A DNA stretch of 30,047 nt, from positions 1 to 30,047 of the IMG/VR virus record IMGVR_UViG_3300028553_000120. One strand, 5' to 3'. Every line of letters begins with the position of its first letter. The stretch's first letter is position 1. Under the pieces are notes generated by a model that worked only from the letters and a program-made list of their open reading frames with translations, did not search any database and was not told the DNA's origin. This stretch comes from a virus. A program made the position numbers and the translations under genes. Below, one piece after another: positions 1 to 30,047 of this stretch.

Positions 1-548
1 TCGAAATCGGCATAGGCCCATTGGATTTCCTCTTCCTGGCTGTTGGCGTTGCTGTTACCGGTGGCAATCCCGCTGCTGGCGGTGCGCCCGCGCACCACCG
101 CCCGATTGGTCGCGGTGCCGGCGATGATCCAACTGACCTCGCTGAGCACGGCGCCGCCGCTGGCCACCCCGCCGACGCGGTAGCTGTTGGCGCTCACGAT
201 CCCGCCCGGCCCTTGGTTCAGCCGGGCGAAGTTGTAGAGATACAGATCGTCGGTGACGGTGAGGGTCTGATCGGTCACGCTGAGCGTCTGCCAGCCGCCG
301 ATGGTCGCGCCGCGCAGCTCCAGGCGCTGCACCGTCACCGGCACATCGACAATCACCGTCGCACCCCCGGTCGAGGCCAGGATCACCTCGTCACCCGCCG
401 TCGGCACCGTACCGGTATCCCACAGCGTGGGATCGGACCAATTGCCGCCGCCGTTCTTGGTCATCGTGACCGTGGCCGCCGCCGCCGGGTTGAGCCACAG
501 CACCAGGGCGACCAGGCCGATCAGGACGAACAACAGGCGGCTCTTCAT
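1..548 (-). CDS. Secreted G8-like beta-rich protein, C-terminus cut by window edge
   Basis: This reading frame starts at ATG 548 and is open to the window edge, giving about 182 visible residues. It begins with a clear signal peptide: MKSR, a hydrophobic stretch LLFVLIGLVALVLWL, then an AAAA-type cleavage site near residue 25. Just after comes NWSDPTLWDTGTVPTAGDEV, a pattern typical of G8-like and other secreted beta-helix proteins (W..P..W..G.VPT.GD.V). The remainder is rich in Thr, Val, Gly and Ser, as in beta-solenoids. The ATG overlaps the upstream stop by ATGA, so it belongs to the late operon. A Sec signal is unusual for a virion protein; it could be a lysogenic-conversion cargo or a surface adhesin. 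The function is not known, and the C-terminus is outside the window. Confidence 0.75.
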   Translation of the reverse strand, partial: MKSRLLFVLIGLVALVLWLNPAAAATVTMTKNGGGNWSDPTLWDTGTVPTAGDEVILASTGGATVIVDVPVTVQRLELRGATIGGWQTLSVTDQTLTVTDDLYLYNFARLNQGPGGIVSANSYRVGGVASGGAVLSEVSWIIAGTATNRAVVRGRTASSGIATGNSNANSQEEEIQWAYADF

Positions 549-898
549 ACAAAACTCCAACGATTGTTGAGCACAAGTGGCATAGCCCCATCGGCGCTGG
601 ACGCCGCATCAGGGGCGGCGACAGCGGGCGGCTGCGTGGTCGTCGGCCGCCAGCCGGCGGCGGTCTCGACGTGCCACAGGGCGGTGATGACTTGCAGCAT
701 GGCGCCATCCGGCAACCCCTCCGGACTGGGCCAGAGCGGCCCGGGCGGCAGGTCGGCAATGGGTCGCCATCCGGCCGCCCCGGCATCCACCCACAGCCGG
801 GCGCCGATCACTTGCAGCATGGCGCCGCTCGGCAGGTCCGCCGCTGCCGGCAGGCGCGCAACAGCACGCGTCGGCCGCGGATGCCGGCGCAACCCCAT
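545..898 (-). CDS. Small protein with internal duplication, unknown function
   Basis: This 117-residue protein has no family that I recognise. It contains two copies of a motif of about 25 residues, of the form LP.GAMLQVI.A.LW.V..AAGWRP, at roughly residues 22-48 and 62-86. The copies are joined by a Pro/Gly-rich linker, and a third partial copy (DGAMPLVLNNRW) stands at the C-terminus. Such short W-containing beta repeats are common in fibre-tip or carbohydrate-binding accessory proteins, but that is inference. Both ends are joined to neighbours by ATGA overlaps (starts at 898 and 548), so it is co-translated with the fibre-like gene upstream and the secreted gene downstream. Confidence 0.7.
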   Translation of the reverse strand: MGLRRHPRPTRAVARLPAAADLPSGAMLQVIGARLWVDAGAAGWRPIADLPPGPLWPSPEGLPDGAMLQVITALWHVETAAGWRPTTTQPPAVAAPDAASSADGAMPLVLNNRWSFV

Positions 899-1938
899 CA
901 CGACGGCACGCCAAAGAACTGCGCCGACGCTGCGAGCACGCGCGCGCCGTCGAGCGCCGGCACGACACTGAGCTGCAGCCACCAATAGCCCGCCGCGGAG
1001 GTCTCGACCGCGTAGGCGATCTGATCCGGCGTCGCCCAGCCATCCAGATCCAGCGTATGTGGCGCCACGCCGTCATAGTACAGAAAGAGATCGGTGGTAC
1101 TGCACCCGGCCGCGGGCATTAAGGCGACCAAGTACGCATCCGCGTCCAGCACGCACACCGTGGGACGGCCATCGAGCGGTAGCACGACGCTGCCATGCGC
1201 CGCCACACTGACCGCGCGCTCCCGCATGGTGTAGCCATCGAGCGTCGGGGTGTGGCGATCAGCCGCGGTCGCCGCCGCATCCAGCCCGGTCTGCTCGCGA
1301 TCGGCGGCGGTCGCCGCCGCATCCAGCTCGGTCTGCTCGCGATCGGCGGCAGTCGCCGCCGCATCCAGCCCGGTCTGCTCGCGATCAGCGGCAGTCGCCG
1401 CCGCATCCAGCCCGGTCTGCTCGCGATCAGCGGCAGTCGCCGCCGCATCCAGCCCGGTCTGCTCGCGATCGGCTGTCGTCTCCGCCCGGTCCGCGGCAGC
1501 CTGCTGCGCACTCCCCGCGGCAGCCGCTTGCGCCGCGCGCAACTCCACCATCAGCGTCCCCGCCAGCGCCCCGCCCTCGATCTCTTCAGCGGCCAGCAGG
1601 TTCACCAACTCCTCAGGCCCGTCCGACACCGGCACTTGGAACAACGGCCACACCTGCACCCGTTCCGTGCCCCGAAAATACGTCACCCGATAATGCGTTG
1701 GCGCCCCCGCCGGCAGCGCCAGATCGCGCGTGGCCGGCAGCTCGATCAGCGTGCCGGCGGCATCCACCACCGGCACCCGCCGCGACTCGCTTGCCAGGTC
1801 CAGCCCCCACACTGCCAGCGTTGCCGCCGGGGCGCGCGCCCCGGCCGCGGTCACCAGTTCCACCAGCGCCTCGGCGCGCACCACATGGCCGCCGGCCAGC
1901 AGCGGCGGCAGACGCACCGATGTCAGGGCAAGTGCCAT
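898..1938 (-). CDS. Tail-fibre-like protein with coiled-coil repeats
   Basis: This 346-residue protein has three parts. The first (about 1-150) is a beta-rich N-terminal region containing PVVDAAGTLIELPATRD and HYRVTYFRGTERV. The second (about 150-235) is an Ala-rich helix with five copies of a 14-residue unit, ADREQTGLDAAATA. The third (about 236-346) is a compact C-terminal domain rich in Trp and Tyr. Fourteen residues are two heptads, so the repeat should form a trimeric coiled-coil shaft, as in many phage fibres. The layout suggests base, shaft and tip, with the tip as a likely receptor-binding part. ATG 1938 overlaps the stop of the preceding 1094-residue gene by ATGA. The function is inferred from architecture, not from a named family. 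Confidence 0.8.
   Translation of the reverse strand: MALALTSVRLPPLLAGGHVVRAEALVELVTAAGARAPAATLAVWGLDLASESRRVPVVDAAGTLIELPATRDLALPAGAPTHYRVTYFRGTERVQVWPLFQVPVSDGPEELVNLLAAEEIEGGALAGTLMVELRAAQAAAAGSAQQAAADRAETTADREQTGLDAAATAADREQTGLDAAATAADREQTGLDAAATAADREQTELDAAATAADREQTGLDAAATAADRHTPTLDGYTMRERAVSVAAHGSVVLPLDGRPTVCVLDADAYLVALMPAAGCSTTDLFLYYDGVAPHTLDLDGWATPDQIAYAVETSAAGYWWLQLSVVPALDGARVLAASAQFFGVPS
1260..1470 (-). repeat. Five tandem 42-bp repeats inside the fibre gene
   Basis: The marker GCCGCCGCAT recurs at 1271, 1313, 1355, 1397 and 1439, an exact 42-bp period. The copies differ only at a few positions, such as GGCGGCGG versus CAGCGGCA, and one Gly-to-Glu change. Each copy encodes one 14-residue coiled-coil unit. 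Because 42 is a multiple of three, gain or loss of units keeps the reading frame and would change only shaft length. Confidence 0.95.
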
Positions 1939-4900
1939 CAGGCGGCCGGGGTCACGCCGATATAGGCGCCATAGGGCGCAATGGTCACGCTGGTCGCGGA
2001 CGATCCATCATTCGCCGGATCCTGGCCCCAGCCGCGCACGCGCTGGTAGGTCCCGCCCAGCGCCACTGTCTTGGCGGTCGGAGTCGCGTTGACCACCACA
2101 ATGCCGTGCTCGAAGGTCCGCAAAAACACGTCGACATTGCCCGCGAACAGATAGATGGCGTCGACAAACAGGTCGCCCACGCCGAAACTGCCCACGTCGA
2201 GCAGCAGCGGCGTCGTGATCGCCGAGGTCGTGCGGAACGTCCAGATGCGGCGCGCCCACTGATCCAGCGTCGGATACAGCCCGGCGCATTGCAGCGCGCC
2301 GAACATCGGCCGGATGCGGCCGTGCCGATTGCATTTCAGCGATAGCGCCAGGCTGTACTCGGTGTTGGCCGCCAGCGTCACGCTGGGGCCGGTCACCCGG
2401 CACGCCGAGTCGGACGGCCAAGCCGGCAGCGCGGCATTGATGACAATCTTGAGCGATCCCGTGCCTTCAATCGCTTCGGTCGTCGATCTAGTGAGCACCC
2501 CATTGGCCGCCGACCAGCCCGTGATGCCGGTCTCGAAGCCGGCATGAAAAATGGCGTTTTCCGGCGCCATCGCCGCGTATGAATAGATGCGCCGATAGTC
2601 CGCGGTCGGCGCCCCCAGCCAGTTCTTCCACGTCCGGCGGCCGACCGCGTTCGTTTTAATGATCGCCTTCCCGTAGTCCGCGCCGGCGGTCAGGTCGACA
2701 CACTCGAACTCGTAATACCGGTCGGCGTCCGCGCCGCTCCAGTTGTGCCACGAGTACATCTCGCTGAACACGCACGCGACCGCGAACGTCAGCCGCGCCC
2801 AATTATCATCTTTCGCCCCGCCGCCCGGCGGCGGATAGGACCGTGTGCCGATCTTCTCCATCCACTCGCCGAGCGACGGGGTTGCGGTTTGCGAGCCTTG
2901 ATCCGACAGCACTGCCGACACATACCGGTCAAGCTCGGTGGGTTTCGCCACCGCGCTGCCGGTCTCACTCATCTGCCCGCTGGCCGCCGCTTCTTTCTGG
3001 CGGTCGTTCGCGATGCCCTGGCCGGCCGCGCTCGACTCGCCAGGCTGGAGCATCACATGCACCCGGCCGCGGGCGTCCAACGCATCGCGGCACTGCTGAT
3101 ACAGCTGGTTCCAGCCAATGCGCCAGCGGTTTTCGCCGGTCGTCCTGTTCAGTCCCCAGTCGGCGACCCCATTGTTATCCTGGTCGATCGCCCGATCCGC
3201 CCATGGCGAGCCGGTGGCCGACCCCCAGGCGTCGCAGGGGAAATCCGAGTCGAAACAAACGGCGTGCACCGTGCACGCCAGCAGCGTGGTGTAGGACGCG
3301 GCGTCGTAGTAAGCCGCGATCCACTCCGCGAAATACTGATTCCAGCGCTTTGCCGCGCCATCCAGCGGACAGTCGGGGCCCAGGTGGTAGCGCCACAGCT
3401 CCGCGCGCGTCCCGTTGCCCTGCGCGTGCTGTGACACGCACGAGTTGGCCGGATGCGCCCGCGCCGTGCTCTTATATCCGCGCACGATGCGCAGATCGTA
3501 TTTGCCGGTCCCGGTGTTGAGCGTCACCGACTCCACCAGCACATGCTCTGCGTCGGTAAACGTGCCCCAGCCCGGCCCGTAAATGACGCAGTATTTCCCC
3601 GCCGTGATGTACTGCGTGGGGTTCACACTGATCGTCGTCGCCGTCGCCGTGATGGCTGTCACCGAGGTCGTGCCCCCGAGATACAACCAGTGGCCCGCAT
3701 ACACCACGCCCGGCCCACTGGTCGGCCCGGTGCCGTCGAAATTATGCCCGCTCAGAATCGCGCCGGCGGCCTCGTCGAACCCCTGATACGCCGGTCCCGC
3801 AATGATGCGGGCATACGTGATCGGGCGAATCGCCTGCGCCGCGGCCACCGCCGCGATATTGGGAGCGAACGGCTTCCAGGCGATGTAATCCATCTGCCCC
3901 AAGCCCGCCGCGCCTGGATTTTGCAGCAGCGTCGACGAGGCTTTGATCGGATAGTCCGAGATATCGGCCAGCGGAACAGCGTAGGCCCGCGTCGTCGTCG
4001 GCTTGGTCGGCCGGTCCTCCAGGTACGCCCTGGTGTCCTCCGGCACGACCGGCGGCGGCACCGCCGCCCCGATATCGTAGCGGTCCGAATACCCGCGCAT
4101 CGCCGTCCTGGTAAACGTGTGCGTCGCAGCCGCTGAGCTGAGCGCGATGCTCACCGTGATTGCTGCCGGGGCCGCCCAGTCATAGGTAAAGCCGGCGCCG
4201 CCGCCGGGGCCGGAGGCGACGATGTTCGCCCGAATCCCGTTAAAGCCGCCGTCGCCGGTACCGACCGTCGCCGCGCCCGCGTTCCCCACCAGGATCGAGC
4301 CTTCCAGCCGCGCCAGCAGATCCCCGGCGCGGATCAGCTCGACCTCGATCAGCACCGGGCGACCGCCCGCGGCCGTGGGCATCGCGTCGAACAGGTCCTC
4401 ATACAGCGTCGCCGCACCGGCCTGGATTTTCAACGTGAAACCGGCGCTGGAACCGGAGTTGTTGAGATACGTGCCAGAGAGCACGATCCGCACCGCGGAC
4501 CCGAGCTGATTGGCCACGCCACCCGGCACGGTCACCTCCGCCATGGCCGTCGATGTCGTGCTACTACTGACCGCCAGCGCCGCATCTGCATAGACCGCAT
4601 AAGCGTTTGGCAGCCCGGTCAGCAGCGCCCCACTCACCGGCGGCAGCCGCCCTTGTTCGTCGATCACCGCATAGCCGATGCTGCGGTGATCCCCCCACGC
4701 GGCGACGGTCTCGGCGAGATCGCCCTGCTCGGCCGTGGCAAAGTGCTCGGACGGCAAAAACGCAGCGGACCCCAAGCCAAGCTGAGCGACCAGATCCCAG
4801 ATCACTCCGCCGCTCAGCAGCGCCTGGCGCAGATAGAGCGGCGACGCTTCAAACTCCACGATCGCGCTGTCGGCACCGGCCACGCGCGCCACAAACCCGA

Positions 4901-5222
4901 TCAGCGATGCGTTGGTTTCCGCCAACGCAAAGGCATCCGGGCCGGTGGCATACACCGGCGCCAGCAGATCACTCGCGGACACCCCAGGCAGGGTCACCCG
5001 CGCCTGGCCGCGCGTGCGCACCCGCACCACCTGGGCGCCGGCAGCGCCCCACTGATTATCCGCGCGGGTCAGCGCGAACCCCAGAAACAGGGCGCCGCCG
5101 CTCAGTACCGTCGCGTAGCCGTCCGCCAACCCGACCGCGACACCGGCCGGGATGATGCTTGCGGCAGCCACCTGCACATCGTTGATGTCGCCAAGCTCAT
5201 ATCCGCGCTGGATGTCTTTCAT
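1938..5222 (-). CDS. Decoration-domain protein fused to glycosidase-like and carbohydrate-binding regions
   Basis: This 1094-residue late protein appears to be a fusion. Residues about 1-130 resemble the N-terminal half of the head decoration protein at 8368-9120: both have GYA..L..G..F.GF, VRV..RG, DL..PVYA...DAF.L and IGFV.R. Residues about 140-190 contain a fibre-type segment (LGSAAFLPSEHFATAEQGDL). A beta-rich stretch follows. Residues about 410-880 look like a putative TIM-barrel glycosidase, with ITYARIIAGPAYQGFDE and AVCFDSDFPCDAWG. Residues about 890-1030 look like a CBM4/9-type jelly roll (FETGITGW, GTGSLKI). The end (HGIVVVNATPTAKTVALGG, then ANDG) matches the beta domain that closes several hypothetical glycoside hydrolases. 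The start lies 3 bases after the tail-tube stop. Catalytic residues cannot be assigned with confidence. A fibre or adhesin without enzyme activity is the alternative. Confidence 0.75.
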   Translation of the reverse strand: MKDIQRGYELGDINDVQVAAASIIPAGVAVGLADGYATVLSGGALFLGFALTRADNQWGAAGAQVVRVRTRGQARVTLPGVSASDLLAPVYATGPDAFALAETNASLIGFVARVAGADSAIVEFEASPLYLRQALLSGGVIWDLVAQLGLGSAAFLPSEHFATAEQGDLAETVAAWGDHRSIGYAVIDEQGRLPPVSGALLTGLPNAYAVYADAALAVSSSTTSTAMAEVTVPGGVANQLGSAVRIVLSGTYLNNSGSSAGFTLKIQAGAATLYEDLFDAMPTAAGGRPVLIEVELIRAGDLLARLEGSILVGNAGAATVGTGDGGFNGIRANIVASGPGGGAGFTYDWAAPAAITVSIALSSAAATHTFTRTAMRGYSDRYDIGAAVPPPVVPEDTRAYLEDRPTKPTTTRAYAVPLADISDYPIKASSTLLQNPGAAGLGQMDYIAWKPFAPNIAAVAAAQAIRPITYARIIAGPAYQGFDEAAGAILSGHNFDGTGPTSGPGVVYAGHWLYLGGTTSVTAITATATTISVNPTQYITAGKYCVIYGPGWGTFTDAEHVLVESVTLNTGTGKYDLRIVRGYKSTARAHPANSCVSQHAQGNGTRAELWRYHLGPDCPLDGAAKRWNQYFAEWIAAYYDAASYTTLLACTVHAVCFDSDFPCDAWGSATGSPWADRAIDQDNNGVADWGLNRTTGENRWRIGWNQLYQQCRDALDARGRVHVMLQPGESSAAGQGIANDRQKEAAASGQMSETGSAVAKPTELDRYVSAVLSDQGSQTATPSLGEWMEKIGTRSYPPPGGGAKDDNWARLTFAVACVFSEMYSWHNWSGADADRYYEFECVDLTAGADYGKAIIKTNAVGRRTWKNWLGAPTADYRRIYSYAAMAPENAIFHAGFETGITGWSAANGVLTRSTTEAIEGTGSLKIVINAALPAWPSDSACRVTGPSVTLAANTEYSLALSLKCNRHGRIRPMFGALQCAGLYPTLDQWARRIWTFRTTSAITTPLLLDVGSFGVGDLFVDAIYLFAGNVDVFLRTFEHGIVVVNATPTAKTVALGGTYQRVRGWGQDPANDGSSATSVTIAPYGAYIGVTPAA

Positions 5223-5225
5223 GGC

Positions 5226-6125
5226 TTAGACCAGCGTCGCCTTGCAATACTGGGATTTTCCTGCGCCGGTGATGTCCGTGTCTTTCAAGACCTGGCCCTC
5301 GATCTCCACCTCGGCCGGGTCCTCGCCCAGCCAGGCGATCACTTTCGCCGCGGTCAACCGGACCTTGTAATAGCTCAGGGTCACCGCCTCGTCGGTGTCG
5401 AACTCGTTCAGGCCGCCGAACACCAGCTCGTAGTTCTGGCCGGCGCCGGTCAGCAGCTCCACCACGCTATAGGCGCCGTAGCTGTAGGCCAGGGAGATCG
5501 ACTGCCCGTCGACGATGCCGCCCTCCAGGATCATGAGCCCCTCGGCGCGGACCTCATAATCCACGTCAGCGGTCGGGGTCCAGGCGGCCTGGTAGGTCCA
5601 TACCACCGTGCCATCGGTCACCGTCCCGCTGGCCGGCCACGTCGGCGCCGACGACCCGGATGTGCCGGCCGTGGTGGCCTTGTAGAGCTTGCCGCTCGCG
5701 ACCACCACGGCGTTGAGCGCATACGCGGTCGTCGCCGCCCAGGTATTGCCCGCCGCGGCAGTCACCACGACACTGGTTGCGCGCGGGTGATCGAAGGGGA
5801 TCAGTCCGCCCTGGTACGCCGTGGCGACCTGCGCCGCCACCGTGCCGGCGACAACCTCGGTGGCCGTGCCGTAGCGGGCCATCGCGAGATTCTTCGCGTC
5901 GAGGTCGTGCATGATGAACTTGAGCCCCATCGACGTGATGCGCGTAAAGCTCGCGTACTCACCGCCGCCGGGCTGCGTGTAATCGGGGATCGACTTCTTG
6001 TCCTCTTCCACGCTCTCGTCGAGCGCCGAGACATTGCCGACATGGCGCAGCGGCGCAGCGTCGCCGCGCTTGCGCAAATACAACTTGCCCCCGAGGGCGG
6101 TCGGCCGATAACTGGTAACGGGCAT
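5226..6125 (-). CDS. Phage tail tube protein with inserted beta module
   Basis: The 299 residues fit a siphovirus-type major tail (tube) protein. The N-terminus (LYLRKRGDAAPLRHVGNVSALD) and C-terminus (VEIEGQVLKDTDITGAGKSQ, then YCKATLV) are typical of tube proteins that end in E.EG..LKD..G.GKS.Y. Between them, about residues 120-175, lies a short module, WAATTAYALNAVVVASGKLY, continuing to TVVWTYQ. It resembles the small carbohydrate-binding-like inserts common on phage tail proteins and would decorate the tube surface. The gene starts 12 bases after the K-like gene. Presence of this type instead of Mu sheath and tube genes suggests a non-contractile tail. Tape measure and chaperone genes, which normally follow, are not in the window. 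Confidence 0.8.
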   Translation of the reverse strand: MPVTSYRPTALGGKLYLRKRGDAAPLRHVGNVSALDESVEEDKKSIPDYTQPGGGEYASFTRITSMGLKFIMHDLDAKNLAMARYGTATEVVAGTVAAQVATAYQGGLIPFDHPRATSVVVTAAAGNTWAATTAYALNAVVVASGKLYKATTAGTSGSSAPTWPASGTVTDGTVVWTYQAAWTPTADVDYEVRAEGLMILEGGIVDGQSISLAYSYGAYSVVELLTGAGQNYELVFGGLNEFDTDEAVTLSYYKVRLTAAKVIAWLGEDPAEVEIEGQVLKDTDITGAGKSQYCKATLV

Positions 6126-6137
6126 GGGGGCGACTCC

Positions 6138-6614
6138 TTATATGTAGGGGGTCGCGGTCGGCGACACCCGATGCGTGAGCGTGTGGGAGAAGACGATGGG
6201 CACCCATTGGTACCCTTTGATATAACCGGGGTTCGGCAGGTCCGTCAGCACCAGCGGCGCGCTGCCGGGTCCGTCCGGGCGAAAGCCCATCAAGGCATCG
6301 AGCACCGCATCCACCAAGGCACCGGCCGCGGCGCGCGCCGGGGCGCCGGTGTCGGACTGCGCCGCGTTGCCGACCGTGATCAACACCATCCACCGGGCCG
6401 TGATCCGCGTCGCGCGGCCATCGGTGCGCTCGGGCGTCTGCACCGCCGCGCCGCGCCACATCACATAGACCGCCCGCGGCGGCTGCGTCCCGGCCAGCAC
6501 CGCATCGAGCGACGGGGCGGCCAGCACCTGCACACTGCGATCGAGCACCGCGCGCAGGCGCTCCAGAATGATTGGCTCAGCGCCGAACAGCCCGGCCGGC
6601 ACCGGCTCAGCCAC
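6138..6614 (-). CDS. Mu gp37/K-like protein (DUF1834 family)
   Basis: The 158-residue product begins VAEPVPAGLFGAEPIILERL and contains RAVYVMWRGAAV, RITARWMVLITVGNA and PGYIKGYQWVPIVFSHTLTH, the layout of the Mu gp37 family that stands just after the J-like gene. Members are thought to act at the head-tail junction or in tail completion. I chose GTG 6614 because its G is shared with the TAG stop of the upstream gene (TAGTG), giving translational coupling. The frame stays open upstream to 6833, but that part lies wholly within the J-like gene and is probably not translated. Confidence 0.8.
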   Translation of the reverse strand: MAEPVPAGLFGAEPIILERLRAVLDRSVQVLAAPSLDAVLAGTQPPRAVYVMWRGAAVQTPERTDGRATRITARWMVLITVGNAAQSDTGAPARAAAGALVDAVLDALMGFRPDGPGSAPLVLTDLPNPGYIKGYQWVPIVFSHTLTHRVSPTATPYI

Positions 6615-7132
6615 TACCAGCGCCCCCCAAAATCGCTGAGCGCATCGGCATCGAACACCGATTCGCCCGCGACGAACGACGGCGCATCCGAGCCCGAACT
6701 GGGCGCCGCCGCGGCGGCCGGCGCGGCGGCCAGCACAATGCGCCCATCGGCGATGCGCGCCAGATCGGCGCGCGCCAGGTCGGCCGCTTTGGCGACCGCC
6801 TCGGGGCGCTGGTAGCGGTGCAGATACGCCCAAGCCAGATCCAGCAGCAGCCCGGTCACCAGGTCATCGACCGGCGCCAGCGGCAGCGCATAGCGCCCGC
6901 GCGCGGCGCCGTGCAGATCGGACTCGGCGCGGGCGATGGCCGTATCGATCCAGGCCAGGGCTTCAAACAGGGCGGCCTGGGTCACCGCGTCGTAGCCGCT
7001 CAAATCGGTCTGGGCTACCGCCTGGCGCAAGAGGTCCGCGGACAGCACCGGCCCCTCGGTGGGACTCGCCAACTCGGCGGCCGTGGCGGCGCCGCGGGCC
7101 AGCAGGTGCGCGGGGGTGAGATACGTGCCCAT
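6614..7132 (-). CDS. Mu gp36/J-like protein (DUF1320)
   Basis: This 172-residue protein starts MGTYLTPAHLLARGAATAAE and has the DUF1320 pattern: an all-helical domain with a conserved AIARAESDLHGAARGRYALPL segment followed by LLLDLAWAYLHRY and RPEAVAKAADLARADLARIADG. DUF1320 proteins stand between the gp35 and gp37 genes in Mu-like phages and are probably head-tail connector proteins. The Ala- and Ser-rich C-terminal tail (about 130-172) is typical. The gene is 3 bases after the gp35-like stop and overlaps the next start by one base. Confidence 0.88.
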   Translation of the reverse strand: MGTYLTPAHLLARGAATAAELASPTEGPVLSADLLRQAVAQTDLSGYDAVTQAALFEALAWIDTAIARAESDLHGAARGRYALPLAPVDDLVTGLLLDLAWAYLHRYQRPEAVAKAADLARADLARIADGRIVLAAAPAAAAAPSSGSDAPSFVAGESVFDADALSDFGGRW

Positions 7133-7135
7133 CGG

Positions 7136-7381
7136 TCAGCCCCGCGGGCGCTGCTTGGCGCGGCGCGGGGGCGGCGGCGGGGCGTCCAAAAGCACCAAGT
7201 TGGCGCTTTTGGGGGTGTCGATAGAGCCCTCCCTGGCGATGGCATACCCTGGGTCGCGCGCCACCACGGCCGCCTGCTCAGCGGTCAGTTCGGCCACACT
7301 CACCCCGATCGGCCATTGCTGGCCGGCCCGCCGCGGGGCGGCGGTCGGGGCGCGGGTGATGCGGTAGCGCGCGGAAGTCAT
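7136..7381 (-). CDS. Mu gp35-like small protein
   Basis: The 81-residue product contains IGVSVAELTAEQAAVVARDP, the short helical motif (L T..Q...V..DP...V.E) seen in Mu gp35/HI1506-type proteins, and stands in the expected position between major head protein T and the J-like gene. After this comes TPKSANLVLLDAP and a Pro/Arg-rich basic tail. The KSANL stretch reappears in two early proteins of this phage. ATG 7381 is 2 bases after the T stop. Its role in the virion is unknown. Confidence 0.7.
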   Translation of the reverse strand: MTSARYRITRAPTAAPRRAGQQWPIGVSVAELTAEQAAVVARDPGYAIAREGSIDTPKSANLVLLDAPPPPPRRAKQRPRG

Positions 7382-7383
7382 GC

Positions 7384-8355
7384 TCAGACCATCGTCGCCT
7401 TGACGGCGTGCTGCCAGTACCCATAGCCCGCGTTGTTGATCGCATCGGTCGCCACCAGGCACTCGTCGTGCACGGTCGCGTGCTCGGAGTCGGGGCCCAA
7501 AATCTTGATGTTCACCGCGGAGTCGGCCCCGTCCTCTTGGATGATGAAGGGCTTTACATCGCCGTCTGTTCTGAAAATCGCGATCTCATCGGTCCAGGAG
7601 CCATTAAGTCGGGCATTCTGCGCAACCGTCAGGTTGACCCCGTTGGTTTTGCCGATGGCGATCATGTTGTCGTCACCGCTGTCGAGCACTTTGGCGCCGA
7701 CCGCGGCGATGGCCGGCATCCACAGCGAGGTCGGGACCATGACCAGGAAGCTTGACGCGTCCTCGTTCATCGGCTCGCCCTGGTCGTCGGCGAAGCTCAG
7801 CAGCGCCTGCACTGCCAACATGATGGTGTGCGCCATCTCCGATGGGGACGGGGCGGTGACGGTGCCGTGATGGGTGCAAGCCAGCGCACTGATGTCCACC
7901 TGAATGCTGTTCGACTGCGCCCCCGACAGCCCTTCGGAATGGTCGGTGTCGAAGAAGTTCTGCCCGTCGTAACAAAGCCCGTTGCTGATGATCAGTTGCG
8001 AGATCAGCCGCGCGAAATGCACCCCATAGCGCCGCGCCAGATCCCGGAGCCGCACCTGGATTTGCCCGGTCTTGTCCTTCCTCCAGTCCAGCAGCGGCAC
8101 ATTGATGCTCGACTCCCAGCGCTTATTCCGGATTTCATAGCCCTGCGACGCAAGCTGCTTCGGTTGCCTGCCGCCGATGAACTCACGCGGGGCGGGCGCC
8201 TGGCCCAGCCACCGGTATTTCTCGGTCGCCTCCAAGCCCTGATTCGCGGCGCCGTTGCGCCAGGCGATCTGGGTCGCCCAGGGGTGCGCGCTCTGCGACA
8301 GGGCGGTGTAGAAGCTGCCGACGACCTCGCGGGTCGAAAGTGCTGCGGTAGTCAT
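7384..8355 (-). CDS. T: Mu-like major head subunit gpT
   Basis: The 323-residue protein matches the Mu gpT major capsid family in length and content. The N-terminal half includes YRWLGQAPAPREFIGGRQ and YEIRNKRWESSINVPLLDWR. The middle has LIISNGLCYDGQNFFDTDHS, and the C-terminal half has SSFLVMVPTSLWMPAIAA and FIIQEDGADSAVNIKILG. These follow the usual gpT order (R.WLG..P...E..G.R; Y....FE..I.V....; YDG..FFDTDH). It forms the icosahedral shell of the head. It lies between the decoration and gp35 genes, as expected. ATG 8355 is 12 bases after the decoration stop. Confidence 0.93.
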   Translation of the reverse strand: MTTAALSTREVVGSFYTALSQSAHPWATQIAWRNGAANQGLEATEKYRWLGQAPAPREFIGGRQPKQLASQGYEIRNKRWESSINVPLLDWRKDKTGQIQVRLRDLARRYGVHFARLISQLIISNGLCYDGQNFFDTDHSEGLSGAQSNSIQVDISALACTHHGTVTAPSPSEMAHTIMLAVQALLSFADDQGEPMNEDASSFLVMVPTSLWMPAIAAVGAKVLDSGDDNMIAIGKTNGVNLTVAQNARLNGSWTDEIAIFRTDGDVKPFIIQEDGADSAVNIKILGPDSEHATVHDECLVATDAINNAGYGYWQHAVKATMV

Positions 8356-8367
8356 AGTTCGGTTCCG

Positions 8368-9120
8368 TTATGCCTGTTTCGCCCACGTGCCGCGCTTGCG
8401 CGTCACAATCCAGCCGGTGCCGTCGCCGTAGCTCAGCAGCACATAGTCGCCGCGTTTGGCGGTCGCCTTGGTGTTAAGCAGGTCCTTGTCGTCAGCGCTC
8501 GACAGGTCCGGGCCTTTGATACCGTCATTCGCGTTCGGGCTGATGGTGATCAGCACCGTGCCGTCCGCGCCGCCGTTCACGAAAGCAAACATCATCCCCG
8601 CGACCGCCGGCAGCGTGATCACCCCGGCATCCGCCGTAATGACGAACAGCTTGGCGGTGTCCTCGGCATCTAACGTCTTGGCCGCGCTCACCGCCTCGGC
8701 GGTGAACCCCGCCCAGGGGTCCGGCCACGCCGTATCGTAGGCCACCACGCCGACCCCGCTCGACACAAAGCGCTCGACAAAGCCGATGAAGGTGCCGCCC
8801 ACCGGCGACAGCGAAAACGTTGCGTCGTCGCTGGCATAGACCGGCTGGCGCAAATCGGTCGCGACCAGGCCGGAGATTGTCAACTCGATCGCCCCGCGCA
8901 CCGTGACGCGCACCTGCTTATCGCCCGCGCTGCCGGTCGCGTTGTCGACCGTGCCTTGCGAAAAGCCGTGGAACCGGTCACCCGCGACCAGCGGGCGGGC
9001 ATAGCCGGACAGCGTGCCGACCGCGGCCCCCTGGTAGACGATATCGGTCGCCACGATGGGGAGATCGGTGTAGTCGCCGACCTTGGACTTGATTGGGCTT
9101 GCTTCTGCGAGGGTGGTCAT
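8368..9120 (-). CDS. Capsid decoration / head-fibre-like protein
   Basis: The 250-residue product has two parts. Residues about 1-125 form a small beta-barrel-like domain of the DUF2190 type: GYARPLVAGDRFHGFSQG, QVRVTVRGAIELTISGL and PVYASDDATFSLSPVG. Residues about 140-250 form a second beta domain (TLDAEDTAKLFVITADAG, then GDYVLLSYGDGTGWIV), as found in head-fibre or baseplate-like accessory proteins. It sits between the protease/scaffold and major head genes, the usual place for a decoration protein. Its N-terminal domain is clearly related to residues 1-130 of the 1094-residue protein at 1938-5222, so both may bind the capsid surface. The second domain is not recognised precisely. Confidence 0.78.
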   Translation of the reverse strand: MTTLAEASPIKSKVGDYTDLPIVATDIVYQGAAVGTLSGYARPLVAGDRFHGFSQGTVDNATGSAGDKQVRVTVRGAIELTISGLVATDLRQPVYASDDATFSLSPVGGTFIGFVERFVSSGVGVVAYDTAWPDPWAGFTAEAVSAAKTLDAEDTAKLFVITADAGVITLPAVAGMMFAFVNGGADGTVLITISPNANDGIKGPDLSSADDKDLLNTKATAKRGDYVLLSYGDGTGWIVTRKRGTWAKQA

Positions 9121-9123
9121 GGG

Positions 9124-9663
9124 TCAGCCCTCCGTGGTCAGACGGTTGGAGATCGTCACCCGCCCGGCATTGGCCGCGCGGGTGTACGCGAGATAGCTGT
9201 CCTTGCTGCTGAACTCCGCCTTGAGCGCCGGACTGCGGTCCCACTCCGCCGCGGCCTTCGCCTCCGGGTCGGCATGGTCCGCCGTTCCCGGCTCCTTGGG
9301 CGTGCGCTCGGCATAGTCGACCTGTACCGGCAGCCGCGCCAGCCACGCGCGCAGCGCCGCGGCCGGATCGCGCGGCGTGCGTGCGGTGTCGCCCGGATCG
9401 GCGAAATCGGCATGGGGCGCGGCATCGCCCGCCGCCAACCGCTCCAGCACGGCGGCCACCAGATCCCGGTCGGCGGGCAGCACCCGGCCGGCGGTCACCA
9501 GCGTCTCGGCAAAACTGATGCAGGCATCGCGCTCCAGCGCCGCGCGCTGGGCGGCAATCGACGCCTCGCGCTCGGCGAGGGCGGCGGCCTGCGCCTCCAG
9601 TTGGGTCTGGCGCGCAGCAATCGCTGCCTCGCGCTCCGCGAACTCGGCGGTCGGATCGGGCAT
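9124..9663 (-). CDS. Z: Nested scaffold gene (gpZ-like), in frame within I
   Basis: An internal ATG at 9663 begins MPDPTAEFAEREAAIAARQ and is preceded by GAGGACCCT, a good Shine-Dalgarno sequence at suitable spacing. Translation from it gives a 179-residue protein that is just the coiled-coil scaffold and C-terminus of the I gene. In Mu, the scaffold Z is made in this way from a start inside gene I. The ribosome site supports the same arrangement here, but expression cannot be seen from sequence alone. Confidence 0.6.
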   Translation of the reverse strand: MPDPTAEFAEREAAIAARQTQLEAQAAALAEREASIAAQRAALERDACISFAETLVTAGRVLPADRDLVAAVLERLAAGDAAPHADFADPGDTARTPRDPAAALRAWLARLPVQVDYAERTPKEPGTADHADPEAKAAAEWDRSPALKAEFSSKDSYLAYTRAANAGRVTISNRLTTEG

Positions 9664-10155
9664 AGGGTCCTCGGGATGATCAGCGGCCGGAGCGGCCGGA
9701 GCGGAAAAGTCGATAGTCAGGAACTCGGCCGGGTCGCTGGCGTCGGCGGCAAACTGCGCGACGGCCAAGCCCTTGACGGCAGGAATCGGCACCATCCCCA
9801 AATGCCGGAGATAGAGCGCGCCGGGCACGGGATTGGTCGGCGCGGTCGGGCGCCAGAACGATGCGGAGTGATAGCGGTAGCGGCCGGCTTGATGCGCGGC
9901 GGCAAACACGGGGTCAACGCGCTCGGCCTCGCCCAGCAGCAGCCCGGTGGCCGCGTCGTAGCGCAGCCCGCCGATCCAGCCCAGCGCTTCGGCATCCGCA
10001 GTCGGATGGCCGCGCACAATCGGCGCTGCCGACACCGCCGGGTCATAGGCTGCCGCGGCGGCGCTCAGATCGGCATCGGTGTAGTCGGTCGCACTGCCAT
10101 CCATCGCGGTCTGTCGACCACGACGGAAAATCTCGATAGGGGGGGTTGCGCTCAT
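9124..10155 (-). CDS. I: Mu-like prohead protease with C-terminal scaffold (gpI)
   Basis: The 343-residue protein starts MSATPPIEIFRRGRQTAMDG. Its N-terminal part (about 1-150) resembles the Mu gpI protease: PIVRGHPTADAEALGWIGGL supplies a likely catalytic His, and YRYHSASFWRP a likely Ser. The part after about 165 is a long Ala/Glu/Arg coiled coil (EAAIAARQTQLEAQAAALAE), the scaffold. The protease matures the head, and the scaffold guides assembly. I chose ATG 10155 because the promoter-like module upstream has the same spacing as that of the amidase gene. It heads the second late unit and has no Shine-Dalgarno sequence, so the message may be nearly leaderless. Confidence 0.88.
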   Translation of the reverse strand: MSATPPIEIFRRGRQTAMDGSATDYTDADLSAAAAAYDPAVSAAPIVRGHPTADAEALGWIGGLRYDAATGLLLGEAERVDPVFAAAHQAGRYRYHSASFWRPTAPTNPVPGALYLRHLGMVPIPAVKGLAVAQFAADASDPAEFLTIDFSAPAAPAADHPEDPMPDPTAEFAEREAAIAARQTQLEAQAAALAEREASIAAQRAALERDACISFAETLVTAGRVLPADRDLVAAVLERLAAGDAAPHADFADPGDTARTPRDPAAALRAWLARLPVQVDYAERTPKEPGTADHADPEAKAAAEWDRSPALKAEFSSKDSYLAYTRAANAGRVTISNRLTTEG

Positions 10156-10211
10156 GGCTTGGCAGTGTGCCAAGCGGCGCGGCGCGGGGCGCGGTGCAGG
10201 GCTGCACCGCG
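10156..10211 (-). promoter_or_regulatory. Candidate late promoter PI with activator palindrome
   Basis: A perfect inverted repeat, arms CGCGGTGCAG and CTGCACCGCG around GG, spans 10190-10211. On the minus strand it is followed 20 bases later by CACACT (10169-10164), which has the A and T most conserved in a -10 box, itself inside a 7-bp inverted repeat (CTTGGCA/TGCCAAG). A start 7 bases beyond the box would fall about 2 bases before ATG 10155, placing the palindrome centre near -43, the class II activator position. In Mu, promoter PI in front of gene I is switched on by activator C. The same module precedes the amidase gene. Confidence 0.65.
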
Positions 10212-10341
10212 GGCGGATCAGGGGTGCAGACGCTCAGGATACGCCCCCGCGCCCGGAGGCGCTAGGAGGCGATTACAGCCATCGGCGCGCGCGGCGCTCC
10301 CAACGTACCGGCAAAACCTGTCGCACGGTCCCAGGTAGTTG

Positions 10342-10367
10342 CGCAACCGTTGCGCAACACGGTTGCG
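10342..10367 (-). terminator. Hairpin at the end of the first late unit
   Basis: Ten bases after the stop of the G gene, the minus strand can form an 8-bp stem (CGCAACCG with CGGTTGCG) around a 10-base loop. Two adjacent copies of the palindrome GTTGCGCAAC (10338-10347 and 10349-10358) overlap it. No T-run follows, so a factor-independent terminator is not certain. Its place between the G gene and the second late promoter fits partial termination or RNA processing. The rest of 10212-10376 holds no gene that I can support. Confidence 0.45.
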
Positions 10368-10376
10368 GGATGGGGG

Positions 10377-10847
10377 TCAGCGCAGATAGTGCCGCACCAG
10401 GTCCAGGATGTCCTCCTCGGCCCCTGGGGCCAGCTCGCCGGTACCGGACACCGGCAGCACGCGCCGCGGCGGCAGATTGCGCTCCGGGTCGCCCAGAGTC
10501 ACCGCCGCGCCGTAGACCCGACCGATCGACACCGCCGCCGAATGCGCGTCGCCTTGATGCGCGAGGCTCGCGGCCAGCAGACCATCGCGCTGGAGAATAG
10601 GATGGGCATCGCCGCCGCGGCCGCCGTCCTCGCGGGGGCGCTCCACATAGGCGTCCGACAAGTCCGGCCAGCGGTCGCCCCAGGGATCGGTCTCGGCCTG
10701 GATCGCATCCTCGGCCAGGTGGCCGAGGCTACGGGCAATGTCTTCCATGACGGGGGTCATGTCTTCGACGCGGTTGAGCAGGCGCTCCAGGGCCTGGCGG
10801 ACCTCGCGGTTGTCAATCTTGACTTCGAAAGGGGGGTAGGTGGGCAT
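10377..10847 (-). CDS. G: Mu gpG-like virion morphogenesis protein
   Basis: The 156-residue product matches the phage virion morphogenesis (Mu gpG / tail completion S) family. An N-terminal amphipathic region (VEDMTPVMEDIARSLGHLAE) is followed by the typical W(G)DRWPDLSDAYVERP segment, then HPILQRDGLLAASLAHQGDA and a closing PPRRVLPVSG. It joins tail to head late in assembly. It follows the F-like gene, as in Mu. No Shine-Dalgarno sequence stands before ATG 10847; a short upstream open frame ends 3 bases earlier and may couple its translation. Confidence 0.88.
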   Translation of the reverse strand: MPTYPPFEVKIDNREVRQALERLLNRVEDMTPVMEDIARSLGHLAEDAIQAETDPWGDRWPDLSDAYVERPREDGGRGGDAHPILQRDGLLAASLAHQGDAHSAAVSIGRVYGAAVTLGDPERNLPPRRVLPVSGTGELAPGAEEDILDLVRHYLR

Positions 10848-10850
10848 GGC

Positions 10851-10886
10851 TCAATAGTCCACAGTGATCTCGACTTGAACCTGCAT
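10851..10886 (-). CDS. Possible 11-codon leader frame before G
   Basis: ATG 10886 opens a frame for MQVQVEITVDY that ends 3 bases before the G start. It is preceded by GGAG at 9-base spacing, whereas G itself has no such site. Ribosomes ending here could restart on G. The frame is so short that chance is a real alternative; only its ribosome site and placement argue for it. Confidence 0.35.
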   Translation of the reverse strand: MQVQVEITVDY

Positions 10887-10928
10887 GGTCGTTAGCTCCG
10901 GAACAAAACAGGCACACCCGCCAGCCGC

Positions 10929-11141
10929 TTAAGGGCGGAACTGCGGCCCTCGCCGGGCTGACACTGGGCATCCAGCCAGGCGAGTTTGTTCGTATTGCTC
11001 CGGCGGCAACGGCGTCAGGGGGCGCGACCGCTGGCGGCCACCGCGCAGACACTTGGCATCGCCATAGAAGGCCCCGCGGGCGCAGGTCGGGATTTGATCT
11101 AACCGGATGGATCGCGCGGCCCGACCGCCCTCACCGACCAC
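10929..11141 (-). CDS. Possible small Cys-containing protein
   Basis: A frame from GTG 11141, overlapping the end of the F-like gene by 11 bases, encodes 70 residues. Its middle, PTCARGAFYGDAKCLRGG, and later LAGCP resemble small phage proteins of the form C...F....CL...G...P......L...C. The frame fills what would otherwise be a 280-base gap in a tightly packed operon. It lacks an ATG unless translation starts at 11165 inside the F-like gene, and lacks a clear ribosome site. Function is unknown. Confidence 0.4.
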   Translation of the reverse strand: MVGEGGRAARSIRLDQIPTCARGAFYGDAKCLRGGRQRSRPLTPLPPEQYEQTRLAGCPVSARRGPQFRP

Positions 11142-12036
11142 TCGACCCCGCGCCGCGCGATCCATTGATCACCGCCTCGCGAACCCCATCCCCCAACTCC
11201 CGCGCCTTAGTCATCACCTGATCGACCAGCGCCCGCTCCGCCCCATCCGACCCCGGCAGATGATCCCACCCCACATCCGCCCACAGCACCGACCGTCCGG
11301 TCGGGCTCAGCGGATCGGCGATACTCACCCCGCGCTGCATCCGCGGCGCCGGGCTCTCGCCGGTGAGCGGATCGGCCGGCGCCGGGGCGGGCCGCTCCAG
11401 GATGCGCACCCCTTCGGCGGGCGCGAGGTTGCGCCGCGCCAACTCCCGATCGCTCAGGTAGCGCGCGCGGCAGCGGCAATTGTACCCATTGGTCGGGGCG
11501 ATCACCGCCCACTCGGGTGAGTCCAGGCGAAACACCTTGCCGTGCAACGCCGCATGGGCCGGCCGCGTGCGGCTGTCGCGCACCGCCAGATACTGCGCCC
11601 AGGGCGCGCGGTCGATCTGGCTCAGCGCTTGGGTGTGGCGCCCGGCCATGTAGGCGGTCTGGAGATTGGTCCGGTAGATGGTCTGCAGCCGGCGCAGGCT
11701 GCCCTGCTGGATGATGCGCGCCTCCAGCGTATCCGGGTCGACGCGGACCTCCGGCCCCCACCAGCCTTTGCGGCGCAGCACGTCGACCAGCTGCTGCCTG
11801 AACCAGGCTTCGGTCTGGCCCTCATCCATCGCCGCCTGCACCGCATCGCGGATATCGGTGAGCACGTCGAGCTTAGCGAGATTCGCCACGGTGAACACTT
11901 GGCTGTGCTCCGAGCCGTCCAACTCCCAGTACGGCCCGGTGAGTTGCAGTCCTTTCGCAAGCAGATACGCCCTTGCGCGCTCCGGCGTCATCCGAAAGAG
12001 GGCGGTCAGGTCAGGGAGCACGGCGGATGTCCTCAT
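11131..12036 (-). CDS. F: Mu gp30/F-like head morphogenesis protein (SPP1 gp7 family)
   Basis: The 301-residue protein from ATG 12036 has the minor head protein signature. This includes helices with RLQTIYRTNLQTAYMAGRHT, the segment YLAVRDSRTRPAHAALHGKV, and the diagnostic NGYNCRCRARYLSDRELAR near residues 195-215. Members sit at the portal vertex and help start head assembly and DNA packaging. It follows the portal gene as in Mu, but a small Cys-rich gene lies between them and overlaps its start by 26 bases. The longer upstream frame (to 12159) is less likely because it crosses that gene. The C-terminal region is rich in Pro and Arg. Confidence 0.9.
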   Translation of the reverse strand: MRTSAVLPDLTALFRMTPERARAYLLAKGLQLTGPYWELDGSEHSQVFTVANLAKLDVLTDIRDAVQAAMDEGQTEAWFRQQLVDVLRRKGWWGPEVRVDPDTLEARIIQQGSLRRLQTIYRTNLQTAYMAGRHTQALSQIDRAPWAQYLAVRDSRTRPAHAALHGKVFRLDSPEWAVIAPTNGYNCRCRARYLSDRELARRNLAPAEGVRILERPAPAPADPLTGESPAPRMQRGVSIADPLSPTGRSVLWADVGWDHLPGSDGAERALVDQVMTKARELGDGVREAVINGSRGAGSSGR

Positions 12037-12223
12037 AGAGCAGCATTTCCGGGCCGCAGATCGGCACCTCGCGGTCCGGCACGTGCCAGGCGCGGGCGTC
12101 AGCGATGGTCGGCTGATGCAACCGCGGATGCATACAGTGGATGTGATCGAACCGCGCATGATCCACAGTTTTCAAGGTACACCACCGGCACGTGGCCAGG
12201 GGCTCAGTCGGCCGCGGGGGCAT
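12011..12223 (-). CDS. Small Cys-rich, zinc-ribbon-like protein
   Basis: A frame from ATG 12223, overlapping the portal end by 20 bases and the F-like start by 26, encodes 70 residues. Cysteines at 12, 15, 30 and 56 (CRWC, HCMHP, ICGPE) with nearby His suggest a metal-binding fold. The ending AWHVPDREVPICGPEMLLYE resembles small phage proteins of the C..C...C.HP...AR...CG type. It is not present between portal and F genes of Mu itself. The length, overlaps on both sides and ordered Cys spacing support a real gene. The partner or role is unknown. Confidence 0.6.
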   Translation of the reverse strand: MPPRPTEPLATCRWCTLKTVDHARFDHIHCMHPRLHQPTIADARAWHVPDREVPICGPEMLLYEDIRRAP

Positions 12224-13868
12224 CGGCGGTCTCGTCGTCGACTTCCAGCCGCCCCAGGGCGTCGGCCGCCGCCACCCCGCGCTCCAGGAGGTCGGTGAGC
12301 GCAGCATCGTCCAGCGCCCCATACCACTCGTCGAGCCGGGCGAGGATTTGCTCCGGGGTCAGTCCGTCCGCCAGGGCGGTCAGGATGGGGGCCAGCAGTT
12401 CCTCCGCCGCCGCCTGATAGGCTTCAGGGTCCGGCTCGGCGGCGGTGATCTGGTCTTGCGGGTCGGGCACCGCCGGCTCGGCATGGTCGGCGCTGGGCGT
12501 CAGTGCGTTGCGCAAGGCCGCACGCACGCGCTCGGTGGGCGCAGGGGCGCCGGGGGCCGCGGGCGGCGCGGGGTCCGGATCGGTGGTGGGCTCCAACTCC
12601 ACATCATAGGTGTCGGTGAGATAGGCCACGGTCAGGCGCTGGCCGCAGCCGGCGGCCAGGTCCATGATGATCCGATCCCGCTCGGCCAGGGGCTTCAGGT
12701 CCGGCTCGCTGGCGATGCGGCGCCAGACTTGCGGCGCGGGCACGGTGTCGCCGAAATTCCAGGCCGTCAACCATCGCGCCGGCCCGACGTTGAAGCTGCC
12801 GCAGATCAGGTCCGCATCGGCCTTGATGATGTTGTCGGCGACCGCGTTGGCGCGGTCCTCGCCACCGAGCCGACCGGGGGTGGCGTCGGCAGCAGCGGAG
12901 TGCCCGACCAGCACCTTGGAGATGGCTGCGTCCATGACTTGGTGCAGCGCGGCATAGTCGGCGGTGCCGGAGCGCGCGGCCTCCAGCAGCCGCACCACCA
13001 TGCCCTGGGGGATGATGATGCCGGAGTCGGAGCGCACGGCGCGCACCGCGGCCAAGAGCTTGTTTTGCTGGGCAGGCGTCGCGTTGGTGGGGAACTCGCC
13101 GATGGTGGTCGGCAGGCCCAGCTTGTCCAGGAAGGTCAGCCAGACCTTGAGATCGGCGCGCTTGAAGTAGACCGGCCAATACAGCCAGTGCGCGAGCCCC
13201 AGGCCGTAAGGGTCATCGGTGCAATCGTTGTGGTTGGTGAAGCTCCAGAACTTCTGGCGCGGCAGCGCCTCGCCCAGCGGGTTGGCGCTGGTGATCAGCC
13301 GAATCGCCCCGTCCGGCGCAAAGCCGAACCGCCGCGACTTGCGCACCGCGACCCGATCGAGCACCACCTCGCGGCCGTCGCGCTGCCACAGGCACTCACC
13401 GACGCCAAAGCCGGGGAAGATGCCGTGCAGCATCACCTCGCTGACGGCATCCCAGCCGGGCATCGGCTGCGCCTGCTCGCCCGCGTCGGTGTCGGACTCG
13501 CCGCCCAGGTCTTCCAGCATCGCTTGCAGCGACTCGGCCGCCTGCTTGGCCTTGGCCTTGCTGTACTGACCGCGGCGCTTGCCGGGCAGCACTTCCCACT
13601 CTTTGCTTACCAACGCCTTCTTGCGCTGCATCAGCCCGGTCTGCACCTGGGGATCGGTCTGCAATTGCTCATAGATCTGGTAGTCGCCGCCCGCGCGCCC
13701 CAGCAGCAGGTAGTCGCTCGGTCCCAGCAGGTCCAGCGTGTCGACATAGCCGCGGGTGATGTCGCGCCCGTCCTTGGTGGTAGCGACCTCGCCCAGCGGG
13801 GGCGCGGCGGCATGGTCGGCGACCAGGCCGGGCAGCAGGCGGGCGGCGAGTCGGGTCAGCACAGTCAT
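12204..13868 (-). CDS. Mu gp29-like portal protein (DUF935)
   Basis: The 554-residue protein fits the DUF935 portal family of Mu gp29. The N-terminal region has YVDTLDLLGPSDYLLLGRAG and DPQVQTGLMQRKKALVSKEW. The central core has GWDAVSEVMLHGIFPGFGVG and PYGLGLAHWLYWPVYFKRAD, then LPTTIGEFPTNATPAQQNKL. An acidic, Pro- and Ala-rich C-terminal arm follows (about 430-554). Twelve copies should form the ring through which DNA enters the head. It starts 3 bases after a small gene, not directly after terminase as in Mu. Its end overlaps the Cys-rich gene. Confidence 0.92.
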   Translation of the reverse strand: MTVLTRLAARLLPGLVADHAAAPPLGEVATTKDGRDITRGYVDTLDLLGPSDYLLLGRAGGDYQIYEQLQTDPQVQTGLMQRKKALVSKEWEVLPGKRRGQYSKAKAKQAAESLQAMLEDLGGESDTDAGEQAQPMPGWDAVSEVMLHGIFPGFGVGECLWQRDGREVVLDRVAVRKSRRFGFAPDGAIRLITSANPLGEALPRQKFWSFTNHNDCTDDPYGLGLAHWLYWPVYFKRADLKVWLTFLDKLGLPTTIGEFPTNATPAQQNKLLAAVRAVRSDSGIIIPQGMVVRLLEAARSGTADYAALHQVMDAAISKVLVGHSAAADATPGRLGGEDRANAVADNIIKADADLICGSFNVGPARWLTAWNFGDTVPAPQVWRRIASEPDLKPLAERDRIIMDLAAGCGQRLTVAYLTDTYDVELEPTTDPDPAPPAAPGAPAPTERVRAALRNALTPSADHAEPAVPDPQDQITAAEPDPEAYQAAAEELLAPILTALADGLTPEQILARLDEWYGALDDAALTDLLERGVAAADALGRLEVDDETADAPAAD

Positions 13869-13871
13869 GGG

Positions 13872-14072
13872 TCAGCTCGCGAGGGGGATCGATTCAAGGG
13901 TGCCGCCTTGGCGCAGGGTCGCCAGCAGCATGGCGGCGGCGGTGCATTCGGCGATGCTCAGGCTGGGGTCGCTGTGCAGGTAGCGCTCCAGGAGGTCGGC
14001 GATATCGAGCGACGCGGTGATCAGCGTCTCGCCGGGCGCCGCGGTGTCGATGTCGATGCGGATGGTGGTCAT
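13872..14072 (-). CDS. Small unknown protein between terminase and portal
   Basis: A 66-residue acidic protein (MTTIRIDIDTAAPGETLITA, then a helical ALLERYLHSD-like region) starts at ATG 14072 in an ATGA overlap with the terminase stop and ends 3 bases before the portal start. I recognise no family. The N-terminal beta stretch followed by helices suggests a compact domain. In Mu the terminase and portal genes are adjacent, so this is an added gene; a small terminase- or portal-associated factor is possible but unproven. Confidence 0.65.
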   Translation of the reverse strand: MTTIRIDIDTAAPGETLITASLDIADLLERYLHSDPSLSIAECTAAAMLLATLRQGGTLESIPLAS

Positions 14073-15817
14073 GCCCAGCCCTGGAAATCCAGGCCAGTGC
14101 CGACGCTGCCCCAGCCGACCGGGGCGGTCTCGGTCACCTGGCCGGCGGTGCGGGCGGCCGGGAGCTGGTAGCCCTCGGCGGCCACCTGGTCGCGCGGGCC
14201 GGCGCTCTGGAAGTCGACCGGGCCGCCGGCGGGATGCCGCGCGGCGAACGCCATCAGGCACCCGGCGATGGCGCCGTCGCCGTGGCGGATCAGGTCCGGG
14301 TCTTTGAGATCGGCGCGCTCCAGCTTGGGAATCATGGCAATGCCGTCGACATACTCGATGGCGCGCAGGTCGTCCTCGAGGGACGCATCGCGCGGCAAGG
14401 AAATAAAACCGTCCTCGAACAGCGAGATAAACGGCCCCATGTGCGCCCCGTACCAAGCACGCGACAGCACGATCTCATGCACCGGGCCGCCGATGTAGGT
14501 GCCGGGGTGCTCGGGATGCTCTTGCGCGCGGCCGTAGCGGTCGCCGGTGTATTCCATCAGCGTCTGACCGGGGCCGGTGGCATCCCCGGCGAAGGTCCAG
14601 CCGGTGAGGGTGTCGAGCAGCCACCACAGGATTTGTTGCTGTTGACGGGTCGGCGCGTTCGCCAACTCCAACACGAAGGGGGCAGCGCGGCCCAACTCCT
14701 GCGTGATGCGCGCCGGGATGATGACCGACATGTGCCGGTGCCGGGCGAAGTCCATCCCGATCGCCCAGCGGCAGCCAAGCGGCGCGGCGGCAATGGCGTC
14801 GCGCACCACGGGCGCCAGGTGGGTGCCGATCCAGGTCTGGCACCAAAGCTCGCGCGCGCGCTCCGACTGGCGCGGGAAATCGTCGTCGCAGACCAGGCGG
14901 ACCACCGGCAACACGGCAGGCATGGCGCGCTCGATCCACACGGACGGGATCGCAGTGCCGGCGCCGTCGCGGGGGATGGCGTCCAGTTCCTCGCGCATCG
15001 CGGCGGCGCGCGGGCCGTAGGCGGCGCGGATCGCGGTGTACCAGGTGCGCTTACCCTCCGCGGTCGGGGCCTTGCCTTGCATCGCGCAGACGCGCTCATA
15101 CAGGCCGTTTTCGACCGCGGTGTCGAAGGTAATGCGGATGGCGCCGGCCTTGGCGCCGTAGCGGCCGGCGCGCACGTCGGTCAGTAGTTCATTGAAGGGG
15201 TTATTTTTCCCCCGGTGCGTAGACCACACGCGAATTTTTCCGCCCCAGATCAGCAGCGCGGTCGCGCTCTCCAGTACGGCCCTCACGTTCTTGTGCAGCG
15301 CGGCCTCGTCGATGCCGACCACGCCTTGCAGGCCGTGGATGTTTTCCGGCCGGCTGGACAGCGCCGTGATGCGGTAGCCGCTGGCGAAGCGCACGCGGTA
15401 CGACTGGATGTCGCGGCTGCCGCCCTCGGCGGTCTGATCCACGAAGATGTGCGACTCGATCAGCGTCGCCTGGCCGGCGGCCACCAGGCGGGCGAACCGC
15501 GCGACATAGCCGATGTATTCCAGGCCCTTCTCGCGGGTGTCCGCCATGTACCAGACGTTGGAGCCGCCGGCGGCTTTGTCGCTCGCGGCCGTGATGGTAT
15601 CGGCCAGCGCCTGGGCGAAGGTGATCCCGGTGCGGCGGCCCTTTTCGCAGACCGCAATGTCCAACCCCTGCTGCATCCGAATCCAATCGGACTGGTGCTG
15701 CATCAGCACGCCCTCGCGGCGCGGGTCGAAGTCGGCCGGGATCTGGCGCACCGCGTCGGGCAGCTCGTCCCAGTCGACGATGCGCTGGGTATCCGGGAGC
15801 GGGGCGGGGACGGCCAT
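14069..15817 (-). CDS. Mu gp28-like terminase large subunit
   Basis: The 582-residue protein has both parts of a large terminase. The ATPase part includes a Walker-A-like loop CEKGRRTGIT (58-67), with R in the glycine-rich loop as in many terminases, and Walker B VVGIDEAA (166-173), followed by IRVWSTHRGKNNPFNE. The nuclease part has WAIGMDFARHRHMSVII with a likely metal-binding Asp near 356, and FAGDATGPGQTLMEYTG. It cuts and packages DNA, working with the DUF3486 protein and portal. ATG 15817 overlaps the DUF3486 stop by ATGA; GTG 15820 is an alternative one codon earlier. Confidence 0.93.
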   Translation of the reverse strand: MAVPAPLPDTQRIVDWDELPDAVRQIPADFDPRREGVLMQHQSDWIRMQQGLDIAVCEKGRRTGITFAQALADTITAASDKAAGGSNVWYMADTREKGLEYIGYVARFARLVAAGQATLIESHIFVDQTAEGGSRDIQSYRVRFASGYRITALSSRPENIHGLQGVVGIDEAALHKNVRAVLESATALLIWGGKIRVWSTHRGKNNPFNELLTDVRAGRYGAKAGAIRITFDTAVENGLYERVCAMQGKAPTAEGKRTWYTAIRAAYGPRAAAMREELDAIPRDGAGTAIPSVWIERAMPAVLPVVRLVCDDDFPRQSERARELWCQTWIGTHLAPVVRDAIAAAPLGCRWAIGMDFARHRHMSVIIPARITQELGRAAPFVLELANAPTRQQQQILWWLLDTLTGWTFAGDATGPGQTLMEYTGDRYGRAQEHPEHPGTYIGGPVHEIVLSRAWYGAHMGPFISLFEDGFISLPRDASLEDDLRAIEYVDGIAMIPKLERADLKDPDLIRHGDGAIAGCLMAFAARHPAGGPVDFQSAGPRDQVAAEGYQLPAARTAGQVTETAPVGWGSVGTGLDFQGWA

Positions 15818-16392
15818 CACATGCCCATGAGGACTTTTTCGCGCCAGAACTGCGCTTCTTCCGCCGACAGGCCGCGCGCTTGGGCGGCGCTGCCGATGCG
15901 CTCGGCAGCGGCGGCGCGCTCGGCGGCGGCGGCCTCGTCGGCGATGCGGCGGCGCTCTTCGGTGGTGTAGCGGCGCTGGTAGACCGCGGCGCGCTGGGCT
16001 TGGACGATGGGCGTCGCCAGCTTGCCAAGCAGCTTGATGCGGTCGTCGATGGGCATGTCGACCGCGCCGCGCAGCTCCTTGGCGGCGCGCACTAACTGAT
16101 CTGTCATCAGCCTTCCGGCCATGTCGTTGAGCGAGGCCTGTTGGTCGGGGTCTTCGTCGACCAACATACGCGACAGTTCGGCCATGGCGCGGACCTCGCG
16201 CATCGTGTCGTCGTACTCGTCTTTAAGCGCTTTGACGTGCTTGCCTACGGCCGACTTGCCGATGTCGTAGCCTTCGCAGCGCAGCCAGATCGTCAGCGGG
16301 ATGATGTCGCCCCAGCCGGCCGCGGCAGCGCGCTCGGCCAGCTCGCTGCGGACGTCGGGCGGCAACCGGTCGATCTTGCGGGGCGGGGGCAT
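15817..16392 (-). CDS. Mu gp27-like DUF3486 protein, putative small terminase
   Basis: The 191-residue protein starts MPPPRKIDRLPPDVRSELAE, the typical DUF3486 opening, followed by WGDIIPLTIWLRCEGYDIGK and SAVGKHVKALKDEYDDTMRE. This is a helix-turn-helix-like N-terminal domain, then a long helical region (RIADEAAAAERAAAAERIGS). DUF3486 proteins stand just before the terminase large subunit in Mu-like phages and are considered small terminase subunits that recognise DNA. Both borders are ATGA overlaps. Confidence 0.9.
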   Translation of the reverse strand: MPPPRKIDRLPPDVRSELAERAAAAGWGDIIPLTIWLRCEGYDIGKSAVGKHVKALKDEYDDTMREVRAMAELSRMLVDEDPDQQASLNDMAGRLMTDQLVRAAKELRGAVDMPIDDRIKLLGKLATPIVQAQRAAVYQRRYTTEERRRIADEAAAAERAAAAERIGSAAQARGLSAEEAQFWREKVLMGM

Positions 16393-16655
16393 CAGCGGGC
16401 ACGGCGCACGGGGGCGCCGGGGCGGGCTGCGACGATGCGGGCGGCGGCGACAGCCAGATCCATCAGCGGCCAACTGGCCGGGCGGCACGGGCATTCGCCA
16501 ACCGGCCACACGCTCCATTGGTCGTCGCTCAGGCGCACCACCGTCAGGCCGCAGATCAGGCCGCGCGAGCGGATCGGCAGATCGGCCAGCACCGCGGCGA
16601 CGGCCGCGCCTTGGGCGGTGGTTTCGGCCAGCGCGTCGATGGTGGCCTCGCTCAT
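16392..16655 (-). CDS. Small unknown protein, related to an early small gene
   Basis: This 87-residue protein carries LTVVRLSDDQWSVWPVGECP in its middle. The early gene product at 26356-26616 carries VSVVRLTSDRWEIAGG in a similar position, followed in both by an Ala/Leu helix, so the two look paralogous. The rest is a helical N-terminus and a basic C-terminus (VRRAR). It lies between the gp26-like and DUF3486 genes with ATGA overlaps on both sides. No function is known. Confidence 0.65.
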   Translation of the reverse strand: MSEATIDALAETTAQGAAVAAVLADLPIRSRGLICGLTVVRLSDDQWSVWPVGECPCRPASWPLMDLAVAAARIVAARPGAPVRRAR

Positions 16656-16957
16656 GGCCGCGGCCGGGCCACGCCCGGCTCGTGCGCACGGCCCAGCGCC
16701 ACATCCTCACCGCGCAGCGTGAGCCGCGCGACTTGGGTGTCGGTCCCCATCACGGTGATCAGCGCCTCCGGCCGGCTGTCGAGCCAGGCCAGATGGCTGC
16801 GCAGCGTGCCGTAGTCGATGCTGCGCCCCAGGGCGCCCAGGGCGGTGCGCAGCACATGCTCATGGGCGGTGTAGGCCGGGGCGCCGGCCAGCACTTGCAG
16901 GATGACCAGGCGCTGGTCTTCAGCGACCGCGGCCCGGTAGTCGGCGGGGGTGCTCAT
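16652..16957 (-). CDS. Mu gp26-like small winged-helix protein
   Basis: The 101-residue product starts MSTPADYRAAVAEDQRLVIL and resembles the short VpaChn25_0724/gp26-type proteins found between DUF2730 and DUF3486 genes. It shows a winged-helix outline: QRLVILQVLAG, then HEHVLRTALGALGRSIDYGT, a recognition-type helix LRSHLAWLDS and a wing with VARLTLRGEDVA. The role could be DNA binding near packaging, but this is unproven. Both ends overlap neighbours by ATGA. Confidence 0.75.
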   Translation of the reverse strand: MSTPADYRAAVAEDQRLVILQVLAGAPAYTAHEHVLRTALGALGRSIDYGTLRSHLAWLDSRPEALITVMGTDTQVARLTLRGEDVALGRAHEPGVARPRP

Positions 16958-17352
16958 GGGTGGCGATCTCCGGTGCGGGGGCCGTGCGCCAGCAGGTGCT
17001 GCGACATCATGTCGACGCTGCACTCGATGCGGTGCACGGTCCCTGAGATTTCGCCCACCGATTGCGTGAGCTTGTCGATGCGCTCATGGGTGCGCACGAT
17101 GTCGGCCTGGCCGAGGCTCTTGCCGATCTGGATTTCCAGCGCACTCATGCGCGCCTTGTGGGCCTGGCAGTCGGGCCCGGGCGGATGGCTTTCGACCACG
17201 GCGAGGCGGGTGTCGATCTTGCGCAGGAACTCGGCGGCAGCGGTGTCGCGCCGGGCCAGCGTGGCCCAGGCAGCGAGGCTGCCTCCGACAATTCCGCTGA
17301 GAATAAAGCGCCCCCAATCCGATGCAATCCTTACATAATCGGCCTCGGTCAT
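16954..17352 (-). CDS. DUF2730 membrane and coiled-coil protein (Mu gp25-like)
   Basis: The 132-residue protein has an N-terminal membrane segment (about 13-33, FILSGIVGGSLAAWATLARR) followed by a coiled-coil region (FLRKIDTRLAVVESH, then DIVRTHERIDKLTQSVGEI). This is the DUF2730 outline, and its position between lysis genes and the gp26-like gene is as in Mu. Its job is unknown; an inner-membrane lysis accessory is possible. ATG 17352 overlaps the upstream stop by ATGA. Confidence 0.83.
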   Translation of the reverse strand: MTEADYVRIASDWGRFILSGIVGGSLAAWATLARRDTAAAEFLRKIDTRLAVVESHPPGPDCQAHKARMSALEIQIGKSLGQADIVRTHERIDKLTQSVGEISGTVHRIECSVDMMSQHLLAHGPRTGDRHP

Positions 17353-17642
17353 GATCCCTCCGGTGGGTAGTGGTCCAGCGCGGCGGATAGCCGCGTCTGT
17401 GCGCGATCGAGCGCCGCACAGTTGGCGCTCAGCCGATCCGTGGCATCCGCCAAGTGATCCAGGTGTGAGCGCTCGATGGCGGTGTGCAGATCTGCGATGG
17501 CGGCGACACACAACCCGTGATAGTGCCGCGCGATGGCCCGCGCGGCCTGGCGGCTGGCCCACTGCGCCCAGCACAGCAGCGCCGTCTGTGCCAGGCTGAG
17601 GGCCAGCACGGCCCCGAGCAACGCGGCGCAGCTCAGGCGCAT
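17349..17642 (-). CDS. Putative spanin-like membrane protein
   Basis: This 97-residue protein starts MRLSCAALLGAVLALSLAQT with one strong membrane segment to about residue 25. The rest is a helical, His- and Ala-rich periplasmic-type region (HLADATDRLSANCAALDRAQ). This single-anchor, coiled-coil layout and its place after the holin-like gene suggest an i-spanin that bridges the envelope at lysis. The sequence is too divergent to name a family. It starts 10 bases after the holin stop without a clear ribosome site, so another start within the frame is possible. Confidence 0.6.
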   Translation of the reverse strand: MRLSCAALLGAVLALSLAQTALLCWAQWASRQAARAIARHYHGLCVAAIADLHTAIERSHLDHLADATDRLSANCAALDRAQTRLSAALDHYPPEGS

Positions 17643-17652
17643 GGCTGCGCAC

Positions 17653-17937
17653 TCAGCGCCGGGGCAGGCGCGCCAACAGCCACTCGGTGGCCGCGGTGAC
17701 GATGGGCATGGGGGCGATGGGCTGCGCTGCCCATGCGCGGCCACCGATCCCGGCGGCGCCGAGCGTGATCTGGGTCACCGCCAGGACGGCGGCATCGCCG
17801 GGCAGCCAGCCGAGGGCGACACCCAGCAGTAGGGCCAGGCCGACGCCGATCTGGCCGAGGTTGGCCCAGATGGTGGCCGAGTCGAACCAGGGTTTTGGCG
17901 CTTCCGTGGGAAAAGGGACGGTCTGCGGATCAGTCAT
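17653..17937 (-). CDS. Putative holin (two membrane segments)
   Basis: From ATG 17937 the product is 94 residues: a polar N-terminus (MTDPQTVPFPTEAPKPWFDS), then IGVGLALLLGVALGWLPG and AVLAVTQITLGAAGIGGRAW as two membrane segments, and a basic end (LLARLPRR). Length, two hydrophobic helices and direct linkage to the amidase gene (8-base overlap) fit a class II-type holin that releases the endolysin. The assignment rests on topology and context, not on a named family. Confidence 0.72.
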   Translation of the reverse strand: MTDPQTVPFPTEAPKPWFDSATIWANLGQIGVGLALLLGVALGWLPGDAAVLAVTQITLGAAGIGGRAWAAQPIAPMPIVTAATEWLLARLPRR

Positions 17938-18547
17938 GATGGACTCCAGGATAGGCCGCCAGGGCGGCGCGAAACGCGGGCCAGTCCCACGCGGGGCCGG
18001 GGTCCCGCTTCCGCTTGGGGGCGATGTCGTCGTGGCCGATGATGGGCTGCACCGATGGGTAGCGCTGGCGGATGGCGGCGCAGACGGCGGCCACCGCGGC
18101 GACTTGGGCCGCGGGGTAGACCTCCCACGCGCGGACCGTGCGCTCCAGCCGATGGGGCAGATGCAGGGTTGGGGTGCCGGGCTGCGCCTTGCGGGTGTCC
18201 CAGCCGTAGTTGGCCATCTCAATGCCGATAGCGTAGTCATTGAGCATGGACCACTGCTGATAGGTCGATTTGCCGGCGTGCCAGGTCTTGACATTGCACG
18301 GGGCCAACTGCCAGATGCGCCCGTCGCGCTCGATCACGAGATGGGCTGAGGCTCTGGCTTTTCGGTCGCACAGCCAGCGGGCGGAGCCCAGCGCGGACCC
18401 GCCCCCGGTGTAGTGCAGCACGATGGCGCGCGGGGCGAGCGCACCGCTGAGATTGGGCGTGCGCAGGGTGTGATCCACCGGGGCGGCAGGCGGGCCCGCT
18501 TGCAGCCGGTGATGGGCGTCGATGAGGTAGTGGGGTGCGGGGCTCAT
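17930..18547 (-). CDS. Phage endolysin, N-acetylmuramoyl-L-alanine amidase
   Basis: The 205-residue enzyme belongs to the Amidase_2 (AmpD/T7 lysozyme) family that cuts the amide bond between muramic acid and the peptide. Expected zinc ligands are His45 (AIVLHYTGGG), His172 and Asp182 (IIGHDDIAPKRKRDPGP). Glu110 in YAIGIEMANYG matches the AmpD-type catalytic region, and SAHLVIERDGRIWQLAP is also typical. It has no signal peptide, so it needs the downstream holin. ATG 18547 heads the first late unit, directly behind the candidate late promoter, without a Shine-Dalgarno sequence. Confidence 0.93.
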   Translation of the reverse strand: MSPAPHYLIDAHHRLQAGPPAAPVDHTLRTPNLSGALAPRAIVLHYTGGGSALGSARWLCDRKARASAHLVIERDGRIWQLAPCNVKTWHAGKSTYQQWSMLNDYAIGIEMANYGWDTRKAQPGTPTLHLPHRLERTVRAWEVYPAAQVAAVAAVCAAIRQRYPSVQPIIGHDDIAPKRKRDPGPAWDWPAFRAALAAYPGVHHD

Positions 18548-18603
18548 GCCCGACAGTGTGCCGGGCGAAGGGGGTCAGGGGCGCGGTGCAGGGCTGCACC
18601 GCG
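18548..18603 (-). promoter_or_regulatory. Candidate late promoter Plys with activator palindrome
   Basis: The same 22-bp palindrome found before gene I (arms CGCGGTGCAG and CTGCACCGCG around GG) occupies 18582-18603. Its near edge is 35 bases from the start codon, exactly as at gene I. CACACT (18560-18555) follows after 21 bases, within an imperfect inverted repeat just before the ATG. In Mu, activator C turns on Plys before the lysis gene; the arrangement here corresponds. The Mor/C-like protein encoded just upstream is the obvious candidate to bind. The sequence between 18604 and 18635 is G-rich and shows nothing else. Confidence 0.65.
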
Positions 18604-18635
18604 GGGGTCAGGGTGGGGGGGGATGCAAACCACTT

Positions 18636-18709
18636 GTAGGTTGGGGTGAGGAACGAACCCCAACATTCCCGTTTGTTATCGTTGGGGTTCGTTCCTCACC
18701 CCAACCTAC
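18636..18709. repeat. Perfect 29-bp inverted repeat, REP-like
   Basis: Arms at 18636-18664 and 18681-18709 are perfect inverted copies of 29 bases (start GTAGGTTGGGG), with a 16-base loop. This sequence type (TAGGTTGGG..GAGGAACGAA.CCCAAC) is a repeat seen between genes in many bacterial genomes, and is thought to be REP-like. Here it lies between the activator gene and the late promoter. It could end early transcripts or be a host repeat that moved into the phage. The flanking stretch 18710-18765 holds no gene. Confidence 0.9.
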
Positions 18710-18765
18710 GAGCTCGAACTTTGCGTCAGCCTCCGCGCGGTCCCTGACGTAAATCGTGTGCTCAG

Positions 18766-19155
18766 TTACAAGTCTAACATCAACTGCCGCGCCGGCTCCC
18801 CCGCCGGCACCTGCCCCCCCCGCTCGCGCGCCAGCAGCTCGCGCACCCAGCGCAGCGAGATGCCCTCGGCCCGCGCGATCCGCGCGGCGGTCACGCCCTG
18901 CGCGTGCTGTTCGAGCACGCGCGCGGCGCGCGCCGCGGCCACCGCCGCGGTCAGCTGGGGCACGCCGATTTCCTCGCCCGCGTAGGTCTGCTGGAGCCGC
19001 GCATAGATCTCGGGGCCGAGCCGCTCGGCCAGTTCGGTGTCGAGGCGCGGGCGCGTGTGCACCCGGATGCGCAGGCCCCCATAGGCGCGCACCAGCACCG
19101 CCAGGCCCTCGGGGCCGAGGGCGTCGTGCAGGTCGCGCAGATGGGGAGTCAGCAT
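18766..19155 (-). CDS. mor: Mor/C-type transcription activator
   Basis: The 129-residue product begins MLTPHLRDLHDALGPEGLAV and contains GLRIRVHTRP and LAERLGPEIYARLQQTYAGE, typical of the Mor dimer domain. A C-terminal helix-turn-helix follows: QHAQGVTAARIARAEGISLR, then WVRELLARE. In Mu, Mor activates the middle promoter and the related C activates late promoters; here only one such gene is visible and it may do the late job. I chose ATG 19155 because GAGGTGA stands 5 bases before it; GTG 19164 overlaps the previous stop and is an alternative. It is last in the early operon. Confidence 0.88.
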   Translation of the reverse strand: MLTPHLRDLHDALGPEGLAVLVRAYGGLRIRVHTRPRLDTELAERLGPEIYARLQQTYAGEEIGVPQLTAAVAAARAARVLEQHAQGVTAARIARAEGISLRWVRELLARERGGQVPAGEPARQLMLDL

Positions 19156-19160
19156 GGCGA

Positions 19161-19892
19161 TCACCTCACACTATCGTCTGGATCGACGGTCTTCGGCAGC
19201 AGCGACGCCAACGCGCGCATCCCGGCCACCCGTCCAGGCCGCGCCAGCGCCGCCGCGGGGTCGATGCCATGCGCTGCCAGGGCAGCCTCCACCGCGGCCA
19301 GCTCCGCGCGCCGCTCCGCGGTGTCGGCGTCGCGCTCCAGGCACAGCCGCAGCCGCGCGCGTTCGGCCAGCAGCTCCGCGACGGCGCCGCGGCGGGTGTC
19401 GATGGCCGCCGCGGCGACCGGCTGATGGCTGGGGTGCAGCGGCTGGTCGGCACTGGCCGCGGTGCGCCCGGCGCCGGCCTGGCCCGCCCGGCGGTAGACG
19501 ATTTCGCAGAGCAGCCCATGCCCGTCGAGCGGTAGATCCAGCGTACCCGCATCGCGCATTCGTTGCACCTGGGCGAAGCCATCGACCCAGGCCGCCAGCG
19601 GCGCGGCGCGGGTGTCGCGCTTGCGCGTCACGGTGCCGGCGCTCACCAGGGCGTGCAGCTCGTCGAGCAGGCGGGCCAGCTTGTCGCTGGCCAGCCGGCG
19701 ACGCACCAGCACGCCGTCCTTGTCGGGCCGGGGCTGCGGTCCGTGCAGCGCCAGATAGGGCACGATGGCCTCGGCGAGTTCGGGCGGGAGCTTGAGCGCG
19801 GCGGCCAGGGCCCGACGGGCCTGGGCATCGGCCAGGAATAGGCCCAGCGGGCCGGCCGCGCCGCAGCTCCAGCAGGTGCCGAGGATGGTCAT
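19161..19892 (-). CDS. Unknown early protein with N-terminal CxxC
   Basis: The 243-residue protein starts MTILGTCWSCGAAGPLGLFL, with a CWSC pair that may bind a metal. The remainder is largely helical: residues about 60-110 resemble a winged-helix outline (KLARLLDELHALVSAGTVTR), and 150-225 form a long Ala/Arg/Leu helix region (AVAELLAERARLRLCLERDA). I recognise no family. ATG 19892 overlaps the upstream stop by ATGA, and the stop lies 5 bases before the activator start, so the two are made together. Confidence 0.75.
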   Translation of the reverse strand: MTILGTCWSCGAAGPLGLFLADAQARRALAAALKLPPELAEAIVPYLALHGPQPRPDKDGVLVRRRLASDKLARLLDELHALVSAGTVTRKRDTRAAPLAAWVDGFAQVQRMRDAGTLDLPLDGHGLLCEIVYRRAGQAGAGRTAASADQPLHPSHQPVAAAAIDTRRGAVAELLAERARLRLCLERDADTAERRAELAAVEAALAAHGIDPAAALARPGRVAGMRALASLLPKTVDPDDSVR

Positions 19893-20098
19893 GCGGCGGC
19901 CCCCCGTTTTTCTGTCTTGCGCCCCTCACACTGCCCGCGCCACACGTCTAACTCCTTGGCAGCCCGCGCCCGCAGCACCTGAATCCGTGCGCAGTCGCTC
20001 GGTGACTCGGTGCACTCCGGCAGCCGACAGGTAAAGCACGCGCGGTCGGCCACACTGAGCGGCAGCGGGTCGTAGATAGTCGCGTGCGGTCCGCTCAT
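19889..20098 (-). CDS. Small four-cysteine protein
   Basis: This 69-residue protein has cysteines at 21, 24, 29 and 36 (CFTCRLPECTESPSDC), the C..C....C pattern of small phage metal-binding proteins (C..CPLP.C.E....C), followed by a basic helix rich in Arg and Ala. A role in DNA or RNA binding is plausible but unproven. Both ends have ATGA overlaps. Confidence 0.72.
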   Translation of the reverse strand: MSGPHATIYDPLPLSVADRACFTCRLPECTESPSDCARIQVLRARAAKELDVWRGQCEGRKTEKRGAAA

Positions 20099-20379
20099 CG
20101 CGGCACCTCCAGGGCGCGCTGCTCCGGCGTGAGGGTGGCATCCAGTTGCGCCTCCCGCACCGCCGTGCGGCGGCCGTCCAGATACCGGATGAGGCTCGCC
20201 GCCCGGTACATGGCGTGCTGTCCCCGGTTGTTCTCATGGGTCGCCCGACCTGGCGGAAAGCCGGGCGGCAGCGCGAGATCGTGCGGCACGCACAGCATCA
20301 CCTCGGCGTCGATGCCTTCGACGCGCAGGGCGACCGCGGCGGCCTGGCAGATGGCGTGGGCGGTGAGGGGCGGGCTCAT
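20095..20379 (-). CDS. Unknown small early protein
   Basis: The 94-residue product starts MSPPLTAHAICQAAAVALRV and has DAEVMLCVPHDLALPPGFPP in the middle, then a basic region (HAMYRAASLIRYLDGRRTAV). No family is recognised. ATGA overlaps on both sides show that it is part of the coupled early operon. Confidence 0.65.
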   Translation of the reverse strand: MSPPLTAHAICQAAAVALRVEGIDAEVMLCVPHDLALPPGFPPGRATHENNRGQHAMYRAASLIRYLDGRRTAVREAQLDATLTPEQRALEVPR

Positions 20380-20669
20380 GGGCAGCCCTCCCACAGTTGC
20401 GGGTTGGTCCGCGCTGCGACGCGCTCGATCATCTGTAGTCGCGCGGCCGTGGCGATCAGCTCGCAGGTGCGCCGGTGACCGATCTCCATCGCCTTGGTGA
20501 TGTCCTCCAACGGCGGCAGCGGGGCGCCGGTGCATCCGATGTCGATGCGCAGATACGCGCGACCGTCGATGTGCGCGGCCAGGCGGTGCAGCCAGATGCC
20601 CAGCGCATGGCGCCAGCTATCGGCTGATGGGTTGGCGCAAAATTGCACGTGGATGTCGACCATGGTCAT
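20376..20669 (-). CDS. Unknown small early protein
   Basis: The 97-residue product starts MTMVDIHVQFCANPSADSWR. It has an alpha/beta appearance: HALGIWLHRLAAHIDGRAYL, then RIDIGCTGAPLPPLEDITKA and a C-terminal helix. I recognise no family. It lies between GemA and another small gene with ATGA overlaps at both ends. Confidence 0.65.
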   Translation of the reverse strand: MTMVDIHVQFCANPSADSWRHALGIWLHRLAAHIDGRAYLRIDIGCTGAPLPPLEDITKAMEIGHRRTCELIATAARLQMIERVAARTNPQLWEGCP

Positions 20670-21241
20670 TGGGCCGCCTCCAAGCGGCGCTGGCGCCGCT
20701 GCGCGTCGATCACCAGCATCTGCACCAGCTTGCGCAATTCGACGTAAGGCAGCCACTCCCAGCGCAGCACATCGAAGCGCCGGGCCGCGATGCTGTTGGC
20801 ATAGGCGTCATCGCGCCCGGCGTCGAGCAGGAGGGCACGGACCTTGCCGGCCAGCGCTTCCTTGCTGCTCGCGGCGATGGCCTGCTGCACCGGGCGGGGC
20901 TTGGGCTTGATCTGCGGGCGGAAGCCCGCGACTTTAAGCTCGCGCAACAAAGCATCGCGCTCCAGGTCTTTCAGGTCCGCCGAGCTGGTGGTGCGCCCGT
21001 AGCTCACGCGGCGCACCATCGCGCGCCACGTGTCATCGTCGAGCCCAAGCTCCTTTTTCCCGATGTGCAGCTTTGCTAAAGCGGCCCGGCGGCCGTTGTC
21101 GGTGTCGGCCGGCTGGCCCAGGTTGATGCAGGTGCCGCAGCGCTGGCCAGGGGGCGCCACACTCGCGGCCTGCGTCGCACTGACCCAGCCGGCGCGCGCG
21201 CGGAATTGCTCGGTCGGTGTCCCATCAACGTCTGCTTTCAT
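20666..21241 (-). CDS. gemA: GemA-family regulatory protein (Mu gp16, DUF1018)
   Basis: The 191-residue protein has the DUF1018 core LAKLHIGKKELGLDDDTWRA, continuing MVRRVSYGRTTSSADL, then RELKVAGFRPQIKPKPRP. In Mu, GemA affects host gene expression and DNA topology during growth. An N-terminal extension of about 45 residues holds RCGTCINLG, a CxxC pair not usual in the short members. The C-terminal part (about 135-191) contains YVELRKLVQMLVIDAQRRQR. The ATGA overlap fixes the start at 21241. Confidence 0.85.
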   Translation of the reverse strand: MKADVDGTPTEQFRARAGWVSATQAASVAPPGQRCGTCINLGQPADTDNGRRAALAKLHIGKKELGLDDDTWRAMVRRVSYGRTTSSADLKDLERDALLRELKVAGFRPQIKPKPRPVQQAIAASSKEALAGKVRALLLDAGRDDAYANSIAARRFDVLRWEWLPYVELRKLVQMLVIDAQRRQRRLEAAQ

Positions 21242-21537
21242 GCTGCCCTCCACAAAGCATACCCGGCCGTACAAGCGACCAGCGCCCAGGCGCCGATCAC
21301 CGCGATCCACGCCGCCCAATCCACATCCGCCCACCAGAGGCGCGGCGCCGCCCCGCCCGCGATCCGCGCCTGGTCAACCGCCTCGAACGACTCGATCCAC
21401 AGGCCCCACAAAATGCGCGCGCGCGCCACGTCGCGGTGCAGGATGCGCCGCAGCAGGGTGCGGCCGATGAGCGCCCGATTGGCGAGCGCCGATTGCAGCT
21501 CCTGGGCCTGGCCCAGGGGGTTGGTGTTGGGGATCAT
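21238..21537 (-). CDS. Small early membrane protein, unknown
   Basis: The 99-residue product has a helical, Arg-rich front (MIPNTNPLGQAQELQSALAN, then RTLLRRILHRDVARARILWG). It ends in one membrane segment, WAAWIAVIGAWALVACTAGY, near residues 72-94. The C-terminal anchor suggests an inner-membrane protein. No family is recognised. It overlaps GemA by ATGA. Confidence 0.68.
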   Translation of the reverse strand: MIPNTNPLGQAQELQSALANRALIGRTLLRRILHRDVARARILWGLWIESFEAVDQARIAGGAAPRLWWADVDWAAWIAVIGAWALVACTAGYALWRAA

Positions 21538-21902
21538 CGGGCGGCCTCCAGGGCGTCGGGCCAGGCGGTCGTCATCGCGTCCGCGTCGTGCGGCGGGCAC
21601 CAGGGGCGCAGGCACAACGCTATTTGCGGGGCCTCGGCGGGAAGGTAGCCGCTAACGTCGGCCCCCAATCCAAGGATGCGGCGCAGGGGCGCGACCACTG
21701 GCGCATCGCACTCAGCGCGCTCCAGGTAGACCGCATGTACCAATCCGGTCGACAGGGCATAGCTCCCGCTGTCGCCGTACTGGATGGCAATCGGGCACTT
21801 CCCCCCAACCGTCTGCCGGTAGTCGCACAGCAGATCCATCAGCCCGTCCAGGGTCAGTTGTTCGGTTGCCATCTCAGCAATTCCAGGATGCAGGTCAGTC
21901 AT
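21534..21902 (-). CDS. Unknown early protein
   Basis: The 122-residue product starts MTDLHPGIAEMATEQLTLDG, then LMDLLCDYRQTVGGKCPIAI and a beta region with YALSTGLVHAVYLERAECDA. It is acidic and looks like a single alpha/beta domain. No family is recognised. ATG 21902 shares its A with the upstream TAA stop (TAATG); the ATG at the MATEQ codon is an alternative start 10 codons later. Confidence 0.68.
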   Translation of the reverse strand: MTDLHPGIAEMATEQLTLDGLMDLLCDYRQTVGGKCPIAIQYGDSGSYALSTGLVHAVYLERAECDAPVVAPLRRILGLGADVSGYLPAEAPQIALCLRPWCPPHDADAMTTAWPDALEAAR

Positions 21903-22369
21903 TACAGATCTCGCAATTCTTGGACAACCACCACGCCGAGCGGCAACGGCCCCCACGGGCGATCCGCCAACCGCCACTGCCGCCACTTTTTGTGATCCGC
22001 GGCGCGATAAACGCACCGCGTCGACAGATTGCCGCGCACCACCAATCGGTTCAGCGCTGGGGCCACCCCGACCCGCGACGTAAACTCGCCCATGATCTCG
22101 GCCCAGGTGATCGGCCGGTCCAGCCCCTGCGCCAGCCGCAGCAGCCGCGCCGCGATACCGGCCGGGTCAAGCCCGCGCGGAGCGCGACTGCGCCGCTGGG
22201 CGCCGGGCGGATCGGGCAGCACCGCGGGGGCCGGATCGGCGAACAACCGCTCGTTGAACACCTTGGCCGCTGGGTCTTGCGAGTGCATGCCGATCGGGAT
22301 CTGGATCACCATCGCCAATTCGGCCGCGGTGTGCTCCGGCTGGGTCTTCAGCTCGCAAAAGGTGATCAT
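21902..22369 (-). CDS. Unknown early protein with winged-helix-like end
   Basis: The 155-residue protein starts MITFCELKTQPEHTAAELAM. A Pro/Arg-rich linker (about 50-75) is followed by GIAARLLRLAQGLDRPITWA, then EIMGEFTSRVGVAPALNRLV and VVRGNLSTRCVYRAADHKKW, which look like a winged helix. This suggests DNA binding, but no family is recognised. It overlaps the preceding gene by ATGA. Confidence 0.68.
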   Translation of the reverse strand: MITFCELKTQPEHTAAELAMVIQIPIGMHSQDPAAKVFNERLFADPAPAVLPDPPGAQRRSRAPRGLDPAGIAARLLRLAQGLDRPITWAEIMGEFTSRVGVAPALNRLVVRGNLSTRCVYRAADHKKWRQWRLADRPWGPLPLGVVVVQELRDL

Positions 22370-23199
22370 GGGGCCTCCAGTGCTTGAGCGACGCTGAGGC
22401 CCACGCGGCCGGCCAGAATCTCGATCAGCCACAGATGGTCGGCTCGCCGCGCCTCCCACTCCAGCGGCGATTCAATGAGAAAAGTGCGCAGATCGGTCCG
22501 CCGGATGATCCAGCGCGGCAGCGGGCCGTCGCTGCTGTCGCGCTTGGCTTTGATGTGGCCGCGCCCGATCCAGCGCTGCACCACCTTGCCCTCCACCCCC
22601 ATCAGCTGGCAGATCTGATGCACGTTGTAGATATCCGGATTGCCGCCCAGCGCGACCTCCTCGATCCGGCAGCGGCACAGGATGGCGCCCAAGCTGCGCA
22701 CGTAGCCGGCGCGCTTGAGCCGCCGCTGGATGGCCCGCGCGCCGTCTTCGGCCGCGTCGTCCAGGATCGCCAACTCCGCCGCCGACCAGTTGGCCGGCTT
22801 CAGGCTGCCGTTGACGATGCCCAACTCCCGCGCCCGTGCCAGCACCCAATGGCGCGGCCGGTCGACCTTGGCCGCCAGCTTGGCCTGGGCGCCGCGCGGG
22901 CGTTTGCCGCCCGCCTGGTAGTAGGCCCGGATCTGGGCGTCGATCTCGGGGGTCGACGGGTCATTGAAAATGTGCCGGCGCTGCCGCCGCAGATCCATGC
23001 CCCGCGCGGCGTTGAGGATGGCGCCGCAACTGCGCGCCGGCAGCAGCCGCTGGCAGGCGCGCAGGCCCGCGGGCAGGTACTGCTCGCGCAGCACCTGTTT
23101 CTCTACCGGGCTCCAGTCGAAACGGTGGTTGGTGCCGCGCTCGGGGGTCCACCCGTGCGGAGTCACCGGGGCCGTGATGGTGGGGACGATGCGGATCAT
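22366..23199 (-). CDS. Multi-helix DNA-binding-like protein
   Basis: The 277-residue protein appears to carry several DNA-binding units. Residues about 27-70 (DWSPVEKQVLREQYLPAGLR) and 135-165 (NWSAAELAILDDAAEDGARA) resemble Myb/SANT-like helices with conserved W. Residues about 190-245 (VHQICQLMGVEGKVVQRWIG, then RGHIKAKRDSSDG) resemble a MerR/excisionase-type helix-turn-helix with wing. It follows the B-like ATPase by an ATGA overlap. A role in replication or target choice is possible; no family is named with confidence. Confidence 0.72.
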   Translation of the reverse strand: MIRIVPTITAPVTPHGWTPERGTNHRFDWSPVEKQVLREQYLPAGLRACQRLLPARSCGAILNAARGMDLRRQRRHIFNDPSTPEIDAQIRAYYQAGGKRPRGAQAKLAAKVDRPRHWVLARARELGIVNGSLKPANWSAAELAILDDAAEDGARAIQRRLKRAGYVRSLGAILCRCRIEEVALGGNPDIYNVHQICQLMGVEGKVVQRWIGRGHIKAKRDSSDGPLPRWIIRRTDLRTFLIESPLEWEARRADHLWLIEILAGRVGLSVAQALEAP

Positions 23200-24416
23200 C
23201 AAAGCTTCTCCACGACAGGGCCGGTCAGCGGGGCGGGCGCGCCCGCTGCCGCGGCGAGGTTGAGGGCGGCGGCCACCAGGTTGCCCACCAGCAACGGATA
23301 GGCGCGCGAGGGCTCACGGGCGGCCGTGCGGGCGGTCGCGTCGGCGATCTTCAACTTCTTGCGCAGGGCATCGAGCCCGCTCGGCGCGATCACCTCGGCC
23401 AGCTCCCGCCCGGCCAGGCGCAGCCGGTGCGCCAGGTAGCGGTCGAGTTGGTCATCGAGCGGATCGAGGCGGACCACTTCGGTCCGCGCCACCACCTCCC
23501 GGTAGGCGGGATTGCGCTCGCTCAGGCGATTGGCCAGCTCCGGCTGGCCCAGGATGATGATCGCCAGCAGGCGGGTCAGGCCGTACTTGACCTCCAGGAG
23601 GCGCTTCAGATGGCGGAGGCTCGGCTCCGGCATCGCGTGGGCTTCGTCGATCGCGATCGTCACCCGCTGGCCGGCCTCGCGGGCGGCGATGAGTGCATCG
23701 CGCATCTGCCGGGCGCGCGCTTCCGGGCTTTGGCGCAGCGACGCCTCCGGGTTCAGCCCATGGATGACCGCCTCCTGGATGTGCCCCACGCGCAGCAGCC
23801 GGCCGCGGGTGTCGCTGGCTTCCATGCCGGTGACATCGGGGCGGATCAGGATGTAGGGCGCGGCCTCGTCGTGGATGCGCTGCTCGATGTCGTCGAGCAA
23901 GGTGGTCTTGCCGGATCCGGACTCGCCGACCACGGCCAACAAGCCGCCGTTGCGGACCGTCGACCACATGGCTTCGCGGACATAGGCAATGTCGGGGGAC
24001 GAGAAAATGTCCGCGCGGCTTTCCGGGTCTCGCGCGAAGGGATCGCACGATAAACCGAAGTGCCGCCGGGTCGCTTGGTGAATGGGCTGTCGAAGCAGTA
24101 GCATGTCAGGGTCTTCTGTGTCGTTGGTCGGTTCAGGGGACACGTCGGCCGGGGGTGCAACCCCGGTCGACGCCTCTTTTGGCAGCGGGCGCTCCCAGCC
24201 CGCGGCCTCTTCAGTCGGCACGCCCTGTGCCTCCAACCAGTCCTGTACAGATGCCGTCGTCGCGGCGGCCGGCCGGCGTCCGTGCCGTAGCCAGTGGGTC
24301 ACCGTGCTGGGCGCCAAGTCCAGGCCGGTGGCCAGGGCACGCTGGCTCAGCCGGTGGGTGCGCAGCAGGTGGGCGAGTTGGGTCGCCATCGCGGTCTCCT
24401 CAGCATCGGCCCGCAT
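23199..24416 (-). CDS. B: MuB-like AAA ATPase of transposition (ExeA-type)
   Basis: The 405-residue protein starts with an Xre-type helix-turn-helix (residues 22-48, RLSQRALATGLDLAPSTVTH). A linker rich in Pro and acidic residues (80-105) follows, then an AAA+ domain with Walker A GESGSGKT (164-171), Walker B TIAIDEAH (253-260), a sensor-like IIILGQPEL (287-294) and a possible Arg finger region RNPAYREVVARTE (301-313). In Mu, B binds target DNA with ATP and presents it to transposase. The start at 24416 is set by an ATGA overlap with the transposase stop. Confidence 0.9.
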   Translation of the reverse strand: MRADAEETAMATQLAHLLRTHRLSQRALATGLDLAPSTVTHWLRHGRRPAAATTASVQDWLEAQGVPTEEAAGWERPLPKEASTGVAPPADVSPEPTNDTEDPDMLLLRQPIHQATRRHFGLSCDPFARDPESRADIFSSPDIAYVREAMWSTVRNGGLLAVVGESGSGKTTLLDDIEQRIHDEAAPYILIRPDVTGMEASDTRGRLLRVGHIQEAVIHGLNPEASLRQSPEARARQMRDALIAAREAGQRVTIAIDEAHAMPEPSLRHLKRLLEVKYGLTRLLAIIILGQPELANRLSERNPAYREVVARTEVVRLDPLDDQLDRYLAHRLRLAGRELAEVIAPSGLDALRKKLKIADATARTAAREPSRAYPLLVGNLVAAALNLAAAAGAPAPLTGPVVEKL

Positions 24417-26359
24417 CAGCGGACCACCGTGAGCCCAACGCGGGGTGCGTCGGGCAGAATCTCCACCGCCGGTGCGCAGTCGCGCACCAGGGCCTCCAGC
24501 GCATCCTCGGGCACGCCCGCGGGATACCGCTCGGCCAGCCATTGGTAGCGCTCCGGCCCCCACGCGCCCCCGGCGGCCCGCACCAGCGGGGCCAGGCGCA
24601 GCGCGGCGGCCACATGATCGAGCACCGGCGTCTCGACGATCGGCACGCGCACCCGGTGATCAGTGCCGCGGCGCGGCAGCCAGGCCACCGGCTCGGCGGT
24701 GTCGGCGGTGCGGTAGGGATCGATGCCGCGGCCGTCGTCCAGGCCGGCCAGCGGGCGGAAGCCCTTGCGACGGCGCGCCAGTTCGTCGTCGCGCAGCGTC
24801 GTGGTGCCGCTGGCGAGCATCGCTAAGTCCTTGCGCGCGCGGTCGGCGGCGGTGTCTTTCGGCCGGGCGTAGCGCTCGCCATCCACCGGGGCGTCGGAGC
24901 GGAATCCCCAGTCGTCGCGGGCCACCAGAGGCAGCGGGCGGTAGACCTCGCGGCCGGTCGCCGGGTCGGTGAGCACCGCCACGGCGTGGCCTTGGCCATC
25001 GGCGCCGAGCAGTGGGGACCACAGCACGGCGATCCGGTCGCCGACGTTGGCGCCGGGCACGTCGCTCACGTCCCAGTCCTGGCCGCGGTAGGCCACCGTG
25101 AGCTCGCCGTTGACTTTGGGGGTCGCTGGGTGTTCGGTGGCAAGCGTGCGCAGCACGGCCTCGCCCTCGGTAATGCGTAGTTCGTGCGGCTGTATTTTTG
25201 CCCAGGCGGCAAACCGGGTCAGGCCGTGGCGCGAGTGAATCGCGGTCGCGCCCCAATGGGCCTGGAACACGTCCGCCAGGGCGTTGAGCGAGTCAAAGTC
25301 GGTGACGCGCTGCTTCTGGAAGCGCAGGCCCGCCTCAAACGCGTGCTCGATGATGTCGTTGCCTTTCTCGACTGAGCCCTTGGCGCGCGGGTTGCGCCGC
25401 CCGGTCGGCTCCAGGTCGATGCCGGCCAGGCCGCAGAAGCGCTCGACCGTCCCGGCTGCGGTCGCACCGGGATCCACCACCAGGCGAAAGGGGGCACCGT
25501 GCACCGGGATGGCGGGATTGGCTTGGCGCGCCATGCAGCGCGCCAGGAAGGCCACGGTATGGGCGCCCGACTCGGAATGCGGGTAGTAATGCCACAGCAA
25601 GACCCCGGAACAATGGTCTGACATCACGTAGCGGATGACCCGCTGCTGGCTGATGGCCTGGATGTGCTCCGGCTTGTTCTTGTAGTGCTTGGCGGGGTCG
25701 AGCTCTTCGACCACCGCCCCGCCGCCCGGCAGGTAATAGACGACGCACACGCTGGCATCGATCTCCCAGCGGGCATTCGGATGCAGCGTGCGGATCGGCT
25801 GATGGGGCGTCGGCTGGCGCAGTTGGTCCTGATGCAGCCCGAAGCGCTTGAGCCCGCGACTGATCGCCGACAGGCTCAGCAGCTTCAGTTCGCCGGTCTC
25901 CGGGTCCACCCGCCCGGCCTGAATCAGCCCCTGCGCGCGCAGGGTGTCGACCGCATGGCCTAGCGACATGAGTTGTTTAGCGCCGCCCTTGCCGCGGGCG
26001 GATTCGGTCATCGTCGCCGCGAGCAGCCGGGCCTCGTGCTCGGGGAGGCTCGCCAGCCCCGTCAACTGCGCATCCAGCGCCAGCAGCGCATCGCGCGCCG
26101 CCGGATCGTCCCCCGCCGCCACTTGCGCGGCCAGGGCGCGCCGCTGGCTCAGCACCCGCGTTTGGCTGTCGGCCCGCACCGCGCGCGGGGTCCCGCGATG
26201 CGGGCGCATCCAGGTATAGAGCGTCTGCGCAGACACGCCCAACTCCGCGCAGGCCGCGGCGACGATGGCACGTTTTTTCCCATGGCCGGCCGTGGCCAAC
26301 GCCTCGGCAACGCGGGCGGCAGCGGCGATCTGCGGGGGTGTCGGCATGGCGATACTCAT
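24416..26359 (-). CDS. A: MuA-like DDE transposase
   Basis: The 647-residue protein is a B3/Mu-type phage transposase. The N-terminal region (8-55) is a helix-turn-helix (KRAIVAAACAELGVSAQTLY). The catalytic core has Asp201 (RWEIDASVCV), Asp296 (FRLVVDPGAT) and Glu331 (RRNPRAKGSVEKGN), a DD-34-E layout. A C-terminal beta domain (VAYRGQDWDVSDVPGANVGD, then DRIAVLWSP) resembles the Mu-type C-terminal transposase domain. It performs integration and replicative transposition with the B-like ATPase. ATG 26359 makes an ATGA overlap; ATG 26347 is possible. Confidence 0.93.
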   Translation of the reverse strand: MSIAMPTPPQIAAAARVAEALATAGHGKKRAIVAAACAELGVSAQTLYTWMRPHRGTPRAVRADSQTRVLSQRRALAAQVAAGDDPAARDALLALDAQLTGLASLPEHEARLLAATMTESARGKGGAKQLMSLGHAVDTLRAQGLIQAGRVDPETGELKLLSLSAISRGLKRFGLHQDQLRQPTPHQPIRTLHPNARWEIDASVCVVYYLPGGGAVVEELDPAKHYKNKPEHIQAISQQRVIRYVMSDHCSGVLLWHYYPHSESGAHTVAFLARCMARQANPAIPVHGAPFRLVVDPGATAAGTVERFCGLAGIDLEPTGRRNPRAKGSVEKGNDIIEHAFEAGLRFQKQRVTDFDSLNALADVFQAHWGATAIHSRHGLTRFAAWAKIQPHELRITEGEAVLRTLATEHPATPKVNGELTVAYRGQDWDVSDVPGANVGDRIAVLWSPLLGADGQGHAVAVLTDPATGREVYRPLPLVARDDWGFRSDAPVDGERYARPKDTAADRARKDLAMLASGTTTLRDDELARRRKGFRPLAGLDDGRGIDPYRTADTAEPVAWLPRRGTDHRVRVPIVETPVLDHVAAALRLAPLVRAAGGAWGPERYQWLAERYPAGVPEDALEALVRDCAPAVEILPDAPRVGLTVVR

Positions 26360-26616
26360 GCGGCGGCGAGATCGATGGGCCAGGGGCGCAGGCCATCGCT
26401 GGCGCGCAGTCCCAGCAGCGGATCGGCATCGTGCAGCAGCGCCAAAGCATCGGCGGCGGCGTCCAGCGCCAGAGGCGCGCCGCCGGCAATCTCCCAGCGA
26501 TCGGATGTCAGGCGCACGACGGATACCCCGTGCAGATGCAGCTCGACAAGCGGCAGCATCACGGGCAGGAGGGCGCGCAGGGCGTTGGCGGCGGGGGTGT
26601 GAGTCCAGGTGTACAT
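26356..26616 (-). CDS. Small unknown early protein, paralogue of late small gene
   Basis: From ATG 26616 the product is 86 residues: MYTWTHTPAANALRALLPVM, then VSVVRLTSDRWEIAGG and an Ala/Leu helix. The V.VVRL..D.W core matches the small late protein at 16392-16655. The function is unknown. TTG 26622 overlaps the upstream stop and could be an alternative start. It lies just before the transposase gene. Confidence 0.62.
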   Translation of the reverse strand: MYTWTHTPAANALRALLPVMLPLVELHLHGVSVVRLTSDRWEIAGGAPLALDAAADALALLHDADPLLGLRASDGLRPWPIDLAAA

Positions 26617-26618
26617 GA

Positions 26619-27635
26619 TCAACTGTCCAGGCGCTCGCCGGTGGTGGGGATGGCCGTGTCCGCGGGGTCGACAGCGCCGGCTTGCGCGCGGTCGAAAGAC
26701 ACCCCCACGGCATCCCAGATGCTGGCCTCGGGCAGCAGCGCGCCGTCCGGAGCGGCCTTCACGTCGAACTCGAACTCCACCTCGGCCAGGGCGCGGCGCA
26801 ACTGCCCCATGGCGCCGGCAATGGCGTCATCGGCCGGGAGCCCGGTGCTGTCGGCGTGCTCGCGCACGGCCTTGAGGATGATCCGCAGGTCGCCGACGAT
26901 GGCGATCTCGGCATGGGCGGTGCGGCGCAGCAGTTCGCCCAGGAGTTGGGCGCGCTGTTCGTCCGGATCTGCGACCGCGACTTGGATCAGCAGGGATTGC
27001 TGGTCGCGTTCGGCGCGGAGTTTCGCGACTTCGGTCGCAAGCTTGTCAATCTTGGCGGATTTTTCTGCCAGCACTGAATCCTTGGCCGCTTCGACCTGAC
27101 GGGATTCCCTCCAGTGCGCCCGCAACTGGGTCGCGGTCATCAGGTCGGCCTGGTCATACGTGATGCCGCCAACCTCGCCCCCGTTGCGCAAGGCGGCCGC
27201 CTCGTCATCATCCAGGGTCAGATACTCCAGCATCCGCGACACCGACGTGGCCGCTTTTGCCAAATGCGCCAAATTGGCGGATTTGGCGGTTTTGAGCGCG
27301 GCGCCCATAAACCGCTCCGCGGTGCGGGTGGCGATTCCAAGGACACCCAGCGCCTGGGAAAAATTGCCGTGCCCGGTCACTTGCTTGAGCAGACACAGCC
27401 GCTTGCCAAGCTCCAGACAGTCATCAACGGTGCGCCGCTGATACATCCTGATGCCGTCCATCAGCGCCGGCACTGTCAACGGGCCGTCATAACTCAGCGT
27501 CTGCGCCAGGTCTGTCGCTGCATCGTACTGGCCATCCGCCTCCGCCTGCATCGCCCGAAAGGTCGGATCGCTCGCCGCGATCTCTTCATCCGTCGCCGCC
27601 GGTACAAACGGCGTCACACTCTTCGTCCGCCCCAT
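26619..27635 (-). CDS. Coiled-coil early protein, possibly DUF3102-like
   Basis: The 338-residue protein has an N-terminal helical domain (about 50-125) with LELGKRLCLLKQVTGHGNFS and LGIATRTAERFMGAALKTAK, similar to DUF3102-type or ParB-like helix-turn-helix regions. A coiled coil follows (about 180-215, VEAAKDSVLAEKSAKIDKLA), then an acidic C-terminal domain. The peptide KSANLAHLAKA near 119 is one of the recurring KSAN motifs. ATG 27635 is preceded by AGGAG at 7 bases, one of the few good ribosome sites here. No confident function. Confidence 0.78.
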   Translation of the reverse strand: MGRTKSVTPFVPAATDEEIAASDPTFRAMQAEADGQYDAATDLAQTLSYDGPLTVPALMDGIRMYQRRTVDDCLELGKRLCLLKQVTGHGNFSQALGVLGIATRTAERFMGAALKTAKSANLAHLAKAATSVSRMLEYLTLDDDEAAALRNGGEVGGITYDQADLMTATQLRAHWRESRQVEAAKDSVLAEKSAKIDKLATEVAKLRAERDQQSLLIQVAVADPDEQRAQLLGELLRRTAHAEIAIVGDLRIILKAVREHADSTGLPADDAIAGAMGQLRRALAEVEFEFDVKAAPDGALLPEASIWDAVGVSFDRAQAGAVDPADTAIPTTGERLDS

Positions 27636-27655
27636 GATCCACTCCTATTAGATGA

Positions 27656-27967
27656 TCAACTCGCCGGTGTCGTGATGCGCTTGGCCAGTTCGGCCGCGCG
27701 CCGCTCCGCGTCATCGAGCGACCGGAGAATCCCGGCTGCCCGCTGTGCCCAGCGGATCGAGGGCCGCACCCGGTCGGTCCCGCTGATGCGCTCGATCGCC
27801 CCCCGATCGTCCAGCGTCGCCAGGTAGCGCGTCACCGCGCTGCCCGACAGCCCCAACTCCCGGCGCACATCGCCGGGCGTCAGGCCCACGCTGTAATCGG
27901 CGCGGAACAGCAGATCGAGCACGTCGAGAACGGCGCCGGCACTGGCGACCGTCTCGGTAGTGGCCAT
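27656..27967 (-). CDS. Winged helix-turn-helix protein
   Basis: The 103-residue product contains a winged-helix domain of IclR/MarR type: VLDVLDLLFRADYSVGLTPG, then DVRRELGLSGSAVTRYLATL and DDRGAIERISGTDRVRPSIR. The recognition helix is near residues 42-52. It probably binds DNA and may regulate early genes. ATG 27967 overlaps the DUF3164 stop by ATGA. The frame stays open upstream to 28219, but that part reads through the KSAN repeats in another frame and is not likely to be coding. Confidence 0.8.
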   Translation of the reverse strand: MATTETVASAGAVLDVLDLLFRADYSVGLTPGDVRRELGLSGSAVTRYLATLDDRGAIERISGTDRVRPSIRWAQRAAGILRSLDDAERRAAELAKRITTPAS

Positions 27968-28701
27968 CAGTTGCGCCCCTCGGCATCGGCCAAATTGGCC
28001 AAATTGGCCAAATTGGCGGATTTGTCCGGCGCGTCGGCGGCATCCAAATCCGCCAATTTGGCGGATTTGACCGGGGCGTCGGCCGGCTGAATCGCGGAGA
28101 AGTCGAGCGGAATCTGCCGCCACGGCTGCGTCGCATCGTCGCGCTCGTAGACCCGGAAGTAGGTCACGGAACCCTGCGCCTGGAGCGAGTCGCGGATTGC
28201 CTGTTGCGCGGATCGCCACCGTGGGTCGTCGATCTTCACCGCCACGAAGTCCAGGAGGCGCGCGACATTCAACTGCCCCGTCTTGGTGTTCCTCCGGAAC
28301 GCCCGGTCGACGATCGCTACGAGCGCCGGCCCCGCCTCCCGCGTCGCATCCGCCAGGTACTCACGCACCAGCGCCTCGGCCGCGTGGATCTGCTCGCCGA
28401 CCACCACCCGATCCGCACTCACCCGCTCGACCTTCAGCCGGCTGGCGTAGTTGGGCAGCACGCAATTACCGCTGGTTCCGGTGATATCCACGTCATACTC
28501 GGACGCCACCAGCGCCACATGCTCGGCCACCTCGGCCAAGAACTGCGCCTTGAGCGCGGCCATGTCCGCGTTGACCCGCCGCGCCACGGCGCCGAGCTTG
28601 TTCACCAGGTGGTCGCGCAGCAGATCGACCTCTGGCACATTCTTGAGGGGCACCAGGCGATCCTGGCCGTCGAGCAGATAGCCGGCAGGTACCTCGCTCA
28701 T
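27967..28701 (-). CDS. DUF3164 family protein with repetitive C-terminal tail
   Basis: The 244-residue protein follows the DUF3164 family of Mu-like phages: YLLDGQDRLVPLKNVPEVDL near the start, then FLAEVAEHVALVASEYDVDI, LVAIVDRAFRRNTKTGQLNV and VTYFRVYERDDATQPWRQIP. The family part ends near residue 205. A tail of about 38 residues follows, with KSAKLADLDAADAPDKSANL and two further ANLA repeats, encoded by tandem DNA. The role of the family is unknown. ATG 28701 overlaps the upstream stop by ATGA. Confidence 0.87.
   Translation of the reverse strand: MSEVPAGYLLDGQDRLVPLKNVPEVDLLRDHLVNKLGAVARRVNADMAALKAQFLAEVAEHVALVASEYDVDITGTSGNCVLPNYASRLKVERVSADRVVVGEQIHAAEALVREYLADATREAGPALVAIVDRAFRRNTKTGQLNVARLLDFVAVKIDDPRWRSAQQAIRDSLQAQGSVTYFRVYERDDATQPWRQIPLDFSAIQPADAPVKSAKLADLDAADAPDKSANLANLANLADAEGRN
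27990..28016. repeat. Three tandem 9-bp repeats in the DUF3164 gene end
   Basis: CCAAATTGG occurs three times head to tail (27990, 27999, 28008), followed by CGGATTTG. On the coding strand these are AAT TTG GCC units that give NLA repeats. The 9-base unit is nearly palindromic. Confidence 0.95.
28045..28069. repeat. Perfect 25-bp palindrome within coding sequence
   Basis: Arms of 12 bases, CAAATCCGCCAA and its inverse, surround one central T at 28057. It lies 28 bases from the three 9-bp repeats and shares CCGCCAAATTGGCGG-type sequence with the site at 27270-27290. It encodes KSAKLADL of the DUF3164 tail. A protein-binding site within the gene is possible. Confidence 0.85.
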
Positions 28702-28982
28702 CGCCCACCCCCCGCCGCCGTCACGACGCGCGGAATCCGCCACTCCACCACCACCCCCTGATCCATCTGCGACACCAGCGTCTCGGCGTGCCGAGACCAC
28801 CGGGACCGCGCCGGCCGGCGTCCGGTCCAGGTCCGCGGCGGTGCCACCGTCACCCGCGCCCCCGCTGTCGACGCATGGGCCGCCAACACCTCCACCCCCT
28901 CCGCGCTCAGCCGCCCGCACGCTGCCAGCCCGGCCAGCGCCGCCTCGCGCACCGTCATCACTCGCGCCATCGGTCCGCTCAT
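28698..28982 (-). CDS. Unknown early protein
   Basis: The 94-residue product starts MSGPMARVMTVREAALAGLA, then ACGRLSAEGVEVLAAHASTA and a basic patch RTWTGRRPARSRWSRHAETL. No family is recognised; the patch suggests nucleic acid binding. ATGA overlaps mark both ends; GTG 28985 is a possible start one codon earlier. Confidence 0.65.
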   Translation of the reverse strand: MSGPMARVMTVREAALAGLAACGRLSAEGVEVLAAHASTAGARVTVAPPRTWTGRRPARSRWSRHAETLVSQMDQGVVVEWRIPRVVTAAGGGR

Positions 28983-29341
28983 CACTCAGCCCTCGGTTCC
29001 CGGCCATCGGCCGGCGTTGCCCGGCGTCCGCGCCCCACGCGCGACCGCTCGGTGTGTTCAAGTTTCCCGCGCGGATACGGCACCACCGCCGACCCCAGGT
29101 CAGCCCGCAGCGCGTCGACAATCGCCGCGCCCTCGCTCCCCTGCGGCGCCAGCCCGCGCTCCAGTTGCCGGCGGATCGTCGAGATCGCCGTCTGGTACGC
29201 CGCCTGCCGCGCCCGGCCGTTGGCATCCGCCCAGGCCGCGACCCAGCCGCGCAGTGACGTTCCGCGTGTAATCAACTCGGCGCGGATTCCGCGCATCACC
29301 GCGTCGGATTTTTCTGACGTGCGGGGCGTAGATCGCGCCAT
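28982..29341 (-). CDS. First early gene, Ner-like DNA-binding protein
   Basis: From ATG 29341 the product is 119 residues and basic. Residues about 15-60 (MRGIRAELITRGTSLRGWVA, then AWADANGRARQAAYQTAIST) resemble the (R)GTSLR.WA...G helix-turn-helix seen in the first early gene of many Mu-like phages, in the place of Mu ner. It probably tunes early and repressor transcription. ATG 29363 is an alternative start that would give an almost leaderless message from the candidate promoter. The C-terminus is basic and disordered. Confidence 0.72.
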   Translation of the reverse strand: MARSTPRTSEKSDAVMRGIRAELITRGTSLRGWVAAWADANGRARQAAYQTAISTIRRQLERGLAPQGSEGAAIVDALRADLGSAVVPYPRGKLEHTERSRVGRGRRATPADGREPRAE

Positions 29342-29401
29342 GGCGTATGCTGTAGGTGAGTTCATAATATGCACTGTATCCGTAATGCCTGCGGTTTGCA
29401 A
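29342..29401. promoter_or_regulatory. Divergent early/repressor control region
   Basis: On the minus strand TTGCAA (29401-29396), a 17-base gap and TACAGT (29378-29373) form a candidate early promoter, starting near 29366. On the plus strand CATAAT (29363-29368) could be the repressor -10. TATGCTGTA (29346-29354) and TATGCACTGTA (29368-29378) are repeats 22 bases apart, two turns of helix, and are candidate operators for the repressor or the Ner-like protein. Confidence 0.5.
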
Positions 29402-29912
29402 GGGGAAAAAAATAGCAATTTTGTCTGCACCGCCCGACCAAGAGTCCGCCCCTGCTATAGTCGACAGGCTGTGCGAGGCCCTGGGCGTGCCGAACTACGC
29501 CGCGCTAGGCCGTGCTTTGGGCGTATCTCGGGATCAGGTCAGCAAATGGCGCAACAGGCAGTCGCGCCCGTATGCCGAATGTATGCGCGTGGCAAAAGAA
29601 CAGGGGGTGTCGCTGGATTGGCTACTGATGGGGGTGGGGGACATGCGCAGTGGCGCGCGGCCTGAGCCGCCGCCTCCTGCTGCCGAGATCGAGGACGACG
29701 AAGCCGCGGGGAGCAGCCTGCACTACCGCATCGCCGCCCTCACGGGGCTGCTGGGGCAACTTGAACCAGGGGACTCCGATGCAATCCTGACTGCGGCTCT
29801 CTCTCGCGCTACGGAAGCGCAACGCTTAGCCGCACTGGAGCGCGCCGTCCAAAAATTCAGCGAAAAGCGACCCCGCAAAAGGGCCGGAAAGCCATCCGAC
29901 AGCGCCGGCTAA
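29385..29912 (+). CDS. CI-type phage repressor
   Basis: This is the only plus-strand gene that I support. From ATG 29385 it encodes 175 residues. The N-terminal domain is a helix-turn-helix of the CI repressor type (about 36-62, NYAALGRALGVSRDQVSKWR), followed by VAKEQGVSLDWLLMGVGDM, the standard continuation in this family. A Pro/Glu-rich linker (92-110) leads to a helical end (LHYRIAALTGLLGQLEPGDS) and a very basic tail (KRPRKRAGKPSDSAG). There is no peptidase domain, so it is not a LexA-type self-cleaving repressor. It should hold the lysogenic state by blocking the early promoter it faces. TTG 29421 is an alternative start. Confidence 0.85.
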   Translation: MPAVCKGKKIAILSAPPDQESAPAIVDRLCEALGVPNYAALGRALGVSRDQVSKWRNRQSRPYAECMRVAKEQGVSLDWLLMGVGDMRSGARPEPPPPAAEIEDDEAAGSSLHYRIAALTGLLGQLEPGDSDAILTAALSRATEAQRLAALERAVQKFSEKRPRKRAGKPSDSAG

Positions 29913-30047
29913 GCCATTGCGCCCTGCGCAAGCCCGTACCGCGCCGGTCCGCTTTGATCCGCTTTAATCCGGCCTCTTCCGGCCATTTATCGCGCCGCGC
30001 CCGTTCTATTTATCTAGCGCGTGCTCAACATGGGCTCTCTGGCCGGC
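29913..30047. other. Non-coding end region, candidate transposase-binding sites and phage terminus
   Basis: No gene is seen. Two tandem 10-base units (TCCGCTTTGA, TCCGCTTTAA, from 29949) and two copies of ATTTATC followed by GCGC-type sequence (29985 and 30008, 23 bases apart) suggest sub-terminal repeats. CA at 29-30 of the 30000 block (30029-30030, in GTGCTCAACA) could be the phage end, as Mu-type ends are TG...CA. The last 17 bases would then be host DNA. Confidence 0.4.

Follow-up and report, generated by a model that had tools for sequence, protein, structure and literature searches.

A long fibre-type protein of a Mu-like phage begins with a second cement-type domain and ends like a sugar enzyme, suggesting a possible sugar-handling arm on the capsid

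Introduction

The cement protein gp24 of phage E217 is a trimer located at threefold sites (PMC10329688) and, like gp6 of Pam3, which shares its Pfam family (PF22758), it is a stand-alone protein. More elaborate appendages have been described on viral heads. In phi29, gp8.5 combines an N-terminal beta-tulip base on the capsid with a C-terminal fibre (PMC7602432). The turret of HFTV1, built of a gp30 base and a gp31 head, is reported to carry a trimeric head with galactose-binding-like and deacetylase-like domains on the capsid, that is, predicted carbohydrate-binding and carbohydrate-modifying domains (PMC12494034).

Here we analysed a 30,047-nt window of DNA from a Mu-like bacterial virus (positions 1 to 30,047 of IMG/VR record IMGVR_UViG_3300028553_000120). 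The window encodes a 250-aa decoration protein and a 1094-aa protein whose residues 1-130 form a second cement/decoration-type beta-tulip domain, hereafter P1N. Compared with phi29 gp8.5, the 1094-aa protein may likewise have a beta-tulip base (Z 5.8-6.0) followed by a fibre, for which there is a weak PHROG 22284 match. However, gp8.5 has a helical supercoil shaft and no enzyme-like part, whereas the base described here is paralogous to a cement protein that the phage encodes separately, and the tip resembles a sugar enzyme. With the HFTV1 turret it would share the arrangement of a capsid-borne trimer bearing sugar-binding and sugar-modifying domains. Yet the turret is described as sitting on hexamer centres via a separate base protein (PMC12494034), while the 1094-aa protein joins the cement fold and a GHL15-type C-terminus in a single chain. 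P1N belongs to the family of E217 gp24 and Pam3 gp6, and to PHROG 1731; in contrast to those stand-alone proteins, the 1094-aa protein is long, diverged and shorter in its arm, and brings a second copy of the domain into its phage. By analogy, gp8.5 offers a precedent for the architecture of a head fibre, and the turret for its function. Judged from sequence and models, the second cement-type domain suggests, without proving it, a sugar-handling arm on the head rather than on the tail.

Results

The features of the locus are collected in Table 1. The coordinates that the original prediction gave for the two ORFs are correct. The stop codon of the tail-tube gene (TAA) is followed by GCC and then by the ATG of the 1094-aa gene, leaving a gap of 3 nt in the same frame. 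A missed upstream start, which would mean a truncated N-terminus, was rejected because of this in-frame stop. The gene thus begins directly after the tail-tube gene, approximately 2.2 kb past the capsid gene. No obvious ribosome-binding site precedes its ATG when read by eye; its codon-position GC is the same as that of its phage neighbours, and it encodes no signal peptide. The adjacent 346-aa protein matches a tail protein family (PHROG 1718, 5e-5), with homologues in two of the related loci surveyed below (L005 and L006). No tape measure gene was found in the window, which ends 1.9 kb beyond the 1094-aa gene.

Table 1 Features of the locus, with the evidence for each assignment
Feature	Coordinates	Strand	Evidence or remark
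346-aa fibre-like neighbour	898..1938	(-)	shaft of Ala-rich repeats between N- and C-terminal domains
1094-aa protein	1938-5222	(-)	intact ORF
C-terminal beta domain, residues 1029-1094	1941..2138	(-)	common to GHL15-family putative glycoside hydrolase
Carbohydrate-binding-like region, residues 887-1028	2139..2564	(-)	NCBIfam Mep72, weak
Presumed catalytic (glycosidase-like) region, residues 386-886, ~500 aa	2565..4067	(-)	presumed
Strand-rich region, residues 201-385	4068..4622	(-)	AF2 strands, low to middling confidence
Linker plus stalk repeat of tail-fibre type, residues 131-200	4623..4832	(-)	PHROG 22284
P1N, cement/decoration-type beta-tulip domain, residues 1-130	4833..5222	(-)	
Major tail (tube) protein with Ig-like domain	5226..6125	(-)	PHROG 807 2.1e-57
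Major capsid protein, Mu gpT-like	7384..8355	(-)	PF10124 3e-32
Decoration protein, 250 aa	8368-9120	(-)	ORF
Decoration protein, C-terminal domain, residues 138-250	8371..8709	(-)	fold of the tailspike, T4 gp9-gp10 and capsid-spike type
Decoration protein, N-terminal cement domain, residues 1-130	8731..9120	(-)	PHROG 1731 2.3e-17; AF2 mean pLDDT 92.2

The two cement-type domains are clearly related. P1N and the 250-aa protein share 44 of 117 residues (38%) without gaps (BLASTP E 2e-20), and PHROG 1731, annotated 'head and packaging', is matched by the 1094-aa protein (1.3e-14) as well as by the shorter one. A profile built from the decoration domains of 69 other phages, containing neither sequence of the window, found the 1094-aa protein with an E-value of 1.5e-33, while PF22758 (Phage_cement) gave 20.4 bits on P1N, under its curated cut-off of 27. 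Sequence matches of this N-terminus are to cement families only. The common pattern that had been noticed between residues 1-130 and the decoration protein is therefore real and far beyond chance.

The models likewise bear out a common fold, which the original prediction had proposed to check. P1N was modelled by AF2 at a pLDDT of 91-98, and the models of P1N and the 250-aa protein display an identical strand order with a constant offset of +4. Among solved cement proteins, P1N matched those of HFTV1 (Z 11.5), FCWL1 (10.2), T1 (10.0), Pam3 (9.4) and E217 (8.0); the best match, a chain of the HFTV1 capsid entry, is probably the cement protein gp18. This beta-tulip-type fold was also found in the phi29 gp12 tail spike (Z 8.3-8.7, 18% sequence identity), while the match to gp8.5 lies below the level that the fold-comparison tool treats as specific. 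For the C-terminal domain of the decoration protein, the matches were CBA120 TSP4 (Z 12.5, rmsd 2.0), the Pa223 capsid spike (Z 12.1) and T4 gp9 (Z 8.9).

We surveyed the family in 80 related loci, the top-ranking ones among at least 591. Exactly one cement-type domain is present in 77 of the 80 and two in none. In 76 of these 77 loci the end of the domain falls in a range from 55 nt within the capsid ORF to 137 nt ahead of it, and in the remaining one the domain lies 1.6 kb away. When 50 of the 80 were searched as whole records, the domain was single-copy in 49, and PF14885 was found in none. In phi3LM21 and ST405-OXA48phi1.1, the domain gene stands between those for the protease and the capsid protein, and its product carries the annotation virion structural or capsid stabilizing protein. 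The 250-aa protein fits this norm, with its gene between those of the protease and the major capsid protein and a stand-alone product; the 1094-aa protein departs from it, both in the position of its gene past the capsid gene and in its length compared with homologues of 130-270 aa. By length, the 77 homologues comprise 30 bare domains (130-148 aa), 9 of 179-188 aa and 38 of 198-270 aa; the C-terminus of the cement domain serves outward extensions, as in the window's own decoration protein with its spike-type C-terminal domain. No arrangement like that of the 1094-aa gene was found in the 80 loci, and a tblastn search of the 1094-aa protein in phages matched the N-terminal domain and no other region. 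Pattern scans of viral and genome contigs confirmed no relatives, whether of the entire protein or of single parts; these scans are insensitive, since a Rhodococcus protein (below) used as query in genome contigs returned nothing either.

P1N is a diverged member of its family. It retains 21 of the 28 near-invariant positions, compared with a median of 96% among canonical members, and its N-terminal arm is four residues shorter, the first four being gone, including the conserved Leu4. The conserved Arg and Gly of the arm are still present and the fold-defining positions are kept. In thermophilic phage P74-26, the four lost residues lie within a stretch that links neighbouring trimers. The arm is described as a capsid-binding element in solved cement relatives (PMC7602432). 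The family tree groups the 250-aa protein with L005 (98/93) and places P1N apart from them, at the end of a long branch; the tool flags the join of P1N to L044 as possibly false. Since the tree splits the two proteins of the window, we consider P1N a diverged copy, and a recent tandem duplication of the decoration gene was rejected. The alignments comprised 69 of the 77 domain-bearing loci; eight were removed by hand, namely L033, L053, L056, L068, L073, L077 and L078, most of which nearly duplicate retained rows, and L052, which diverges furthest.

Beyond residue 130, the fibre-type, glycosidase-like and carbohydrate-binding-like regions of the original prediction fared unequally. The fibre-type region is weakly borne out by a match to the tail fibre family PHROG 22284 at residues about 147-200 (E 8.6e-5 for the segment, 5.2e-4 for the whole protein). 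Residues 201-385 gave no family match in segment scans, and residues 226-300 were modelled at a pLDDT of about 50-74. The presumed catalytic region yielded no match at usable E-values in Pfam, PHROGs, PDB, phages or plasmids and was modelled at a pLDDT under 50. The carbohydrate-binding-like region is marginal: residues about 887-967 resemble the C-terminal part of NCBIfam Mep72 at E 0.0034, far under its cut-off. Because pLDDT is mostly under 50 across residues 131-1094, fold matches there, such as 7zvo (Z 3.4), were ignored. Weak matches of the 1094-aa protein were also recorded to FKBP8 and, below cut-off, to Malt_amylase_C, the latter fitting a glycoside hydrolase C-terminal beta domain.

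The glycosidase likeness holds at the C-terminal end. Residues about 1032-1092 are 44% identical over 62 aa to a putative glycoside hydrolase of Rhodococcus plasmids (pairwise E 2e-9); the score was reached by none of 200 shuffles (z 17.5), and the database tblastn E-value was 0.02. The Rhodococcus protein belongs to PF14885 (GHL15) at 6.4e-26, a family termed 'hypothetical' in Pfam, and the matched C-terminal beta domain lies outside the Pfam model. The alignment of residues 386-1010 with the Rhodococcus protein did not rise above shuffles, and the PF14885 model had no match in the window at E-values up to 10 and none in segment scans. The 1094-aa protein further differs in having a binding-like domain between the presumed barrel and the C-terminal domain. 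Residues 655-730, which look GHL15-like, gave a spanning alignment that was not significant, with shuffles as good in 25 of 200 cases (BLOSUM45) and 69 of 200 (BLOSUM62); this motif likeness is therefore a lead only. GHL15 membership of the presumed barrel region was rejected, as neither the Pfam model nor the alignment matches. The HHpred comparison suggested for residues 400-1094, approximated with a two-sequence target, did not support the catalytic part.

Discussion

Because the fold is shared and the family is otherwise single-copy beside the major capsid gene, capsid display is the leading reading. It is also favoured by the top match of P1N among predicted viral structures, which is named 'capsid fiber protein' (E 2.2e-7). 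The 1094-aa protein would be a trimeric fibre that docks on the capsid through its paralogous cement domain and bears a tip for binding or cleaving sugar, an account that we hold to be about evenly balanced between right and wrong. P1N would trimerise, and its trimers would fill a minor fraction of the mature capsid's threefold or quasi-threefold positions, replacing the ordinary decoration protein there. The fibre-type stalk would project outwards a tip made of the presumed glycosidase barrel of ~500 residues, the carbohydrate-binding-like domain and the GHL15-type C-terminal beta domain. At first contact this tip would attach to polysaccharide of the host or matrix and might also trim it. 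Against this reading stand the divergence of P1N, its lost arm residues, the position of its gene after the tail-tube gene, the presence of the fold in the phi29 tail spike and, among predicted viral structures, in long viral proteins whose role is not named, the tail-fibre type of the stalk repeat, and a presumed catalytic region with neither match nor model. The original prediction of a sugar enzyme displayed on the capsid is partly supported: it keeps the cement fold and the capsid-gene family on its side, but the copy is diverged and arm-short, and enzyme likeness is confined to the last ~60 residues.

We also envisage, as a rather doubtful extension, that the phage duplicated or acquired another cement gene, which became a head fibre bearing an enzyme. 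Plain trimers and a few glycosidase-tipped ones would then share one site of the capsid lattice, and the head would process polysaccharide before tail contact; the loss of the four arm residues would allow these fibres to dock while staying out of the cement network. A cement domain fused to a glycosidase was not described in the titles and abstract openings of the non-subscription literature searched. If true, the capsid fibre would be a natural precedent for a large multidomain sugar-acting protein that a phage capsid carries by means of its cement domain, would extend the short list of capsid-borne carbohydrate-active appendages, such as the HFTV1 turret, to a Mu-like bacteriophage, and would make head-first polysaccharide contact a testable claim. 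The route would be simple: an additional cement gene released from structural duty.

The same domain could instead have been borrowed as a trimerising or docking base by a fibre or spike attached to the tube or neck of the tail and not to the capsid, which we think unlikely. The gene follows directly on the tail-tube gene, 3 nt away in the same frame, the stalk is of tail-fibre type, and the next gene is also fibre-like; the beta-tulip fold occurs in the phi29 gp12 tail spike (Z 8.7), and a similarity between cement proteins and tailspikes is remarked on in a review (PMC7602432). For a group of Mu-like phages of P. aeruginosa, a newly identified structural protein modelled on a bacterial glycoside hydrolase has been reported, and this virion protein is discussed together with phage tails carrying glycoside hydrolase domains (PMC4378225). 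However, the domain is C-terminal in the phi29 spike but N-terminal in the 1094-aa protein, as it is in cement proteins and gp8.5. None of the 77 domain-bearing loci has a family member outside the capsid position, apart from the one 1.6 kb away. Moreover, in two relatives the neighbouring fibre gene directly follows a gene for head completion and is not preceded by any tail gene, so the gene slot does not decide for the tail.

Somewhat less improbable is a fibre, on head or tail, whose tip only binds sugar, the GHL15-type part being a catalytically dead adhesin. Consistent with this, the recognisable glycoside hydrolase piece is the accessory C-terminal domain and not the barrel, Pfam GHL15 is unmatched in the window, and the capsid appendages T4 Hoc, T5 pb10 and phi29 gp8.5 are described as working by binding (PMC7602432). 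Yet about 500 aa followed by a binding-like domain and then a C-terminal beta domain is the order and length of a whole enzyme, which a binding-only tip would not require. We regard it as very unlikely that P1N is a relic within an inserted accessory gene whose product is absent from virions or present only in trace. The lack of an obvious ribosome-binding site by eye, the diverged cement domain and an arrangement with no relative in the 80 loci or in the scans for the other parts point that way, but the frame is long and intact with codon-position GC like that of its neighbours, the fold-defining positions are retained, and a start placed at the tube stop suits translational coupling.

A second cement domain at the N-terminus of the 1,094-residue protein

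The original prediction held that the N-terminus of the 1,094-residue protein resembles the decoration protein, and this likeness proved solid both by profile search and by strand comparison of the predicted models. When 69 decoration domains of other phages were combined into a profile that excluded both window sequences, it returned the 1,094-residue protein with an E-value of 1.5e-33 and the 250-residue decoration protein with one of 1.6e-51. Both models are confident in this region, with identical strands at a four-residue shift. The domain matched the folds of the capsid cement proteins of HFTV1 (Z 11.5), FCWL1 (10.2), T1 (10.0), Pam3 (9.4), XM1 (9.1), E217 (8.0) and lambda (gpD, 6.5); two parts of phi29, a C-terminal fragment of tail spike gp12 (8.7) and the base of the head fibre (5.8), matched as well.

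Of 28 alignment columns with a conservation of 90% or more across 70 canonical rows, this copy retains 21; the canonical rows themselves retain a median of 96% (75% or less in 5 of the 70). It begins at the others' residue 5 (MKDIQRGYELG versus MTTLAxDxxRxYELG), and no upstream start was found in the sequence before its ATG. Among beta-tulip decoration proteins of solved structure, the chief capsid-binding element is the arm (PMC7602432). The P74-26 arm joins adjacent trimers through its first seven residues and otherwise lies on the capsid protein's E-loop (PMC6775164). If this family resembles P74-26, losing four arm residues would by analogy weigh less on capsid docking than on the link between trimers.

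Relatives' loci were fetched with the capsid protein, and of the 80 best among at least 591, 77 carry exactly one domain copy, none carries two and three carry none; each of those three has its capsid gene at the extreme locus edge, and one of them (L049) has a copy in its whole record. Whole-record search gave a single copy in 49 of 50 records. In 76 of the 77 loci the end of the copy falls in a range from 55 nt inside the capsid ORF to 137 nt before it, and in L071 the copy lies 1,624 nt away. Counted from the domain start, the homologues span 130-148 (30 of 77), 179-188 (9) or 198-270 residues (38, long enough for an additional domain), so C-terminal extension is common; the 1,094-residue protein exceeds all of them in length by a factor of about four. 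In the window's decoration protein, the C-terminal half (8371-8709, minus strand) shares its fold with CBA120 TSP4 (Z 12.5), the Pa223 capsid spike (12.1) and T4 gp9 (8.9), a type comprising tailspike and T4 gp9-gp10-type domains and a capsid spike. The capsid may provide a spike-docking platform.

Gene order

The 30,047-base window, a whole IMG/VR record, covers part of the genome of a Mu-like transposable phage.

Genes of the window
Feature	Position	Strand	Remark
Transposase	24416-26713	-	PHROG 310, 1.2e-65
Transposition protein	23199-24563	-	
Terminase, portal, gpF-like, gpG-like, protease		-	
Decoration protein	8368-9120	-	
Capsid protein	7384-8355	-	
gp36-like protein		-	
Tail-tube protein	5226-6125	-	
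1,094-residue protein	1938-5222	-	Directly after tail-tube gene
346-residue fibre-like protein	901-1938	-	After 1,094-residue gene
117-residue ORF	545-898		After 346-residue gene
ORF open at contig end	3-548	-	Past 117-residue ORF

The fragment contains no tape measure gene. More remote relatives, four of which were checked (L007, L015, L024, L057), have no more than a few small ORFs between the tail protein and the tape measure, so extra genes occupy this slot in the window. At 5220-5228 (minus strand) the tube stop TAA is followed by an in-frame GCC and the ATG of the 1,094-residue gene, ahead of which no ribosome-binding site is evident; by sequence, translational coupling or rare readthrough here could yield tube-fibre fusions.

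Regions beyond the cement domain

The fibre, glycosidase and carbohydrate-binding parts of the original prediction held up only in part. Residues 147-200 look like a tail-fibre repeat (PHROG 22284). Residues 1032-1092 match a Rhodococcus plasmid protein at its C-terminus; that protein carries the annotation 'putative glycoside hydrolase', and Pfam assigns it to GHL15 (6.4e-26). The shared stretch (Rhodococcus 339-399) lies almost entirely beyond the GHL15 model match (42-347), and in shuffle tests it scored z 17.5 while the presumed barrel reached only 0.3-1.3, no better than shuffles. The enzyme is thus no result but a sensible guess based on the order of the domains. The carbohydrate-binding-like domain has a single, below-threshold match as its basis.

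Head or tail

Capsid display of the 1,094-residue protein has about an even chance. The family's habit, the cement fold and the domain's N-terminal placement all point to the head; the phi29 head fibre gp8.5 likewise has an N-terminal beta-tulip base, and HFTV1 bears predicted carbohydrate-active domains on its capsid (PMC12494034). Gene order, the tail-fibre type of stalk and the one tail-spike fold match argue instead for the tail, a placement we consider possible but distinctly less probable. The neighbouring 346-residue fibre gene helps little, since its homologues occupy varied positions: after the tube gene in L005 and after the gp36-like gene in L006. A collagen-repeat fibre follows the DUF1320 gene in a Thiodictyon plasmid prophage. 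This relative of the L006 protein (E 4e-12) gave no significant result when compared directly with the window's 346-residue protein. The leading reading, at about even odds, is a head fibre that has a beta-tulip base and a tip for handling sugars. Searches of open-access papers for capsid, head-fibre or decoration proteins with glycosidases turned up no account of a glycosidase joined to a cement domain.

Neighbouring fibre genes

The ORF at 3-548 starts with an apparent Sec signal peptide. Signal-like N-termini also occur in the 346-residue protein's relatives (L005:6964-8022, L006:3948-4703) and in the Thiodictyon fibre (L090:12052-13716); unlike these relatives, the window's own protein lacks one. 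Signal peptides inside a head-tail gene block are odd. L012 encodes, between connector and tail genes, a 525-residue protein (6190-7764) with about ten 'ETLALTDAA'-type repeats and no match in PHROG or Pfam. Shafts of the 346-residue protein's relatives differ in kind, with TGYGITDA-type repeats in L005 and collagen in the prophage protein. The window's Ala-rich shaft is encoded by a 42-bp tandem repeat (1255-1470; 5.1 copies, 96% matches), a likely site of shaft-length variation.

Follow-up and report, generated by a model that had tools for sequence, protein, structure and literature searches.

Two identical 22-bp palindromes stand upstream of the first lysis gene and the first capsid gene of a Mu-like phage, and comparison with Mu and with related phages indicates that they are very probably binding sites of the phage's own late-gene activator, a member of the Mor/C family. 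The sequence analysed, hereafter the window, is a virus record of 30,047 bases from IMG/VR and is a fragment. We consider it probable that the whole model holds, in which the palindromes would be operators of the activator encoded at 18766-19155 and would be accompanied by near-leaderless starts and by a -10 element bracketed by a second inverted repeat; binding, activation, transcript start, mode of translation and the second repeat's role are predicted throughout. The operator sequence described here is new; the promoters, as read from the sequence, belong to a known kind and vary its architecture, with a repeat bracketing the -10 and the ATG at the predicted transcript start. The initial annotation had proposed an undescribed C-type operator; that description suits the operator sequence, whereas the kind of operator was already known.

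Two identical palindromes and the genes behind them

The palindrome, CGCGGTGCAG-NN-CTGCACCGCG, occurs in two identical copies 8.4 kb apart, each upstream of a minus-strand gene (starts at 10155 and 18547; Table 1). At both sites 34 bases separate the palindrome from ATG AGC (an offset of 35), and 37 bases separate its 16-mer core from the ATG. The initial annotation had claimed two identical copies at an equal offset and had seen none elsewhere. The claim is exact in the sequence, and the observation agrees with our finding no further copy with up to three mismatches in the 30,047 bases (chance expectation 0.02). None of 100 shuffled sequences contained two copies of the palindrome, and a first-order simulation with the same dinucleotide make-up gave 0.23 palindromes of such length per 30 kb.

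Table 1. Positions of the genes and of the candidate promoter elements in the window
Feature	Position	Strand	Remarks
Candidate operator palindrome, lysis-unit promoter	18582..18603	.	core 16-mer GGTGCAGCCCTGCACC at 18585-18600
Candidate operator palindrome, head-protease promoter	10190..10211	.	core 16-mer at 10193-10208
Predicted -10 hexamer CACACT, lysis promoter	18555..18560	-	24 bp from 16-mer core, 7 nt before ATG; inferred
Predicted -10 hexamer CACACT, head-protease promoter	10164..10169	-	23 bp from 16-mer core, 8 nt before ATG; inferred
Second inverted repeat GCCCG-GCACACTGT-CGGGC	18548..18566	-	brackets -10, abuts ATG
Second inverted repeat GCTTGGC-ACACT-GCCAAGC	10157..10175	-	brackets -10
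N-acetylmuramoyl-L-alanine amidase (lysis), first gene of lysis unit	17930..18547	-	Amidase_2 3.6e-30
Mu gpI-type head maturation protease, first gene of capsid unit	9124..10155	-	phrog_976 7.4e-65
Mor/C-family late transcriptional activator, presumed binder of both palindromes	18766..19155	-	phrog_836 1.1e-22, Pfam Mor

The gene identities assigned earlier also hold, both for the amidase and protease I and for the Mor/C-like gene adjoining the first site, whose product scores 29.6 bits against a Pfam Mor cut-off of 24.9 (Table 1). This is the one Mor/C-family gene that was found adjoining the window sites, which are located before lys and I, as in Mor/C-dependent promoters. Other genes of the window are likewise Mu-like, among them a transposase, GemA, terminase, portal and homologues of F and G. 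A profile built from 13 activators, the window's included, matched Mu C (PDB 9l0x and 9vw8; 3e-4 and 4e-4) and Mor (1rr7; 5e-3); the best-scoring PDB chain for this profile was 8vd6, a 35-residue match to a different kind of protein. An AlphaFold model of the 18766-19155 product (pLDDT 75, pTM 0.48) returned only weak helix-turn-helix matches in a fold search, with no Mor among them.

An activator 75-76% identical to that of the window is present in Lamprocystis purpurea (L141:261-605), at the start of a contig and, by eye, close to a tRNA-like sequence; no operator was found near this gene, where the contig begins. The host of the phage may be a purple sulphur bacterium.

Spacing in Mu and in related phages

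The starts of the four C promoters of Mu (lys, I, P and mom) have been mapped by S1 (PMC4461284). In all four, the half-site ATAA (AATAA in mom), whose edges were set by our choice, is followed after exactly 24 bp by the -10, which reads TAGACT, CAAACT, TATCCT and TAAGAT. In the window, CACACT stands at the same distance from the 16-mer core at lys and one base pair nearer at I, and is likely the -10 element of both promoters. Outside Mu, 24 bp also separate operator and hexamer in L081 (CAGTAT), ahead of I in L021 (CAGCAT), and at lys and I of both B23 (TAATCT, TAGTCT) and D3112 (CAGGAT, CACCAT); with the operator edges used, the distance is 23 bp in YPCBV-1, QH16 and Dennis. Every hexamer carries the two bases that matter most in a -10, A at position 2 and T at position 6, but this is the form that the search required: hexamers were picked by demanding NAnnnT within 22-26 bp of the operator, with some freedom of choice. 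From the sequences a common rule for the predicted promoters emerges, consisting of an operator, 23-25 bp, and an NAnnnT -10 hexamer.

We read the palindromes as candidate Mor/C operators because this spacing equals that of Mu's mapped C promoters and because the layout is conserved in relatives. Like the C promoters of Mu, the window sites go with an activator of the Mor/C family, lie before lys and I, have the operator in the place of the -35 element, and show the 24 bp from half-site to NAnnnT hexamer; unlike them, they have an unrelated operator sequence, which is a perfect palindrome, and an inverted repeat around the -10. By eye, nothing resembling TTGACA was seen 17 bp from the hexamer in the window promoters, where the spacer is C-rich. 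There is a likeness here to the Mu middle promoter Pm, which has no -35 element and is bound by Mor, of the same activator family, at a dyad centred at -43.5 (PMC4287176). With the A of the ATG as the reference point, the dyad centre is at -45.5 in the window and at -44.5 in B23; the window value would become -43.5 to -44.5 if the RNA starts 1-2 nt earlier, the start itself being predicted. Pm drives the middle operon, whereas the window sites would drive late units.

Sought in relatives, the GGTGCAG operator reappeared in two distant phages, L081 and L021. In L081 (42% identity to the window in the portal protein), GGTGCAGCACTGCACC lies between the phage's own Mor-like gene and one of endolysin type, at the window's distance of 37 bases from the ATG; downstream of the operator comes GCCCGC-AGTAT-GCGGGC, then the ATG. 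L021 carries GGTGCAGCCCTGCACC ahead of an I-type gene and a one-mismatch copy ahead of a putative lysis gene, transglycosylase-like by eye; both sites are on one strand and 8.7 kb apart, a spacing much like the 8.4 kb of the window. The number of matches in viral contigs is not itself evidence, because the full promoter pattern gave 4 matches, two of which (L169 and L170) are apparently due to chance, and a control pattern with the wrong spacing gave 15. The bare 16-mer, GGTGCAGNNCTGCACC, occurs in at least 118 stretches of viral contigs, mostly by chance or in other families, and its count is uninformative.

In L187, the record of L021, around position 27772, the first ATG past the predicted lysis-side -10 opens an ORF of 11 codons whose TGA overlaps a GTG start of the lysis-like gene. 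This ORF could encode a leaderless leader peptide with coupled translation.

Other relatives have different palindromes in equal geometry, which, together with a hexamer distance equal to that of Mu's four promoters, supports the earlier prediction of a C-type operator ahead of the equivalents of Plys and PI. The Alteromonadaceae phage B23, with an activator 37% identical to the window's, and its relatives among viral contigs carry CCTGAA-N4-TTCAGG ahead of a lysis-region gene and ahead of I. Across six distinct sequences per promoter in this group, the arms are invariant at 12 of 12 positions, and the -10 region and the second repeat are conserved; the centre of the palindrome varies, as do the upstream flank and, for the most part, the first 18 bases of the spacer. 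The first lysis-region gene also differs among members of the group, with the promoter remaining constant. B23 itself has a third copy of the operator, with one mismatch, ahead of an apparent homologue of Mu gene P; the window record ends close to where a counterpart of Mu's PP would be expected. In D3112 and JBD30, GTTGAACCCCTTCC is common to the first late gene and I; JBD67 and B3 have GCCGCC-TCACTCTG-GGCGGC directly 5' of an ATG of I other than the annotated one; and in Stenotrophomonas phage QH16 and Xanthomonas phage Dennis, GTGCGGG-NN-CCCGCAC stands where the gene for a Mor-like activator ends. The putative late promoters of the B23 and D3112 types resemble those of the window in having an operator common to the first late gene and I, the 24-25 bp distance, a -10 inside an inverted repeat, and an ATG 6-7 nt beyond; they differ in that their operators are of the TGAA type, as against GTGCAG here. 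No clear promoter module was seen on inspection of KS10 and SuMu by eye, and when similar palindromes were sought in pairs without further restriction, matches in GC-rich coding sequence overwhelmed the result.

The putative recognition helix of the activators reads SLRW or SLRQ where the operator is GGTGCAG and TERR or TERQ where it is of the TGAA type, with SDRW in D3112. That these residues track the type of operator is suggestive only, the independent cases being few.

Applied to protease I, the rule places the ATG elsewhere in the region than the annotated start in MP22 (L134), JBD67 (L139) and B3 (L168), and these annotated starts seem to be wrong. In MP22 the annotated start is in frame with, and downstream of, the ATG given by the rule.

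The second inverted repeat and the start codon

At both window sites CACACT lies within a second inverted repeat, as had been stated in the initial annotation. Nine of ten sites have a repeat that pairs perfectly over 4 bp or more around a loop of 4-9 nt and ends 0-2 nt before the ATG, as against 35 of 293 control ORF starts (12%). This contrast is somewhat inflated, given that some of the sites are related to one another and some came to notice via the repeat (JBD67). Shuffling gave P values from 0.004 to 0.36 for individual repeats, and six of the repeats, folded as single-stranded DNA with DNA parameters, had z-scores of -2.9 to -4.5. The -10 sits in the loop. The arm sequences differ between the two window sites (GCCCG/CGGGC and GCTTGGC/GCCAAGC) yet still pair, which argues for a structure rather than a fixed protein site. 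Most likely, the second repeat helps to hold the promoter silent without the activator.

The hexamer precedes the ATG by 7 and 8 nt in the window, by 7 in L081 and by 6 in B23 and D3112; from this distance of 6-8 nt we predict leaderless or near-leaderless late mRNAs, with the transcript starting at, or one to two bases from, the A of the ATG. The lack of a Shine-Dalgarno sequence reported in the initial annotation stands, in that none was detected at either ATG, but it does not set these genes apart: of 17 window genes that were scanned, the majority have no canonical one. Mu lys, by comparison, has a leader of about 20 nt or more with a Shine-Dalgarno sequence, whereas in the window the ATG is at the predicted start. 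Leaderless phage mRNAs include that of lambda cI and, reportedly, that of the P2 late gene V. Others are known from phage phiYS40 (PMC3594737). In such messages, too, the start codon is at or next to the 5' end with no Shine-Dalgarno sequence; those of the window differ in being predictions, and in concerning the genes that head a late regulon under Mor/C control. A literature search, mostly outside subscription journals, turned up neither a description of these promoters nor any account of late genes without leaders in D3112-like phages.

Whether the second repeat acts at the level of DNA or of RNA hinges on where the transcript starts. With the same activator and operators, transcripts might instead start further upstream and the second repeat might be an RNA hairpin before the AUG that controls translation. 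The repeat does abut the start codon, keeps its pairing while its sequence changes, as an RNA structure would, and folds well as a single strand (DNA parameters). However, the C-rich spacer, as far as it precedes the repeat, shows no plausible -10 by eye, and the hexamer with Mu's spacing lies inside the repeat, so that the left arm would be untranscribed. We consider such a hairpin improbable, and prefer a start at or beside the ATG.

Proposed mechanism and other readings of the palindromes

Under the model that we favour, a dimer of the activator would bind each palindrome, just upstream of where a -35 element would be and in its stead, and would help the host's sigma-70-type RNA polymerase to use the weak -10 CACACT 23-24 bp downstream. 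The lysis/packaging unit and the capsid unit would be switched on together late in infection, and ribosomes would read each unit's first gene from an mRNA with no leader or almost none. The GC-rich second repeat, bracketing the -10 and the discriminator and retained as a pairing structure, would most likely help to silence the promoter without the activator. A far broader generalisation would be a widespread class of Mu-like phages, D3112, JBD30 and B23 included along with the present one, in which a GC-rich inverted repeat formed in the DNA strands keeps the -10 in its loop and has to be opened with the help of Mor/C, transcription then starts at the AUG, and the late regulon is leaderless and obligately activator-dependent; this we regard as unlikely.

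Perfect palindromes just upstream of a promoter are also typical of repressor sites, and the palindromes might bind another regulator of phage or host, such as a repressor silencing both late units in the prophage. In L021 an XRE-type regulator adjoins the lysis-side site, and no Mor/C activator was detected in that fragment. Against this stand a position and spacing equal to those of the Mu C sites, the lack of an available -35 element, and the presence of a Mor-like gene upstream of the lysis-side site in the window, L081, B23, D3112, YPCBV-1, QH16 and Dennis, making another regulator decidedly improbable. Least credible of all, to the point of being very nearly dismissed, are terminators or dispersed repeats without a promoter role: the palindromes fold well as hairpins and lie between transcription units, but there are just two copies, at a fixed distance from two late genes, the layout is retained with different sequence in relatives, and no T-run follows, on which ground the terminator reading was rejected.

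If operators of Mor/C-family activators they are, the sequence rule (shared dyad, 23-25 bp, NAnnnT, ATG) would locate late promoters in Mu-like phages beyond Mu, and would correct gene starts, including those of laboratory Pseudomonas phages for which some records appear to place the start of I wrongly. A further prediction is that leaderless messages serve the genes that head the late regulon, among them those for lysis and capsid. One activator family with differing operators at a fixed geometry would be a natural system for the evolution of specificity.

Other repeats were noticed in the window. Between the activator gene and the lysis operator, at 18633-18712, is a REP-like element with arms of ~30 bp (GTAGGTTGGGGTGAGGAACGAACCCCAAC and its complement), a loop of ~20 bases and no T-run. 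The gap between genes G and I, which is the place of anti-CRISPR genes in D3112, JBD30 and MP22, contains at 10338-10358 a palindrome, GTTGCGCAACCGTTGCGCAAC, made up of two copies of GTTGCGCAAC. Inside an early-region ORF (27967-29226), tandem CCAAATTGGC repeats and a 25-bp palindrome occupy 27990-28069, and these could be either coding repeats or sites for a regulator.
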